A stretch of 64,000 nt of DNA from Rhodococcus coprophilus NBRC 100603 (GTDB taxonomy: Bacteria > Actinomycetota > Actinomycetes > Mycobacteriales > Mycobacteriaceae): contig NZ_BDAM01000003.1 of NCBI RefSeq assembly GCF_001895045.1, positions 372,001-436,000 on the forward strand, read 5' to 3'. The position numbers and the translations under genes are program-made. Of this stretch, positions 1 through 64,000 are shown in pieces. Positions within the stretch are counted from its first letter, which is position 1, and every line of letters starts with the position of its first letter. Under the pieces are notes generated by a model that did not search any database, was not told the origin of the DNA, and saw only the letters and a list, made by a program, of their open reading frames with translations.

Positions 1-600
1 TCGGCCGCCCTCCACGTTCTCGACCGTTATTACCGTGTGCCGCTGACGAAGACCGGGCGGCTCCGCAGCGGCGCACTGTGGGACGGGTGGGATCCTTCCG
101 GCACCAGGGGACGCGACGTCGACGTGTTCACCTCCGACGACCTCGTCGCCGTCACGTTTCTCTCGGTGGAGGTGTCACCCGACGGCGCCGACATCGTGCT
201 CCGGGAACGCCACGACGAGTTCGCCGAGTTGCTCGCGGCGATCGGCCCGGACCGCGATCTTGCCGACGGAGCAGACGAGATGACGTCCCGATCCCCCGCG
301 TGGCAACTGGAGACGGCTCTGCGGACGGTGCCGAGCATCGGACGCACGGTCGCGTCGAAGCTGATCGCCCGGAAGCGGCCCCGGCTCTACCCGATCTACG
401 ATCGCGTCGTCGGCGAGGTGCTCGGCACCAAGCAGGCGCATTTCGAGCCGATCCGGAAAGCGTTGCGGCACAACGACGGCGAGCTACAGGAACGCCTCGT
501 CGGACTGCGGGAGCGGGCGGGATTGCCGGACGCCGTGCCGGCGCTGCGGGTACTCGATGTGCTCGCGTGGATGCAACTGAAGGCCCCCGTCTCCGGCTGA
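1..600 (+). CDS. DUF6308-like protein, 5' end outside window
   Basis: The frame is open from the first base to the TGA at 598-600, so the gene probably starts upstream; a GTG at 37 is the first in-window start (187 residues). The protein has a stretch reading FTSDDLVAVTFLSVEV and a C-terminal helical part with IGRTVASKLIARKRPRLYPI, where the run of glycine and basic residues resembles a helix-hairpin-helix-like segment. I associate this pattern with actinobacterial DUF6308 proteins, from memory; the function is not known. It lies alone, convergent with the PLDc_N gene that follows. Confidence 0.7.
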   Translation, partial: SAALHVLDRYYRVPLTKTGRLRSGALWDGWDPSGTRGRDVDVFTSDDLVAVTFLSVEVSPDGADIVLRERHDEFAELLAAIGPDRDLADGADEMTSRSPAWQLETALRTVPSIGRTVASKLIARKRPRLYPIYDRVVGEVLGTKQAHFEPIRKALRHNDGELQERLVGLRERAGLPDAVPALRVLDVLAWMQLKAPVSG

Positions 601-625
601 ACGGGCTCACGCCCCTGTGCCGCCA

Positions 626-994
626 TCACGCCCCTGTGCCGCCCTCGCGTTCCAGCCGGCGCTTCTCCTGCTCCCTGGCCACGCGACGTTGCTGTTCTGC
701 GCGTTCGCGGCAGCGCCGCAGGAACTCCTCGTCGGTTTCGGGCTGCTGCCCGGCCTGCCGCCCGGGCCGGTCGTACTCCGGGTACGCAGACGCCGACGTC
801 TGCGTCCGCGACCAGCCGACCCCGTCCGGCCGTCCGACGAGCAACCACAGCACCGATCCGACCAGCGGCAGCAGGATCACGACCATCAGCCACAGCGGCT
901 TGGGCAGGTTCCGCACCTCGTGCTCGTCGGCACGGATCACGTCGACCAGGCACGCCACCCACACGATCATCACGATCAACCCGAAATACGGCAT
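626..994 (-). CDS. PLDc N-terminal domain membrane protein
   Basis: A 122-residue protein from the ATG at 994, with a GGGTGGGCGGGA purine-rich stretch just upstream. Two membrane segments (about residues 4-20 and 33-53) enclose the basic loop RNLPKPLW and are followed by GRP, which is the usual pattern of the PLDc_N domain found at the front of cardiolipin synthases and in stand-alone actinobacterial proteins. Here the catalytic HKD domains are absent, and the tail after residue 60 is charged, polar and probably cytoplasmic. The role is unknown; a small membrane anchor or assembly factor is a guess. Confidence 0.75.
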   Translation of the reverse strand: MPYFGLIVMIVWVACLVDVIRADEHEVRNLPKPLWLMVVILLPLVGSVLWLLVGRPDGVGWSRTQTSASAYPEYDRPGRQAGQQPETDEEFLRRCRERAEQQRRVAREQEKRRLEREGGTGA

Positions 995-1091
995 TCCCGC
1001 CCACCCCTGTATGTCGTCGCCCCCGGGCGCCCCGGATCGGTTCGCCTGTCGATCACTACCGCGTGTGCTCGTCACGGCATCGGCGCGGATA

Positions 1092-1490
1092 CTACGACAT
1101 GCCGACGCCCAGCGACCGGGCGAGCGACCGTGCCATCGCATCGGCTTTGATCTTGGCGCGGTCGGCATTCGCCCCCGCGAAAAGCGCGTCGACGTTCTCG
1201 GTCCACAACGTGAGCCAGCGCTCGAAACGCGCGGACGTCAGGCCGTGGTGGCCGTGCAGCGCCCGGTGAACGGGGATGAACGCTCCGTCGTAGCGCGTAG
1301 TGCGGAACAGGATCTGTTCCCAGAAGTCGGCGACGACGACGAGGTGTTCGTCGAGCCCGACGACCGCGAGCACGTCGAACACCGGCGCGAGTACCGCATC
1401 GGCTAGTGCCCGCTCGTAGAACCGTCGTACCAGGACGTCGATGTCGGCGCGACAGCTGAGATCCGGGAGGTGGGATCGACGGCAGGTCAC
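1092..1490 (-). CDS. group III truncated haemoglobin
   Basis: 132 residues from a GTG at 1490 with a GAGG just upstream (spacing is short, so a slightly different start is possible). The layout fits group III truncated globins: an N-terminal helix containing [10 protein letters not shown], then DFWEQILF, then a histidine-rich stretch at residues 75-82 that should hold the proximal haem ligand, followed by [14 protein letters not shown] and VDALFAG. Proteins of this family bind haem and are linked to O2, NO or peroxide chemistry. It is transcribed divergently from sseA, 63 nt away. Confidence 0.85.
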
Positions 1491-1553
1491 GTCCTCGAAC
1501 GCTACCGCCTAGAATCGACTGCGCACCTGCCACCACTGCCCCAGGAGCTCTCA

Positions 1554-2447
1554 GTGCCCGTCGCACCCGATAGCAACTCGTCGTTCGCCGCCTACGCGGA
1601 TCCCGCTCGACTCGTATCGACCGAGTGGCTCTCGGCCCACCTCGGGCATCCCGAGATGAAGGTCGTCGAATCCGACGAGGACGTGCTGCTCTACGACGTC
1701 GGGCACATTCCGGGCGCAGTGAAGATCGACTGGCATCTCGACCTCAACGACCCGGTGACCCGCGACTACATCGACGGCGAACAGTTCGCGGCACTGATGG
1801 ACCGCAAAGGCATCCGCCGCACCGACACAGTGGTGATCTACGGCGACAAGTCGAACTGGTGGGCTGCGTACGCGCTGTGGGTGTTCACCCTCTTCGGGCA
1901 CGAGGACGTGCGACTCCTCGACGGCGGGCGCGACGCGTGGATCTCGGAGAACCGCGACACCACCCTCGAGATCCCCTTTACGACGACGACCGGTTATCCC
2001 GTCGTCGAACGCAACGACGCGCCCATCCGCGCCTTCAAGGACGATGTCCTCGCGCATCTCGGAGAAGTGCCGCTCGTGGACGTCCGTTCGCCGCAGGAAT
2101 ACACAGGTGAACGCACCCACATGCCGGACTACCCCGAGGAAGGCGCCCTGCGCGGCGGTCACATCCCCACCGCGATCTCCATTCCGTGGGCGAAGGCCGC
2201 GGCACCCGACGGACGTTTCCGCTCCCGCGCCGAACTCGACGAGATCTACTCCGGTGTGGACAAGGACTCCGACGTCATCGCGTACTGCCGGATCGGTGAG
2301 CGGTCGAGCCACACCTGGTTCGTTCTGACGCACCTGCTCGGATACCCGCACGTCCGCAACTACGACGGTTCGTGGACGGAATGGGGCAACGCGGTACGCG
2401 TGCCGATCGTCCGGGGCGACGAGCCGGGAGCCGTGCCGGTCGCATGA
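1554..2447 (+). CDS. sseA: thiosulfate/3-mercaptopyruvate sulfurtransferase SseA
   Basis: A tandem rhodanese of 297 residues, the same length I recall for M. tuberculosis Rv3283. The start is the GTG at 1554, preceded by AGGAG at 1543-1547; an upstream in-frame GTG at 1470 lacks this. The inactive N-terminal rhodanese module covers about residues 20-130 and the active module about 160-285, with catalytic Cys245 in the loop CRIGERSS. It transfers sulfane sulfur from thiosulfate or mercaptopyruvate to an acceptor. Its stop overlaps the ATG of the SufE-like gene (ATGA), so the two are co-translated and probably cooperate in sulfur transfer. Confidence 0.92.
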
Positions 2448-2857
2448 GCATTCCCGCACCCCTCGCAGAGATCGTCGACGACTTCGCTGCCGTCGACGGT
2501 CAGGACAAACTCCAGCTTCTCCTCGAGTTCAGCCGGGAACTTCCGCCGTTGCCTCCCGAACTGGAGGAAGCGGCCATGGAACCTGTGCCCGAGTGTCAGT
2601 CGCCGCTGTTCCTGTCGGTCGACGCGGCCGACCCCGGCAGTGTGACACTGCATTTCAGTGCACCCGCCGAGGCGCCCACCACGCGCGGATTCGCATCGAT
2701 CCTCCACCAGGGGCTCGACGGACTCAGCGCCGAGGAGATCCTCGGTGTCCCGGACGATTTCTACTCCGCGCTCGGTTTGGCCGCTGTCGTCAGCCCGCTA
2801 CGGTTGCGCGGGATGAGCGCGATGCTGGCGCGCATCAAGCGACACCTTCGCGCCTGA
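2444..2857 (+). CDS. SufE-family sulfur acceptor protein
   Basis: 137 residues, beginning inside the sseA stop codon (ATGA). The SufE fold is recognisable: an N-terminal helix, the PPLPPEL turn, the sulfur-accepting Cys51 in PECQSPLFL, and the C-terminal [17 protein letters not shown] helix. SufE proteins take persulfide sulfur from a cysteine desulfurase and pass it to Fe-S scaffolds. Here the tight coupling to sseA suggests that the rhodanese is the sulfur donor or partner. The gene corresponds in position to Rv3284. Confidence 0.9.
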
Positions 2858-2878
2858 ACCCGCGGTAGTACGAGTCCG

Positions 2879-4321
2879 ATGCAGTTCACCGAGTTGGCCG
2901 ACTTTCCGATCTCGGCGGGAGTCCTCACGGAATGGCTTCCGTACGCCCCGGCAGCCGAATGGAAGCAGGACAGCCGGCCGGCCTCCTATATCCACGAAGC
3001 CCACCTGCGGCGGTGCAGTGATGCCCGTTACGGAGGTGGCCGGGAGTCGTGGCTGGGCACCGCCTTCGAGATCGACGGCGAGATCGACCCCGAGAAGTTC
3101 CGCCGCGCCCTGCAGCGGTGGATCGACCGGCACGAAACTCTGCGCAGCCACACGAGCCTGTCGGTCGCCGATCGTGCGGCGAGCCCCCTCATCCGTCGCA
3201 CGGTGCCACCGGGCAAAGTCACCGTCCGCCGTATCCGTCACGATCCGAGCGACCCGGAAACCATCCGCGATCACCTGCACGGATTGTTCGACGATTACAC
3301 GACTCCGCACCGGTGGCCCGCCTACGTATTCGCGACGCTGGAGCAGACCCCGGGCGACCGGCCGGATGCCGCACCGTATTTCACGGTCTTCTTCGGAGCG
3401 GATCACTCCATCATCGACGGCTACTCGATCGTGCTCGTCGCCCACGAGATCACCGCTCTGTACGAGGAGGAACGAACCGGCCGTCGCGCCGAACTGTTCC
3501 CCGTCGGCAGCTACATCGACTTCGGTGCCGCCGAACGCGACGAGTCCGATCAGCTCGACGAGGGCCACGAAGCCGTGCGCATCTGGAAGCACACGCTGAA
3601 AGTGTGCGGCGGCAATGCACCGTCGTTCCCGCTGCCCATCGGTCCCCGTCCCGCGCACCCGATCCCGCAGCATCGAGCCTCCGAACGGTGGTTCGACGAG
3701 GCTCAGGCGTCGGTGTTCGCGGCGCGATGCCGCGATGCGGGCGCCGGGTTCTTCGCGGGTGTCCTCGCGTGCTTCGGCGCGGCGACCCGCGAACTGACCG
3801 GTGTCGACAATTTCCGTGTGGTCGCGCCCTCCCACACCCGGACGGGGCCTATGTGGGCGGGTGCCCTCGGTTGGTTCGTCGGTGTGCGGCCGGTGGACCT
3901 CGACCTTACGGGGACAACGGATTTCGCCGTCCTTGCTGCCCGTGCGGCTCGTGAGCTGCGTCGTACTCGAGCCGCCGCGGTCGTGCCGTTCGACCGGGTC
4001 GGCGAGTTGCTCGGCGTGCCCATCAGACCGAAGTTCGTCGTGTCCTACATGGATGTTCGGTTCGTTCCGATGGCTGCGCAGTGGCCGGAATGGAACGCCC
4101 GGGCGCTGCGCAGCCGCAGCTTCGCCCACGACGTCTACATCTGGATCAACCGCACACCCGAGGGTGTCAACATGTCCGCCCGCTTCCCCGACAATCCCGT
4201 CGCCGCGGCGAACGTCCTCCGCTTCCTCCACCGGACTCGCGAACTGATGTGCGACGTGGTGACTTCCTCCGCGCGGGTCCCCGGAGCCCCTGGTCGGGAG
4301 GTCCCACCTACCGGCGAGTAG
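2879..4321 (+). CDS. PapA-like condensation-domain acyltransferase
   Basis: 480 residues from the ATG at 2879, 21 nt after the SufE-like gene; no strong ribosome binding site is visible. It carries the acyltransferase signature HSIIDG (HxxxDG) at residues 176-181, an N-terminal WLGTAFEIDGEID strand, and a later ALGWFVGVRPVDLDL region typical of NRPS condensation, PapA and wax-ester-synthase folds. PapA proteins esterify long acyl groups onto trehalose or other hydroxyl acceptors of the cell envelope. Neither substrate nor acceptor can be told from sequence. No polyketide synthase or MmpL gene is nearby. As I recall, M. tuberculosis has no such gene between Rv3284 and accA3. Confidence 0.82.
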   Translation: MQFTELADFPISAGVLTEWLPYAPAAEWKQDSRPASYIHEAHLRRCSDARYGGGRESWLGTAFEIDGEIDPEKFRRALQRWIDRHETLRSHTSLSVADRAASPLIRRTVPPGKVTVRRIRHDPSDPETIRDHLHGLFDDYTTPHRWPAYVFATLEQTPGDRPDAAPYFTVFFGADHSIIDGYSIVLVAHEITALYEEERTGRRAELFPVGSYIDFGAAERDESDQLDEGHEAVRIWKHTLKVCGGNAPSFPLPIGPRPAHPIPQHRASERWFDEAQASVFAARCRDAGAGFFAGVLACFGAATRELTGVDNFRVVAPSHTRTGPMWAGALGWFVGVRPVDLDLTGTTDFAVLAARAARELRRTRAAAVVPFDRVGELLGVPIRPKFVVSYMDVRFVPMAAQWPEWNARALRSRSFAHDVYIWINRTPEGVNMSARFPDNPVAAANVLRFLHRTRELMCDVVTSSARVPGAPGREVPPTGE

Positions 4322-4441
4322 CGTTGCACGCTCAGATGGGCACCGTAATGTGTAGAAGCCATCCGGTTACATCGTCTAGCGGATTGGTGCTTAGACTGCC
4401 GCTTGACGGAAATAACCTAACGATCGATAGCAGGAGGCTCC

Positions 4442-6232
4442 GTGCCCAGTCATGCCAGCGCGCAGATCACGAAGGTGCTCGTCGCGAACCGCGGCGAAAT
4501 CGCTGTGCGGGTCATCCGCGCGGCGAAGGATGCGGGGTACGGCAGTGTCGCTGTCTACGCTGAGCCCGACGCCGACGCACAGTTCGTGAAGCTCGCAGAC
4601 GAGGCGTTCGCACTGGGCGGCAACACCTCCGCCGAGTCCTACCTGGTGTTCGACAAGATCCTCGACGCCGCGGCCAAGTCCGGCGCCGACGCGATCCACC
4701 CCGGTTACGGCTTCCTCTCGGAGAACGCAGACTTCGCTCAGGCCGTCATCGATGCGGGCCTGATCTGGATCGGCCCCTCCCCTCAGTCCATCCGTGACCT
4801 CGGCGACAAGGTCACGGCCCGGCACATCGCCGAGCGCGCAAACGCTCCGATGGCAGCCGGCACCAAGGATCCCGTCAAGAACGCGGACGAGGTCGTCGAG
4901 TTCGCGAAGCAGTACGGCGTTCCGGTTGCGATCAAGGCTGCCTTCGGTGGCGGCGGTCGTGGCATGAAGGTCGCGCAGACCATCGAGGAGATCCCCGAGC
5001 TCTTCGAGTCCGCGACCCGCGAGGCCATCGCTGCATTCGGCCGGGGTGAGTGCTTCGTCGAGCAGTACCTCGACAAGGCCCGCCACGTCGAAGCTCAGGT
5101 CCTCGCCGACCAGCACGGCAACGTCATCGTCGCCGGCACCCGCGACTGCTCGCTGCAGCGCCGCTTCCAGAAGCTCGTCGAGGAGGCCCCCGCGCCGTTC
5201 CTGACCGACGAGCAGCGCGCACGCATCCACGCGTCGGCGAAGGCGATCTGCAAGGAAGCCGGTTACTACGGCGCCGGCACGGTCGAGTACCTGGTGCAGG
5301 GCGACACCGTTTCCTTCCTCGAGGTCAACACCCGCCTGCAGGTCGAGCACCCGGTCACCGAGGAAACCTCCGGCATCGACCTCGTCCGCCAGCAGTTCCG
5401 CATCGCCAACGGCGAAGAACTCGAGATCAAGGAAGATCCGACACCGCGCGGCCACTCCTTCGAGTTCCGCATCAACGGTGAGGACGCCGGCCGCGGCTTC
5501 ATGCCCGCTCCCGGCCCCATCACCGTCTACCGCGAGCCCACGGGCCCCGGCGTGCGCGTCGACTCCGGTGTCGTCCAGGGCGACGTCATCGGCGGCCAGT
5601 TCGACTCGATGCTCGCCAAGCTGATCGTCACCGGCGAGACCCGCGAGCAGGCACTCCAGCGTGCGGCGCGCGCCCTCGCCGAGTTCGAGGTCGACGGCCT
5701 CGCCACCGTCATCCCGTTCCACCGCCACATCGTCGAGAACCCGGCCTTCGTCGGCGACGGCGAGAAGTTCGACGTCTACACCAAGTGGATCGAGACCGAT
5801 TGGGAGAACTCCATCGAGCCGTTCACCCCGGGTGGTGCGGTCGAGGACGAGGACGAGGGTCTCCCCCGCCAGAACGTCGTCGTCGAGGTCGGTGGACGTC
5901 GCGTCGAGGTGTCGCTGCCCGGCCAGTTCTCGCTCGGCGGCGGCGGCGGCGCAGTCGGTGTCGTGCGCAAGAAGCCGAAGCCGCGCAAGCGCGGGGGCGG
6001 ACAGGGCGGCAAGGCATCGGGCGACGCGGTCACCGCGCCGATGCAGGGCACCGTGGTCAAGGTCGCGGTCACCGAGGGACAGGAAGTCGCCGAGGGCGAT
6101 CTCATCGCGGTCCTCGAGGCGATGAAGATGGAGAACCCCGTCACCGCGCACAAGTCCGGCGTCGTCACCGGCCTCACGGTCCAGCCGGGTTCTGCGATCA
6201 CCCAGGGTACGGTTCTCGCCGAACTCAAGTAG
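4442..6232 (+). CDS. accA3: acyl-CoA carboxylase alpha subunit (biotin carboxylase + BCCP)
   Basis: 596 residues from a GTG with AGGAGG at 4432-4437. Biotin carboxylase occupies about residues 8-450: [14 protein letters not shown] at the N terminus, the ATP-grasp glycine loop GGGGRGMK at 169-176, and the active-site region [15 protein letters not shown] linker rich in glycine and lysine leads to a C-terminal biotinyl domain with EAMKM, biotinylated on Lys562. It supplies carboxybiotin to AccD beta subunits for malonyl-CoA and methylmalonyl-CoA and, in mycolate producers, for the long-chain acyl-CoA carboxylase. A TAGACT at 4392-4397 may be its -10 box. A strong terminator follows. Confidence 0.97.
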
Positions 6233-6246
6233 CACCAACAGGTTTG

Positions 6247-6284
6247 GAAGGCCCCTGCACCGCGTCGCCGGTGCGGGGGCCTTC
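6247..6284 (+). terminator. terminator after accA3
   Basis: A 16-bp stem (6247-6262 with 6269-6284, one G-T pair) around a 6-nt loop, starting 14 nt after the accA3 stop. The stem ends in CCTTC rather than a long T run, as is usual in high-GC actinobacteria. Confidence 0.85.
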
Positions 6285-6550
6285 GCCGCATGCGGGGACG
6301 TGATCGGTATCACGTCCGGGTTCGGAACTTGGTCCCTACTTCACCGGGGCCTGCCGACATCCTTCGCAGGGGACGCATACGCACGAACTCCCCACTTCTC
6401 GATGGGAAGTTTTGGCTCTTCGAGCGCTACACCGGCATGGCCAGGTCGCGGTGCACATCTCGCCGGCGGCCCCTCAGCCCAGCGGGACGACCGTGAGGTC
6501 GCTGAGGTTTCCGGGATTCATCGTGGGCTTCCCACGCGCCCGATCTCCAC

Positions 6551-6556
6551 TAGGCT
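6551..6556 (+). promoter_or_regulatory. -10 box for DUF1707 gene, leaderless start
   Basis: TAGGCT ends 6 nt before the ATG at 6563. There is no Shine-Dalgarno, so the mRNA probably begins at or next to the start codon. The 270 nt between the accA3 terminator and this site contain no gene I can support. Confidence 0.55.
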
Positions 6557-6562
6557 GGACAC

Positions 6563-6943
6563 ATGGGCGAGCGTCCCGAGGTCCGTATCGGAACGGCCGA
6601 ACGCGAGGAAGCCGTGCATCTGCTCGGCGAGCACTTCGCCGCCGGTCGGCTGACTCTCGACGAATTCGACGAGCGGGTGACCCGCGCGACGCAAGCCCGT
6701 ACCCGCGGCGACCTCGTTCCATTGTTCCGCGACCTGCCGTCGGCGCCGCCCGCACTGGCGCCGCCTGAGCCCCGCGAGAACATCTACCTCAACCTCGTGA
6801 TGCTGGTGCCGCTCGTGCTCGTCGCGTTGCTGCTCCTGCTGGCGATCCGGCATCCGATCGCGATCGTCCTGGCTCTCGTCGCACTGTGGATGCTCGGGCG
6901 CCGGGCCTATCGGCTGCTCACCGAGTGGCGAGCGCGCGACTGA
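6563..6943 (+). CDS. DUF1707 (SHOCT-like) membrane protein
   Basis: 126 residues. Residues 7-59 form a DUF1707 domain (RIGTAEREEAVHLLGEHFAA, then GRLTLDEFDERVTRA), a short helical module common in actinobacteria next to membrane segments. A proline-rich linker leads to two membrane helices at about 75-94 and 98-112 and a basic tail, so the DUF1707 part and the tail should face the cytoplasm. The function is unknown. The start is fixed by the -10 box just upstream. Confidence 0.85.
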   Translation: MGERPEVRIGTAEREEAVHLLGEHFAAGRLTLDEFDERVTRATQARTRGDLVPLFRDLPSAPPALAPPEPRENIYLNLVMLVPLVLVALLLLLAIRHPIAIVLALVALWMLGRRAYRLLTEWRARD

Positions 6944-6974
6944 AGGGGTTCGTCGTCCGGGTTCCGGAGCCGAC

Positions 6975-6980
6975 TAATGT
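6975..6980 (+). promoter_or_regulatory. -10 box for VanZ-family gene, leaderless start
   Basis: TAATGT is followed by 6 nt and the ATG at 6987, with no ribosome binding site. This indicates transcription separate from the DUF1707 gene 43 nt upstream. Confidence 0.5.
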
Positions 6981-6986
6981 TTCCCC

Positions 6987-7346
6987 ATGCCCCGTTTCAC
7001 CTGGCGGCGACTGCTGCCCCTCGTGGTTGCCGTCGTCGTGATCACGGTGATGCTCCTCCTTCCCGGAGACACCACTCCTTCGGGGCCTCCGCACGCCGAC
7101 AAGGTGACCCACGCGCTGATGTTCGCGGTACTCGCGTTCTGCTCGCGGTATGCCCGATTCTCGCCCGCGATCACGCTGGCGGGTCTCGCGGCGTACGGAG
7201 TCCTCACCGAGGTGTTGCAGGCGACGGTCGCGGTGCGACGATCCGGATCGCTCTGGGACTGGTGCGCCGATCTCGCCGGCATCCTCGTCGGCCTGGCCGT
7301 CTTCGAGGTGCTCCGCCGCCGCACCCGCGCGGCGCGCGCGAACTGA
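6987..7346 (+). CDS. VanZ-family membrane protein
   Basis: 119 residues with about four hydrophobic segments (9-25, 42-52, 60-78, 93-109). The motif HADKVTHALMF, the TEVLQ segment and the DWCADLAGILVG ending are typical of VanZ/teicoplanin-resistance-like small membrane proteins. Most family members are not tied to antibiotic resistance and have no known function. It converges on the phosphatase gene. Confidence 0.8.
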   Translation: MPRFTWRRLLPLVVAVVVITVMLLLPGDTTPSGPPHADKVTHALMFAVLAFCSRYARFSPAITLAGLAAYGVLTEVLQATVAVRRSGSLWDWCADLAGILVGLAVFEVLRRRTRAARAN

Positions 7347-7381
7347 GCTCGGCTCGGAAGGCACTTCGGCTCGGGGTGCGC

Positions 7382-8218
7382 TCAGTTCGCCGAACCGGCC
7401 GGTGCGACGAGGCGGTCGCGCAGTGCCTGCAATTGCTCGTCGTTCAGGCCGAGACCGGACGCGAAATAGCCGTCGATGGTGCCGTACCGCGTCAGGGCCT
7501 CGTCGATGGCAGTTTCGAGATACTCGCGTCGCACACCGAGGATGGGAATCAGGATCTCCGGATCGCCCCCTTGCTCGGCGAAACGGGCGAACATCGTCTC
7601 GAAGGTCGGAAGCAGCATGTCGTTGGTACGCAGGTAGTCGTCGAACACCGTGTCCTGGTCGGCGCCCGCGAACATGAGCAGCGATGCTGCCGCCCACCCC
7701 GTCCGGTCCTTCCCGGCGGTGCAGTGGACGAGAGCCGGAACATCGCCGCGCGCAAGGTTTTCCGCCAGAACCCGGTACGACGCGGCGGCACTCGGCAACG
7801 TCACGAAGTCGCGGTAGCTTCCGCGCAGGTACTCCGCGGCGCGGCCGTCACCGAACGCCTGGGCGGCCAGTGCCGGATCGGCGACGATGTCGGGCAGCGC
7901 CGCGGCGATGGAACCCTTGTGCCTGTCCGCAAGCACGTCCAACGCGACGTGACGCGCCCGCGCCGGAAGTTTGTCCGGGCGGAGTTCTTGTTCGGCCGTC
8001 GTCCGAAGGTCGAACACGGTCGCGATGCGCAGCGCCGCGAGCGTATCCAGATCGGTCTCGGTGATCCGGCTCAGATCGGTCGACCGGTACACCACTCCGG
8101 TACGGACCACACCGCCGAAGGAACTCGGGTGCCCGCCGATGTCGCGGAGATTGGCCAGCGACGGGATCGCGAAGGTCGTGGTGTCTGCGGCCTGATCGTT
8201 GCCGAGTGCTTCGGTCAT
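7382..8218 (-). CDS. tyrosine/lipid phosphatase (PtpB-like)
   Basis: 278 residues from the ATG at 8218. The P-loop HCTAGKDRTG at 165-174 places the catalytic Cys166; AGKDRTG is the variant seen in M. tuberculosis PtpB and related bacterial dual-specificity or phosphoinositide phosphatases. The N-terminal NLRDIGG...VVYRSTDLSRI block is also characteristic. No signal peptide is visible. It follows lat on the same strand with only a 10-nt gap, yet the lat stop codon is embedded in a good -10 box (see 8226-8231), so it may be transcribed both from lat and from its own promoter. Confidence 0.9.
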   Translation of the reverse strand: MTEALGNDQAADTTTFAIPSLANLRDIGGHPSSFGGVVRTGVVYRSTDLSRITETDLDTLAALRIATVFDLRTTAEQELRPDKLPARARHVALDVLADRHKGSIAAALPDIVADPALAAQAFGDGRAAEYLRGSYRDFVTLPSAAASYRVLAENLARGDVPALVHCTAGKDRTGWAAASLLMFAGADQDTVFDDYLRTNDMLLPTFETMFARFAEQGGDPEILIPILGVRREYLETAIDEALTRYGTIDGYFASGLGLNDEQLQALRDRLVAPAGSAN

Positions 8219-8225
8219 ACCCGAC

Positions 8226-8231
8226 AACCTA
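8226..8231 (-). promoter_or_regulatory. -10 box overlapping lat stop, for phosphatase gene
   Basis: On the minus strand TAGGTT stands 7 nt before the phosphatase ATG. Its first three bases are the TAG stop codon of lat. No Shine-Dalgarno is seen, which suggests a leaderless internal promoter. Confidence 0.45.
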
Positions 8232-9605
8232 CGGCGTCGTCATCGGATCCGAACACTCCTGCACGGTTCCGTCGTGGCGCGCCAGCACCCGGTCCAGCGC
8301 GACGAGTACCTCGTCGAGTTCGTCGGTCGTCACCGTCAGCGGTGGCCGGAAACGGATTCCTCGCGCACCGGTGCCGATCATAAGGACGTGCTCGTCGCCG
8401 TACAGCACGGCGAGCACCTCGTCGCGCACCGCAGGCGACGGGAGGGTGATCGCACACATCAACCCGCGACCGCGTGGTTCGGTGACCGCGGGGTGGCGTG
8501 CGGCAAGTTGCTGCAAACCGGTCAGCAGATGGGTTCCGCACCGACGGGCGTGCTCCACCAGACCATCGCGTTCCACGACCTCGAGGATGCGGCGCGCACG
8601 GACCATGTCGGTGAGGTTGCCGCCCCAGGTCGAGTTGAGTCGCGAACTCACCGCGAACACGTTGTCGGGTATTTCGTCGATACGTCCGCCCGCCATGATC
8701 CCGCACACCTGGGTCTTCTTGCCGAAGGCCACGATGTCGGGAGCCACGCCGAACTGTTGATACGCCCACGTGCTGCCGGTGAGTCCGACACCCGTCTGCA
8801 CCTCGTCGAACACGAACAAGGCGTCGTTCGCGCGGCACAGATCCGCCATCGCCCGGAAGAACTCCCCACGGAAATGGTGGTCTCCGCCCTCCCCTTGGAC
8901 GGGTTCGGCGATGAAGCACGCGATGTCGTCGGGACGCTCGGCGAATGCGGCGCGTGCCTGGTCGAGCGCACGCGCCTCCGCCTCGGCGATGTCGCGTCCG
9001 TCGCACAGATAGGGCGCGTCGATTCGTGGCCAGTCGAACTTCGGAAAGCGATCGGTCTTGACCGGGTCGGTATTGGTGAGCGACATCGTGTACCCGGTGC
9101 GACCGTGGAAGGCCTCGCTCAAGTGCAGCACCGCACTTCCGAGCGCGGGGTCGAGTCCTCGGGCCTCGTTGAGACGGCTCTTCCAGTCGAACGCCGCCTT
9201 GAGGGCGTTCTCGACGGCGAGTCCTCCGCCGTCGACGAAGAACAGGTGCGGCAGGGCCGGGTCTCCGAGGACCCGGGCGAAGGTGTCGACGAACCGGGCC
9301 ATCGGCACGGTGTAGATATCGGAGTTGCTCGGCTTGTTCGGCGCGACCCTGGCGAATTCCTCTGCGGCGCCGGGATCGTCGGCGAGAGCGGGATGGTTCA
9401 TGCCCAGCGCCGACGACGCGAAGAACCCGAACATGTCGAGGTAGGTGGTGCCGTCGCGCTGATCGACGAGCCGCAGACCGCGTGAGCGCTCGAGGTCGAG
9501 GACGAGGTCTGCTCCGTCGGCGAGCAGGTGTCGTCGCAGGACGTCGTGCACCCGGCCGGGCAAGAGGGATTCGGCACTGCCCGAGTGCCGGAATGCCGTA
9601 CTCAT
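8229..9605 (-). CDS. lat: L-lysine 6-aminotransferase
   Basis: 458 residues, close to the roughly 449 of M. tuberculosis Lat. It is a class III PLP aminotransferase: VDGGGLAVENALKAAFDWK is the family's substrate/cofactor region, DEVQTG at 268-273 binds PLP, and the PLP lysine is in AFGKKTQVCG (Lys296 or Lys297). It moves the epsilon-amino group of lysine to 2-oxoglutarate, giving alpha-aminoadipate semialdehyde (piperideine-6-carboxylate), the substrate of the neighbouring pcd product. It is divergent from pcd and follows lrpA on the same strand, 66 nt away. Confidence 0.94.
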   Translation of the reverse strand: MSTAFRHSGSAESLLPGRVHDVLRRHLLADGADLVLDLERSRGLRLVDQRDGTTYLDMFGFFASSALGMNHPALADDPGAAEEFARVAPNKPSNSDIYTVPMARFVDTFARVLGDPALPHLFFVDGGGLAVENALKAAFDWKSRLNEARGLDPALGSAVLHLSEAFHGRTGYTMSLTNTDPVKTDRFPKFDWPRIDAPYLCDGRDIAEAEARALDQARAAFAERPDDIACFIAEPVQGEGGDHHFRGEFFRAMADLCRANDALFVFDEVQTGVGLTGSTWAYQQFGVAPDIVAFGKKTQVCGIMAGGRIDEIPDNVFAVSSRLNSTWGGNLTDMVRARRILEVVERDGLVEHARRCGTHLLTGLQQLAARHPAVTEPRGRGLMCAITLPSPAVRDEVLAVLYGDEHVLMIGTGARGIRFRPPLTVTTDELDEVLVALDRVLARHDGTVQECSDPMTTP

Positions 9606-9671
9606 GCGCCCACGATACGTGCATTTTCCGGCTGTTGACCCTTGTTGCCGGAATTTTGTCCGATCGATCGC

Positions 9672-10121
9672 CTACCGTTCGTAAAAGGTTTGGAGAATGA
9701 CGGTGCTGCGGGTCGCTACGTTCGCGGTCGCCCGGATTTCCCGAAGGAGCCTCTCGAGCTCTCGCGGGGAGGCGACCCGCACGAGAAGGATGTAACTTTC
9801 GTCCCCGGCCACGGAGTGACAGGATTCGATGGCGTCGATGTGGCGCAATCGCGCCGGGGCGTCGTCCGGCTGAGACGGATCGAGAGGGGTGATGGCGACG
9901 AACGCCGAAAGCGCGAGACCGAGCGCTTCCGGATCGATCCGTGCGCTGTACCCCCGGATCACATTGCGTGCTTCGAGCCTGCGCACCCGGGATTGGACGG
10001 CGGACACGGACAAGCCCGCCCTGTCGGCCAGCGCCGCCAAGGTTGCCCGGCCGTCGACTCCCAGTTCGCGCAGCAGCAACCGATCGATGTCGTCCAGCCC
10101 GTCTTTAGTGGATTCCGGCAC
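9672..10121 (-). CDS. lrpA: Lrp/AsnC-family regulator LrpA
   Basis: 149 residues from a GTG at 10121. An N-terminal winged helix-turn-helix (residues 9-65, LDDIDRLLLREL...LSVSAVQSRVRRLE) is followed by a RAM ligand-binding domain (about 75-145). In M. tuberculosis the homologue (Rv3291c) controls lat and binds amino acids. Here it sits between lat and pcd, facing pcd across 36 nt, so it probably controls both and itself. Confidence 0.92.
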   Translation of the reverse strand: MPESTKDGLDDIDRLLLRELGVDGRATLAALADRAGLSVSAVQSRVRRLEARNVIRGYSARIDPEALGLALSAFVAITPLDPSQPDDAPARLRHIDAIESCHSVAGDESYILLVRVASPRELERLLREIRATANVATRSTVILQTFYER

Positions 10122-10127
10122 TCGCGC

Positions 10128-10133
10128 AGATTA
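10128..10133 (-). promoter_or_regulatory. -10 box for lrpA, leaderless start
   Basis: Minus strand TAATCT, 6 nt before the GTG of lrpA. It lies in the 36-nt lrpA-pcd gap and would be overlapped by any regulator bound there, which suits autoregulation. Confidence 0.5.
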
Positions 10134-10157
10134 TCCGAGCACGAAAGGACGACATCG

Positions 10158-11660
10158 ATGAATGCCACCTCCGATCTCCGCACACGCGCCGCCGCCGCAC
10201 TGGGCCGGTGCGGGGTCGACCTCCCCGACGGGGGTGCACTGGCCGTCACCAGCCCCGTCGACGGCACCGAACTCGCCCGACTGCCACTCCATTCGGCCGA
10301 AGATGTCGATGTCGCGATCGGGCATGCCGCGCGCGCATTCGAGCAGTGGCGTGACGTGCCCGCTCCGGTTCGCGGCCGCCTCGTCCGCCGACTCGGTGAA
10401 CTCCTCGTCGAGCACAAGAGCGACCTGGCAGAACTCGTCACCCTCGAAGTCGGCAAGATTCCGTCCGAGGCCGCCGGCGAGGTCCAGGAGATGATCGACG
10501 TCTGCGACTTCGCAGTCGGGTTGTCGCGTCAGCTCTACGGGCGAACGATGCCGTCCGAGCGTCCCGGCCATCGCCTCATGGAGACGTGGCATCCGCTGGG
10601 TGTGGTCGGGGTGATCTCGGCCTTCAACTTCCCGGTCGCGGTGTGGTCGTGGAACACCGCGATCGCTCTGGTGTGCGGTGATCCGGTGGTGTGGAAACCG
10701 TCCGAGACCACGCCGCTCACCGCGCTCGCATGCGACGCGCTCCTACGCCGCGCCGCCGACGACGTGGGCGCGCCCGACGGCCTTCACCACGTCGTACTCG
10801 GGGACGCCACCGTCGGAGAATCACTTGTGGACGACCCACGGATCGCACTGGTGAGTGCCACCGGCTCGGTACGGATGGGACGCCTCGTCGCTCCGCGTGT
10901 GGCCGCGAGGTTCGGCCGGTGCCTGCTCGAACTCGGCGGCAACAACGCGGCGATCGTCACCCCGTCGGCAGACCTCGACCTCACCGTGCGAGGCGTGGTC
11001 TTCTCGGCGGCAGGTACTGCGGGGCAGCGGTGCACCACGCTCCGCCGCCTCATCGTGCACCGATCGATCGTCGACACGGTCGTCGAGCGGATCGGCAAGG
11101 CCTATTCCGGGTTGCGGGTCGGGAACCCGTTCGACGAAGGGGTTCTCGTCGGGCCGCTGGTCTCGGAGAAGTCGTACGAGGCGATGCGCTCTGCCCTCGA
11201 CCGTGCCGCAGCCGACGGCGGGGTCGTCGTCGCGGGCGGCGAACGTGTCGACGTATCCGGGAACGGCGTCTACGTCTCCCCCGCTCTCGTCCGCATGCCG
11301 GGCCAGACCGAGGTCGTACAGGAGGAGACGTTCGCGCCGATCCTGTACGTCCTCACCTACGACGACCTCGACGAGGCGATAGCTCTGCACAACGCCGTGC
11401 CGCAAGGCTTGTCGTCGTCGATCTTCACGCTCGACCAGCGGGAGGCCGAACAGTTCCTCTCACGGTCCGACTGCGGAATCGCGAACGTCAACATCGGCAC
11501 GTCAGGCGCGGAGATCGGCGGCGCATTCGGTGGTGAGAAGGAAACCGGTGGGGGTCGCGAGTCCGGTTCGGATTCGTGGAAGGCGTACATGCGACGCGCG
11601 ACCAATACCGTGAACTACTCGACCGAGCTCCCACTCGCACAGGGTGTCGAATTCGGTTGA
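10158..11660 (+). CDS. pcd: piperideine-6-carboxylate dehydrogenase
   Basis: 500 residues from the ATG at 10158, with AAAGGA at 10144-10149. It is an aldehyde dehydrogenase: NAD-binding segment with SATGSVRMGR, the general-base motif ELGGNN at 258-263, and catalytic Cys292 in GQRCTTLRRL. It oxidises the semialdehyde made by Lat to alpha-aminoadipate. The identity is supported by the adjacent lat and lrpA, the same trio as Rv3290c-Rv3293. Confidence 0.93.
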   Translation: MNATSDLRTRAAAALGRCGVDLPDGGALAVTSPVDGTELARLPLHSAEDVDVAIGHAARAFEQWRDVPAPVRGRLVRRLGELLVEHKSDLAELVTLEVGKIPSEAAGEVQEMIDVCDFAVGLSRQLYGRTMPSERPGHRLMETWHPLGVVGVISAFNFPVAVWSWNTAIALVCGDPVVWKPSETTPLTALACDALLRRAADDVGAPDGLHHVVLGDATVGESLVDDPRIALVSATGSVRMGRLVAPRVAARFGRCLLELGGNNAAIVTPSADLDLTVRGVVFSAAGTAGQRCTTLRRLIVHRSIVDTVVERIGKAYSGLRVGNPFDEGVLVGPLVSEKSYEAMRSALDRAAADGGVVVAGGERVDVSGNGVYVSPALVRMPGQTEVVQEETFAPILYVLTYDDLDEAIALHNAVPQGLSSSIFTLDQREAEQFLSRSDCGIANVNIGTSGAEIGGAFGGEKETGGGRESGSDSWKAYMRRATNTVNYSTELPLAQGVEFG

Positions 11661-11692
11661 GCCACTGCAGGAACGAGTAACCCGCATCCACG

Positions 11693-12634
11693 TCATCCGC
11701 GGCGCCGGCGACCTCGCGGACGGATCCGAATCGGTTCCGGGACTTCCACGGACTCGTTGCTGGGCAGCGGCCCCTCCCCTCGCCGCGCCAGCACCTCGGC
11801 GACGCTGTCGACGCTGTCGACGCCCGGCAGCGTCGCCGACGCGCGACGCGCGACGGACTCGTCGTACAACTCGAACCACGGGTAACCGCGTTCGGTGTAC
11901 TCGCGGGCGGTGATCGGCTCGGTCGGCGGGGCCGCCCCGGTGAGCGATTCCCACTGCTCGCTGTTGATCAAGGCGACGTGCACTGCCGTCCGGTGGTCGA
12001 GATCCCACACCCGTCGTTCCTCCACAGGCGACGCGATCCGTTGCGAGATCGAGCCACCCGCCCCGACCCCCATCCCGTCCGGCACCGGCGAGGCGAAGGT
12101 CATGACGGGCGGTCGGCTGTCGGCGATGTCCCGCCGCCGGTCGTAGACCTCGGCCCGCATCGGCGACACCGCGATCCGGATTCCGCCGGAGGCCGGGCCA
12201 CGAGCGAGTTGTTCTTCGACCGTGTAACCCGCGCCGAGCGGCATCGCCACGAACTGGCGAACCGCATCACCGTCCGCGCCGAATCCGTCGATCCACGGCT
12301 GCGCAGGAACTTCGAGATAGTCCTCGGCCTCGAAATCCGGGCCGGGAGTCCACGGCCCGCCGGTCACCGCGTCGATATCGCCCGCTCCGACTTTGACGAG
12401 GAACGGATATCGGGTGTCGAACTTGATCCAGCAGGCTTCGGACTGCCACACCGGCAGCACGGGTCGATCGTCGACGACACGCAGGGGAAACCGGCCGAGA
12501 CTCGGCGGCAGCGGGTATTCGTTCCCGTCGTCGGGAACCCGGACGGTGCGGTGGAACGACACCTTCAGTTCGGCGTCCACGTGGACGTCGGGAAACTCGA
12601 AGTACAGCGTGTCGACGTCGATGCTCAGTGCCAT
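11693..12634 (-). CDS. conserved hypothetical protein
   Basis: 313 residues from the ATG at 12634. I do not recognise a named domain. It is soluble, without signal peptide or membrane helix, and rich in aromatic residues and acidic loops: QSEACWIKFDTRYPFLVKVG near residue 65 and GAGDIDAVTGG directly after it look conserved and may form a ligand or metal pocket. The C-terminal 40 residues are charged and end in a basic RPRGRRRRG tail. Actinobacterial proteins of similar size with the WIKF...YPFLVK pattern exist, as I recall, without function. Confidence 0.75.
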   Translation of the reverse strand: MALSIDVDTLYFEFPDVHVDAELKVSFHRTVRVPDDGNEYPLPPSLGRFPLRVVDDRPVLPVWQSEACWIKFDTRYPFLVKVGAGDIDAVTGGPWTPGPDFEAEDYLEVPAQPWIDGFGADGDAVRQFVAMPLGAGYTVEEQLARGPASGGIRIAVSPMRAEVYDRRRDIADSRPPVMTFASPVPDGMGVGAGGSISQRIASPVEERRVWDLDHRTAVHVALINSEQWESLTGAAPPTEPITAREYTERGYPWFELYDESVARRASATLPGVDSVDSVAEVLARRGEGPLPSNESVEVPEPIRIRPRGRRRRG

Positions 12635-12689
12635 GCCTCACCTTCCCCGCGTGCCGGAGTCGAAACGCGAGAATCAGGTTGCCCGCCGG

Positions 12690-12944
12690 TCAGTGGTTGC
12701 GCAGCGCGTCCACGAGTTCGCTCTTGCGCATACTCGAGTAACCGCTCAAACCGAGTTCTTTCGCTCGCTTCTTCAGGTCGTCGACGGTCCAATCGTCGTA
12801 CGACCCGGATTCTCCGCCGCGCTTTCCGACCTTCGACTTCCCCTCGGCAGCGGCAGCGTTGGAGATCCGGGCGGCCTTCTCCTTCGACGCGCCGTCGTCT
12901 CGCAGTTCCTGGTACATCTTTTCGTTCTTGATCGAGTTCGGCAT
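12690..12944 (-). CDS. small SAP/Rho_N-like domain protein
   Basis: 84 residues from the ATG at 12944, with GAGAG nearby upstream. The N-terminal half contains [20 protein letters not shown], a helix seen in small actinobacterial proteins with plasmid-stabilisation or ChaB-like look. The C-terminal half, [18 protein letters not shown] followed by [13 protein letters not shown], is a SAP/Rho-termination-factor N-terminal helix-extended-loop-helix module, which often binds nucleic acid. A small DNA- or RNA-binding protein is likely; its task is unknown. Confidence 0.8.
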
Positions 12945-13099
12945 CGCGCTCTCGTCTCTCGGGGTGTGTGGTGGTGTACCCGCCCGGCGACACACCGACA
13001 CGTCCGGCGGCACGAAACCGCCCGCCGCATCCGGCGGCGCTCCCGGCAAGTCCACCGAGAGATGTGTCCTGCGCCACACCCTGTGGTAGACCGGGGACC

Positions 13100-14644
13100 A
13101 TGTACCCAGGGAACTTCGTCGCCACCACTCCCGACAAGCCGGCCATCATCCGGCCCGCGACCGGTGAGTCGCTCACCTACAGGGAACTCGACGAACGCTC
13201 GATCCGGTTGGCGAAGCACCTGCGCACCGCCGGACTGCAACCCGGCGACCATCTCGCGCTGATAGCCGACAACGATCTGCGGGTCATGGAGGTCTACTGG
13301 GCCGCCCTGCGTTCCGGTCTCTACATCACCGTCGTCAACCGGCATCTCACCCCCGAAGAGGCCGCGTACATCGTCTCCGACTGCGATGCGGAGGCGCTGA
13401 TCGTTTCGGCCGGGGCCGCGTCCGCCGTCGATACCTCACCCGATGCCTACCCGGGTGTGACCCACCGTCTTGCGTTCGGCGGGCAGGTGCCGGGCTTCGA
13501 CGACTACGAGGAGGCCCTCGCGCGACATGACGCCTCTCCGCTCGGGGATCAGCCACGTGGCCGGGACATGCTGTACTCGTCCGGCACCACGGGCCGGCCG
13601 AAGGGGATCAAACCTGCGCTGGCCGTGGGACAGGTACAGGACGTTCCCGACCCGTACACCGCGGTCTTCGCGCCGATGTACGGGTTCGACGACACCACCG
13701 TCTACCTGTGTCCCGCACCGCTGTATCACGCTGCCCCACTGCGGTTCTGCGGCACGATCCAGTCCGTGGGCGGAACCGTGGTCCTCATGGACCGCTTCGA
13801 CGCCGAGGAAGCGCTCGCCTTGATCGAAAAATACTCGGTCACCGCCTCCCAATGGGTACCGACGATGTTCGTCCGGATGCTGAAACTGCCCGAGCAGACG
13901 CGGGCGAAGTACGACGTGTCGAGCATGAAGGTCGCGATCCACGCCGCGGCGCCGTGCCCGCCCGAGATCAAACAGGCGATGATCGAGTGGTGGGGTCCGG
14001 TGATCCACGAGTACTACGCCTCCACCGAAGGTGCCGGCGCGACGTTCATCGACTCCGAGCAGGCGCTCTCTCATCCGGGATCCGTGGGCCGTGACGGCGT
14101 CATGGGCATCGTCCATATCTGCGACGACGACGGGAACGAACTCCCCACGGGTTCGATCGGGACGGTGTGGTGGGAGCGTGAGGAACATCCGTTCCGGTAT
14201 CACAACGACCCCGAGAAGACCGCGAAGGCAACGCATCCCGCGCATCCGACGTGGACGACCAGCGGGGACATCGGATATCTCGACGACGAGCGCTTCCTCT
14301 ATCTGACCGACCGCGCCGCCTTCATGATCATTTCCGGGGGCGTGAACATCTATCCCCAGGAGTCGGAGAACGTTCTCACCCTGCACCCGAAGGTCTACGA
14401 CGTCGCGGTGATCGGTGTGCCCGACCCGGAGATGGGTGAACAGGTAAAGGCCGTCGTGCAACTCGCCGACGGGATCGTCCCGAGTCCCGAACTCGAGCAA
14501 GAACTGCTCGACTACGTCCGCGATCGGGTGTCGCATTTCAAGGCACCGCGCAGCATCGACTTCTCCGACGACCTCCCACGCACACCGACCGGCAAGCTGG
14601 TCAAACACAAGTTGCGTGCTCGCTACGTTCCGGCGGTGGGCTGA
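13100..14644 (+). CDS. acyl-CoA synthetase (FadD-type AMP-forming ligase)
   Basis: 514 residues from the ATG at 13100. The AMP/phosphate loop [12 protein letters not shown] is at 159-170, the adenine-binding YYASTEGAG lies in the middle, and the flexible C-terminal domain carries the catalytic lysine in [11 protein letters not shown]. It activates a carboxylic acid to its CoA thioester through an acyl-adenylate; chain length cannot be told. A TAGACC at 13087-13092 may be a weak -10 box of a leaderless transcript. The FAD oxidoreductase gene follows after 2 nt, so the two act on one pathway. Confidence 0.9.
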
Positions 14645-14646
14645 TC

Positions 14647-16038
14647 ATGTCCACCCACGACGGAACCGAGCCGGCTGTGATCTCGTTCGCCGATCTGGAC
14701 GTCGAGTTGCCGGAGGGCGTACTTGTCACCGACCCGGACATCCTCGCCGGATACCGCCACGACCGTGCGCAGGACCCGGATGCAGCCGTGCCCGCCGCCC
14801 TGGTGCGCGCCACATCGACCGCGGACGTGCAGGCCACCCTGCGGTGGGCGAATTCTCACCGCGTTCCGGTGGTCCCACGCGGTGCCGGAACGAGCCTGTC
14901 GGGCGGGTCGGGAGGCATCGCGGGCTGCATCGTCCTGAGCACCGAGAAGATGCGCGCGATCACGGTGGACACCGCCACCCGGACGGCCGTCGCGCAGCCG
15001 GGGCTGTTCAATTCCGAGGTGAAGCGGGCCGCCGCCGAACACGGGCTGTGGTACCCGCCGGACCCGTCGTCGTTCGAGATCTGCACGATCGGCGGCAACG
15101 CCGCGACCAACGCCGGCGGTCTGTGTTGTGTGAAGTACGGCGTCACCTCCGACTACGTTCTGGGCCTCGAAGTGGTGCTGGCCGACGGGACGGCGGTGCG
15201 GTTGGGCGGCCCGAGGCTCAAGGACGTCGCGGGTTTGTCCCTGACGAAACTGTTCGTCGGCAGCGAAGGCACGCTCGGTGTCATCACGGAGGTGACCCTG
15301 CGCCTCCTCCCGCCGCAACCGCCGGCGTCGACGATGGTCGCCACCTTCGGTTCGGTGCAGGCCGCCGCCGACGCGGTCGTCGCGATCACGGGCACTCTGC
15401 GCCCCGCGATGCTCGAGTTCATGGATCGGACCACGATCGGAGCGGTGGAGGACATGCTCCGGATGGGCCTCGACCGGTCGACCGAGGGGATGCTCATCGC
15501 GCGTTCCGATGCGCCGGGTGCGGCCGCCGCCGAGGAGATCGCGACGATGGCGCAGGCCTGCCGTGACTCGGGTGCCGGCGAGGTGTTCACCACCGACGAC
15601 CCCGACGAGGGGGAAGCGTTCGCGGCCGCCCGCCGGATGGCGATCCCCGCGGTGGAGCGGACCGGGAGCCTGCTGCTCGAGGATGTCGGGGTGCCGCTGC
15701 CGGCGCTTCCCGCGCTCGTGGAGGGGATCGCCGCGCTCGCAGCGGAGCACGATGTGACGGTCGCGGTGATCGCTCACGCCGGGGACGGCAACACCCACCC
15801 CTTGATCGTCTACGACCCCGCCGACGACGAGATGACGGCGCGGGCGGCAGTCGTGTTCGGAAAGATCATGGATCTCGCCATCGAACTGGGCGGCACGATC
15901 ACCGGTGAGCACGGGGTGGGCCGCTTGAAGAAGGCGTGGCTTCCCGACCAGGTCGGCCCCGATGTCATGGCTCTGACCAGGCAAATCAAGGACGCGCTGG
16001 ACCCTCGGTCGATCCTCAACCCGGGAGTGGTGCTGTGA
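14647..16038 (+). CDS. FAD-linked 2-hydroxyacid oxidoreductase (GlcD family)
   Basis: 463 residues. The PCMH-type FAD domain is in the N-terminal 220 residues (VPRGAGTSLSGGSGGIAGC, then TIGGNAATNAGGLCCVKYG and FVGSEGTLGVITEVTL), and the C-terminal FAD-oxidase domain holds AHAGDGNTHPL and GEHGVGRLKK. Relatives oxidise D-lactate, glycolate or D-2-hydroxyglutarate to the keto acid. It is co-transcribed with the acyl-CoA synthetase, so a hydroxy-acid degradation route is possible. The exact substrate is unknown. Confidence 0.88.
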   Translation: MSTHDGTEPAVISFADLDVELPEGVLVTDPDILAGYRHDRAQDPDAAVPAALVRATSTADVQATLRWANSHRVPVVPRGAGTSLSGGSGGIAGCIVLSTEKMRAITVDTATRTAVAQPGLFNSEVKRAAAEHGLWYPPDPSSFEICTIGGNAATNAGGLCCVKYGVTSDYVLGLEVVLADGTAVRLGGPRLKDVAGLSLTKLFVGSEGTLGVITEVTLRLLPPQPPASTMVATFGSVQAAADAVVAITGTLRPAMLEFMDRTTIGAVEDMLRMGLDRSTEGMLIARSDAPGAAAAEEIATMAQACRDSGAGEVFTTDDPDEGEAFAAARRMAIPAVERTGSLLLEDVGVPLPALPALVEGIAALAAEHDVTVAVIAHAGDGNTHPLIVYDPADDEMTARAAVVFGKIMDLAIELGGTITGEHGVGRLKKAWLPDQVGPDVMALTRQIKDALDPRSILNPGVVL

Positions 16039-16121
16039 CGGCACCGCTGCGCGCCGGGCGTGCGGCAGCGCCGAGTGCGACCCCGCACCCGCGGCGACCC
16101 GTGAACAGCCATAATCGTCGC

Positions 16122-16685
16122 GTGAACACGCCTGCGCCCGACTCCGTATCCGAGCTTCCCCTGCGCGACACCAAGTACCGGGAGCTCGCGCGTTACCCCG
16201 AATTCGGCGTCGTCACAGCATGGTTACGCGACTACGTCCGCTCGAGTGTGCCGAACGCGCGGATGAGCGAGCGGGAGTACTGGTCGGTCTCCTGTCTTCC
16301 CGACGCCTCCGTGTCTCCGAAGGGTCACCGACTGGTCACCATCTACGCCGGAGACCTCGAAGTGGCGGGTCTGCGCCTCGACACCCCGGGGCCGGGTCTC
16401 CGGAACGTCCAGGGGTGGATCACGGTGACCCGTACGGATCTCGAAGAAGCATGCGGGGCTCCTCTCAGCCAGGTCGCTGCGGCGTCTCCGGCCCTGCGCA
16501 TCACGGAAAGCGGCGCCACGGCCACGATCGAATGGACGGAGACGCCGGAGAGCAGGGCGCAGTTCGACGCGCTGCCGTGGCGGGCTCCGGCGCGTGCCCT
16601 CGTCACCGAACTCGTCCGGATGGGACGCAACCGCTGGGCGGACCTGCATTCGCCTCAGATCGCCCAATTCGCGTTCGAGGACTGA
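16122..16685 (+). CDS. hypothetical protein
   Basis: 187 residues from the GTG at 16122; a CATAAT 7 nt before it suggests a leaderless start. Further in-frame GTG codons upstream (for example 16101) are possible. No named family is recognised. The protein is soluble with mixed alpha/beta content; notable stretches are TKYRELARYPEFGVVTAWL, WSVSCLP and LVTIYAGDLEVAGLRLD. The C terminus ends in WADLHSPQIAQFAFED. It sits between the FAD oxidoreductase and lhr, 31 nt before lhr. Confidence 0.7.
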   Translation: MNTPAPDSVSELPLRDTKYRELARYPEFGVVTAWLRDYVRSSVPNARMSEREYWSVSCLPDASVSPKGHRLVTIYAGDLEVAGLRLDTPGPGLRNVQGWITVTRTDLEEACGAPLSQVAAASPALRITESGATATIEWTETPESRAQFDALPWRAPARALVTELVRMGRNRWADLHSPQIAQFAFED

Positions 16686-16716
16686 GACTGTCGGGGGCCG
16701 GGTGCACGATGGACAG

Positions 16717-19700
16717 GTGAGCTCTGTCCTCGACCGTTTCTCCGCGCCGACCCGCGAATGGTTCGGCGGAGCTTTCGATGCCCCGACCCCCGCACAGCTC
16801 GGTGCATGGGACGCGATCTCGTCCGGCGCCCACACCCTGGTGGTGGCACCGACCGGTTCCGGCAAGACGCTGTCGGCATTTCTGTGGTCTCTCGACCGAT
16901 TGGCCTCCACCCCCGCCGAAGAGACCGTCGCACGTGAACAACGCACGCGGGTGCTCTACATCTCGCCCCTCAAAGCGCTCGCCGTCGACGTCGAGCGCAA
17001 CCTCCGCTCGCCGCTCGTCGGGATCACCCAGACCGCCAAACGGCTCGGCCTCACCCCACCGGACATCTCCGTGGGGGTCCGCTCCGGCGACACCTCGCAA
17101 GCCGACCGGCGCAAACTCGCGCGCACACCGCCCGACATCCTGATCACCACGCCCGAATCACTGTTCCTCATGCTCACCTCGTCGGCGCGGGAGAACCTCA
17201 CCGGCGTCGAAACGGTCATCGTCGACGAGGTACACGCGGTCGCCGGTACCAAACGCGGCAGTCATCTCGCGCTGTCCCTCGAACGGCTCGACCTGTTGCT
17301 GCGCGCGCCTGCCCAGCGCATCGGATTGTCGGCGACGGTGCGGCCGCACGAGGAGGTCGGCAGATTCCTCGTCGGCGGCGCGCCGATCCGGATCGTCGCG
17401 CCTCCGGCCGCAAAGACCTGGGACCTGACAGTTCGGGTGCCCGTGGAGGACATGACCGAACTGGGCGTCGCCGAACCCGACGAGGATTCCGCGTCCCCGA
17501 CCCCGCAGGCCGGGTCGATCTGGCCGCACGTCGAGGAACAGATCGTCGACCTCATCACCGCACACAGATCGACCATCGTGTTCGCGAATTCGCGTCGCCT
17601 GGCCGAGCGGCTCACCGCCCGCCTCAACGAGATCTACACCGAACGCACGGGCGCGGAGGTCGAGCGAGCGGGCAAACCCCCGGCGCAGATCGGGGCGCCC
17701 ACCGAAGTCACCTACGGCGCCGAACCGTTGCTCGCCCGCGCACACCACGGCTCCGTCAGCAAGGATCAGCGCGCACTCATCGAGGATGACCTCAAAACAG
17801 GCCGCCTGCGCTGCGTGGTCGCGACGTCGAGCCTCGAACTCGGCATCGACATGGGCGAGGTCGACCTCGTGATCCAGGTGGAGGCGCCTCCGTCGGTCGC
17901 GAGCGGCCTGCAACGGGTGGGCCGCGCGGGGCACCAGGTGGGCGAGACCTCGCGAGGCGTGCTCTTCCCCAAGCACCGCACCGATCTCATCCACTGCGCG
18001 GTCACCGTGGAGCGCATGGTCGCCGGACAGATCGAAGCCCTTCAGGTGCCCTCGAACCCGCTCGACGTGCTGGCCCAGCAGACGGTGGCTGCCACGGCTC
18101 TCGAACCTCTCGACGTGGACGACTGGTTCGACACCGTGCGGCGCAGCGGATCGTTCGCGTCCCTGTCGCGGCCGGTGTTCGAATCGGTGCTCGACCTGAT
18201 CGCCGGACGCTATCCGTCCGACGAGTTTTCCGAACTCCGTCCGCGGGTGGTGTGGGACCGCACCGACGGCACGCTCACCGGTCGCCCGGGCGCGCAGCGA
18301 CTCGCCGTGACCTCGGGCGGCACCATCCCCGACCGCGGATTGTTCACCGTATACATGGTGGGCGAGAAGAACACCCGGGTCGGCGAACTCGACGAGGAGA
18401 TGGTCTACGAGTCGAGGGTAGGCGACGTGTTCGCGCTCGGTGCCACGAGTTGGAGGATCGAGGAGATCACGTTCGACCGGGTGCTGGTCTCCCCCGCGTA
18501 CGGTCGTCCCGGCCGGTTGCCGTTCTGGCACGGCGACAGCCAGGGCCGCCCCGCAGAACTCGGGGCCGCGCTGGGCGCCTTCATCCGCGAGCTCGGGCAC
18601 GCCGACCCCGACGAGGCCGAATCACGCTGCCGCAAAAGCGGGCTCGACGACAACGCGACGGTCAACCTGATCGCCCTGCTCGCCGAGCAACGCACCGCCA
18701 CCGGACAGCTCCCCACCGACCGCACTCTGGTTGTCGAGCGGTTCCGCGACGAACTCGGCGACTGGCGGCTGGTGCTGCACTCGCCGTTCGGGCTGCGGGT
18801 ACACGCACCGTGGGCGCTTGCGGTGGGAGCACGGCTGCTCGAGCGTCACGGCGTCGAGTCCCACCCGACCGCTTCCGACGACGGCATCATCGTGCGGCTT
18901 CCCGACACCGACGATGCGCCTCCGGGGTCGGAAATCTTCGTCTTCGATCCCGACGAGATCGACGAGATCGTCACCGAGCAGGTGGGCGGTTCGGCGCTGT
19001 TCGCGTCGAGGTTCCGGGAGTGTGCGGCACGCGCGCTGCTCTTGCCCCGCCGCAACCCCGGCAAGCGGGCACCCCTGTGGCAGCAACGGCAACGCTCGGC
19101 GCAGTTGCTCGATGTCGCCCAGCGCTACCCGACCTTCCCGATCCTCCTCGAGACCGTCCGGGAATGCCTGCAGGACGTCTACGACCTGCCCGCTTTCCAC
19201 GACCTGCTCGGCCGCATCGCCCGGCGGCAGATCCGGCTCGTCGAGGTGGAAACGCCCACGGCCTCCCCCTTCGCGTCGTCGCTGTTGTTCAGCTACGTCG
19301 GCGAATTCCTCTACGAGGGAGACAGCCCGCTCGCCGAGCGCCGGGCGGCCGCGTTGTCCCTCGATTCGACGTTGCTCGCCGAGCTGCTCGGCCGGGTCGA
19401 ATTGCGCGAACTGCTCGACGCGGACGTCATCACCGACGCCGAGCGCGAACTGCAGCGGCTGACACCGGACCGGCGCGCGCGCGACGCCGAAGGTGCCGCC
19501 GACCTGCTACGGCTGGTCGGTCCGCTGACCGACGCCGAGTTGCGCGACCGCACCACCGACGACCCCACCGAGTGGATCGCCGACCTCGCCCGCCAGCGGC
19601 GTGCGCTCCGCGTGTCGTACGCGGGTGAACAATGGTGGGCCGCCATCGAAGACGCGTCCCGGTTACGCGACGCGCTCGGAGTGCCGCTGCCGATCGGGGT

Positions 19701-21276
19701 GCCCACCGCGTTCGTCGAGCCCGTCGCCGACCCGCTCGGCGATCTCGTCGGCCGCTATGCGCGCACCCACGGTCCGTTCACCGCAGGCGAGGTCGCCGCC
19801 CGGTTCGGCCTCGGCACGGCGGTCGTCGACGCGGTGTTGCGGCGACTGGCCGCCGACAGGCGCGTCACGTCGGGCGAGTTCCGTCCGGGCTCGACCGGTT
19901 CCGAGTGGTGCGATTCCGAGGTGCTGCGGCGGTTACGGCGACGGTCGCTTGCGGCGGCTCGCCAGGACGTCGAACCGGTCAGCACCGCCACGCTCGGTCG
20001 CTTTCTTCCCGACTGGCACCATCTCGGCCGGGGCGCCGGGGGCAGCGCCCTCTACGGCCTCGACGGCGTTCTCACCGTGGTGGAACAACTCGCCGGGGTC
20101 CCGATCCCCGCGAGCGCCCTCGAACCGCTCGTCCTCGCTCCCCGGGTCCGCGACTATGCACCCACGATGCTCGACGAATTGACGTCGACAGGCGAGGTCG
20201 TGTGGTCGGGCGCCGGCTCGATCTCCGGCAAGGACGGCTGGGTGTTGCTGCATCCCGCCGACCTCGCGCCGGTGACGCTCGCGCCCGCCGAGGACATCGG
20301 CCTCTCACCCGTCCATCGAGCGATCCTCGACTCTCTCGCCGGCGGGGGCGCGTACTTCTTCCGCCAGCTCACCGATGCGGTCTCCGCCCGCGATTCGACC
20401 GCCACCGACTCGAATGTCGCCGCAGCATTGTGGGAACTGGTGTGGGGCGGATATCTCTCGGGCGACACCCTCGCGCCGTTGCGCGCGTTGATCGGCGATA
20501 CCTCCCGCGCAACACCCGCCCACCGGACCCCGCGGCGCGCGCCCCGGGCGCGGATGTACCGGGCGCGCCCGGCGATGCCGTCACGCACAGGTCCTCCCAC
20601 CGTGAGCGGCAGGTGGTCACTGCTCCCCGAACGTGAGACCGACGCGACGGTCCGTGCGCACAGCACAGCCGAACTGCTGTTGGAGCGGTACGGAGTGGTC
20701 ACCCGCGGTGTCGTGGTGAGCGAGGGCGTACCCGGCGGTTTCGCCACGATGTACAAGGTGCTCAGCCGGTTCGAGGAGCGGGGTCGCTGTCGGCGCGGGT
20801 ATTTCGTCGACTCGCTGGGCGGGGCGCAGTTCTCGACACCGGCTGTCGTCGACCGTTTGCGTTCGTTCGCCGACTCGATCGAGGGGCGCCACGACGAGAC
20901 CGCGGCGATCACGCTGGCGGCGTGCGACCCGGCCAACCCGTACGGCGCAGCGCTCCCGTGGCCGAAGTCCGCGGCTCCCGACGACGCACCTCGTCACCGG
21001 CCGGGCCGTAAAGCCGGGGGCCTGGTGGTCCTCGTGGACGGAGATCTCGTGCTGTTCATCGAACGCGGGGGCCGCACCATGCTCACATTCGACGACGACC
21101 CGGGACGGTTGCGCAGTGCGTGCGCGTCACTGGCCGCGACCGTCAAGCGCGGCGGGGTGGACAAGATCGTCGTCGAAAAGGTCGACGGCGCATCCATTCA
21201 CGGTCACACCTTCGCCGAACTGCTGGCCGAAGAGGGATTCTCGGCGACGCCGCGCGGATACCGGATCAGGTTCTGA
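16717..21276 (+). CDS. lhr: ATP-dependent DNA helicase Lhr
   Basis: 1519 residues from the GTG at 16717, matching the about 1510 of the actinobacterial Lhr. Superfamily 2 motifs: Walker A APTGSGKT at 44-51, DEVH at 170-173, LSATV in motif III, and VGRAGHQVG in motif VI. A winged-helix and beta-barrel domain and the long C-terminal Lhr extension follow. Lhr is a single-strand-dependent 3'-5' translocase that prefers RNA:DNA hybrids and is induced by DNA damage in mycobacteria. It is followed after 2 nt by nei2, so the pair forms a repair operon. Confidence 0.95.
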   Translation: MSSVLDRFSAPTREWFGGAFDAPTPAQLGAWDAISSGAHTLVVAPTGSGKTLSAFLWSLDRLASTPAEETVAREQRTRVLYISPLKALAVDVERNLRSPLVGITQTAKRLGLTPPDISVGVRSGDTSQADRRKLARTPPDILITTPESLFLMLTSSARENLTGVETVIVDEVHAVAGTKRGSHLALSLERLDLLLRAPAQRIGLSATVRPHEEVGRFLVGGAPIRIVAPPAAKTWDLTVRVPVEDMTELGVAEPDEDSASPTPQAGSIWPHVEEQIVDLITAHRSTIVFANSRRLAERLTARLNEIYTERTGAEVERAGKPPAQIGAPTEVTYGAEPLLARAHHGSVSKDQRALIEDDLKTGRLRCVVATSSLELGIDMGEVDLVIQVEAPPSVASGLQRVGRAGHQVGETSRGVLFPKHRTDLIHCAVTVERMVAGQIEALQVPSNPLDVLAQQTVAATALEPLDVDDWFDTVRRSGSFASLSRPVFESVLDLIAGRYPSDEFSELRPRVVWDRTDGTLTGRPGAQRLAVTSGGTIPDRGLFTVYMVGEKNTRVGELDEEMVYESRVGDVFALGATSWRIEEITFDRVLVSPAYGRPGRLPFWHGDSQGRPAELGAALGAFIRELGHADPDEAESRCRKSGLDDNATVNLIALLAEQRTATGQLPTDRTLVVERFRDELGDWRLVLHSPFGLRVHAPWALAVGARLLERHGVESHPTASDDGIIVRLPDTDDAPPGSEIFVFDPDEIDEIVTEQVGGSALFASRFRECAARALLLPRRNPGKRAPLWQQRQRSAQLLDVAQRYPTFPILLETVRECLQDVYDLPAFHDLLGRIARRQIRLVEVETPTASPFASSLLFSYVGEFLYEGDSPLAERRAAALSLDSTLLAELLGRVELRELLDADVITDAERELQRLTPDRRARDAEGAADLLRLVGPLTDAELRDRTTDDPTEWIADLARQRRALRVSYAGEQWWAAIEDASRLRDALGVPLPIGVPTAFVEPVADPLGDLVGRYARTHGPFTAGEVAARFGLGTAVVDAVLRRLAADRRVTSGEFRPGSTGSEWCDSEVLRRLRRRSLAAARQDVEPVSTATLGRFLPDWHHLGRGAGGSALYGLDGVLTVVEQLAGVPIPASALEPLVLAPRVRDYAPTMLDELTSTGEVVWSGAGSISGKDGWVLLHPADLAPVTLAPAEDIGLSPVHRAILDSLAGGGAYFFRQLTDAVSARDSTATDSNVAAALWELVWGGYLSGDTLAPLRALIGDTSRATPAHRTPRRAPRARMYRARPAMPSRTGPPTVSGRWSLLPERETDATVRAHSTAELLLERYGVVTRGVVVSEGVPGGFATMYKVLSRFEERGRCRRGYFVDSLGGAQFSTPAVVDRLRSFADSIEGRHDETAAITLAACDPANPYGAALPWPKSAAPDDAPRHRPGRKAGGLVVLVDGDLVLFIERGGRTMLTFDDDPGRLRSACASLAATVKRGGVDKIVVEKVDGASIHGHTFAELLAEEGFSATPRGYRIRF

Positions 21277-21278
21277 CG

Positions 21279-22073
21279 ATGCCCGAGGGAGATACCGTGT
21301 ACCGGGCGGCGGCGCGGCTGAACGCCTCTCTGGCCGGGAGAACGCTCACCGAGACAGATTTTCGCGTACCCCGTTTCGCCACAGCAGATTTCACGGGTTG
21401 TGTCGTCGAAGAGGTGGTGTCGCGAGGCAAGCACATCTTGATCCGGTTGCCCGAGTACACGATCCATTCGCATCTGAAGATGGAAGGTGAGTGGCACGTC
21501 TACGAGCGAGGCGCGCGGTGGCGTAAGCCCGGCCTCAAGGCTCGCGTGGTCCTGGGCACCGAAGATATCCAGGCCGTCGGATTCGAACTGGGCATCCTCG
21601 AGATTCTCCCCCGCGACCGCGAGGAGCAAGCGGTGGGACATCTCGGGCCCGATCTGCTCGGCGCCGATTGGGACGCGGTGCGCGCTGCGGAGAACCTCTC
21701 CCGCGACCCCTCCCGCCCGATCGGGACCGCGCTGCTCGACCAGCGGGTCATGGCAGGTGTCGGGAACGTGTACCGGTCCGAGTTGTGCTTCCTGCGCGGC
21801 GTCGACCCCCGGGAGCCGGTCGGTTCGGCGGGTGATCCCCGCGGGTGGGTCGACCTCGCCCACCGCATCCTCACCGCGAACCGGGACCGGGCGGTGCGGA
21901 TCACCACCGGTGATCGTCGCCGTGGACGGAACCTGTGGGTGTACGGAAGGCGAGGCGACCCGTGCCGCCGCTGCGGGACTCGCGTCGAATCCTGGGACCT
22001 GGGCACGGCCGCCGACCCGGAACGGGTGGTCTACCGGTGTCCGCGCTGTCAGCCGCGAGGGTCGGAAGTGTAG
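21279..22073 (+). CDS. nei2: endonuclease VIII-like DNA glycosylase Nei2
   Basis: 264 residues. Pro2-Glu3 of MPEGDTV are the catalytic residues of the Fpg/Nei family; the HSHLKMEGEW strand, the GVGNVYRSELCF helix-two-turns-helix and a C-terminal zinc finger (CRRC and CPRC pairs) complete the fold. It removes oxidised pyrimidines and cleaves abasic sites. Co-transcribed with lhr. Its last 25 nt overlap the 3' end of the TetR gene on the other strand. Confidence 0.93.
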   Translation: MPEGDTVYRAAARLNASLAGRTLTETDFRVPRFATADFTGCVVEEVVSRGKHILIRLPEYTIHSHLKMEGEWHVYERGARWRKPGLKARVVLGTEDIQAVGFELGILEILPRDREEQAVGHLGPDLLGADWDAVRAAENLSRDPSRPIGTALLDQRVMAGVGNVYRSELCFLRGVDPREPVGSAGDPRGWVDLAHRILTANRDRAVRITTGDRRRGRNLWVYGRRGDPCRRCGTRVESWDLGTAADPERVVYRCPRCQPRGSEV

Positions 22074-22666
22074 GCCTCGGCGGCGTGTTCGATCAGGGAC
22101 ACACAATGCGCGACCAGCGTTTCCCGCGACACGGTGACGTCGCCCTCGAGGTATGCCATGAACATGCTGGTGAAGGCACCGATCAGCCCCACCGCGGCGA
22201 GATGCCGATGCGCAGCGTCCTCGACGCCGCCCAGTTGACCCTCCACCAGCGCGACGAATGCCGGCGCCAGTTCGACACCGCGCCGGTTGAGAGCGGGCTC
22301 CCGCAACGGAGCGAGCAGCAGCACGCGCCCCTTGGCGGGGTCGTCGACCACGAGTTCGACGAAGGCACGCACCGCCGCCTCGGCGATGCCGGTGGGCGGT
22401 GCCGAGGCGACCGCCGCCGCCAGCGCCTGGCGCGCTTGTTCCGCGACGTGGGCGTACACCTCGCGCACGAAGCTGTCCCGATCGGCGAAGCTCTCGTAGA
22501 AGTACCGCTCGGTGAGTTCGGCGGCACGGCACACGGCACGCACGTTCGCGGTCGATCCGTCAGGGGTTCCGATCAGGTCGGTTCCGGCGGCGAGGAGCCG
22601 TTCCCGGCGTACCCGCCGGCGTTCTTCGATGCCGACCCCGGCCCAACTGCGGCGCGTGGTGCCCAA
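22049..22666 (-). CDS. TetR-family regulator (probable TTG start)
   Basis: 205 residues if started at the TTG at 22666, which has GGGAATCGAG upstream; no ATG or GTG suits the frame, so the start is uncertain. The HTH is in the N-terminal part (STANVRAVCRAAELTERYFYESFADRDSF), and the rest is the helical ligand domain. It is divergent from the MpaB-family oxygenase gene and probably controls it through the repeats at 22684-22728. Confidence 0.8.
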   Translation of the reverse strand: MGTTRRSWAGVGIEERRRVRRERLLAAGTDLIGTPDGSTANVRAVCRAAELTERYFYESFADRDSFVREVYAHVAEQARQALAAAVASAPPTGIAEAAVRAFVELVVDDPAKGRVLLLAPLREPALNRRGVELAPAFVALVEGQLGGVEDAAHRHLAAVGLIGAFTSMFMAYLEGDVTVSRETLVAHCVSLIEHAAEAYTSDPRG

Positions 22667-22682
22667 ATCTCGATTCCCGTCG

Positions 22683-22728
22683 TTGACTACGTGCCGGACA
22701 GATCCTACTCTGACAACATGCGTAGTCA
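22683..22728 (+). promoter_or_regulatory. promoter of mpaB-like gene flanked by inverted repeat
   Basis: TTGACT (22683-22688) and TACTCT (22706-22711) are spaced by 17 nt; the ATG at 22718 follows 6 nt later, giving a leaderless mRNA. TGACTACG (22684-22691) is repeated in inverted form as CGTAGTCA (22721-22728), with the arms flanking the -10 region and start site. This is a plausible operator for the divergent TetR protein. Confidence 0.65.
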
Positions 22729-23755
22729 GCACTCCGGCGGGCCCGGCCTCCAGCGGCCGAGCGTCGACGATCCGTCCGCCCGCACCGAGGAGTCGACGCG
22801 CCCGGTCTCTGCTCCCGAACCTCTCGGTCCCGATTCGCTGACGTGGAAGTACTTCGGCGGATGGCGCGGCATGCTGTTCGGGCCGTGGGCCGGGTCCATG
22901 CAGAACATGCATCCGGGACTCGGCGCAGGCGTCGAGGAGCACTCGGAGTTCTTCGACGAGCGCTGGGAACGCCTGTACCGGTCGCTGTACCCGATCTACG
23001 GAGTCGTCTTCGACGGCCCGCACGCGCCGGAGACCGCTGCGCAGGTACGCGGGTATCACAACACCATCAAGGGCGTCGACAAGAAGGGCCGTAAGTACAA
23101 CGCCCTCGACCCCGGCACCTTCTACTGGGCGCACGCGACGTTCTTCTACAGCCTGATGATCTCGATCGAGTGGTTCGACGGGCCTCTCACCCTCGAACAG
23201 AAGCACAAACTCTTCGACGAGCACGTGCAGTGGTACCGCCTCTACGGCATGCCGATGCATTCGGTACCCGAGTCGTGGGAGGCGTTCCTCGAGTACTGGG
23301 ATCACATGTGCCGCAACGTTCTCGAAGACAACAAGGCAACGCGTGACGTACTCGACCTGTCGAACCTCGATCGTCCCCCGTTCCTGCGATGGTTTCCCGA
23401 GCCGCTGTGGAAGCTCACGCGTCCGCACGGCGTGGGGGTTTTCCTCTGGCTCACTGTCGGCCTGTACGACCAGCCGGTACGCGACCTGCTCGGCTACCGC
23501 TGGACTGCGCGGGACGAAAAGCTCCACAAACTCGTCGGTCGTGCGATCGGCCTCGGGGGTGCGCTCGTACCGCGGCGTTTCCGCTACCACCCTCGCGCCC
23601 GCGCCGGCTGGGACCGCGCCGCCGGCCGAATCTCACCGGACGCCGCAGTGATTCACACCCCGGCCCGCAACCTGCCGCCGGTGGACCGCCGCGATTCGCC
23701 CGTCCACTACAGCCCGAAAGTGACCTCACAGCACCGGCCCGGTGTGACACGCTGA
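22718..23755 (+). CDS. MpaB-family (DUF2236) oxygenase
   Basis: 345 residues. DUF2236/MpaB members are haem-containing oxygenase-like proteins related to latex-clearing protein. Visible marks are the W-rich WKYFGGWRGMLFGPWAGSM block at 43-61, ALDPGTFYWAHATF at 129-142, which carries a conserved histidine (His139), and a second His in FDEHVQWYRLYG. The N-terminal 35 residues are polar and low in complexity; there is no signal peptide. The substrate is unknown. The promoter is strong and leaderless, facing a TetR regulator. Confidence 0.85.
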   Translation: MRSQHSGGPGLQRPSVDDPSARTEESTRPVSAPEPLGPDSLTWKYFGGWRGMLFGPWAGSMQNMHPGLGAGVEEHSEFFDERWERLYRSLYPIYGVVFDGPHAPETAAQVRGYHNTIKGVDKKGRKYNALDPGTFYWAHATFFYSLMISIEWFDGPLTLEQKHKLFDEHVQWYRLYGMPMHSVPESWEAFLEYWDHMCRNVLEDNKATRDVLDLSNLDRPPFLRWFPEPLWKLTRPHGVGVFLWLTVGLYDQPVRDLLGYRWTARDEKLHKLVGRAIGLGGALVPRRFRYHPRARAGWDRAAGRISPDAAVIHTPARNLPPVDRRDSPVHYSPKVTSQHRPGVTR

Positions 23756-23759
23756 TGGC

Positions 23760-24299
23760 GTGTCCCCGACTTCGGCTCGCACGGTAGCGCGCCGGCTGGT
23801 TCCGGCCCGTCGCGCTCCGCTCTCGCGCGATGCGGCGGCAAGCCGGATCAGTGCCTACGTCTACGGCAACGTGCTCGTCCTTGCGGCGCTGGTTCCCCTC
23901 ACCACCAGTCGGCAGTACATCGGTATCGCGATCGTTCTGGGCACCGCGTTCTCCACGTTTCTGGCGCACGTGTTCGCCGAATCGGTTTCACAGAGTGTGC
24001 GCTCGGCCCGGACCCTAACCGGCAACGAGCGCTGGGAGGAACTCCGCAACTCCGTCCCGATCCTGTCGTCGGCCTCGTTCCCATGCCTGATCCTTCTCAC
24101 CGCGTGGGTCGGATGGCTCGAACCACGTACGGCGCAACTCCTCGCCGAGCTGGTCATACTGATCCGCATCGGCTCGACGGTCTTCGTCGTCCAGGGTTTG
24201 CAGGGTCGCCCGCCCGGAACGTCGACGGTGTTCGCCGCGGTGGGGATCGCTTTGCTCGCGGGCGTCGTCGTAGCGGTGAAGCTCGTCCTGACGCACTGA
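23760..24299 (+). CDS. membrane protein of unknown function
   Basis: 179 residues from the GTG at 23760, 4 nt after the MpaB-like stop, so co-transcribed with it. Four hydrophobic segments are seen (about 35-48, 53-72, 99-120 and 157-177), with a basic N-terminal tail. The inter-helix part has HVFAESVSQSVRSARTLTG. No family is recognised. It converges on glpD, whose stop is 6 nt away. Confidence 0.75.
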   Translation: MSPTSARTVARRLVPARRAPLSRDAAASRISAYVYGNVLVLAALVPLTTSRQYIGIAIVLGTAFSTFLAHVFAESVSQSVRSARTLTGNERWEELRNSVPILSSASFPCLILLTAWVGWLEPRTAQLLAELVILIRIGSTVFVVQGLQGRPPGTSTVFAAVGIALLAGVVVAVKLVLTH

Positions 24300-24305
24300 C
24301 CTCGG

Positions 24306-26036
24306 TCAGCTGGTGAGGGGAACCGGTTCCAGGATCTCCCGGCGCGCTTCGGGCGCCGCTACCCGCAGCGCATCCGCCGACTCGTCGTCCGGCTGGGTCT
24401 GCGACCTGATCTCCGCCTCCACGCGCGCCCGGTAGATCTCGACCTCGCGGTCGACCGACGCGTCGTCCCATCCCAGGAGGGGTGCGACGAGGCGTGCCAC
24501 CTGCTCGGCGCAATGCACCCCGCGGTGGGAGTACTCGATTGCGATCCGGGTGCGCCGCGCCAGAATGTCCTCGAGATGCAAGGCTCCCTCCGCAGCAACC
24601 GCATATACCGCCTCCACCTGGAGATAACGCGGAGCGTCGGTCAGCGGCTCGAGCAGCTCCGGCCTCTCCTTTGCATACTCGAGGACCTGGTCGATCATCG
24701 AGCCGTACCGGTCGAGCAGGTGCTTGACCCGATAGGGGTGCAGACCGCACTCCTCGGCGAGGGGCATCGTCTGATTGACGAGGGCGAAGTACCCGTCGGC
24801 TCCGACGAGGGGCACTTTGTGCGTGATCGACGGGGCGATGCGAGTCGGAATGTCCTCGGCCGCGAGATCGACTGCATCCTCCGCCATCACGCGGTAGGTC
24901 GTGTACTTGCCACCGGCGATGGCGACCAGTCCGGGCGCCACCCTCGCGACCGCGTGTTCTCGCGACAGCTTCGAGGTTTCGTCGCTCTCCCCCGCCAGGA
25001 GGGGACGGAGACCGGCGTACACGCCGTCGATGTCGTCGTGGGTGAGGGGCACTACGAGCACGCTGTTGACGTGCCCGAGGAGGTAGTCGATGTCGGCCTT
25101 CGTCGCAGCGGGGTGGGCGAGGTCGAGGTTCCAGTCGGTGTCGGTGGTCCCGATGATCCAGTGGTTGCCCCACGGAATGACGAAGAGCACCGACTTCTCG
25201 GTGCGCAGGATGATCGCCGAATCGCTCACGATGCGGTCGCGCGGAACGACGATGTGGACACCTTTCGACGCCCGCACCCGGAATCGGCCCCGCTGGCGTG
25301 AGAGCGCCTGGATCTCGTCGGTCCATACCCCGGTGGCGTTGATGACCGCGCGACCGCGCACCTCGATGACCGAGCCGTCCTCCGAGTCGCGCACGCGCAC
25401 CCCCGCCACGCCGTCCGCCTCCCGTAGGAAACCCACGACCTGCGTCGACGTTCGCACCACCGCCCCGTAGTGCGCGGCGGTCCGCGCGACGGTCATCGTG
25501 TGACGCGCGTCGTCGACGACGGTGTCGTAGTAGGAGATTCCGCCGGTCAGCGCCGAGCGTTTGAGGCCGGGAACCATTCGCAATGCTCCCGCGCGCGTCA
25601 GGTGCTTCTGCGCCGGCACCGATTTCGCGCCACCCATCCGGTCGTACAGGAAGATTCCGGCGCCGACGTACGGACGCTCCCACAGCCGATGGGTGAGGGG
25701 GAACAGGAACTTCAGCGGTTTGACGAGATGCGGCGCGAGGGTGGTGAGCGCAAGTTCGCGTTCGTGCAGCGCTTCTCGCACCAGCCCGAACTCGAGTTGT
25801 TCGAGGTAACGCAGACCGCCGTGGAACATCTTCGAGGATCTGCTCGACGTCCCGGACGCGTAGTCGCGGGCTTCGACGAGGGCGACCCGCAGTCCACGTG
25901 TCGCTGCGTCGAGCGCTGCGCCGGCACCCACGACCCCGCCGCCGATGACGACGACGTCGAACTGCTCGGTGGCTAGTTGCCGCCATGCGTCGGCGCGCTG
26001 TTGCGGTCCGAGGGGTTGCACACCTGGTTGATTCAC
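24306..26036 (-). CDS. glpD: glycerol-3-phosphate dehydrogenase GlpD
   Basis: 576 residues from the GTG at 26036, with GGGAG upstream; M. tuberculosis GlpD2 has 585. The FAD-binding motif GGGVVG is at 32-37, SSRSSKMFHGGLRYL is the DAO-family signature, and VAIAGGKYTTYRVMAEDAV closes the FAD site; a C-terminal helical domain follows. It oxidises glycerol-3-phosphate to dihydroxyacetone phosphate and passes electrons to menaquinone at the membrane. It is divergent from glpK, whose product supplies its substrate. Confidence 0.94.
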   Translation of the reverse strand: MNQPGVQPLGPQQRADAWRQLATEQFDVVVIGGGVVGAGAALDAATRGLRVALVEARDYASGTSSRSSKMFHGGLRYLEQLEFGLVREALHERELALTTLAPHLVKPLKFLFPLTHRLWERPYVGAGIFLYDRMGGAKSVPAQKHLTRAGALRMVPGLKRSALTGGISYYDTVVDDARHTMTVARTAAHYGAVVRTSTQVVGFLREADGVAGVRVRDSEDGSVIEVRGRAVINATGVWTDEIQALSRQRGRFRVRASKGVHIVVPRDRIVSDSAIILRTEKSVLFVIPWGNHWIIGTTDTDWNLDLAHPAATKADIDYLLGHVNSVLVVPLTHDDIDGVYAGLRPLLAGESDETSKLSREHAVARVAPGLVAIAGGKYTTYRVMAEDAVDLAAEDIPTRIAPSITHKVPLVGADGYFALVNQTMPLAEECGLHPYRVKHLLDRYGSMIDQVLEYAKERPELLEPLTDAPRYLQVEAVYAVAAEGALHLEDILARRTRIAIEYSHRGVHCAEQVARLVAPLLGWDDASVDREVEIYRARVEAEIRSQTQPDDESADALRVAAPEARREILEPVPLTS

Positions 26037-26151
26037 CGCACCGCTCCCGTGAGTCGCCGACGTATCTCCGACAAGGCTAGTAGTTTCGACCGCGCAGCGC
26101 TGAGTAGTTACTGCTCGGAAGCACCCTGTCCGCACCTATCGAGGAACATCC
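26037..26151. promoter_or_regulatory. glpD-glpK divergent promoter region
   Basis: A 115-nt gap between divergent starts. It has a direct repeat AGTAGTT at 26079-26085 and 26103-26109, 24 nt apart from start to start, which could be binding sites for a regulator of glycerol use. I cannot assign -35/-10 boxes with confidence. No regulator gene of the glp type is adjacent. Confidence 0.4.
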
Positions 26152-27666
26152 GTGAACCAGTACATCGCCGCGTTCGACCAGGGCACCACGTCGAGCCGGT
26201 GCATCATCTTCGACCACGACGGACACATCGTCGCCGTCGCGCAGAAGGAGCACCGGCAGTTCTTCCCGCAGGCCGGCTGGGTGGAGCACGATCCCGAGGA
26301 ACTGTGGCTCAACACTCGCGAGGTGGGTGCGGCGGCTCTCGCCAAGGCTGATGTGCGACGGCAGGACATCGCGGCGATCGGCATCACGAATCAACGTGAG
26401 ACGACCGTCGTGTGGGACCGCGAGACCGGCAAGGCGGTGTACAACGCGATCGTCTGGCAGGACACGCGGACCGACCGGCTCGTCGAGGAACTCGCGGGCG
26501 ACGCAGGTGTGGACCGGTACCGCGAGGTGACGGGTCTTCCGTTGTCGACCTATTTCGCGGGTCCGAAGGTGCGATGGATCCTCGACAACGTCGAAGGCGC
26601 CCGGGAGAAGGCCGCCGCCGGGAAACTTCTCTTCGGCACCATCGACAGCTGGCTCGTGTGGAAATTGACGGGCGGGGCCGGTGAGGACGGACACGGACCG
26701 GGAGTCCACATCACCGATGTCACCAACGCGTCGCGGACGATGCTGATGAACCTCGAGACGTTGCAATGGGATCCGGAAATCTGCTCGGAGTTCGGCATTC
26801 CCGCCTCCATGCTCCCCGAGATCCGGAGTTCGTCCGAGGTCTACGGACACGCTCGCGAACGCGGCCCGTTCGCCGGCGTCCCCATCGCCGGCATCCTCGG
26901 CGACCAGCAAGCAGCAACCTTCGGCCAGGCGTGCCTTTCCCCCGGGGAGGCCAAGAACACCTACGGCACAGGAAACTTCCTTCTCCTGAACACCGGTTCG
27001 ACGCCGGTCCGCAGCGAACACGGACTGCTGACGACCGTGTGTTACCGCATCGGGGACCGGCCGGCGGTCTACGCGCTGGAAGGGTCGGTGGCGGTCACGG
27101 GTTCGCTCGTCCAGTGGCTGCGCGACAACCTCGGAATGCTGAGGACGGCCGCCGAGATCGAGGATCTCGCCGCGTCCGTTCCCGACAACGGCGGGGCCTA
27201 CATCGTGCCGGCGTTCTCGGGCCTGTTCGCGCCGCGCTGGCGGCCCGACGCGCGCGGTGTGATCGCGGGCCTGACGCGGTTCGTCGAGAAGGGACACCTG
27301 GCACGAGCAGCCCTCGAGGCGACCGCCTATCAGACCCGTGAGGTCATCGATGCGATGTACGCCGATTCCGGTGTCGAACTGCACACGTTGAAGGTGGACG
27401 GGGGCATGGTCGTGAACGAGTTGCTCATGCAGTTCCAGGCAGACATCCTCGGCGTGCCGGTCGTGCGACCGGTGGTCGCCGAAACCACCGCGCTCGGGGC
27501 GGCATACGCAGCCGGCCTCGCCGTGGGGTACTGGAGCGGCGAGGACGACATCCGACGCAACTGGGAAGCCCAGAAGACCTGGGAGCCGACGATGGAACAC
27601 GACGACCGCGAGCGTCTGTTCTCGGAGTGGAAGAAGGCGGTCGAACGCACCTACGACTGGGCTTGA
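26152..27666 (+). CDS. glpK: glycerol kinase
   Basis: 504 residues from a GTG with GAGGA 9 nt upstream. FGGY-kinase features: [10 protein letters not shown] at 7-16, the [12 protein letters not shown] region, [21 protein letters not shown], and the C-terminal signature [18 protein letters not shown]. It phosphorylates glycerol to glycerol-3-phosphate with ATP. No glpF facilitator is found in the window. Confidence 0.96.
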
Positions 27667-27689
27667 CCACACCGCGTCCTCTCGGTCGG

Positions 27690-28727
27690 TCACTCCCGCT
27701 CGGCGTCACGCCAGAATTCGGGAAGTCTGACGGCCAGAAAGTCTTTCGCTTGCATAGGAAGCGAATGCGTGGTGTCCGGCACGATATCGACCGTCGCCTT
27801 CGGGAGACGGCGGGCCCGCTCGGCGGCAGACGCACCTCCGGCAAGCGAATCTCGTTCTGCAATAGCGACGTACGTGGGCATCACCAGCGAACTCAGCGCG
27901 ACGTCGTTCAACGGTGACGGGGTCGGGAGCTGCGCCGAGAAGTGTTCCGAAGCGGCGGCGATCATCTTTGCCATATCGTCGTTCGGGTCGAACTCGGCGC
28001 CTCCCACCTTTCCGAGTGCGGTGTTGTGCCAGCTCTCGGGCAGGAACGGGATGGTCGAGACCATCGTCCAGGCGAGCATTCGCACCGGCGGGTACGCAAA
28101 GGTGAACACGGGCTCGAGAAGCGTCAACGAGCGGACGCGCTCGGGGAACCGGTGGGCGTAGGCCGCCGCGCTCGCGCCGCCGAACGAATGACCGACAACG
28201 TGAGCGCCCTCGGGTGCGAGTTCGTCGAGCACCTCGGAAATCCACAGTGCCTGCTGCTCGGTCGAGGACAGCGGAACATTCTGGATCGACAAACCGGCAT
28301 CGCCGAGCGCGTCGAACGCGAGCACACGGCGGTGAGGCAGGAACGTCCCGAGGTTCTCCGCCCACATCGGAACACCCGAAGACATGCCGGGGATCAGGAC
28401 GACCGGAACTGCACTATCCGCCCCGACCGAGAACCATTCGTACACGCGTACCGATCCGAATCGAGTCGCGATGTCGCGGGTCGCGGTCGGCGGGGGAAGA
28501 GCAGACATCGCCCGGTCGTAGGCCTCGACATAGATTTCGCGTCCCTCGGCGTCTCGAAAGTGGCCGACGCCCGGAGCACCGATGAAGAACTGCCAGATCC
28601 CCACCACACCCACGGCGGACAGCACGACAACCAGCGCCACCCCGGTGCGGCGCAGCCATCGGTGAGGGCTGCGGCCGCGTCGTGGAACATCCGGCCGGAC
28701 GTCCGCGCTGTTCGTGCGTTCGCTCAT
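27690..28727 (-). CDS. membrane-anchored alpha/beta hydrolase
   Basis: 345 residues. A basic N terminus and one membrane helix (about 29-48) anchor the protein, leaving the hydrolase domain outside the cytoplasm. Nucleophile Ser181 is in GHSFGG, the oxyanion loop is LIPGMSSG and the catalytic His lies in PDTTHSLPMQ near the end. The substrate is unknown. It is divergent from a TetR gene across 62 nt holding a 24-bp palindrome, so TetR control is likely. Confidence 0.85.
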   Translation of the reverse strand: MSERTNSADVRPDVPRRGRSPHRWLRRTGVALVVVLSAVGVVGIWQFFIGAPGVGHFRDAEGREIYVEAYDRAMSALPPPTATRDIATRFGSVRVYEWFSVGADSAVPVVLIPGMSSGVPMWAENLGTFLPHRRVLAFDALGDAGLSIQNVPLSSTEQQALWISEVLDELAPEGAHVVGHSFGGASAAAYAHRFPERVRSLTLLEPVFTFAYPPVRMLAWTMVSTIPFLPESWHNTALGKVGGAEFDPNDDMAKMIAAASEHFSAQLPTPSPLNDVALSSLVMPTYVAIAERDSLAGGASAAERARRLPKATVDIVPDTTHSLPMQAKDFLAVRLPEFWRDAERE

Positions 28728-28756
28728 GAGGTATCCCGAGGACGACGATTCGAGTT

Positions 28757-28780
28757 TTTACAGTATACGCATATTGTAAA
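28757..28780. promoter_or_regulatory. 24-bp operator palindrome between hydrolase and tetR
   Basis: Left half TTTACAGTATAC and right half GCATATTGTAAA match as an inverted repeat at 10 of 12 positions. It overlaps TAAAGT (28777-28782), a -10 box 7 nt before the tetR ATG, and, on the other strand, TATACT (28762-28767), a -10 box for the hydrolase. One bound dimer would block both genes. The AT-rich block is striking in this GC-rich region. Confidence 0.75.
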
Positions 28781-28789
28781 GTTCCCGGT

Positions 28790-29431
28790 ATGCCGAAGGT
28801 TGTCGATCACGCGCGACGTCGCAGGGAAATCGTGTGGGCTCTGTGGGCCGTCATCCACGAACGAGGCATCGACGGCGTGACCTTTCGGACGGTCGCAGCC
28901 GAGGCGGGCGTCTCGATCGGCCGAATTCAGCACTACTTCGAGTCGAAAGAACACTTGATCCGGTGCGGTGCGGAGGAAATCGTGGCCGGCGCCGAGCAGT
29001 CCTACCGCGAGGGCGACTCGCACACCGACCCTCGTGCAGCGCTCGATACTCTCCTGACGCAACCTGTTCCGACGACCGTCCCGTCCCTCATCGGCGCCTC
29101 GGTCTGGTACGCGTATCTGGCCCGCGCCGTGAGCGATCCGTGGATCCGGGGCTTCATGACGGACGCCTCACGGGGAACGGTCCGTGAGGCGGAGCGGCTT
29201 CTCGGTTGCGCCGGGTTCTCGGCACAACACGCGCGCGCCGGGGCGATGCGGTTGGTCGCTCTCAGCAACGGCGCCACGCAATCGGTGCTCATCGGCGCGA
29301 TGGATGCCGACGTCGCGAACCGCCTCATCACCCAGGAGATCGACCGGACGTTCGACGATACCGACGGACCGATCGCGTCTCGGACCGAGGCGGCCGAACG
29401 CACCTACGACCGAACCCACCCGGGTCGATAG
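28790..29431 (+). CDS. TetR-family regulator
   Basis: 213 residues from the ATG at 28790. HTH at about 29-50 (GVTFRTVAAEAGVSIGRIQ, then HYFESKEHLI), followed by a helical ligand domain including SVWYAYLARAVSDPWIRGF. It probably represses itself and the divergent hydrolase through the palindrome at 28757-28780, and would respond to a substrate of that hydrolase. Its 3' end overlaps the MerR gene by 28 nt in convergent orientation. Confidence 0.9.
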   Translation: MPKVVDHARRRREIVWALWAVIHERGIDGVTFRTVAAEAGVSIGRIQHYFESKEHLIRCGAEEIVAGAEQSYREGDSHTDPRAALDTLLTQPVPTTVPSLIGASVWYAYLARAVSDPWIRGFMTDASRGTVREAERLLGCAGFSAQHARAGAMRLVALSNGATQSVLIGAMDADVANRLITQEIDRTFDDTDGPIASRTEAAERTYDRTHPGR

Positions 29432-30240
29432 TCGTCGGGCACGAGATGCACGACGCGTGTGAGCATCTCGTCTTCCCCGACCTCCGCAGGGTCGGCGAGA
29501 TAGTACTCCCGCACAGCACCTTCCACAGGCACACCGTCGTCGGCGAGGCGCGCGAACAGGGCGTGGTAGGCGACCGGCAACAGTGCCGGCGCACCGGTGA
29601 AGTCCACTCCCGCGAAGACTCCCCCGGGCAGAGTCACGACCTCGGACCCGGTACCCGTATCGACCGGCGCGCCGGGTGCGATCTCCACGCCGACCCCGAA
29701 GGACACCTCGCCGTCGAGCGCGGCGGGGTAACGACCCACGACGGGAGCGGTCGTGTCCAGCCCGAGTCGGCGCGCCCGGGCGAGCACCGCCTCGATGGCC
29801 TCCGCCGCAGCGTGCTCGAGCGCCTCGGCTGCCGCGGTGGCCTCCCGCCACAACACCCTCCGGTCGGGAATGCGGTGCACGGCGACGGGCAGATCCGTCG
29901 CCACCGTAGCTCCGAGGGTGTCGACGAGCGCGAACGAACGTGCCGCCCGAGCGGCCTCACGTTCGATGCGGGCGCGTTCGGCAGCGAGTACTTCGCTCCC
30001 CCGCGTCGGATCGTGCAGGATCACCCGGATCGCAGCGATCGAGACGTCGGCGCGGCGCAGCAGCCCGATCCGCAGTGCCGTGGCCAACTGCGCGGGTGTG
30101 TAGAACCGGTAGCCGGTGCCCGGATCGACCCGGGCAGGCACCAGCAGACCTTCGCGGTCGTAGTAGCGCAGCGCCTTGATCGTCAGCCGTGCGGCGCGCG
30201 CGAATTCGCCGATGCTCATCCAGCGCACCGGTTCGGTCAT
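29404..30240 (-). CDS. MerR-family regulator with GyrI-like effector domain
   Basis: 278 residues. The MerR winged HTH is at the N terminus (MSIGEFARAARLTIKALRYY, then LVPARVDPGTGYRFY), a coiled dimerisation helix follows (residues 75-110), and the C-terminal 150 residues look like the GyrI-like drug-binding fold. Such proteins activate genes in response to small hydrophobic compounds. Its ATG overlaps the stop of the VOC gene (ATGA), so both are one operon. Confidence 0.88.
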   Translation of the reverse strand: MTEPVRWMSIGEFARAARLTIKALRYYDREGLLVPARVDPGTGYRFYTPAQLATALRIGLLRRADVSIAAIRVILHDPTRGSEVLAAERARIEREAARAARSFALVDTLGATVATDLPVAVHRIPDRRVLWREATAAAEALEHAAAEAIEAVLARARRLGLDTTAPVVGRYPAALDGEVSFGVGVEIAPGAPVDTGTGSEVVTLPGGVFAGVDFTGAPALLPVAYHALFARLADDGVPVEGAVREYYLADPAEVGEDEMLTRVVHLVPDDYRPGWVRS

Positions 30241-30662
30241 CGAGCCCCGCCGGTGACCGCAGCGCTCTCGGTGATCTCCGCCGCGTACGGGATGACAGTG
30301 ATCACGTCCACCAGCAGCCCATCGGGGTCGGTCGTCATGAAGTGCCGCTGGCCGAAGACCTCGTCCCGCAGCGGTGACACGACGGGCAGTCCCGCCTCGA
30401 CCGCCCCGGCGTAGAGCCGATCGACGTCGTCGACCTCGACCGAGACGAGTACGCCCGCCGGCGTCGTGCGGAACCCCACGGGCACGGTGTGGTGCCCCTG
30501 TTCCAGGATCCCCAGCTGCACGACGTCGTTGCCGGGCGCCTGCAGTTGCACGTACCAACCGCTGTCGAAGACGACCGTGAGTTCGAGCAGTCCGGAGTAG
30601 AAGTCGCGGCTGCGCGCCACGTCGCGGGCAGGGATAACGGGAAAGATGCTGTTCGTTGTCAT
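30237..30662 (-). CDS. glyoxalase/VOC-family protein
   Basis: 141 residues from the ATG at 30662, with AGGAAAGAGG upstream. Two beta-alpha-beta-beta-beta modules of the vicinal oxygen chelate fold: FPVIPARDVARSRDFYSGLL first, then VDRLYAGAVEAGLPV and the FMTTDPDGLLVDVI ending. Metal ligands of true glyoxalase I are incomplete, so a binding or resistance protein (bleomycin-resistance-like) is as likely as an enzyme. It is translationally coupled to the MerR regulator. Confidence 0.85.
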   Translation of the reverse strand: MTTNSIFPVIPARDVARSRDFYSGLLELTVVFDSGWYVQLQAPGNDVVQLGILEQGHHTVPVGFRTTPAGVLVSVEVDDVDRLYAGAVEAGLPVVSPLRDEVFGQRHFMTTDPDGLLVDVITVIPYAAEITESAAVTGGAR

Positions 30663-30700
30663 GCACCCACCCTCTTTCCTCCCCCGAGGGGGGAGTCAAG

Positions 30701-30730
30701 CCCCGCGCACGGACGTGACGCCGCGCGGGG
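30701..30730 (-). terminator. terminator after lpdA
   Basis: CCCCGCGC (30701-30708) pairs with GCGCGGGG (30723-30730) around a 14-nt loop, immediately after the lpdA stop on the minus strand and before the VOC gene. Confidence 0.55.
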
Positions 30731-30731
30731 A

Positions 30732-32129
30732 TCAGTCCAGGTCGTCGTGGCGCATGAGCTGGCGCGCCGCTTCCGTCACCGAACCGCTCAACGACGGGTA
30801 CACCGCGAACGTCTGCGCGAGATCCGACACGCTGAGATTGTTCTGCACCGCGAGCGCGATCGGCAGGATCAGCTCGGATGCGGTCGGAGCAACGACGACG
30901 CCACCGATCACGACGCCTGTCGCGGGCCGGCAGAAGATCTTCACGAAACCGCGGCGCACACCCGACATCTTGGCTCGCGGGTTGGTGTTGAGCGGGAGCA
31001 TGACCGTACGAGCGGGTACTTCCCCGGCGTCGATCGTGGCCTGGCTCACGCCCACGGCTGCGATCTCGGGACGGGTGAAGACCGCTGCCGCAACGGTCTT
31101 GAGCTTGATCGGGCTGACGCCCTCACCGAGCGCGTGGTACATCGCGATGCGGCCCTGCATCGCGGCGACCGAGGCCAGCGGCAGCAGACCCGAGCAGTCA
31201 CCGGCGGCGTAGATCCCGGGAACCGCGGTGCGCGACACGCGGTCGACGGGAAGGAAGCCCCCGCGGTCCAGTTCGAGGCCGACCTTGTCGAGTCCGAGAC
31301 CCTGTGTGTTGGGGACGGAACCGACGGTCATCAGCGCGTGGCTGCCCTCGACGATCCTGCCGTCGGCGAGCAGTACCCGGACGCCCTTCTCGGTGCGCTC
31401 GACGGCGTCGGCGCGGGCGTGCTTGACGAGGGTGACTCCCCGTTCTGCCAGGACGTCCTCGAGCACGAGCGCCGCGTCCTCGTCTTCGTGCGGCAACACG
31501 CGGTCGCGGCTCGAGACGAGTGTGACGTGCACTCCGGCCTCGGTGTACGCGGAGACGAACTCGGCACCGGTGACGCCCGACCCCACGACCACCAGTTCTT
31601 CGGGCAGCGTGTCGAGGTCGTACAACTGACGCCAGGTGAGGATGCGCTCGCCGTCCGGTTCGGCTCCCGGCAGGATTCGCGGGCTCGCGCCGGTCGCGAT
31701 CAGCACCACGTCGGCGTCGAACACCTTCTCTTCGCCGGTGTGGAGGTTCGCACGGACCTTGTGCGCGGCCATGCCCGGCCGGCTGTCGATGAGTTCGCCG
31801 CGTCCCGAGTACAGATTCACCCCGGCGGCCTCGAGCTTGGTGCGGATGTCGGACGACTGCGCACGGGCGAGACTCTTGACACGTTCGTGTACCTGCGGCA
31901 GCGCGACGCTGGCGCCTTCGAGTTCGATGCCGAGGTCCTCGGCGCGGCGCATGTCGGTGCGGATGCCGGTCGAGGCGATGAAGGTCTTGGAGGGGACGCA
32001 GTCGAACAGAACGCATGCGCCGCCGATTCCGTCCGAATCGATCAGTGACACCGATGCGCCGTATTGCGATGCGACCAGCGCGGCCTCGTATCCCGCGGGG
32101 CCGCCGCCGATGATGACGATCCGGGTCAT
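30732..32129 (-). CDS. lpdA: NAD(P)H quinone reductase / dihydrolipoamide dehydrogenase-like LpdA
   Basis: 465 residues from the ATG at 32129, with AGAGGAGA upstream. Rossmann GGGPAG at 8-13, a second nucleotide site VVGSGVTGAEFV, and the dimerisation domain ending in EAARQLMRHDDLD, as in M. tuberculosis LpdA (Rv3303c). That protein is a quinone reductase, not a lipoamide dehydrogenase. Here both redox cysteines are present (Cys39 and Cys44 in CVLFDC), whereas the M. tuberculosis protein, as I recall, lacks the first. The C-terminal active-site His-Glu pair of true lipoamide dehydrogenases is replaced (AVYPSLSG). Confidence 0.92.
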   Translation of the reverse strand: MTRIVIIGGGPAGYEAALVASQYGASVSLIDSDGIGGACVLFDCVPSKTFIASTGIRTDMRRAEDLGIELEGASVALPQVHERVKSLARAQSSDIRTKLEAAGVNLYSGRGELIDSRPGMAAHKVRANLHTGEEKVFDADVVLIATGASPRILPGAEPDGERILTWRQLYDLDTLPEELVVVGSGVTGAEFVSAYTEAGVHVTLVSSRDRVLPHEDEDAALVLEDVLAERGVTLVKHARADAVERTEKGVRVLLADGRIVEGSHALMTVGSVPNTQGLGLDKVGLELDRGGFLPVDRVSRTAVPGIYAAGDCSGLLPLASVAAMQGRIAMYHALGEGVSPIKLKTVAAAVFTRPEIAAVGVSQATIDAGEVPARTVMLPLNTNPRAKMSGVRRGFVKIFCRPATGVVIGGVVVAPTASELILPIALAVQNNLSVSDLAQTFAVYPSLSGSVTEAARQLMRHDDLD

Positions 32130-32296
32130 GGTTCTCCTCTGTATCGATTCCGAAGGGTTGTCGGGGGTCACGCAAAACGCACGCTGGGGTGTGCAGGCGT
32201 CCCCGACAACGCTATGCCACGACCACGTCGACTCGCATACGGACCTGGTAATGCAGGCGACGAGTGCCCCTGATCTTGCGTCGGGCGGTGACCCGT

Positions 32297-32302
32297 TAGC
32301 CT
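32297..32302 (+). promoter_or_regulatory. -10 box for GGCT-fold gene, leaderless start
   Basis: TAGCCT is followed by 7 nt and the GTG at 32310; TTGCGT (32276-32281) could be the -35 at a short 15-nt spacing. This supports the GTG over the ATG 6 nt earlier. Confidence 0.45.
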
Positions 32303-32309
32303 TATGCTC

Positions 32310-32780
32310 GTGCCGATCTACGCCGCCTACGGGTCCAACATGCATCCCGAGCAGATGCTGAAGCGCTGCCCGCACTCCCCGATGGCCGGGACGGGTTGGC
32401 TGCACGGCTGGCGGCTGACGTTCGCGGGCGCCGACATCGGCTGGGAGGGTGCCCTCGCGACGGTGGTCGAAGATCCGGCGTCGAAGGTTTTCATCGTCCT
32501 GTACGACGTCACCGAGGACGACGAACGCAGCCTCGACAGCTGGGAAGGCGCGGAGCTCGGATTCCACCGAAAGATCCGGGTGCGCGTCGACACGGGTGAC
32601 GGACCGGTCCTCGCGTGGCTGTATGTCGTCGACGGCTACGAGGGCGGCCTCCCGTCCGCGCGCTATCTGGGCGTGATGGCCGACGCCGCCGAGATCGCCG
32701 GAGCGCCCGCCGACTACGTGCGGGATCTGCGCACCCGCAACAGCCGCAACGTCGGCCCCGGGCGCCCGGACAGCTTCTAG
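32310..32780 (+). CDS. gamma-glutamylcyclotransferase-fold protein
   Basis: 156 residues from the GTG at 32310 (an in-frame ATG at 32304 is the alternative). YAAYGSNM near the N terminus is the GGCT/AIG2 substrate loop, and the catalytic acid is probably the Glu in SWEGAELGFHRK. The family cyclises gamma-glutamyl groups to 5-oxoproline, though the substrate here is unknown. It equals Rv3304 in position and size, between lpdA and amiA1. Confidence 0.87.
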   Translation: MPIYAAYGSNMHPEQMLKRCPHSPMAGTGWLHGWRLTFAGADIGWEGALATVVEDPASKVFIVLYDVTEDDERSLDSWEGAELGFHRKIRVRVDTGDGPVLAWLYVVDGYEGGLPSARYLGVMADAAEIAGAPADYVRDLRTRNSRNVGPGRPDSF

Positions 32781-32795
32781 ACTCGACCGGGCGGT

Positions 32796-33953
32796 CTATC
32801 CGACGCCCAGCACCAGATTCGTCATCACCCGGACACCCACGGGCAGGGCTCGCTCGTCGAGATCGAAGCCCGGCTGGTGGATGTCGAGCTGAGGTCCGGT
32901 GCCCGACCACACGCCGAGACGGCCCATCGCGCCGGGCACATGCTCGAGATACCACGAGAAGTCTTCCCCGCCACCGGATTGCGGAGTATCGGACAGGGCG
33001 TCGGGCCCGACCGGGCGGATCGCATCCTCGAACATGCGCGCCGAGACGTCGTCGTTGACGACGGGCGGTACACCGCGCAGATAGTTCAGCTGGTAGCGGA
33101 CCCCGGTCGGAGCGAGAAGCCCGTGCACGATTTCCCGCACCATCGGTTCGAGCAGTTGCCAGGTCGCGTGGTCGCCGGTGCGTACGGTGCCGGCGAGCAT
33201 GCCGGTGCGAGGAATAGCGTTGGGCGCCTTGCCGGCACTGACGGTGCCCCACACCATGACGGTGCCGGTGCGCGGGTCGATGCGACGACTGAGCAATCCC
33301 GGCAGCCCGGTGATCACAGCACCCAGGCCGTAGACGAGGTCGCTGGTGAGATGCGGGCGCGAGGTGTGGCCGCCCGGCGAGTCCAGGACGAGTTCGACGG
33401 TGTCGGCGGCGGAGGTGATCGCGCCGACGCGCATCCCGACCTTGCCCGCTTCGAGGCGCGGGTCGCAGTGCAGCGCGAAGATGCGCGAGACCCCGTCCAG
33501 GCCCCCGGCGGCGACGACGTCGAGGGCGCCGCCGGGCATCACTTCCTCGGCGGGCTGGAACACCAGTCGTACACCGATCGGCAGTTCGGGCAACGACGCG
33601 AGCGCGAGCCCGGCGCCGAGAAGGACCGTGGTGTGCGCGTCGTGACCACACGCGTGGGAGACACCCGGCACGGTCGACGCGAACGGCAGGCCGGTCATCT
33701 CCTGGAGCGGCAGAGCGTCCATGTCGGCGCGCAACGCGATACGCGGCCCGTCCGCCGGGCCGAGGTCGCAGATCAGGCCGGTCCCGCGGGGCAGGACCTT
33801 CGGGACGAGGCCGGCGGCCGTCAGGTGTGCCGCGACGAACTCCGTGGTGGCGTACTCGTGCCGCGCGAGCTCCGGATTGGCGTGCAGGTGCCGACGCCAC
33901 GCCACCAGATCCTCGGTGTGCGCACCGAGCCACTTCTCCACATACGGATTCAT
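32796..33953 (-). CDS. amiA1: M20 amidohydrolase AmiA1-like
   Basis: 385 residues from the ATG at 33953, which overlaps the amiB1 stop (ATGA). M20 peptidase/amidohydrolase motifs: RADMDALP at 75-82, HACGHDAH at 100-107, FQPAEEVMPGG, and the metal-binding GGGEDFSWYLEHVPG near the C terminus. Such enzymes split N-acyl amino acids or aminoacyl amides using two metal ions. Coupled to amiB1 as in Rv3305c-Rv3306c; the natural substrate is not known. Confidence 0.9.
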   Translation of the reverse strand: MNPYVEKWLGAHTEDLVAWRRHLHANPELARHEYATTEFVAAHLTAAGLVPKVLPRGTGLICDLGPADGPRIALRADMDALPLQEMTGLPFASTVPGVSHACGHDAHTTVLLGAGLALASLPELPIGVRLVFQPAEEVMPGGALDVVAAGGLDGVSRIFALHCDPRLEAGKVGMRVGAITSAADTVELVLDSPGGHTSRPHLTSDLVYGLGAVITGLPGLLSRRIDPRTGTVMVWGTVSAGKAPNAIPRTGMLAGTVRTGDHATWQLLEPMVREIVHGLLAPTGVRYQLNYLRGVPPVVNDDVSARMFEDAIRPVGPDALSDTPQSGGGEDFSWYLEHVPGAMGRLGVWSGTGPQLDIHQPGFDLDERALPVGVRVMTNLVLGVG

Positions 33954-35110
33954 CGGCGCTCGACCCCTTCGAGCAGGCGGCCGCGCTGGAACGGATCGGC
34001 GGCGGCGCGTGCAGCGGTAGCGGCGAGAGCGCGCGCGCCGTCCACGACGGCCCGGTCGGCCGACTCGGTGACGCATGCCGCAGCGAACGCTTCCTGATGC
34101 GTCACGGCCCCACCGGAGTCCAATCCGATGACCGGGTGGATTCCTGGCATCACGTTCGTCACGTTTCCCATGTCGGTACTGCCCAGCGGGCGCGATCCTT
34201 CCTCTTCGGCGGGCAACGGCGTGCGCCCGAGCCCGATGATCTCCTCACGATATGCCTGCACGAGCCAGGGGTCGGGGGTGAGTTCCGTGTATTGCGGCGA
34301 GACCGTCCGAATTCGGTGCGTACAGCCGGTTGCGAGAGCCCCGGCGGCGAAACAACCCTCCGCTCGCCTCTCGAGGTCCTCGAGCAGATCGGCCGAGGTC
34401 GCTCGCAGGTAATACAGAAGCTCCGTGTGGCTCGGCACGATGTTGGGGGCGGCGCCCCCGTAGCCGACGATGCCATGGATCTGCTGCCCCGGATGCAGGT
34501 GCTGACGCAGCAGACCGACCGCGACCTGCGCGACGGTCGCGGCGTCGGCCGCGTTCCGTCCGTATTCGGGAGCCGCCGACGCGTGGGCCTCCCGGCCCAG
34601 GTAGTCCACAGCGATGTCGGAGAGTGCGAGCGAGGTCGCACCCGTAATGTCGATCGGCCCGGGATGAACCATCATCGCGGCGCCGACGTCGTCGAACGCT
34701 CCCCGTTCGAGCATGAGTACCTTGCCGCCACCGGTTTCCTCGGCGGGCGTTCCGATCACCCGGACGGTGACGCCGAGGTCGTCGGCTAGAGCGGCCAGAC
34801 CGATCCCCGCGCCGACTGCGGACGCAGCGATGATGTTGTGCCCGCACGCATGTCCGATGCCGGGGAGCGCGTCGTACTCGGCGCAGAACGCGAGCACCAG
34901 GTCACCGCTACCGAACCGGGCGTCGAAGGCGGTCGGCAGGTCTGCGATGCCGGTGCGCACCTCGAAACCGCTGCCGCGCAGCACGTCGACGATCTTCGCG
35001 GCGCTGCGGTGTTCCTCGAACGCGAGCTCGGGCTCGGCGTGGATCGAATGCGACAGCGAGATCAAGGTGTCGGTAGCAGCCTCGATCGCGCTGTCGGCAT
35101 TAATCGTCAC
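33950..35110 (-). CDS. amiB1: M20 amidohydrolase AmiB1-like
   Basis: 386 residues from a GTG at 35110. It carries CAEYDALPGIGHACGHN at 76-92, GTPAEETGGGK with the catalytic Glu, and GSTDMGNVT instead of GGEDF near the end, which marks the p-aminobenzoyl-glutamate-hydrolase-like branch of M20. Cytoplasmic. It lies first in the amiB1-amiA1 operon, 49 nt after the enoyl-CoA hydratase-like gene on the same strand. Confidence 0.9.
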   Translation of the reverse strand: MTINADSAIEAATDTLISLSHSIHAEPELAFEEHRSAAKIVDVLRGSGFEVRTGIADLPTAFDARFGSGDLVLAFCAEYDALPGIGHACGHNIIAASAVGAGIGLAALADDLGVTVRVIGTPAEETGGGKVLMLERGAFDDVGAAMMVHPGPIDITGATSLALSDIAVDYLGREAHASAAPEYGRNAADAATVAQVAVGLLRQHLHPGQQIHGIVGYGGAAPNIVPSHTELLYYLRATSADLLEDLERRAEGCFAAGALATGCTHRIRTVSPQYTELTPDPWLVQAYREEIIGLGRTPLPAEEEGSRPLGSTDMGNVTNVMPGIHPVIGLDSGGAVTHQEAFAAACVTESADRAVVDGARALAATAARAAADPFQRGRLLEGVERR

Positions 35111-35159
35111 GCCATCCAGTCTGTCATGCCGGACCTCCCCGACGGATCCGGCGGCAGCG

Positions 35160-35858
35160 TCAGCCGAGCGTGAAGTTCGACGCGTCCGTCCGTATTTCGA
35201 GCGCGGCGATCAGCGGGGCATGCAGACCCCGCTTGATCGTCGAGAGATTCTTCCCCCGGGTTCCGGTGAGCGCAGCCGCGCGTTCGACGGCTGCGGCGAG
35301 CACCGTGTCTCCGTCGACCGCGTGTTCGACGATCCCCGCCGCGACCGCGTCGGACCCGCCGAATCGGCGGCCGGTCGTGATGGCCTCGACGGCGGTCTGG
35401 ATCGGCAGCCGGGACCGCACCAGCGCGGACATGCCCACCGTGAACGGCATGTTCAGCTGTACCTCGGGCAGGCACCAGAATCCGCGGTCCGCGCGCATGA
35501 CGCGGAAATCGTGCGTCAGCGCGAGCATGGCTCCGGCGCCGAACGCGTGTCCCTGCACGGCGGCGACGGTAGCGGCCGGGAAGGTCAGCATCCGCACGTA
35601 GAGGTCGTGCACGGAATCGAGGTATCCGGGCAGTTCGGTGAGGTTCGCGAACACCCAGTCGGTGTCGAGGCCGTTGCTCCAGAACTTCCCCGTCGCCGCC
35701 GTCACCAGGGCGGCGGGGCCGTCGTGGGCCTCGACCTCGTCGAGCAACGCGCTGATCGCGGCGAGCCGATCCGGATGGAATCGGTTGTCGGTCGCGTCCG
35801 CATCACGGTCGCCGAGGTGCAGTACGAAGACGTCTCCGTCACGTTCGAGGTAGGGCAT
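35160..35858 (-). CDS. enoyl-CoA hydratase/isomerase family protein
   Basis: 232 residues from the ATG at 35858. The crotonase fold is seen in TAATGKFWSNGLDTDW (first oxyanion strand), VAAVQGHAFGAGAMLALTHD (second oxyanion site) and FWCLPEVQLNMPF. The usual catalytic Glu of hydratases is not evident at the first site, and the protein is shorter than typical hydratases (about 255), so isomerase or another crotonase activity is more likely. It leads into amiB1-amiA1. Confidence 0.87.
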   Translation of the reverse strand: MPYLERDGDVFVLHLGDRDADATDNRFHPDRLAAISALLDEVEAHDGPAALVTAATGKFWSNGLDTDWVFANLTELPGYLDSVHDLYVRMLTFPAATVAAVQGHAFGAGAMLALTHDFRVMRADRGFWCLPEVQLNMPFTVGMSALVRSRLPIQTAVEAITTGRRFGGSDAVAAGIVEHAVDGDTVLAAAVERAAALTGTRGKNLSTIKRGLHAPLIAALEIRTDASNFTLG

Positions 35859-35865
35859 GCCAGCC

Positions 35866-35871
35866 AGGATA
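35866..35871 (-). promoter_or_regulatory. -10 box for crotonase gene, leaderless start
   Basis: Minus strand TATCCT, 7 nt before the ATG at 35858, no Shine-Dalgarno. It shares a 65-nt gap with the deoD promoter. Confidence 0.6.
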
Positions 35872-35910
35872 ACGTCTGTGGTTACCCGCGAGTAATGAGC
35901 GCTGTGGCAT

Positions 35911-35916
35911 TAGGGT
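35911..35916 (+). promoter_or_regulatory. -10 box for deoD, leaderless start
   Basis: TAGGGT ends 7 nt before the ATG at 35924. No Shine-Dalgarno is present. Confidence 0.5.
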
Positions 35917-35923
35917 CCGTGTC

Positions 35924-36736
35924 ATGGGACACCCGGACGTCATCCTCGACCCTGCCGCCGAAGCGATCGCGGCCGCCGCCGTCATCGCCGAGCGGTCGGC
36001 CGTTCCCGCACACGGGATCGCCGTCGTACTCGGGTCGGGGTGGCGCGCGGCCGTCGAGCGTTTCGGAACCCCCGTCGCCACCGTTCCGATGAGCGAACTC
36101 CCCGGCTTCGCGCCGCCCACCGCCGCCGGGCATCCTGGCACCGTGCACTCGGTGCGGGCGGGCGACAACGCGGTCCTCGTACTCGCCGGCCGTACCCACG
36201 CGTACGAAGGGCACGACCTCACCCGTGTCGTGCATCCCGTCCGCACGGCGATCGCGGCGGGTGCGCACACGGTGATCCTCACCAACGCGGCCGGCGGCAT
36301 CGATCCCGAATTCTCCGTGGGACAACCCGTTCTGATTTCCGACCACCTCAATCTCACCGGTCGATCACCGCTGCGGGGAGCACAGTTCGTCGACCTCGTC
36401 GACGCGTACTCCGCCGACCTGCGTGCGCTCGCCCGCGAGATCGATCCCACGCTCGCCGAAGGTGTCTACGCGGGACTGCCCGGCCCCCACTACGAGACGC
36501 CCGCGGAGATCCGCATGCTGCGCACGCTCGGCGCCGATCTCGTAGGGATGTCCACCGTCCACGAGACGATCGCCGCGCGTGCCGCTGGAGCGCGTGTGCT
36601 CGGCGTCTCCCTCGTCACGAATGCGGCCGCAGGCATCACCGGTGAGCACCTCGACCACGCAGAAGTACTCGCGGCAGGGCGTGATGCCGCCACCCGCATG
36701 GGCGACCTCCTCCGCGACCTGGCGACCCGGCTGTGA
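35924..36736 (+). CDS. deoD: purine nucleoside phosphorylase
   Basis: 270 residues. Trimeric-type PNP features: phosphate loop VLGSGWR, GHPGT at 69-73, [10 protein letters not shown] at 89-98, [11 protein letters not shown], and the base-binding [11 protein letters not shown] with its catalytic Glu, then [11 protein letters not shown]. It phosphorolyses inosine and guanosine to base and ribose-1-phosphate. Its stop overlaps the GTG of pmmB, whose product may handle the pentose or hexose phosphate that follows. Named deoD by synteny with Rv3307; punA would be equally apt by mechanism. Confidence 0.93.
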
Positions 36737-38211
36737 CGTTGCGTTTCGGCACCGCTGGGTTGCGCGGCCCGGTGGGCGACGGACCCGACCGGATGAACGT
36801 TCCCGTGGTCACGCGTGCCACCGCGGGACTCGCACGCTGGCTTACCGACCACGGGCACGGCGGCGGGACGGTCGTCGTCGGACGCGACGCGCGGACCGGC
36901 TCGGCCGATTTCTTCGCCGCCGCCGCCGAGGTACTCGCCGCAGCCGGGTTCGACGTGGTGGCGCTACCTCGCCCGCTCCCGACACCCGTCACCGCGTTCG
37001 CGGTACGGGAACTCGGAGCCGTTGCGGGAGTGCAGATCACGGCGTCGCACAACCCCGCCGCCGACAACGGTTACAAGGTGTATCTCTCCGGCGGCGCACA
37101 GTTGATTTCACCTGCGGACCGTGAGATCGAAGCGGCCATCGACGCGGCGCCGGACGCTGCGCAGATTCCGCGCGTCACGGTGGTCACCTCCGGGGAGGAG
37201 ATCGTCGACCGGTATCTCGCGCGGGTGGCGACGTTGCCGCGGTCACGACATCGCGACGTGCGGATCGCCCTGACCCCACTCCACGGGGTCGGCGGGGAGA
37301 CGGCCGTCGCTGCGCTGCGCGCCGCAGGATTCGACGACGTACACGTCGTGCCCTCGCAATTCGCGCCGGACCCGGCCTTCCCCACTGTCGCGTTTCCCAA
37401 CCCGGAAGAACCCGGTGCGGCCGACGCGCTGCTCGATCTCGCCGCGTCCGTCGACGCGGACGTCGCACTGGCCTTGGATCCCGACGCCGACCGGTGCGCC
37501 GTCGGGGTCCCGACCGCGGACGGATGGCGGATGCTGCGCGGGGACGAGACCGGAGTGCTGCTCGGGGACCGCATCCTCGACTCGGCACCACACGGTTCGC
37601 TCGTCGCCACGACCATCGTGTCGTCGACGCTTCTCGGTAAGGTCGCCGCGGCACGCGGCGCCCGGTTCGCCCGGACCCTCACCGGCTTCAAGTGGCTCGC
37701 CCGCGCCGGAGACGGACTGGTCTACGCGTACGAGGAAGCGATCGGCCACTGTGTCGACCCCGACGCGGTACGCGACAAGGACGGCGTCGCCACCGCCGTC
37801 GTGGTCGCGGACTACGTCGCGGAGCTGAAGGCGTCGGGCCGCACACTCCTCGATGCCCTCGACGACCTGTATCGCGAGTTCGGGATCCATCTGGGCGGGC
37901 AGGTCTCGCTGCGGGTGGACGATCTGCAACGCATCGACGCGATCATGGCGAACGTGAGGTCGGCTCCACCGCAGACCCTCGCGGATGAACCTGTCACCGT
38001 CACCGACCTGGCGACGGTCGAGGGCCCGTCGAACACCGACGCAATCGTGTTCGAGGGCCCGGCCGTTCGGGTGGTGGTGCGACCGTCCGGAACCGAACCG
38101 AAACTCAAGTTCTATCTCGAGGTCGTCGCCCACGGTGACCGCTCCGCCGCGGAGGCGAAACTCGGAGCCCTGCGTACGTGGGCTGTCACCGTCGGCGACG
38201 CCGTGAGCTGA
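36733..38211 (+). CDS. pmmB: phosphoglucomutase/phosphomannomutase family protein
   Basis: 492 residues from a GTG that overlaps the deoD stop (GTGA). The alpha-D-phosphohexomutase active site TASHNP is at 103-108 (phosphoserine Ser105), the metal loop DPDADR at 249-254, and [17 protein letters not shown] is the C-terminal phosphate-binding loop. The coupling to a nucleoside phosphorylase suggests phosphopentomutase (ribose-1-P to ribose-5-P) as the main activity, in line with this PGM2-like subgroup. The substrate is inferred from context. Confidence 0.91.
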
Positions 38212-38228
38212 TCCCGCTCGGGATCAGC
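38207..38228. terminator. bidirectional terminator between pmmB and upp
   Basis: GCTGATCCC (38207-38215) and GGGATCAGC (38220-38228) form a perfect 9-bp stem with a 4-nt loop. The stop codons of both convergent genes lie within it. Confidence 0.7.
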
Positions 38229-38847
38229 GGGGACCGAACTGGCGGTCTCCCGCGTCACCGAGGCCGGGCACGATGTACTTGTTGTCGTTGAGCCCCTCGT
38301 CGACCGACGCGGTGACCAGCCGGACCGGATGCCCGGAGGCGGCCAGCGCGTCCACACCCTGCGGGGCCGCGACGACGCACACCGCGGTGATGTCGGTCGC
38401 GCCGCGCGCCACGAGCAGATCGAGGGTGTGCACCATCGAACCGCCTGTCGCGAGCATCGGATCGAGCACGAACACCGGCAAGCCGGACAGGTCTTCGGGC
38501 AGCGACTCGAGATACGGCACGGGCTCGAAGGTCTTCTCGTCGCGGGCCAGGCCCACGAATCCCACCCGCGCCTGAGGGATCAGAGCGTGTGCCTGGTCGA
38601 CCATTCCGAGTCCGGCCCGCAGCACGGGGACGAGCAACGGCGGCTGCTTCAGCCGGACGCCCTCGGTGACCGCGACCGGCGACTTGACCTCGAACTTCTC
38701 GATCGGCGCATCGCGGACCGCTTCGTAGACGAGCATCTGGGTGAGCTGGCTCAGCGCGTGCCGGAAGGCAGCATTGTCGCTGCGTTCGTCGCGGAGGGTG
38801 GCCAGAAGAGAAGCAGCGAGCGGATGGTCGACAACGAGCATGTCCAT
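38224..38847 (-). CDS. upp: uracil phosphoribosyltransferase
   Basis: 207 residues from the ATG at 38847, the same length I recall for M. tuberculosis Upp. PRPP-binding loop DPMLATGGS at 129-137, the [11 protein letters not shown] segment and the uracil-binding C terminus with [12 protein letters not shown]. It makes UMP from uracil and PRPP, completing pyrimidine salvage with cdd, deoA and add nearby. A second ATG at 38841 is possible but the -10 box supports the first. Confidence 0.95.
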
Positions 38848-38854
38848 GCAGAAA

Positions 38855-38860
38855 AGGATA
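38855..38860 (-). promoter_or_regulatory. -10 box for upp, leaderless start
   Basis: Minus strand TATCCT with 7 nt to the upp ATG and no Shine-Dalgarno. The rest of the 107-nt gap up to 38954 must also hold the promoter of the cassette at 38955; I could not identify it. Confidence 0.55.
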
Positions 38861-38954
38861 GAGCGCGCGGGGGCCGGGCCGGAACGAGGGAACCGGACGG
38901 GCGTGCGGTGCGTCGAACCCTGATGACGAATGTCCGCGCGTCGCGGCACGCGAT

Positions 38955-39365
38955 GTGACCACGGACACCGCATCGACCACGGGGGGACGGGTGCCGGAAG
39001 AACTCGGCGTGATCGGGGAGTTCGAGGGCCCACGGCACGCAGCAGGGAACGCGGCGGTCGACGCCGACACGACCTCGATTGCAGGGTTCGGGCAGGAAGC
39101 GACCGTGCTGGCAGAGCAACTGCGCAGTGCGGCACTGCACACGCGCGACGGTGATCCCACTCCGCTCGGGCCCGCATTCGGAGCGGTGGGGGCGGCGTTC
39201 GTCGCCGCGCTCGTCGCGACCCACGACGCCCACGGACGCGACCTCGAGCGACTCGGCGACGCGCTGGCCGGCATGGGCTCGGCAGCCGCGGCGTCGGCGG
39301 CGGCATACGAGCGTTCGGTTCAGGCCGTCGCGCGTCGCCTGACGGCCACGCAGGACGAGTCGTGA
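38955..39365 (+). CDS. EspC/WXG100-like helical protein
   Basis: 136 residues from a GTG at 38955. Almost entirely helical and Ala-rich; after an unstructured 35-residue head, two helices (about 40-65 and 75-130) joined by a short loop with [20 protein letters not shown] form a hairpin similar to type VII (ESX) substrates of the EspC/DUF2580 kind. There is no signal peptide. A canonical C-terminal YxxxD/E signal is not obvious: AAYERSV is the nearest and lacks the acidic residue. It overlaps the next gene by GTGA, so the two proteins are made together and may be partners. The assignment is by shape, not by clear homology. Confidence 0.7.
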
Positions 39366-40339
39366 TCACGTCCGCGGGCGCCGACCTGCTGACCGCGCCT
39401 CTACAGGAGTTGCTCGTCGCCTTCGGATCCGCGTCACCGCCGGGAGGAGACCCGGGCGCTCACGTCCGCGAGGGAGCGCGACTCGCGGAGGAGGTCCACG
39501 CCGCCGGCCGGGATGCCGTGGCGGAGCTTGCGTGGGCGTGGGCTGGGCCCGCCGCGGAGAACGCGCTCACGAGCGCCGAACGCGTGGTGTCCGACGTCCT
39601 GACCGCCGCCGATCGCGGACTCGACATCGCGGCCGTCGCACTCGAGGCCACCGTCACCGTGGTCACAGGCGCCGCCGAACTGCAACAACTCGTCGACTCC
39701 TTCCACGCTTTCGCACAGCAGGCAGCGCCCGTGGCGGGTCTGCCGCACGGTCAGCTGATGCTTCTCACCGTCGCGGTCGAGCACATCGCGGACGGCCTGC
39801 ACGTGCTCACCCGGGTGGTCTCGTCACTCGCCGACCTCACCGACCGGTTGACCGCGCTGATGCCCGATCCCGGCGGTCAGACTGCGCACTCCCCCACCGA
39901 TCCCGGAATCCAGGCGCTGACCGGTAGCCGCGCCGGGGGCACCGGAACCGAAGTGGTGCTGCCCGACGGCAGTGTGAGCGTCGCCCCCAACGCCGCCGCG
40001 GCGACGGCGGTTCGTCGCGCGCTCGACCAGCAGGGCACCCCGTACGTCTGGGGTGGCACGACGCCGGGACAGGGACTGGACTGCAGTGCTCTGACGCAAT
40101 ACGCGTACGGCGAAGCCGGTGTCGAGATCCCGCGTCTGGCACAGGAACAGGACGTCGGGCAACGAGTCGATGCCGGGTCGGTGCTGCCCGGAGACCTCGC
40201 GGTGTGGGACGGGCACGTCGCGATGGTGGTCGGCAACGGACTGATGGTGGAAGCGGGTGACCCTGTCGCGGTCACCCCGATCCGCACGGGCAACGCCGGG
40301 ATGGCATTCCAGGGCTTCTATCGGCCGACGAGTGTCTGA
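39362..40339 (+). CDS. WXG-like domain fused to NlpC/P60 (C40) peptidase
   Basis: 325 residues from a GTG overlapping the previous stop. Residues 1-165 are helical with WAWAG (58-62, a W-x-G turn); a short Pro/Gly linker is followed by an NlpC/P60 domain (about 205-325) with catalytic Cys241 in [12 protein letters not shown] and His285 in [10 protein letters not shown]. NlpC/P60 enzymes cut peptidoglycan stem peptides, so the substrate should lie outside the membrane. No Sec or Tat signal is seen; the WXG-like front may direct export by an ESX system or by pairing with the upstream protein. Confidence 0.82.
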
Positions 40340-40411
40340 GCCGCGACACCGGCCGCGAAAGGAGAAGCGCGGGACGGGAACCACGGGGGCGCCGCGTGCG
40401 TCCAACCGGCT

Positions 40412-40753
40412 ATGGACTTCACGACCGACATTCCGGCGGCCTCCCCGGTCACCGCGATCGTCCACAACCGTGCGGGCACGATCTCGGTGCGGACCACCGA
40501 CGACGGTCTTCCGGTCGAACTCCGGATCGATCCGCGCGAACTACGTTACGGCGCCGCCGCACTCGCCGACGAGATCCTGGCACTCAATCGCCGTGCCGCA
40601 CAGGAGGCGGCGGCGATCCGTCATCGGGACCTTCGCGAACAGGGCGTCCCGAGCGAGGTCGTCGACCGGATGCGCCGGCTGTCGTGCGGCGACGCGACGG
40701 CGCCGCCGTACGTCCCGCCGGGCCGGACACGACTCGAGGAGGAAGGCCGATGA
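40412..40753 (+). CDS. small conserved protein of ESX-like cassette
   Basis: 113 residues from the ATG at 40412. A short beta-rich N-terminal half (VTAIVHNRAGTISVRTTDDG, then PVELRI) is followed by a helix with LADEILALNRRAAQEAAAIR. The strand pattern resembles YbaB-like proteins, so it may be a diverged paralogue of the next gene. Its stop overlaps the ATG of that gene (ATGA). Function unknown. Confidence 0.7.
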   Translation: MDFTTDIPAASPVTAIVHNRAGTISVRTTDDGLPVELRIDPRELRYGAAALADEILALNRRAAQEAAAIRHRDLREQGVPSEVVDRMRRLSCGDATAPPYVPPGRTRLEEEGR

Positions 40754-41049
40754 GCGAACAGCAGGTGTCGGCGATCGTCGATAGCGTCCGCGGAAGACTC
40801 GATGCCCTCGAGACCACACTCGAGGGACTGCACGGCATCCGCGCCGCAGCGCACAGCCCGGACGGGCGGATCGTCGCACGCGTGGACGGGACCGGCGCAC
40901 TCGCGAACCTCCGGCTCGAGGAGGCGGCATGCCGGATGGATGCACGCGAACTCGCGGCATCGATTCTCACGACGGCCCGTGCAGCGGCGGAAGCAGCCGC
41001 GATGCAGCGGGTCGCGCTGATGGACGACCTCCGGAGCGCGCTCCGTTGA
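40750..41049 (+). CDS. YbaB/EbfC-family protein (EspL-like)
   Basis: 99 residues from the ATG at 40750. An N-terminal helix (SAIVDSVRGRLDALETTLEG), a beta-sheet (SPDGRIVARVDGTGALANLRL) and a C-terminal helix (SILTTARAAAEAAAMQRVAL) match the YbaB/EbfC fold. Members are nucleoid-associated, but versions inside ESX loci, such as EspL, act with secreted substrates. Last gene of the cassette that starts at 38955. Confidence 0.78.
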   Translation: MSEQQVSAIVDSVRGRLDALETTLEGLHGIRAAAHSPDGRIVARVDGTGALANLRLEEAACRMDARELAASILTTARAAAEAAAMQRVALMDDLRSALR

Positions 41050-41093
41050 GGTGCTCGGTGCCACCCCGCCTATATTCTCGGCGTCGACATCGC

Positions 41094-41099
41094 TAGGCT
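41094..41099 (+). promoter_or_regulatory. -10 box for Rv3311-like gene, leaderless start
   Basis: TAGGCT followed by 7 nt and the ATG at 41107; identical hexamer to the one before the DUF1707 gene at 6551. Confidence 0.55.
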
Positions 41100-41106
41100 T
41101 CCCGCC

Positions 41107-42339
41107 ATGGCTGGAGACATCGTCCCGATAGAGCTCGGTCTCACCGACGGCGACCTCGTGACCCTGTGGGCACCGCGCTGGCGTGAGGGCGACGACGAAT
41201 GGGAGGCGTTTCTCGGCCACGGGGACGACCTCTACGGATTCCCGACGGTTGCCGCGCTCGTGGCGTTCGTCCGTTCCGGCGGCGACAACGACCTTGTGGA
41301 GCATCCGGCGTGGCCCGTGGTCTCCAAGCTCGCCGCCGTCGAGTTCGAACCCGACGCCGCCCATTCGTACGACCTGATCGGCGTACCGGAACTGGCGGCT
41401 GCCGACCCCGACGCCGAATCGATCTCCGAACTGCAGGACACGTTCGACATCGTGAGCATCCTGGGCGATGTGTGCGAACTCGACGTGGTCACCAAGTTCT
41501 TCGAGCGCGCCGAGATCGACACCCTGATCCGCGACGGCGCTTCGGCGGTGGCGGGGCGTGAGGGCCGCGAGCTGTGGAACAGCGTCGGCACAGCGATCGC
41601 CGACGACTGGGACGCGGTGATCGACGCGCTCGACGCCGTGGTCAAGACGCCGGTAGTGGACGAAGCGGTCGTGGCCGAGATCGAGTCGGAACTCGTGGCC
41701 TCCGACGAGAACGAACTGGAAGCGGACGACACCGTCCAGGACGAGGTCGACAACGACGAATACGAGTTCCTGGACGAAGACGACGACGAGGACGACTTCT
41801 GGGCCTCGGTCGGCATCGACCCCATCAAGATCATCACTTCGGAAGGCACCTGGTTCACGCTGCGGTGCTACCTGGAGGACGACGCGTTGTTCCTGGGCCG
41901 CGAGGGCAGGATCTTCGTCTTCCCCTCCGAGCGCAACCTGGCGCGGTATCTGGCGGACAACCACGACCATGACCTGGCCCCGCTGGAAACCTACGAAGAG
42001 GTTCGCATCGCGGCTGTGGACGGTTCGCTCGAGGTCTCGGTCATCGACGACAACGTCTACGTGCTCACCGGCATCGCCGACGACATCACCGAGGGCGTCG
42101 CGGCGGTCGATCCGGAACAACTCGAGCTCGCTGTCGAATTGTTCACCGACGCTGCCGGTTACGCGAACGACAACTCCACGGACGCTGCGCTCGCAGGCTC
42201 GACGGAGCTGGGCTGGTTCGTCAACTACGTGCTCGAGCCCGACACGAGGCGCCTCGCTCCGAGCGCACCGTTCGACGCCGAAGCGCTCGCGTGGCGGGAA
42301 CTCGAGCGCGAGTTCGAAGCACGGCTGAACAAGTACTGA
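41107..42339 (+). CDS. acidic conserved protein, Rv3311-like
   Basis: 410 residues, rich in Asp and Glu, with no signal or membrane segment. Two similar halves appear (about 1-185 and 240-400), separated by an acidic linker (about 195-238, ending DEDDDEDDFW). In each half a strand pair plus GHGDDLYGFPTVAALVAFV (first) or GREGRIFVFPSERNLARYL (second) is followed by a YDLIGV or YVLTGI segment, which suggests an ancient duplication. Its place between upp and add and its size correspond to Rv3311. The function is unknown; a nucleic-acid mimic or chaperone is speculation. Confidence 0.85.
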   Translation: MAGDIVPIELGLTDGDLVTLWAPRWREGDDEWEAFLGHGDDLYGFPTVAALVAFVRSGGDNDLVEHPAWPVVSKLAAVEFEPDAAHSYDLIGVPELAAADPDAESISELQDTFDIVSILGDVCELDVVTKFFERAEIDTLIRDGASAVAGREGRELWNSVGTAIADDWDAVIDALDAVVKTPVVDEAVVAEIESELVASDENELEADDTVQDEVDNDEYEFLDEDDDEDDFWASVGIDPIKIITSEGTWFTLRCYLEDDALFLGREGRIFVFPSERNLARYLADNHDHDLAPLETYEEVRIAAVDGSLEVSVIDDNVYVLTGIADDITEGVAAVDPEQLELAVELFTDAAGYANDNSTDAALAGSTELGWFVNYVLEPDTRRLAPSAPFDAEALAWRELEREFEARLNKY

Positions 42340-42373
42340 TCGCCTGCCGCGTCAGCCGCCCGGCTCTTCCTTG

Positions 42374-43483
42374 TCAGCCGATCAGTACGGCGTAGCCCGG
42401 TTTGATGACATCGTCGATCAGTTCGAGGCGCTGGTCGAACGGCAGGAACGCCGACTTCATCGCGTTGATCGTGAAGCGTTCGAGGTCGGCCCAGCCGTAG
42501 CCGAACATGTCGGCGAGTTGCACCATCTCCTTTGTCATGGTGGTGTCGCTCATCAACCGATTGTCGGTGTTGACGGTGACGCGGAAGCGCAACCGCGCGA
42601 GCAGGTCGAACGGATGTTCCGCGAGTGTCAGCACGGCCCCGGTCTGCACGTTGGAACTCGGGCACAGCTCGAGCGGGATGCGCTTGTCGCGGACGTAGCT
42701 CGCCAGCAGCCCGAGCCGTGGCTCACCGTTCTCGCCCAGCACGATGTCGTCGAGGATGCGGACGCCGTGACCGAGCCGGTCGGCGCCGCAGAACGCGACA
42801 GCCTCATGGATGGACGGCAGACCGAACGCTTCTCCGGCGTGGATTGTGAAGTGCGCGTTGGCAGCCCGGGTGTACTCGAACGCGTCGAGGTGGCGACTGG
42901 GCGGGTTGCCTGCTTCTGCGCCGGCGATGTCGAAGCCCACGACACCGCGATCGCGGAACCGCACCGCGAGTTCGGCGATCTCCCGCGATCTCGCGGCATG
43001 CCGCATCGCCGTGAGCAGGCACCCGATCCGGATGTCGCGCCCGGCGGCCCGGGCCTCCGATTCACCGGCCCGGAAACCTTCGAGCACGTGCTCGACCACC
43101 TCGTCGAGTGTCAGCCCCCGCTCGAGGTGCTGCTCGGGCGCGAATCTGACTTCGGCGTAGACCACCCCGTCGTCGGCCAGATCCGCCACACACTCACGCG
43201 CCACCCTCTCGAGGCCCTCGGGGGTCTGCATCACCGCCACCGTGTGCTCGAACGTCTCGAGATACCGGACGAGGGTCCCGCTGTCGGCCGACTCGCGGAA
43301 CCAGCGCGCGAGGTCCTCCTCGGTATCCGCCGGAAGCGACCAGCCGCACGCGTCGGCGAGTTCGAGGACGGTGCCCGGCCGTAGCCCACCGTCCAGATGA
43401 TCGTGGAGGAGAACTTTCGGCGCGAGCTTCACCGACTCGGCCGAACCGTCGAACAATCCGGGAACCAACGACTTGTCGCTCAT
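42374..43483 (-). CDS. add: adenosine deaminase
   Basis: 369 residues from the ATG at 43483. Metal-binding HDHLDG at 27-32, [10 protein letters not shown] with the catalytic Glu nearby, GHGVRILDD, and [10 protein letters not shown] with the later [10 protein letters not shown] metal-ligand Asp. It converts (deoxy)adenosine to (deoxy)inosine, the substrate of deoD. Third gene of the cdd-deoA-add operon, 19 nt after deoA. Confidence 0.95.
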
Positions 43484-43502
43484 GTGTCGGGACGGTAGTC
43501 CG

Positions 43503-44786
43503 CTAGGGCGTGATCCGCTCGACGATCAGCGGGCGCGGCGCCGGCGCCGTGTCGGCTATACGGATCCCGCCACGCAGTGCCGCCGCGGCAGCGTGAAAGC
43601 GCCCGGGCGTGTCGGTGTGGAGCGTCGCAACGGGTTGCCCTTGACGGACGGTGTCGCCGACGACGGCGTGCAATTCGACCCCCGCGCCCGGCTGGACGAC
43701 CTGGCCCTGGTGTTCACGTCCGGCTCCGAGCCGCCACGCCGCCTTCCCGACCGCGAGAGCATCGAGTTCGGCCAGCACACCGTCTGCGTCGGCACAGACC
43801 GTTTCGGTGTGCGACGCGACGGGCAGGACTGCGTCCGGGTCTCCGCCCTGCGCCGCGATCATCGACCGCCACCGGTCCATGGCGCTGCCGTCGCGCAGGC
43901 GCTCGGCCGGGTCCACATCGTCGATTCCCGCAGCAGCGAGCATCTCCCGGGCCAGGGCGAGGGTGAGCTCCACGACATCGGCGGGTCCGCCACCGGCGAG
44001 CACCTCGACGGCCTCGCGAACCTCGAGCGCGTTGCCTGCCGTACGCCCGAGCGGAGTATCCATGCGGGTGATCAACGCGGTGGTGGGCAGGTCGGCGTCG
44101 GTACCGAGTTCGACCATGATGCGGGCGAGTTCTCGTGCCTCGCCGAGCTCGGTCATGAAGGCCCCGGTGCCGACCTTGACGTCGAGCACGAGGGCGCCGG
44201 CACCTTCCGCGATCTTCTTGCTCATGATCGAACTGGCGATGAGCGGGATCGATTCGACCGTCCCGGTGACGTCGCGAAGCGCGTAGAGCTTGCGATCGGC
44301 GGGGGCGAGATCGGCGCCCGCTGCACACACGACCGCCCCGACGTCGGGGTCGGTCAGGATCTCGGCCATCTCCGTGGTGGTCAGGTCGGCTCGCCACCCG
44401 GGAATCGACTCGAGTTTGTCGAGGGTGCCGCCGGTGTGTCCGAGTCCCCGGCCGGACAGCTGCGGGACCGCGGCACCACACGCTGCGACGAGCGGCGCGA
44501 GAGGCAGGGTGATCTTGTCGCCCACCCCGCCTGTGGAGTGCTTGTCCACGGTGCGCAAACCGAGTCCGGTGAAGTCGAGCCGGCGTCCGGAATCGGTCAT
44601 CGCGGTGGTCCACCGTGCGATTTCCGCGCGGCTCATGCCCCGGAACCAGATGGCCATCGCGAGGGCGGACATCTGTGCGTCGTCGACGACGCCGTGGGTG
44701 AACGCTTCGATCACCCAGTCGATCTCGGCGCCGGAAAGTTCATGTCCGTCACGTTTGCGATGGATGATGCCGATGATGTCAGGCAT
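43503..44786 (-). CDS. deoA: thymidine phosphorylase
   Basis: 427 residues from the ATG at 44786, overlapping the cdd 3' end by 8 nt. Phosphate-binding KHSTGGVGD at 82-90, [16 protein letters not shown] (the family signature), and [18 protein letters not shown]. The C-terminal domain is complete. It splits thymidine or deoxyuridine into base and deoxyribose-1-phosphate, the step after cdd. Confidence 0.95.
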
Positions 44787-45198
44787 TTCGCCCCCGCTCG
44801 GCCTGCACGGCGGCGAGTTGGTCGGGACCGAAGGCATCGGGCAGCAACTCGGACATGGTCCGCGGGCGGGGATCCCAGTCGACGACGAGCTCGGGCCCTC
44901 CGTGCTCGAGGAGAAGCTGGCGGCAGCGTCCGCACGGCATCAGAATTTCGCCTCGCGCGTCACACACCGTCACGGCGACAAGACGCCCGCCACCCTCGGA
45001 AAACAAGTTACCGACGAGTACAGTTTCGGCACAAAGTCCCAGCCCGTGTGAGACATTTTCCACATTGCACCCGGTCACTATGCGACCATCGACCGTGAGG
45101 GCCGCGGCCCCGACGGGAAAGTTCGAATACGGCGCGTAGGCACGTGTCATAACGTCATGTGCTTTGGCGCGCAACATTTTCCAGTCAATGTCCGGCAT
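44779..45198 (-). CDS. cdd: cytidine deaminase
   Basis: 139 residues from the ATG at 45198, with AGGA 8 nt upstream. Zinc ligands Cys56, Cys89 and Cys92 and proton shuttle Glu58 are in LCAE and PCGRC; CNVENVSHG binds the sugar. This is the small tetrameric type. First gene of cdd-deoA-add, divergent from sdhC. Confidence 0.94.
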   Translation of the reverse strand: MPDIDWKMLRAKAHDVMTRAYAPYSNFPVGAAALTVDGRIVTGCNVENVSHGLGLCAETVLVGNLFSEGGGRLVAVTVCDARGEILMPCGRCRQLLLEHGGPELVVDWDPRPRTMSELLPDAFGPDQLAAVQAERGRNA

Positions 45199-45266
45199 AG
45201 TTGATCATCCTGTCACGGTGGCACAGGCAACGTTCAGGTGCCCCCTCGGGCCGCCGTCACAGTTGG

Positions 45267-45289
45267 AAAGGCAAACCTAACTTGCCTTT
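45267..45289. promoter_or_regulatory. perfect inverted repeat upstream of sdhC, iron-box-like
   Basis: AAAGGCAA (45267-45274) and TTGCCTTT (45282-45289) form a perfect repeat around ACCTAAC. Starting at 45267, 13 of 19 bases fit the IdeR/DtxR consensus as I know it. The site is in the 252-nt cdd-sdhC gap, about 160 nt before the sdhC ATG. TAGAGT at 45342-45347 is a candidate -10 box. No other gene is seen in this gap. Confidence 0.45.
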
Positions 45290-45450
45290 TGGGGGCAGTA
45301 CGAATCGGCTACGAGATTAGTTCCAAGGTTTGCGTTGGGTTTAGAGTCGATCCAAGTCGGTTCCGGTTCGTCGAGCCCGTGCTGCGGTATTCCCCGACAG
45401 TAATGAACGGCTCGACGCGTCCACCATTGACGTTGGAGGCACAGCACTCG

Positions 45451-45858
45451 ATGAGCAGCACGACTGAAGCCGCCCCCGCACAGGCGGGGCGCACACGGTC
45501 GCTTTACCGGGGGGACCCCGGCATGTGGTCCTGGGTTCTACACCGGATCACCGGCGTGGCGACCTTCTTCTTCCTATTCGTCCACGTCTTGGACACCGCA
45601 CTCGTCCGGGTCAATCCCGAGACCTACGACAGTGTCATCGAGACCTACAAGAACCCGATCGTCGGTCTCATGGAGATCGGTCTCGTCGCGATGGTGCTCT
45701 ACCACGCGCTGAACGGTCTGCGAGTCATGCTCATCGATTTCTGGTCCAAGGGCCCGAAATACCAGCGAGTGATGCTCTGGACCATTCTCGCGATCTGGGT
45801 CGTGGTGATGATCCCCGCGGCCGGACGCATCTTCTACAACATGTTTGCGGGGCACTGA
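45451..45858 (+). CDS. sdhC: succinate dehydrogenase cytochrome b subunit SdhC
   Basis: 135 residues from the ATG at 45451, with GGAGG 10-15 nt upstream. Three membrane helices (about 29-50, 70-95 and 107-127). HRITG at 31-35 is the family signature and His85 in YHALNGLR is a likely haem ligand. With SdhD it anchors the complex and carries the quinone site. First gene of sdhCDAB. Confidence 0.94.
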   Translation: MSSTTEAAPAQAGRTRSLYRGDPGMWSWVLHRITGVATFFFLFVHVLDTALVRVNPETYDSVIETYKNPIVGLMEIGLVAMVLYHALNGLRVMLIDFWSKGPKYQRVMLWTILAIWVVVMIPAAGRIFYNMFAGH

Positions 45859-45859
45859 C

Positions 45860-46300
45860 ATGAGCGAAGCAAAGACCCTGGGCACGTCGTACGACCGCCC
45901 CGCGAGCCTGGACAACCCGCGCTCCCCGCGCCGTGTCTCGAACAACAACTTCGAGCTCTACGCGTGGCTGTTCATGCGCCTGTCCGGCCTCGCCCTCATC
46001 ATCCTGGTGCTCGGTCACCTGTTCATCATGCTGATGCTCGACGACGGTGTGCACCGCATCAACTTCGCCTTCGTCGCGGGTCGCTGGTCCAGCCCGTTCT
46101 GGCAGGTCTGGGATCTCTCGATGCTCTGGCTTGCGCAGTTGCACGGCGGTAACGGCCTGCGCACCGTCATCGCGGACTACGCACGCAAGGACTCCACCCG
46201 GTTCTGGCTCAACACGATCCTGGTCGTGTCGATGATCCTGATCATGGGTCTGGGCACCTACGTGATCTTCACCTTCGACCCCAACATCACCGCGAGCTAG
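45860..46300 (+). CDS. sdhD: succinate dehydrogenase membrane anchor SdhD
   Basis: 146 residues, 1 nt after sdhC. A polar N-terminal tail with NNNFELYAWLFMRLSGLAL leads into three helices. Histidines in LGHLF and LHGGNGLRTVI are candidate second haem ligands. It pairs with SdhC in complex II. Confidence 0.92.
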   Translation: MSEAKTLGTSYDRPASLDNPRSPRRVSNNNFELYAWLFMRLSGLALIILVLGHLFIMLMLDDGVHRINFAFVAGRWSSPFWQVWDLSMLWLAQLHGGNGLRTVIADYARKDSTRFWLNTILVVSMILIMGLGTYVIFTFDPNITAS

Positions 46301-46315
46301 GGGAGCCAGTACTCC

Positions 46316-48067
46316 ATGCAGGAACATCGTTACGACGTAGTCATCGTCGGTGCCGGCGGCGCCGGCATGCGCGCGGCCATCGAAGCCGGCCCCCGCGCCC
46401 GCACCGCGGTGCTCACCAAGCTCTACCCGACGCGCAGCCACACCGGCGCGGCGCAGGGCGGCATGTGCGCGGCCCTCGCGAACGTCGAGGAAGACAACTG
46501 GGAATGGCACACCTTCGACACCGTCAAGGGCGGCGACTACCTCGCCGACCAGGACGCCGTCGAGATCATGGCGAAGGAAGCCATCGACGCGGTGCTCGAC
46601 CTGGAGAAGATGGGTCTTCCCTTCAACCGCACGCCCGAAGGCAAGATCGACCAGCGCCGGTTCGGTGGCCACACCCGCGATCACGGCAAGGCACCGGTGC
46701 GTCGCGCCTGCTACGCCGCCGACCGCACCGGCCACATGATCCTCCAGACGCTCTACCAGAACTGCGTCAAGCACGACGTCGAGTTCTTCAACGAGTTCTA
46801 CGCGCTCGACATCGCGCTGACCGAGACGCCGGACGGCCCCGTCGCGACCGGTGTGATCGCGTACGAAATGTCCACCGGCGAGATCCACGTCTTCCACGCG
46901 AAGTCGATCGTGTTCGCCACCGGCGGCTCGGGCCGTATGTACAAGACGACGTCCAACGCGCACACCCTCACCGGTGACGGCATGGGCATCATCTTCCGCA
47001 AGGGCCTGCCGCTCGAGGACATGGAATTCCACCAGTTCCATCCGACAGGTCTCGCGGGTCTGGGCATCCTCATCTCGGAAGCCGTCCGAGGCGAGGGCGG
47101 CATCCTCCGCAACGCCGACGGCGAGCGCTTCATGGAGCGGTACGCGCCCACCATCAAGGACCTCGCGCCTCGCGACATCGTCGCCCGGTCCATGGTGCTC
47201 GAGGTGCTCGAGGGTCGCGGTGCCGGACCGAACAAGGACTACGTCTACATCGACGTGACCCACCTCGGCGAGGACGTCCTCGAGGAGAAGCTGCCCGACA
47301 TCACCGAGTTCGCGCGCACCTACCTCGGCGTCGACCCGGTCACCGAGCTCGTCCCCGTGTACCCGACCTGCCACTACGTGATGGGCGGTATCCCCACCAA
47401 CGTCGACGGTGAAGTTCTGCGGAACAACACCGAGGTCGTCAAGGGTCTCTACGCCGCAGGCGAGTGCGCCTGCGTGTCCGTGCACGGCGCCAACCGTCTC
47501 GGCACCAACTCGCTCCTCGACATCAACGTGTTCGGCCGTCGCGCCGGCATCGCGGCTGCCGAGTACGCGAACGGTCACGAGTTCGCCGACCTCCCCGAGG
47601 AGCCGACGAAGTACGTCGACGAGTGGCTCGACCGGATCCTGCACGCCGGTGGCAAGGAACGCGTCACCGACATCCGCAGCGATCTGCAGCAGACGATGGA
47701 CAACAACGCGTCGGTCTTCCGCACCGAGGAAACCCTCACGCGGGCGCTCGACGACATCCATGAACTGAAGAAGCGTTACAAGGAGATCACCGTCCACGAC
47801 AAGGGCAAGCGCTACAACAGCGACCTGCTCGAGGCCGTGGAACTCGGCTTCCTCCTCGAGATGGCCGAGGTCACCGTGGTCGGCGCGCTCAACCGCAAGG
47901 AGTCCCGCGGCGGCCACGCGCGCGAGGACTACCCGGACCGCGACGACGCCAATTACATGCAGCACACGATGGCGTACAAAGTAGGTGAGGACCTGATCTC
48001 CGACATCCGCCTGGATTACAAGCCGGTGGTCCAGACCCGGTACGAGCCGATGGAGCGGAAGTACTGA
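46316..48067 (+). CDS. sdhA: succinate dehydrogenase flavoprotein subunit SdhA
   Basis: 583 residues. GAGGAGMRAA at 12-21 is the FAD Rossmann motif, and His42 in RSHTGAAQGG is the covalent flavin attachment site. HQFHPTGLAGLGILISE and the catalytic-site RRFGGHTRDHG segments form the succinate pocket. It oxidises succinate to fumarate. Third in the operon; sdhB begins within its stop codon. Confidence 0.97.
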   Translation: MQEHRYDVVIVGAGGAGMRAAIEAGPRARTAVLTKLYPTRSHTGAAQGGMCAALANVEEDNWEWHTFDTVKGGDYLADQDAVEIMAKEAIDAVLDLEKMGLPFNRTPEGKIDQRRFGGHTRDHGKAPVRRACYAADRTGHMILQTLYQNCVKHDVEFFNEFYALDIALTETPDGPVATGVIAYEMSTGEIHVFHAKSIVFATGGSGRMYKTTSNAHTLTGDGMGIIFRKGLPLEDMEFHQFHPTGLAGLGILISEAVRGEGGILRNADGERFMERYAPTIKDLAPRDIVARSMVLEVLEGRGAGPNKDYVYIDVTHLGEDVLEEKLPDITEFARTYLGVDPVTELVPVYPTCHYVMGGIPTNVDGEVLRNNTEVVKGLYAAGECACVSVHGANRLGTNSLLDINVFGRRAGIAAAEYANGHEFADLPEEPTKYVDEWLDRILHAGGKERVTDIRSDLQQTMDNNASVFRTEETLTRALDDIHELKKRYKEITVHDKGKRYNSDLLEAVELGFLLEMAEVTVVGALNRKESRGGHAREDYPDRDDANYMQHTMAYKVGEDLISDIRLDYKPVVQTRYEPMERKY

Positions 48068-48846
48068 TGACAACAGTCGAACGAACAAACGACACCGCCG
48101 CCGCGGATCTGCCTCCTGTTCCCGAGGGCGCCGTGATGGTCACGCTCAAGATCGCACGGTTCAACCCGGAGGACGACAAGGGTCAGCACTGGGATTCGTT
48201 CCAGGTGCCGGCACTTCCCACGGACCGCATGCTCAACCTGCTGCTGTACGTGAAGGGCTACCTCGACGGCACCCTCACCTTCCGTCGTAGCTGCGCCCAC
48301 GGCGTCTGCGGCTCCGACGCGATGCGGATCAACGGCGTCAATCGTCTGGCGTGCAAGATCCTGATGAAGGACATGCTCCCCAAGGACGGCAAGCCGGTCA
48401 CGATCACCGTCGAGCCCATCCGTGGCCTGCCGGTCGAGAAGGACCTGATCGTCGACATGGAACCCTTCTTCGACGCGTTCCGCGCCGTGAAGCCGTTCCT
48501 CATCACGACGGGCAACGAGCCGACTCGCGAGCGCATCCAGTCGCAGGCCGACCGCGCGCGGTTCGACGACACCACCAAGTGCATCCTCTGCGCCTGCTGC
48601 ACCACGTCGTGCCCGGTGTACTGGAGCGACGGCAGCTACTTCGGTCCCGCTGCCATCGTCAACGCTCACCGCTTCATCTTCGATTCGCGTGACGAAGGTG
48701 CTGCCGAGCGTCTGGACATCCTCAACGACAAGGAAGGCGTGTGGCGCTGCCGCACCACCTTCAACTGCACCGACGCATGCCCTCGCGGCATCCAGGTGAC
48801 GAAGGCCATCCAGGAAGTCAAGCGCGCACTGATGTTCGCTCGCTGA
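48067..48846 (+). CDS. sdhB: succinate dehydrogenase iron-sulfur subunit SdhB
   Basis: 259 residues, ATG overlapping the sdhA stop. The 2Fe-2S site is SCAHGVCGSD (Cys76, Cys81, Asp84 in the place of a third Cys, as in E. coli) plus Cys96. ILCACCTTSCP and CTDACPRGI hold the 4Fe-4S and 3Fe-4S clusters. It carries electrons from SdhA to the quinone site. Followed by a very strong terminator. Confidence 0.96.
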   Translation: MTTVERTNDTAAADLPPVPEGAVMVTLKIARFNPEDDKGQHWDSFQVPALPTDRMLNLLLYVKGYLDGTLTFRRSCAHGVCGSDAMRINGVNRLACKILMKDMLPKDGKPVTITVEPIRGLPVEKDLIVDMEPFFDAFRAVKPFLITTGNEPTRERIQSQADRARFDDTTKCILCACCTTSCPVYWSDGSYFGPAAIVNAHRFIFDSRDEGAAERLDILNDKEGVWRCRTTFNCTDACPRGIQVTKAIQEVKRALMFAR

Positions 48847-48857
48847 CACCGGACCGA

Positions 48858-48905
48858 CGAAAGCGCGGGCCCGGCTCCCCTCGGGGAGCCGGGCCCGCGC
48901 TTTCG
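48858..48905 (+). terminator. very strong terminator after sdhB
   Basis: A perfect 23-bp stem (48858-48880 with 48883-48905), topped by CCCC/GGGG and a minimal loop, begins 11 nt after the sdhB stop and ends in CTTTCG. It probably also serves transcripts from the other strand. Confidence 0.92.
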
Positions 48906-48952
48906 TTCGCGCGGTGGGTCTCGGCGTACCCGCTCCGCACGGACGCACGCAG

Positions 48953-49987
48953 TCACCGGCGACGTAGGCGCACCGCCGCGAGGACACCGCCGAGAACGCC
49001 CGCTCCGAACAAGGCGATCCCCCGTCGCGCATCGAGTCCGTCGCGGATCTCGAGGCGCGGAGTGATCACGACGGTGTCCGGCGCGGGACGGTGTGCCAGA
49101 GCCAGATTCGCGCGCGACGATGCCGCCAGCGCGGTACAGAACAGAATCAGGCGCGCGGTGAGATTGGCGAACACGAGCAGACCGAGGATCGGACCGAACG
49201 CGACACCGGCAGGCCCGACCAGCACCCTTTCGAGGTAGAGCGAGCCGGCCTGCTTGAGAATCTCGAATCCGATTCCGGCGAGCATTCCGGCGACGATCGC
49301 GCTGTGGAACGCGACGGGTTCGCGCGGCAACCGCGCGATCACCCAGGTGAACACAGCCGTGGTCGCGGCGATGGAGAAGAGCAGCGCTGCGATGCGGAGG
49401 GCCACTCCGATACCGACGATGTTCTCGAGATTGAAGAATTCGACCACCCGGCGCATGATCGGTCCGCTGCTGACGGCGGACAGACCGAGCGAGACCGCCA
49501 TGGCCAGTGCGAGGCCGAGCAGTGCCGCACCGTCCTTGAGCTTGACGATCACGAAGTTCGGCTTGTCCCGGGCGTAGTCCCACATCGCTGTCAGGGCGTC
49601 CCGGAGGTTCGACATCCACGCGAGCCCGGCGTACACCGCGGCAAGCGAGCCGATGAGACCCACCGTGCTACGCGCGTTGATCGCGGAGTCGATCAGGTTC
49701 TGGACCGTGCCGCCGAGTTTCCCGGGAATGTTCTGAGCGATCGCGTCGCGCACCTCGTCGAGCAACTCGGGCCGCCCGGCGAGCACGAAACCGACGAGCG
49801 CGAAACCGACCATGATGATGGGCACGATCGCGAGAACCGTGAAGTAGGTCAGCCCGGCGGCGTAATAGTCCCCCTTCTGGCTCTGATAGCGGTCCACAGC
49901 CCGCATCAGACGGTCGAACGAAGGATGTGCGGCGCGCTGACGCTCGAGAAAACTCGGCTTCTTGTCGCCATCAGGCTCGCCGGCCAT
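48953..49987 (-). CDS. YihY/BrkB-family membrane protein (YhjD-like)
   Basis: 344 residues from the ATG at 49987. A charged N terminus precedes DRYQSQKGDYYAAGLTYFTVLAIVP, the YihY entry signature. Six or so membrane segments follow, and a C-terminal hydrophobic patch ends in VRLRRR. E. coli YhjD affects lipid A export bypass, while the actinobacterial function is unknown. It lies 17 nt after trpS on the same strand, as Rv3335c follows Rv3336c. Confidence 0.88.
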   Translation of the reverse strand: MAGEPDGDKKPSFLERQRAAHPSFDRLMRAVDRYQSQKGDYYAAGLTYFTVLAIVPIIMVGFALVGFVLAGRPELLDEVRDAIAQNIPGKLGGTVQNLIDSAINARSTVGLIGSLAAVYAGLAWMSNLRDALTAMWDYARDKPNFVIVKLKDGAALLGLALAMAVSLGLSAVSSGPIMRRVVEFFNLENIVGIGVALRIAALLFSIAATTAVFTWVIARLPREPVAFHSAIVAGMLAGIGFEILKQAGSLYLERVLVGPAGVAFGPILGLLVFANLTARLILFCTALAASSRANLALAHRPAPDTVVITPRLEIRDGLDARRGIALFGAGVLGGVLAAVRLRRR

Positions 49988-50004
49988 CAGGGGAACTCCT
50001 TCGT

Positions 50005-51117
<1,113 letters not shown>

Positions 51118-51918
51118 TCAGTCGAAGGTAACCGTCACCGGCGCGTGGTCCGACCACCGTTGGTCATAGCTCGCCGCCCGCTCCACACGGGCATCGGTCA
51201 CCCGCGCGGCGAGCGCCGGGGTCACGAGGTGGTAGTCGATCCGCCACCCGGCGTCGGTGTCGAATGCTTTGCCGCGGTACGACCACCACGAGTACGGGCC
51301 GGCCACGTCGCCGTGGACGTCGCGGACCACATCCCGCCATCCGGCGGCGAGCAGGTCCGCCACCCAGGCTCGTTCGCCCGGAAGGAACCCCGACTTCTTG
51401 ACGTTGCCCTTCCAGTTCTTGATGTCCCGCTCAGTGTGGGCGATGTTCCAGTCGCCGCAGACGACCATGTCCCTGCCCTGGGCGGTCACCGCCGCCGATC
51501 GTTCCGCGAGGTACGCCCCGAAGCCCTTCATGAAGCGCTCCTTGTCGTCCTGCTTGGGCGTCTGCGCCTCGCCGGTGGGCAGGTACAGGCTTGCGACCGT
51601 CACGCCGCCGAAGTCCGCCTCGATGTACCGGCCCGCGGCAGCGAATTCCTCCGCGTCGAATCCCACGCGCACCGCGTCGGCGGGAGTGCGCGACAGGATC
51701 GCCACGCCCGCTCGTCCCTTCGCCGACGACTCGGCTCCGACGCAATGCCAGCCGGCTTCCAGCGCGGGTGCGATCGCGGCGTGGAACTGCTGCTCGGTCG
51801 CGCGAACTTCCTGGAGGCAGACGATGTCGGCCGCCGACCCGGCCAGCCAGGCAAGCAGACCCTTGCCGGCGGCGGCGCGCACGCCGTTGACGTTCACGGT
51901 GGTGATGATGAGCGACAC
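51118..51918 (-). CDS. xthA: exodeoxyribonuclease III (AP endonuclease)
   Basis: 266 residues from the GTG at 51918, which has TACGGT 7 nt upstream (leaderless); the GTG at 51927 would add three residues. EEP-family motifs: NVNGVRAA, LQEVRA with the metal Glu, YLPTGEAQ, GDWNIAHTERD, and the C-terminal SDHAPV with catalytic Asp-His. It cleaves at abasic sites and degrades one strand 3'-5'. Lies between icd and trpS. Confidence 0.9.
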   Translation of the reverse strand: MSLIITTVNVNGVRAAAGKGLLAWLAGSAADIVCLQEVRATEQQFHAAIAPALEAGWHCVGAESSAKGRAGVAILSRTPADAVRVGFDAEEFAAAGRYIEADFGGVTVASLYLPTGEAQTPKQDDKERFMKGFGAYLAERSAAVTAQGRDMVVCGDWNIAHTERDIKNWKGNVKKSGFLPGERAWVADLLAAGWRDVVRDVHGDVAGPYSWWSYRGKAFDTDAGWRIDYHLVTPALAARVTDARVERAASYDQRWSDHAPVTVTFD

Positions 51919-52027
51919 GCGGGTCACCGTATCCGACGTATCGGACTGTTCCGGCGCGCGGCGTACCCGTTCGTGGCGTGCACCACCCCGGATGCGGGCG
52001 CGCCCGTGCACCGGTCCCGGAAACACA

Positions 52028-52053
52028 ACGGGACGCCCCGAAGGGCGTCCCGT
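52028..52053 (-). terminator. terminator after icd
   Basis: ACGGGACGCCC (52028-52038) and GGGCGTCCCGT (52043-52053) form a perfect 11-bp stem with loop CGAA. It lies 28 nt after the icd stop on the minus strand, separating icd from xthA. Confidence 0.85.
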
Positions 52054-52080
52054 GTTCGTGCCGGTGTGAAGAGAACCGGG

Positions 52081-53298
52081 TCAGGCGCGAGCCTTCTGCA
52101 GGTTCTCGTCGAGCGCGCCGAGGAACTCCTCGGTGGTGAGCCAGGCCTGCTCGGGGCCGACGAGCAGTGCGAGGTCCTTGGTCATCTGACCGGATTCGAC
52201 GGTCTTGATGACGACGTCCTCGAGCTGCTGTGCGAACTCGATCACCTCGGGGGTGTTGTCGAGCTTGCCGCGGTGCTCGAGACCACGGGTCCAGGCGAAG
52301 ATCGACGCGATGGGGTTCGTCGACGTCGGCTTGCCCTGCTGGTGCTGACGGTAGTGGCGAGTCACGGTTCCGTGAGCAGCCTCTGCCTCGACGGTCTTGC
52401 CGTCCGGCGTCATCAGGACCGAGGTCATCAGGCCGAGCGAACCGTAGCCCTGCGCGACGGTGTCGGACTGCACGTCGCCGTCGTAGTTCTTGCATGCCCA
52501 GACGTAGCCACCCTCCCACTTGAGCGAGGAGGCGACCATGTCGTCGATGAGGCGGTGCTCGTAGGTCAGGCCCGCGGCGTCGAACTCGGCCTTGAACTCT
52601 TCCTCGTAGATCCGCTGGAACTCGTCCTTGAACATGCCGTCGTAGGCCTTGAGGATCGTGTTCTTCGTCGACAGGTACACGGGGTAGTTGCGCTGCAGAC
52701 CGTACGAGAGCGATGCGCGCGCGAAGTCCTGGATGGACTTCTTGTAGTTGTACATACCCATGACGACGCCGCCGTCGTCGGGGATCTGGCACACCTCGTG
52801 CTGGATCGGCTCGCTGCCGTCCTCCGGGGTGAAGGTGATCGTCACGGTGCCCGGACGATCGACCTTGAAGTCTGTGGCGCGGTACTGATCACCGAACGCG
52901 TGGCGACCGACGATGACGGGCTTGGTCCAGCCCGGCACCAGACGCGGCACGTTGGAGATGATGATCGGCGCGCGGAAGATGGTGCCGCCGAGGATGTTAC
53001 GGATGGTGCCGTTGGGCGACCGCCACATCTTCTTCAGGCCGAATTCCTCGACCCGGGCCTCGTCCGGCGTGATCGTCGCGCACTTGACGCCGACGTTGTG
53101 CTTCTTGATCGCGTTGGCCGCGTCGATGGTCACCTGATCGTCGGTGGCATCGCGGTGCTCCACACCGAGGTCGTAGTATTCGAGATCCACATCCAGGTAC
53201 GGATGGATCAGCTTGTCTTTGATGAACTGCCAGATGATGCGGGTCATCTCGTCGCCGTCGAGTTCGACGACCTTACCTTCAACTTTGATCTTGGACAT
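52081..53298 (-). CDS. icd: NADP-dependent isocitrate dehydrogenase (homodimeric, Icd1 type)
   Basis: 405 residues from the ATG at 53298. [12 protein letters not shown] at the start, [15 protein letters not shown] with the phosphorylation-type Ser/Asn loop, and [14 protein letters not shown] near the C terminus match the eukaryote-like homodimeric isocitrate dehydrogenases such as Rv3339c. It makes 2-oxoglutarate and NADPH. The 266 nt before it, up to the metX leader, hold its promoter and no other gene I can support. Confidence 0.95.
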
Positions 53299-53551
53299 GT
53301 GCGCTTCTTGTCCTCCTAGGACGTTTACTTGGTCCCCAATCGACCGCACTTTGTGAGCGCAATCGCCTCGGCTCGGTACGAGCGAGCATGGCCCTGTCCC
53401 ACGTACTGACAGCGACCAAACATGACAAGCGTACTGCTATTCGACGCGTCCGCAAAGCGGCAATACCGCCATACGACAACTACCGACCGGTAACCTTGCC
53501 GCTGGTCACAGCCACTACGAGACCCCGTGCCCCTCGTCACGCGAGAGTCGC

Positions 53552-53557
53552 TAGACT
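53552..53557 (+). promoter_or_regulatory. -10 box of the metX transcript
   Basis: TAGACT stands 7 nt before the first paired bases of the riboswitch, so transcription would start near 53564. No clear -35 is seen. Confidence 0.5.
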
Positions 53558-53563
53558 TTCCGC

Positions 53564-53680
53564 GAGGTCATGAGTGCCAGCGTGAAGCCCCGGCTTGCTG
53601 GCCGGCAACCCTCCAGCCAGGGTGGGGTGCTCCGGGTGAGGACACGGTCGTCGGAACACCGACGGCAAGCCGGTTCCGGG
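53564..53680 (+). promoter_or_regulatory. SAM-IV riboswitch upstream of metX
   Basis: The conserved SAM-IV core is recognisable: GGTCATGAGTGCCAGCGTGA near 53566-53585, then CCCCGGCTTGCTGGCCGGCA, a TGGGGTGCTCCGGGTGAGGAC block ending at 53643, and a CGTCGG/CCGACG hairpin (53649-53664) before the AAGCCGGTTCC tail. This class is known from actinobacteria in front of methionine genes and shuts them down when S-adenosylmethionine is bound. Boundaries are within about 10 nt. Downstream, GGGAGGG (53678-53684) can pair with CCCTCCC (53722-53728), with the hairpin AGCTGT/ACAGCT (53695-53711) nested inside; this may be the expression platform. Confidence 0.88.
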
Positions 53681-53745
53681 AGGGTGAGATGACGAGCTGT
53701 CACGAACAGCTTCCACTCCAGCCCTCCCCCGTGGTTAAGGACACG

Positions 53746-53853
53746 ATGAGCGACACCCAGAACACCCTCCCAGCGAGCAGCAGGGCCGCCGAGTCGCTCC
53801 CGGGCGTCTGCTTCACCACCCTCTCGCTCCGCGCCGAGGCGGTCAACCCATGA
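53746..53853 (+). CDS. 35-residue leader ORF between riboswitch and metX
   Basis: ATG at 53746 with AAGGA at 53737-53741; the TGA overlaps the metX ATG (ATGA at 53850-53853). The peptide is polar at the front ([16 protein letters not shown]), has one Cys, and ends LRAEAVNP. It has no known domain, signal or membrane helix. With a better ribosome binding site than metX, it probably receives the ribosomes and hands them to metX by termination-reinitiation, so that the riboswitch controls metX through this ORF. It might also be a relic of a lost upstream methionine gene. Confidence 0.6.
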
Positions 53854-54977
53854 CCACGGATACGGAGCCTGTGTCCGTCGAACTGCCGCCCGCCGACGGT
53901 CGCCTCGGGAAGATCGGCATCGGCACCCTGATGCTCGAGAGCGGCGAGTCGCTGCCCGACGTCACGATCGCGGTTCAGCGGTGGGGTGCACTCTCTCCTT
54001 CCCGCGACAACGTCGTCCTCATCGAGCACGCCCTGACAGGTGATTCGCACGTGACCGGCCAGGCCGGTCCGGACCATCCGTCGCCGGGCTGGTGGTCGGG
54101 AATGGTCGGTCCCGGAGCCCCGCTCGACACCGATCGCTGGTGCGTGATCTCCACCAACGTGCTCGGCGGCTGCCGTGGCACCACCGGCCCGGGAAGCCTC
54201 GCGCCCGACGGTAAGGCCTGGGGCTCGCGCTTCCCGCAGATCACCGTGCGCGACCAGGTCGCTGCCGAGGCAGCACTGCTCGACGCACTCGGCATCGACA
54301 CACTCGCCGCAGTGACCGGCGGCTCGATGGGCGGCATGCGCACGCTCGAGTGGATCGTCACCCACCCCGACCGGGTACGTTCCTCGCTGGTTCTCGCGAC
54401 CGGCGCACGCGCGACCGCCGACCAGATCGGGATGCAGAGCACGCAGATCGCAGCGATCACCGCCGATCCCGACTGGCAGGGCGGTGACTACTACGGCACC
54501 GGACGCATCCCCGCGACCGGTCTCGGCATCGCCCGCCGGATCGCCCATCTGACGTACCGCACCGAATTCGAACTCGATGCCCGGTTCGCGAACCACCCCC
54601 AGGACGGCGAGGACCCGTGGCGTGGTGGGCGGTACTCGGTGGAGGGTTACCTCGAGCACCAGGCAGACAAGCTCGTGGCACGGTTCGATCCGGGCACCTA
54701 CGTCGTGCTGTCCGAAGTGATGAACCGTCACGACGTGGGCCGCGGCCGCGGCGGCGTCGAAGCCGCACTCGGTTCCACGCCGGTGAAGACCATCGTCGCC
54801 GGTGTCGACTCGGACCGCCTCTATCCGCTGCGGTTGCAACAGGAGATCGCCGACGGGCTGCCCGGAGCCGACCGGCTGCGCGTCCTGACCTCCCGCAACG
54901 GCCACGACGGGTTCCTCACCGAGGCTGAAGCCGTCGCGAAGCTGCTCGACGAACTGATGGTGCTCGCGCAGCGGTAG
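53850..54977 (+). CDS. metX: homoserine O-acetyltransferase
   Basis: 375 residues from the ATG at 53850, with GAGGCGG upstream. Alpha/beta-hydrolase-type acetyltransferase: [26 protein letters not shown], nucleophile Ser159 in GGSMGGMR, and [11 protein letters not shown] with the catalytic His. It makes O-acetylhomoserine from homoserine and acetyl-CoA, the committed step of methionine synthesis. In M. tuberculosis the sulfhydrylase gene precedes it; here no such gene is next to it. Confidence 0.95.
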
Positions 54978-55007
54978 CCGTACTGCGGGGAAATCGATCG
55001 GACGAGG

Positions 55008-55039
55008 GAAGAGGGCCGGCCGTTTCGGCGGCCCTCTTC
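55008..55039. terminator. bidirectional terminator after metX
   Basis: GAAGAGGGCC (55008-55017) pairs with GGCCCTCTTC (55030-55039), with GGCCG/CGGC extending the stem. It lies between the convergent metX and hydrolase genes. Confidence 0.85.
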
Positions 55040-55054
55040 ACGTCTGTCTGCGGT

Positions 55055-55798
55055 TCAGTCGGCCGAGGAAGTCGCTGCCGCGGTGACGACGCGGGCGAGG
55101 TCGCCGGGGCGGCTCCACATCGGCCAATGCCCTGTCGGCAGGTCGACGAGGTCGACCCGCTCCAGGTTCGACACTTCGGCGAACATGGGATGCCCCGCGT
55201 CGGCCAGCTCCATGATCTGGGTGCTCGGGATCGAGCAGCACACCAGCGTGGTCGGGACCGCCCGACGCGCATCGTTCGTGAGCTCGACTCGCCCGCGGAG
55301 GACGGGACCCGGTTCCGGGACGGCCCTGGCCCGGAAGTGCTCGAGAGCTTCGGCGCTCAGTCCCTCGAGGCTGGCCTGCTCCCCCAGCGCGTCGAAGGGC
55401 GGCAGCGGAAACTCGTCCAGATCCTCGGGCGCATCCGGCGCGAAGACACTGCCGGACGCGACGGGCCCACTGTCGACCCACACCACTCGGCGGACACGTT
55501 CAGGATGCCGATCGAGTACGAGGCTTACCGGCGCGTTGGCTCCGCTGTGCGCTACAAGGACGACCGGCTCGGCCTCCGAGGCCTCCACCTGGGTCATGGT
55601 CTGTTCGATCGCCGTCACCTGGTCGTCGAGCGTCCGGGAGGCCCGATCGGGGTCCCGTTCGTCGAGGCCGGGAAGCGTCATCGGGATGGCTCGCCGGCCG
55701 TCGGCGGTCAGGTGTTCCAGCACTTCGTCCCATGCCCATGCCCCCAGCCAATGGCCGGCGATCAGGATGATGGTCGGGCTGCTCGCGTTGTTCGTCAC
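55055..55798 (-). CDS. alpha/beta hydrolase (EstC/salicylate-esterase-like)
   Basis: 247 residues from a GTG at 55798. Compact hydrolase without lid: oxyanion GHWLGAWAWDEV at the start, nucleophile in AHSGAN, and a late His in PTGHWPMW. Such proteins include plant-type methylesterases and hydroxynitrile lyases; the substrate is unknown. It is divergent from the WYL regulator, with an inverted repeat in between. Confidence 0.87.
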   Translation of the reverse strand: MTNNASSPTIILIAGHWLGAWAWDEVLEHLTADGRRAIPMTLPGLDERDPDRASRTLDDQVTAIEQTMTQVEASEAEPVVLVAHSGANAPVSLVLDRHPERVRRVVWVDSGPVASGSVFAPDAPEDLDEFPLPPFDALGEQASLEGLSAEALEHFRARAVPEPGPVLRGRVELTNDARRAVPTTLVCCSIPSTQIMELADAGHPMFAEVSNLERVDLVDLPTGHWPMWSRPGDLARVVTAAATSSAD

Positions 55799-55832
55799 AC
55801 CACGATGCTCTCGCGCCTCCAGGACAACGGTA

Positions 55833-55851
55833 TGTCACCATTTCTGACATG
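55833..55851. promoter_or_regulatory. 19-bp inverted repeat between hydrolase and WYL regulator
   Basis: ATGTCA (55833-55838) and TGACAT (55846-55851) form a perfect repeat with a 7-nt spacer, in the 91-nt divergent gap, about 40 nt before each start. It is a good candidate operator for the adjacent regulator. Confidence 0.6.
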
Positions 55852-55889
55852 ATTTTTCGTCCGGGGCTGGAAACGAACCGGGGTGGGAC

Positions 55890-56585
55890 ATGAAGAGGGC
55901 GGAGCGGCTCCACGCGCTGTCCGAGATGCTGCGACGCAGCGGACCGCGTGGATGCACTGCCGAGCGACTGGCACGAGAGTTCGGCGTGTCCGTGCGGACG
56001 GTCAAGAGAGACCTCACCGCGCTCGAGAACAGCGGCGCGCCGATCTGGTCGCGCCCGGGTCCGGGCGGTGGCTACGGGCTGGTCGCCCGAGGAACCCTGC
56101 CACCGGTCACGCTGACCCCAACGCAGGCGGTGGCACTACTTGCCGCGGTCTCTGCCGCACCCGATGCTCCGTACGCCGATCTCGCCTTGGCGGGCGTTCG
56201 GAAGATCATGGACGTACTCGATCCACAGACCCGGACCAAGGCCGACGAGCTGGCCGGTCGCGTCTGGGTCGACGCTCCTCGTACTCCGCGCACGATCAAA
56301 TCGGCGCTGGAGGAAGCGATGTCCGAGCAACGGGTGGTGCGTATCGGCTACACCTCGCGTGACGGCAACACGACCACCCGCGATGTCGAGCCGGTGATGT
56401 TCGCCTCCAGGAACGGCCAGTGGTACCTGATCGGCTGGTGCAGGCTACGCAATGCCATGCGGTGGTTCCTCGTGTCCCGTATCGAGCACGCCAGCGCCAC
56501 CAAGATTGCTTGCAGCGGCCATGACATCGGCGAAATCGGAATCCCCCCGACGACAGCCAGACCGGTGAACGACCAAGGCGACTGA
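55890..56585 (+). CDS. HTH and WYL-domain regulator
   Basis: 231 residues from the ATG at 55890. HTH_11 winged helix at about 6-60 (CTAERLAREFGVSVRTVKRD), then a beta-rich WYL domain at about 140-215 with GQWYLIGWCRLRNAMRWFLV. WYL domains sense nucleotides or small ligands. It probably controls the divergent hydrolase and itself. Confidence 0.9.
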   Translation: MKRAERLHALSEMLRRSGPRGCTAERLAREFGVSVRTVKRDLTALENSGAPIWSRPGPGGGYGLVARGTLPPVTLTPTQAVALLAAVSAAPDAPYADLALAGVRKIMDVLDPQTRTKADELAGRVWVDAPRTPRTIKSALEEAMSEQRVVRIGYTSRDGNTTTRDVEPVMFASRNGQWYLIGWCRLRNAMRWFLVSRIEHASATKIACSGHDIGEIGIPPTTARPVNDQGD

Positions 56586-56628
56586 CGTACTCGATCGGCG
56601 TCTCCGGTCGGTACAGCCAGTGGAGTCC

Positions 56629-57798
56629 CTAGCGGCCGGACGGCAGGAACGCTGCCGCGCCCGACAGATCACCTGGCCGATCCACCACTGGCCCGAGGAG
56701 ACCGCGGCGCTCGAGGATCGGCCGCACTCCCTCACCGAAGCGGTACGCCTCTTCGAGGTGGGGATAGCCCGAGAGCACGAAATGGTCGAGCCCGATCGAC
56801 GCATACTCGGCGATGCGATCGGCGACCTCCTCGTGCGAGCCGACGAGCGCGGTGCCCGCGCCGCCGCGGACCAAGCCGACGCCCGCCCACAGGTTCGGCG
56901 ACACCTCGAGGCTGCGCGAATCACCACCTGCGGCGTAGCTGCTGCCACCGCCGTGCAGTTCCACCATCCTCCGCTGCCCTTCCGACCCCGACCGCGCCAG
57001 GCTCTGCTGGGCCTTCTCGACGGTCGCGGGATCGAGGCCCGAGAGCAGCCGGTCGGCCTCCGCCCAGGCTTGTTCGGAGGTGTCCCGGCTGATGACGTGC
57101 AGGCGGATGCCGTAGTCGAGGGTGCGGCCCTGAATGTCGGCCAGACCGCGGATCCAGGCGATCTTGTCCGCGACGGCGTTCGGCGGCTCACCCCACGTGA
57201 GGTAGGTGTCGCAGTACCGGGAAGCCACGGTTCCCGCAGCGGGCGAAGACCCGCCGAAGAACAACGGCGGCGCCGGTTCGGGGATGCGCTGGAGTCGGGC
57301 GTTCTCGACCTTGATGTAGTCGCCGTCGAAATCGACCGGTCCGTTGCCCGCCCACAGCCGACGGAGGACGTCCAGATACTCGCCGCACCGGGCATAGCGC
57401 TGGTTCTTGTCGAGGAAGTCACCGAAGGTGCGCTGCTCGTGATCTTCGCCGCCGGTCACCACGTTGAGGAGCAAGCGGCCCTGCGACTGCCACTGGAAGG
57501 TCGCCGCCATCTGCGCGGCGAGGGTCGGGGCGATGAGCCCGGGACGCAGTGCCACGAGGAACTTCAGGGTTTCGGTGGTGTCGATCATCATGGCCGTCGT
57601 CAGCCACGCGTCTTCGCACCAGGCTCCGGTCGGAGTGAGCACCGACTCGAATCCGCTGGACTCGGCGGCCGCCCCGATCTGGTTGAGGTAGCGCAACGTG
57701 GCAGCCCGGTCTCCCGACATCGAACTGCCGTGACCTCCCGCCATCAGATTCCGGGAGTCCCCGTAGGTGGGGAGAAACCAGTGCAGATGCAAAGACAC
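56629..57798 (-). CDS. ssuD: FMNH2-dependent alkanesulfonate monooxygenase
   Basis: 389 residues from a GTG at 57798, with GAGGA upstream. Bacterial luciferase-like barrel, very similar to E. coli SsuD over its length: HWFLPTYGDSR, WCEDAW with the conserved Cys, TWGEPPNAVADKI, GIRLHVISRDT with the active-site His, and AGVGLVRGGAGTALVGS. It releases sulfite from alkanesulfonates with O2 and FMNH2. The partner FMN reductase and the ABC transporter are not in the window; a divergent MHS transporter may supply the substrate. Confidence 0.92.
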   Translation of the reverse strand: MSLHLHWFLPTYGDSRNLMAGGHGSSMSGDRAATLRYLNQIGAAAESSGFESVLTPTGAWCEDAWLTTAMMIDTTETLKFLVALRPGLIAPTLAAQMAATFQWQSQGRLLLNVVTGGEDHEQRTFGDFLDKNQRYARCGEYLDVLRRLWAGNGPVDFDGDYIKVENARLQRIPEPAPPLFFGGSSPAAGTVASRYCDTYLTWGEPPNAVADKIAWIRGLADIQGRTLDYGIRLHVISRDTSEQAWAEADRLLSGLDPATVEKAQQSLARSGSEGQRRMVELHGGGSSYAAGGDSRSLEVSPNLWAGVGLVRGGAGTALVGSHEEVADRIAEYASIGLDHFVLSGYPHLEEAYRFGEGVRPILERRGLLGPVVDRPGDLSGAAAFLPSGR

Positions 57799-57963
57799 GC
57801 GACATCCTCGGGTCGACGACAGACATGGAACCGGGGGTCAGTAGACCAAGGCACGGCGGCACGAGGCGACAGTTGAAATCAGCGTGAGCGGAATACGTGT
57901 GTGGCAGCCGCAGCGATGGTTAGCGTCGCCGAGTTGCACACCCCTCACCGACGGATCGAGCCC

Positions 57964-59289
57964 ATGACCACGCTGTCCCAGCCCAGTTCCGCTCCCGAGA
58001 CCGAATCGGACCCGGAGCGCCGTAAGCGACTACGCACTGTCGTCGCGGCGAGTCTGCTCGGCACCACCGTGGAGTGGTACGACTTCTTTCTCTATGCCAC
58101 GGCCGCCAGCCTGGTGTTCAACCAGCTGTTCTTCCCCGACCAGAGTTCGTTCGTCGGGACGATGCTCGCATTCGCGACGTTCGCCGTCGGCTTCGTGGTC
58201 CGCCCGATCGGTGGTGTTGTCTTCGGACACATCGGCGACCGCATCGGCCGCAAGAAGACGCTCGCGCTCACCATGTTCATCATGGGCATCGCCACGGCCC
58301 TGATGGGCGTCCTGCCCACCCACGAGCAGGTCGGCATCGTGGCACCGATTCTGTTGCTGCTGCTGCGGATTCTGCAGGGCTTCGCCCTGGGCGGCGAATG
58401 GGCGGGCGCGGTCCTTCTCGCCGTCGAGCACAGCCCCGAGAAGAAGCGCGGCCTGTTCGGGAGCATCCCGCAGGTGGGCCTCGCCCTCGGACTCGCGTTG
58501 GGCACCGGAGTCTTCGCCGCTCTCCAAGTGATATTCGACGAGGAGCAGTTCTTGTCGTACGGCTGGCGTATCGCCTTCCTGCTCAGCCTCGTTCTCGTGG
58601 GTGTCGGTTTCGTCGTCCGGCTGAAGGTCGACGAGACTCCTGCCTTCCGCGAGGTGCAGGAACTCGCCAAGAAGTCGGCGGCACCGCTTGTGGACGTCTT
58701 CCGTCCGGGAGTGCGTCGCAGCACGGTTCTGGGTTTGCTGTCGCGCTGGGGTGAAGGCGCGGCGTTCAACACGTGGGGAGTGTTCGCCATCGCCTACGCC
58801 ACGAAGGACCTGGACTTCGAGAAGGTGCCGGTGCTGCTGGTGGTCACCGTCGCCGCCCTCGTGATGGCTGGACTGCTGCCGTTGTCGGGCGTGCTGGTGG
58901 ACCGGTACGGTGCGAAACGCATCTACATCATCGGTATCTCGGCCTACGGCCTCGCAGTCTTCCCCGCATTCGGGCTCTTCGGGACGAACGACCTGATGTG
59001 GTTCGCGGTCGCCATGGTCGTGGTCTTCGGCATCGTGCACGCGCTGTTCTACGGGGCACAGGGCACGCTGTACGCGAGCCTGTATCCGGCGGAGATTCGG
59101 TACACGGGACTGTCGGTGGTCTACCAGTTCTCCGGCATCTACGCGTCCGGCATCACGCCGATGATTCTCACGGCCCTGATCGCTGCCGGCGGGGGATCTC
59201 CCTGGATCGCCTGCGCCTATCTGGTCGGCACGGCCGCCGTCAGCGTGGTGGCGACCGCACTGATCCGTAAGCAGGATCTCCGCCTCTGA
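57964..59289 (+). CDS. MHS-family MFS transporter
   Basis: 441 residues from the ATG at 57964, 12 membrane segments. TVEWYDFFLYATAASLVFN, the DRIGRKK loop between helices 2 and 3, and ILQGFALGGEWAGAVLLAVE are the metabolite:H+ symporter signature. Family members import organic acids such as shikimate, 2-oxoglutarate, citrate or glycine betaine. It is divergent from ssuD (165 nt apart), so uptake of an organosulfonate is a possible role. Confidence 0.9.
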   Translation: MTTLSQPSSAPETESDPERRKRLRTVVAASLLGTTVEWYDFFLYATAASLVFNQLFFPDQSSFVGTMLAFATFAVGFVVRPIGGVVFGHIGDRIGRKKTLALTMFIMGIATALMGVLPTHEQVGIVAPILLLLLRILQGFALGGEWAGAVLLAVEHSPEKKRGLFGSIPQVGLALGLALGTGVFAALQVIFDEEQFLSYGWRIAFLLSLVLVGVGFVVRLKVDETPAFREVQELAKKSAAPLVDVFRPGVRRSTVLGLLSRWGEGAAFNTWGVFAIAYATKDLDFEKVPVLLVVTVAALVMAGLLPLSGVLVDRYGAKRIYIIGISAYGLAVFPAFGLFGTNDLMWFAVAMVVVFGIVHALFYGAQGTLYASLYPAEIRYTGLSVVYQFSGIYASGITPMILTALIAAGGGSPWIACAYLVGTAAVSVVATALIRKQDLRL

Positions 59290-59300
59290 CCCGAACTCCG

Positions 59301-59342
59301 ACGACCGCCGGCGTCTGCGAATTCGCAGACGCCGGCGGTCGT
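59301..59342. terminator. 42-bp perfect palindrome, terminator after MHS gene
   Basis: A 21-bp arm from 59301 pairs perfectly with the second half, centred on GAATTC; it starts 11 nt after the stop and is followed by CTTTCCC. It serves the MHS gene and, from the other side, faces the 3' end of the DUF3017 gene. Confidence 0.9.
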
Positions 59343-59383
59343 CTTTCCCGAAACTTCTGTCCGGGCCGTCTCTCCGGTTCGCT

Positions 59384-59668
59384 CTATCCGGTGCCGAGCG
59401 GGTCGATGGACGCGGCCAGCGCCACGATCACGCCGCCGACGACGAGCAGCGCACCGACGTCGAAACCCTTGCTGCGCACCGCAAGCACACCGACCCGGCT
59501 CTCGTCGAGAACCCACCGCAGCAAACCCGCGAGAATCGTGGCGCCACCGAAAACGAACGCGCCGCGTCGCCACCGGTCTGCGAGAACGAGAGCCACCGCT
59601 AGTGCGATCACCAGAGCGACAGCGATGAGCGGCAGGTTCAGACGTGCGAATCGTAAGGCGCGGCCCAT
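59384..59668 (-). CDS. DUF3017 membrane protein
   Basis: 94 residues from the ATG at 59668. Three hydrophobic segments (about 9-30, 35-50 and 68-88) with the basic loop DRWRRGAF and LDESRVGVLAVRSKGFDV. This small protein regularly follows folD in actinobacteria (Rv3355c type); function unknown. It starts 19 nt after the folD stop. Confidence 0.88.
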   Translation of the reverse strand: MGRALRFARLNLPLIAVALVIALAVALVLADRWRRGAFVFGGATILAGLLRWVLDESRVGVLAVRSKGFDVGALLVVGGVIVALAASIDPLGTG

Positions 59669-59687
59669 GACGGTGTGCCCGGCCCGC

Positions 59688-60542
59688 TCAGCGCGCCGCG
59701 AGTTGCTCTGCCCGCTCCACCACGTTGGTGAGCAGGAAAGCGCGGGTGAGGGGTCCGACACCGCCGGGGTTCGGGGAGACGAAACCCGCAACCTCGCGCA
59801 CGTCCTCGGCGACGTCGCCGCGAAGTCCGTCGGCGGTGCGGGAGACCCCCACATCCAGAACCGCCGCACCGGGCTTGACCATGTCGGCGGTGACGAGGCC
59901 CGGTACGCCCGCCGCGGCGATCACGATGTCGGCGCGGCGCACCTCGGCGGCGAGGTCCTTGGTCCCGGTATGACACAAGGTGACGGTCGCGTTCTCGCTG
60001 CGGCGCGTGAAGAGCAGGCCGATCGGGCGGCCGACGGTGACGCCGCGGCCGACGACCGTCACGTGCGAACCGGCGATCGGCACGTCGTAGCGGCGCAGAA
60101 GGTGAAGGATGCCGCGCGGCGTGCACGGGAGTGCCGCTTCCTTGCCGAGAACCAGGCGACCGAGGTTGATTGGATGCAGACCGTCGGCGTCCTTGTCCGC
60201 GTCGATCCGTTCGAGGGCAGCGTTCTCGTCGAGGTGCGCGGGCAACGGCAACTGGACGATGTATCCGGTACAGGCCGGATCGGCGTTGAGCTCGTCGATG
60301 GCCTGTTCGAGCTGTTCCTGGGTGATGTCGGCGGGCAGATCCTTGCGGATCGAGGTGATGCCGACCTTGGCGCAGTCGCTGTGCTTGCCGCGCACGTACG
60401 CTGCCGATCCCGGATCGTCACCGACGAGGATGGTGCCGAGGCCGGGCGTGATGCCCTGTTCCTTCAGCGCGGCCACGCGGGCCTTCAGGTCCTCGAAAAT
60501 CTCGTCGCGGGTCGCTTTGCCGTCCAGGATCGTCGCAGTCAC
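59688..60542 (-). CDS. folD: methylenetetrahydrofolate dehydrogenase/cyclohydrolase FolD
   Basis: 284 residues from a GTG at 60542. Catalytic Lys53 in [32 protein letters not shown], and the NADP loop [16 protein letters not shown]. It interconverts methylene-, methenyl- and 10-formyl-tetrahydrofolate for purine and formate metabolism. Co-transcribed with the DUF3017 gene. Confidence 0.95.
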
Positions 60543-61135
60543 GTGTCCATTGTTCCAGGCGACCGCACATCGCGGATCGTCAGCCCGCGTGCACGGGTCA
60601 CCGCCTCCGACGGATCGCCGGTTCTCGTGATGACGCGGGCGGGTGGCCCGGTGAGCGCGGTCTCCCCTGCCGCTCCCCGCCGTGCCCGCACCCGCCCACG
60701 ACCGTCCGTCGTCGTCCGCCGGCTCGGCGTCGGCGACCGGCGCTCGCGGTCATGCGGCAGCGCAGCCCCGGCGGAACCCGGCGACGACCCAGCGGCCTCG
60801 CCGGGACGGCACAGTCGGTGACGAGTGCGGATCCCAACGGATCACCCAGCGGGAAGCACCTGCGGAGTTTTCACAGGCCATCCACCGAACGCATCGCGTT
60901 CGCCTTGTTCGCCTATCAAATTGCTTTCGCACAACAACATTCGATGCGAAAGGCCGCCCGCGAGGACGCACGCACCCCGTTCGCGCCGACACCGAATCCG
61001 AGATCTTTCGAGAGAATCCGAACCCAAAACACTTGGTAGCAAGCATATTCCAACCCTCAAGCCGACGGACGAGGTCATCCGACCACCTCCGCACCGCACC
61101 CCATCAGCGAAACCACAGACCGGAACCGATACACG
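60543..61135. other. 593-nt stretch without a supportable gene
   Basis: All frames give Arg- or Pro-rich or broken ORFs without family features. From about 60880 the base composition falls and structure appears: CGAACGC/GCGTTCG (60886-60902, 3-nt loop) and CTTTCGCA/TGCGAAAG (60924-60931 and 60945-60952). The TTCGC element is repeated several times in this part. A small RNA or a set of regulator sites is possible. Confidence 0.6.
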
Positions 61136-61170
61136 ATCCGTAACGGATTGTCGTGTAGGTGCGACAATCC
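61136..61170. promoter_or_regulatory. two overlapping palindromes before the 46-residue gene
   Basis: ATCCGT-A-ACGGAT at 61136-61148 overlaps GGATTGTCG (61145-61153) paired with CGACAATCC (61162-61170), both perfect. A TTGACA follows at 61173-61178. The second repeat looks like an operator of about 26 bp; it has no T run, so termination is less likely. Confidence 0.6.
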
Positions 61171-61203
61171 CGTTGACACACAACCGAAAACAGGAGGAAC
61201 ACC

Positions 61204-61344
61204 ATGGGCTCGGTCGAAATCCTGCAATGGATCGGCGACGGGTATGTCGCAGGAGAGCCGATACAGTCCGCGCTCTTCACCGCTATTGCTTTCCTCGGGA
61301 TGCCGTTTGCGGTGATCCACCTCCTGCTGGGGGGATCCTTCTAG
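61204..61344 (+). CDS. 46-residue small membrane protein
   Basis: ATG at 61204 preceded by AGGAGGA, one of the best ribosome binding sites in the window, which strongly supports translation. The peptide has an amphipathic front (GSVEILQWIGDGYVAGEPIQ) and one membrane helix (SALFTAIAFLGMPFAVIHLL), ending GGSF. No family is recognised. It stands alone after the palindromes at 61136-61170 and before trmL. A regulator or stabiliser of a membrane complex is possible, but the function is unknown. Confidence 0.72.
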   Translation: MGSVEILQWIGDGYVAGEPIQSALFTAIAFLGMPFAVIHLLLGGSF

Positions 61345-61483
61345 TCGGCAGCGCATCACACCGCCGTCCGGCAACATCCGTCTTCTGCGGGCGAATCGGC
61401 GGCGGTCGCGCCCCTGCCACCATCGAGGCGCGACCTCCCCGAACCCCGAACGTTTGCCGTCGTGATGCTATCTTTCCTTGGTT

Positions 61484-61948
61484 ATGTTCAGAGTGATGTT
61501 CCACGAACCACGCATTCCGCCCAACACCGGCAACGCCATTCGGATGGTTGCCGCGACGGGCGCCGAACTGCACCTCGTGGAGCCACTCGGGTTCGATCTC
61601 TCGGAGCCGAAACTGCGGCGCGCCGGTCTCGACTACCACGACCTCGCGTCGGTCACTGTCCACGCTGATCTTGCTGCGGCATGGGACGCGTTGAAGCCTG
61701 AGCGGGTGTTTGCCTTCACCGCTCACGGCACCACCGGTTATGCAGAGATCGAATACCGGCCGGGCGACGTACTGCTCTTCGGACCGGAGCCGACGGGGCT
61801 TTCGGCCGACGTCCTGTCCGACCCGCACGTCACATCACAGGTCCGTATCCCGATGCTGCCGGGGCGGCGGTCGCTGAATCTGTCGAACGCGGCCGCGGTG
61901 GTCAGTTACGAAGCCTGGCGCCAGAACGGCTTCGAGGGCGGCGTCTGA
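61484..61948 (+). CDS. trmL: tRNA (cytidine(34)-2'-O)-methyltransferase, SpoU/TrmL family
   Basis: 154 residues from the ATG at 61484, equal in length to Rv3366 as I recall. PRIPPNTGNAIRMVAATGAE, LRRAGLDYHD, LLFGPEPTGL and IPMLPGRRSLNLSNAAAVVS are the motifs of the SPOUT trefoil knot. It methylates the wobble base of tRNA-Leu species. TATCTT at 61469-61474 is a probable -10 box. Confidence 0.9.
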   Translation: MFRVMFHEPRIPPNTGNAIRMVAATGAELHLVEPLGFDLSEPKLRRAGLDYHDLASVTVHADLAAAWDALKPERVFAFTAHGTTGYAEIEYRPGDVLLFGPEPTGLSADVLSDPHVTSQVRIPMLPGRRSLNLSNAAAVVSYEAWRQNGFEGGV

Positions 61949-61967
61949 CCCGTCCGCACATCTCGAA

Positions 61968-62010
61968 ACGGCGGTGGCCGGGCATCTCCGGGATGCCCGG
62001 CCACCGCCGT
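61968..62010. terminator. bidirectional terminator between trmL and rhodanese
   Basis: A perfect 19-bp stem (61968-61986 with 61992-62010) and a 5-nt loop between two convergent genes. Confidence 0.9.
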
Positions 62011-62036
62011 CCTGTCGGACCGTCTCCGCGATGTGG

Positions 62037-62345
62037 CTATGCGCCGCTCTCGGTGGGCCGGCCGGAACGCGCCCACCCGTCGGTGCCGCCGGCGACGGAG
62101 ACCGCGTCGATTCCCCGTCCCGCGAGGTAGTCGGCAGCCTGGAGGCTGCGTCCACCGACTGCGCAGATCACGTACACGGTCCCGGTCGCGGGAATCTCGT
62201 CGATTCGGGCGACGAACTCGCTGAGCGGGATGTTGGTGACCCCGGGCACGCGCACCTGGGCGTATTCGTCGCGCTCGCGCACATCGATGACGGGTGCTCC
62301 GTCGGCGCGTGCGGACTCGAAGGTAGCCAGGTCGACCTCACGCAT
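62037..62345 (-). CDS. single-domain rhodanese
   Basis: 102 residues from the ATG at 62345, with AGAGGA upstream. DVRERDEYAQVRVPGVTNIPL is the CDC25-like rhodanese strand-loop, and Cys61 in ICAVGGRSLQAA is the catalytic residue. It moves sulfane sulfur or senses redox state. It faces trmL and lies after dnaE2 on the same strand, about 150 nt away. Confidence 0.88.
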   Translation of the reverse strand: MREVDLATFESARADGAPVIDVRERDEYAQVRVPGVTNIPLSEFVARIDEIPATGTVYVICAVGGRSLQAADYLAGRGIDAVSVAGGTDGWARSGRPTESGA

Positions 62346-62499
62346 CGGTGCGGGTCCTCTCGGTAGGGATTTTCGTCGGGTGTTCCGGATGAGCACCGCA
62401 GAAGCCGATTCCACGCACACGATCAGGAACGCCATCACGGTAGCGCGACCCAGCCACCGACGGCCGAGGCACCCGGTATGTGCCGTCGGCGGGTGGAGG

Positions 62500-64000
62500 T
62501 CAGCGGAAGTCGCGCGACTTTCCCGGCATCCTCAGGTCCATGGGCTCGAGGTGATCTGCGATGAGCGTCACCACCCAGTCGGCATTCTGGAGCCGTCCAC
62601 GAACGAGTAGGGCCGACGCCGTGTGCGCAAGCGTTCGGTAACGCGCCCACAGACCGACCGAACACACCACGTTCACCATGCCCGTTTCGTCTTCCAGGTT
62701 GATGAACGTGACCCCGGCGGCGGTCGCGGGTCGCTGCCGGTGTGTCACCGCCCCACCGACGAGCACCCTCGTTCCGTCGGGAACGTCGAGCAGTCGCGAC
62801 GCCGGAACCACGCCGAGCGCGTCGAGCCGTTCGCGCAGGAACTGTGTCGGGTAGCTGTCCGGGGACACCCCGGTGGCCCAGACGTCGGCAGCAGCGAGTT
62901 CGAGCGCACTCATGCCCGGTAACGACGGCGCCACGGCGGTCGCTCCGACGCCGGGCAGACGGCCCGGGCGCTGTGTGGCCGCGGGAGCAGCGGCCCACAG
63001 CGCCTCCCGCCGTGTCACGTCGTACCTGCCGAGCGCTCCCGCCGTCGCGAGCGCCTCGGCCTGCGCAGTGGTGAACTCGATCCGGGCGGTGAGGTCCAGG
63101 AACGAGGTGTAGGGGCCGTTCTCCTGCCGCTCGGTCACGATGCGCTCGGCCAGGTCGTCGCCGATGTGGCGCACCGACGCCAGACCCAGCCGCACTTCCT
63201 TCCCCGCGTTCTCCACCGTGGCATGTGCGAGGCTCACTCCCACGTCGGGACCGTGCACGATCACTCCGTGCCGACGCGCGTCGGCGACGAGCGACTGCGG
63301 CGAGTAGAAGCCCATCGGCTGCGCCCGGAGCAGACCCGCGCAGAAGGCGGCGGGATGATGCAGTTTGAACCAGGCGGAATAGAAGACGAGCGACGCGAAA
63401 CTCTGTGAATGACTTTCGGGGAAACCGAAATTCGCGAACGCGTGCAATTTCTCGTAGATGCCGTCGGCGACGGCACCGGTGATGCCGTGCAACTCGCGCA
63501 TCCCCTCGTAGAGACGGCCGCGGAGACGCTCCATCTTCTCGGGCGACCGCTTCGATCCCATCGCCCTCCGCAACTGGTCTGCCTCGGCCGCGGTGAACCC
63601 GGCAGCGTCGACCGCCATCTGCATCAACTGTTCCTGGAACAACGGGACGCCGAGGGTGCGTTCGAGCGACCGTTCGAGGCAGGGGTGATCGTAGGTGACG
63701 GGTTCGAGGCCATTGCGCCGACGGATGTACGGATGCACGGACCCGCCCTGGATGGGCCCGGGCCGGATGAGCGCCACTTCGATGACGAGGTCGTAGAAGT
63801 GCCTCGGTTTCAGGCGCGGCAGGGTGGCCATCTGCGCGCGCGACTCGACCTGGAACACGCCGACCGAATCGGCGCGGCGCAGCATCTCGTAGACGCCGTC
63901 CTCGGCCAGGTCTAGTTGTGCGAGGTCGACCCGGACGCCTTCGTGTTCGGCGACGAGGTCGATCATGTAGTGCAACGCGGAGAGCATGCCCAATCCGAGA
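62500..64000 (-). CDS. dnaE2: error-prone DNA polymerase DnaE2 (ImuC), C-terminal part
   Basis: The reading frame runs off the window edge; about 500 C-terminal residues are present. The polymerase core shows VGVFQVESRAQMATLPRL, IRPGPIQGGSVHPYIRRR, GVPLFQEQLMQMAVD and NFGFPESHSQSFASLVFYSA, then the HhH region and the OB-fold (VLVGGAVTHRQRP). In mycobacteria DnaE2 acts with ImuA' and ImuB in SOS mutagenesis. It is short compared with replicative DnaE1 in the C-terminal part, and the OB domain is intact. Confidence 0.92.
   Translation of the reverse strand, partial: LGLGMLSALHYMIDLVAEHEGVRVDLAQLDLAEDGVYEMLRRADSVGVFQVESRAQMATLPRLKPRHFYDLVIEVALIRPGPIQGGSVHPYIRRRNGLEPVTYDHPCLERSLERTLGVPLFQEQLMQMAVDAAGFTAAEADQLRRAMGSKRSPEKMERLRGRLYEGMRELHGITGAVADGIYEKLHAFANFGFPESHSQSFASLVFYSAWFKLHHPAAFCAGLLRAQPMGFYSPQSLVADARRHGVIVHGPDVGVSLAHATVENAGKEVRLGLASVRHIGDDLAERIVTERQENGPYTSFLDLTARIEFTTAQAEALATAGALGRYDVTRREALWAAAPAATQRPGRLPGVGATAVAPSLPGMSALELAAADVWATGVSPDSYPTQFLRERLDALGVVPASRLLDVPDGTRVLVGGAVTHRQRPATAAGVTFINLEDETGMVNVVCSVGLWARYRTLAHTASALLVRGRLQNADWVVTLIADHLEPMDLRMPGKSRDFR

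Follow-up and report, generated by a model that had tools for sequence, protein, structure and literature searches.

In the ESX-1 type VII secretion system, the YbaB-like protein EspH is reported to bind EspE, and EspD and EspL to stabilize ESX-1 Esp proteins (PMC6107294, PMC6319747), with the espACD genes placed far from the ESX-1 core (PMC6107294). In Staphylococcus aureus, the wall hydrolase EssH is described as being needed by the T7SSb to cross the wall, and the same account places NLP/P60 hydrolases beside plasmid ESX loci of the pRAW type (PMC13059805). ESX-4 is reported from all Rhodococcus surveyed, and three Rhodococcus genomes are given with one ESX type each (PMC4791881).

Here we describe a four-gene cassette of Rhodococcus coprophilus NBRC 100603, found in a stretch of 64,000 nucleotides of contig NZ_BDAM01000003.1 that was analysed whole and is called the window below. 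Our reading, of moderate confidence, is that its products are a substrate pair of a type VII (ESX) system together with dedicated chaperones, and that ESX-4 is the most likely exporter. A search of the literature found no paper describing this cassette, a weak negative since subscription papers were mostly outside its coverage.

Organization of the locus

Four forward-strand open reading frames lie between upp, on the reverse strand, and a satS homologue on the forward strand (Table 1). They were found again where the first-pass annotation had placed them, together with the two overlaps it had noted, GTGA between genes 1 and 2 (39362-39365) and ATGA between genes 3 and 4 (40750-40753). By alignment, gene 1 probably begins at the GTG at 38991 and not at 38955, since its closest relative begins there.

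Table 1. Features of the cassette and its flanking genes, in positions of the window
Feature	Position	Strand	Remark
upp, uracil phosphoribosyltransferase	38224..38850	-	Pfam UPRTase 213 bits; conserved left neighbour
gene 1 (P1), EspC-family partner, 124 aa	38991..39365	+	probable start, from alignment with L037
gene 2 (P2), whole ORF	39362..40339	+	N-terminal helical domain and NlpC/P60
P2 N-terminal four-helix domain (predicted)	39362..39871	+	W60-A-G62 in turn between helices 33-59 and 63-120
P2 C-terminal NlpC/P60 (C40) peptidase	39956..40339	+	conserved lead-in LPDGSxxxAPN; Cys241, His285, Glu297
gene 3 (P3), YbaB-like, 113 aa	40412..40753	+	family-level YbaB matches; profile match to gene 4
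gene 4 (P4), YbaB-like, 99 aa	40750..41049	+	YbaB profile matches; ATGA overlap with gene 3
satS homologue (Rv3311 family)	41107..42339	+	NF050072 473 bits; conserved right neighbour

Genes 2 to 4 are clearly under purifying selection. A single sequence pair, the window and Rhodococcus sp. 105337 as its closest named relative, gives dN/dS values of 0.54 for gene 1, 0.19 for gene 2, 0.24 for gene 3 and 0.11 for gene 4, and 0.10 for satS. Scans of 38800-41200, uninformative in so G+C-rich an organism, found nothing promoter-like, and a single terminator-like site where 0.5 were expected.

By simple hydropathy, none of the four proteins has a Sec/Tat-like N-terminus or a membrane segment, in agreement with the first-pass annotation, which had seen no Sec signal. 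Nor does correcting a start bring one to light. A Sec signal hidden behind an earlier start of gene 2 was considered and rejected, there being no in-frame ATG, GTG or TTG upstream and no hydrophobic N-terminus.

The EspC-like protein and the W-x-G peptidase

Read from 38955, gene 1 matches the Pfam EspC family (PF10824) with 24.7 bits, the cut-off being 23.5; the same stretch in a six-frame search of the genome scores 19.1 bits, under the cut-off. The family is hit at E <= 0.1 by every one of 50 aligned P1 sequences, and the earlier description of this product as EspC-like is borne out. Compared with solved structures, the P1 profile gave weak matches only, the best being to an ESAT-6-like protein (E 0.035).

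The product of gene 2 joins two domains. The C-terminal one is an NlpC/P60 peptidase (Pfam NLPC_P60, 63.5 bits) whose alignment contains long runs of invariant columns, and its Cys241, His285 and Glu297 stand unchanged in all 77 aligned P2 homologues, the window's own included. Cys241 and His285 had been correctly picked out as catalytic residues; Glu297, the third, had been missed. The N-terminal domain is predicted to be a PPE/WXG-like four-helix bundle, with W60-A-G62 modelled in the turn of a helical hairpin (Table 1); the tryptophan is present in 70 and the glycine in 69 of the 77 aligned sequences. The predicted fold and the profile match together uphold the original call of a W-x-G helical domain fused to a C40 peptidase. 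Pfam EspA_EspE is matched at E <= 0.1 by 14 of 54 P2 members.

Several other assignments for P2 were rejected. It is not a member of the Rip families, its scores being far below the curated cut-offs (RipC 69 of 425 bits, RipB 51 of 335, RipA 41 of 625), and the HAMP and chemoreceptor matches of its N-terminal domain were taken as chance matches between coiled coils or helices. A plasmid origin was dismissed as well: among 72,556 plasmid records, 650 match P2 at E <= 1e-5 and none covers at least 80% of P2 at one place.

The first-pass annotation reported no canonical YxxxD/E export signal, the motif that in type VII pairs follows the second helix of one partner. This is right for the P1 of the window, whose signal column reads YERSV, and wrong for the family, in which an exact YxxxD/E stands in 58 of 81 sequences. 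The column has leucine or phenylalanine for the tyrosine, with the aspartate kept, in a further 16 of the 81, is gapped in one, and keeps the tyrosine without an aspartate or glutamate in six, all of them Rhodococcus (the window, L037, L040, L041, L042 and L094). In these six the acidic residue has gone, with operon and catalytic triad both intact. Leucine in place of the tyrosine, reading LTETD, LGETD or LVDTD, occurs in 13 sequences, all from Nocardia (for example L057, L065, L073 and L082). YERSV poses a real difficulty for export from the window genome: either the signal lies elsewhere in the pair, or the function is being lost from this group of Rhodococcus.

Two YbaB-like proteins

Gene 3 had been described as a small strand-helix protein. 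On profile comparison it is instead a second YbaB-like protein (probability of homology with gene 4, 96.8%), and the two genes are paralogues. The proposed YbaB chaperone is in this respect half right, gene 4 being YbaB-like as claimed and the number being two rather than one. Both fall short of the Pfam YbaB cut-off of 25.5 bits (P4 24.3, P3 14.9), and the family is matched at E <= 0.1 by 55 of 55 aligned P4 sequences and 25 of 56 P3 sequences. The gene 4 profile finds solved YbaB structures (5yrx at 4.8e-9, 1pug and 1j8b; range 5e-9 to 2e-8); its matches to HLA were set aside as chance helix matches. In Rhodococcus sp. Leaf247 a single ORF (L087:7026-7520) encodes a gene-3-like domain followed by a gene-4-like domain, which suggests that genes 3 and 4 act as one unit.

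The lack of a visible Sec signal and the degenerate YxxxD/E of this genome would also fit a set that stays in the cytosol, with P2 acting on wall-recycling peptides and P3 and P4 being YbaB proteins of the nucleoid with some other regulatory target; YbaB proteins of other bacteria are reported to bind DNA (work cited in PMC6107294). We regard this as highly improbable, since the genome already has a separate, full-strength YbaB (C12:86358-86624, 111 bits) and the P1 of most relatives does bear the export motif. To our knowledge, a W-x-G hairpin with an EspC-family partner has no role besides ESX export.

Conservation of the cassette and its neighbours

Gene order was read in 80 named loci, the best 80 of 362 relatives and for that reason biased toward close ones, from Rhodococcus, Nocardia, Gordonia, Dietzia, Prescottella, Mycobacteroides, Mycolicibacterium and others. 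With P1 and YbaB profiles that were built from subsets of these same loci, P1 precedes P2 in all 80, and P2 is followed by two YbaB-like ORFs in 68, by one in a single locus (the fused ORF of L087) and by none in 11, eight of which are Gordonia. R. erythropolis NBRC 15567 (L072) has the complete set of four. Spacing was measured for P1-P2 in 67 loci and for P3-P4 in 64; P1 and P2 overlap in 39 of the 67 and lie at most 30 bp apart in 27. When start-to-stop ORFs within narrow bounds are counted, P1 is found in 71, P2 in 76 and YbaB in 69 of the 80, and it is this stricter definition that makes the counts differ from 80, 80 and 68 plus one.

The surroundings are kept as well. Among the same best 80 of 362, upp lies on the reverse strand at most 3 kb ahead of P2 in 76, satS on the forward strand within 5 kb after P2 in 76, and both flank the cassette in 74, the exceptions being L041, L066, L096, L101, L105 and L112. 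Conserved order and linkage, on which the first-pass annotation had let its reading depend, are thus present across several genera.

Fourteen further loci extend the picture beyond these 80. All eight loci read from another family, f14 (L132-L137, L141, L142), keep the order P1-P2-YbaB-YbaB, and six of them (L132-L136, L141) run on into satS. P1-P2 with satS and without YbaB is seen in three loci of genus g42 (L143-L145) and in L140, a small-genome relative. Two single loci were also noted: L139 (G019) has P2 and satS, with no recognisable P1 found, and L138 (G037) has P2 alone.

Sister cassettes and other domain combinations

The genome contains a second cassette of the same build (G000:C1:489504-491068; L125, L128). 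Its EspC-like protein ends in a canonical YENAD and overlaps the next gene by GTGA, and the partner consists of a W-x-G domain and a Pro/Gly-rich tail, without an NlpC domain. By eye, a radical-SAM-like protein and a lactate-dehydrogenase-type enzyme lie beside it. Five more cassettes of this sister type come from elsewhere in the genus (L119, L120, L121, L123, L124), and of the six, L125 included, five keep YxxxD and L124 lacks it. In another genome (L122:3681-5339) the same helical N-terminal domain is fused to an SLT transglycosylase (41.8 bits versus 21.3), as if it served to carry wall-cutting domains; the 9 kb read around this fusion showed no EspC-like gene. In the window's own genome, L127:1290-2687 appears by eye to encode a transglycosylase-type domain followed by an NlpC/P60 domain.

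Wall-cutting domains are common as toxin tips. An N-terminal domain joined to different C-terminal parts might accordingly be thought to mark an antibacterial effector set, with P2 an ESX-exported toxin against rival walls and P3 and P4 immunity or adaptor proteins. Polymorphic toxins, however, are unlike what is seen here: the catalytic domain is near-invariant (C, H and E in 77 of 77), the slot is fixed in 74 of 80 loci and no plasmid record covers 80% of P2 at one place, and P3 and P4, lacking a signal, could not protect a wall. An effector of this kind is in our judgement very unlikely. That the enzyme hardly varies and keeps a single conserved place in the chromosome is more in line with housekeeping work on the wall than with an effector directed at other cells.

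ESX-4, and the co-occurrence of EccB with P2

The first-pass annotation suggested that the cassette may be an orphan type VII set. That idea is ruled out: 81 kb beyond the cassette, its contig has the start of a complete ESX-4 locus. EccB, EccC, EccD, a mycosin, two WXG100 proteins and a member of the Rv3446c family are all encoded there with scores over their NCBIfam cut-offs. The EccC-type motor is present as EccCa (1068 bits) and EccCb (882 bits), and the single EccB match of the genome lies inside this locus, so that the ESX system whose presence elsewhere in the genome had been left to be established is ESX-4.

Across 248 genomes drawn evenly from the order, P2 was called present at E <= 1e-60, which gave 51 genomes; the other 41 of the 92 listed, with best P2 matches of 8.6e-37 to 9.5e-31, were left uncounted. 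In three of these weak cases (G107, G138, G266), the ones reaching furthest into the N-terminal domain, the matching NlpC/P60 protein begins with a hydrophobic stretch resembling a signal, and the P1 and YbaB profiles matched nothing in the stretches fetched around it. EccB, the presence of which does not distinguish ESX types, is found in 51 of 51 genomes with P2 versus 126 of 197 without (Fisher 4e-9, kinship uncorrected). Within the organism's own family EccB occurs in all 50 sampled genomes; outside that family it occurs in 19 of 19 with P2 versus 108 of 179 without (Fisher 2e-4, kinship again uncorrected).

The satS neighbour and the sapM slot

The satS homologue matches NF050072 at 473 bits (E 7e-142) over residues 1-425 of 427, below the mycobacterial cut-off of 700; orthology is argued from its conserved position despite this score. 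In M. tuberculosis, sapM is described as lying immediately upstream of satS (Rv3311) and being co-transcribed with it, with SatS interacting with SapM, which bears a signal sequence, and acting as its export chaperone in the SecA2 pathway; M. smegmatis is listed there with satS and without a sapM orthologue (PMC6333443). The statement in the first-pass annotation that the cassette sits where M. tuberculosis has sapM agrees with this account.

Comparison within genus g42 (all 32 g42 genomes of the sample, plus G000) suggests how the slot is shared. This genus is presumably Mycobacterium, since only g42 satS scores pass the mycobacterial cut-off (32 of 248 genomes). A phosphoesterase of PF04185, the family to which SapM belongs, and presumably sapM itself, stands directly before satS in nine of 18 g42 genomes without P2 and in none of 14 with P2 (Fisher 0.0018); the other nine of the 18 have neither occupant. 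From these counts the slot appears to be filled by either the cassette or the phosphoesterase. The cassette is the more widespread of the two and probably the older.

The same neighbourhood raises the question of whether SatS, and not an ESX system, serves the enzyme. SatS would then be the export chaperone of P2, as it is of SapM (PMC6333443), the route would be SecA2, and the W-x-G domain would be a partner-binding bundle only. Proximity speaks for this, since no more than 8 kb separate P2 from satS in 43 of the 51 genomes with P2 and six of the eight f14 loci run on into satS; so does the exchange with the phosphoesterase in g42. On the other side, P1 and P2 bear ESX hallmarks and no visible Sec signal, whereas SapM has one (PMC6333443); satS is not dedicated to P2, being matched, often weakly, in 234 of the 248 sampled genomes, the majority of which lack P2; and the adjacency may simply reflect an old conserved neighbourhood. 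A SecA2 route for P2 therefore seems to us unlikely.

Discussion

We continue to favour a type VII substrate pair with its own chaperones, and a general pathway can be outlined. The EspC-like P1 and the W-x-G domain of P2 would pair in the cytosol, in the manner of PE/PPE or EspC/EspA proteins, and the resulting bundle would be recognised by the EccC motor. The two YbaB-like proteins may keep the pair stable and unassembled, a role also suggested for EspD, EspH and EspL toward the pairs of ESX-1. Having crossed via ESX-4, the pair would present its NlpC/P60 domain outside the membrane, where it could cut the peptide stems of peptidoglycan. We infer that such cutting would most likely serve to remodel the wall of the producing cell locally, an attack on other cells being less likely.

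A bolder version, tentative and rather doubtful, can also be put forward. ESX-4 of mycolate and related actinobacteria might export its own peptidoglycan cutter, held safe by a heteromeric YbaB chaperone, and so open the wall for the machine, as a T7SSa counterpart of EssH; SatS might have arisen as a neighbour and helper of the cassette and been re-used for SapM later, when some mycobacteria swapped the cassette for sapM.

ESX-4 is considered ancestral among ESX systems. In this context, the cassette is a concrete candidate for an ESX-4 substrate, one with an assayable activity and with an export signal visible in most relatives, and it bears on how ESX systems pass proteins across peptidoglycan. 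It also suggests another setting for SatS, described as a SecA2 chaperone, which in many relatives adjoins an ESX-type cassette rather than sapM.

Among known systems, the closest include PE25-PPE41 and the ESX-1 sets espA-espC-espD and espE-espF-espH. The latter are alike in having an EspC-family partner, a larger partner of the WxG superfamily and a YbaB-like chaperone; they differ in that the large partner of the cassette carries an NlpC/P60 domain, that there are two YbaB-like proteins, and that the sole ESX system found is ESX-4. RipA, RipB and RipC are Sec-exported proteins. They share with P2 the catalytic fold and the C-H-E triad (the titles of RipA structures name C383, H432 and E444 mutants), and part from it in P2's sub-cut-off family scores and in its want of a visible Sec signal. 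The pRAW-type plasmid enzymes are likewise NlpC/P60 proteins beside a type VII locus, although no plasmid record matches at least 80% of P2. EssH differs in being a CHAP enzyme, in serving a different T7SS class and in being encoded in the ESS locus itself. It is nonetheless a wall hydrolase dedicated to type VII secretion and, a need of ESX-4 for P2 being hypothetical, may be considered the closest working precedent for the purpose of the cassette.
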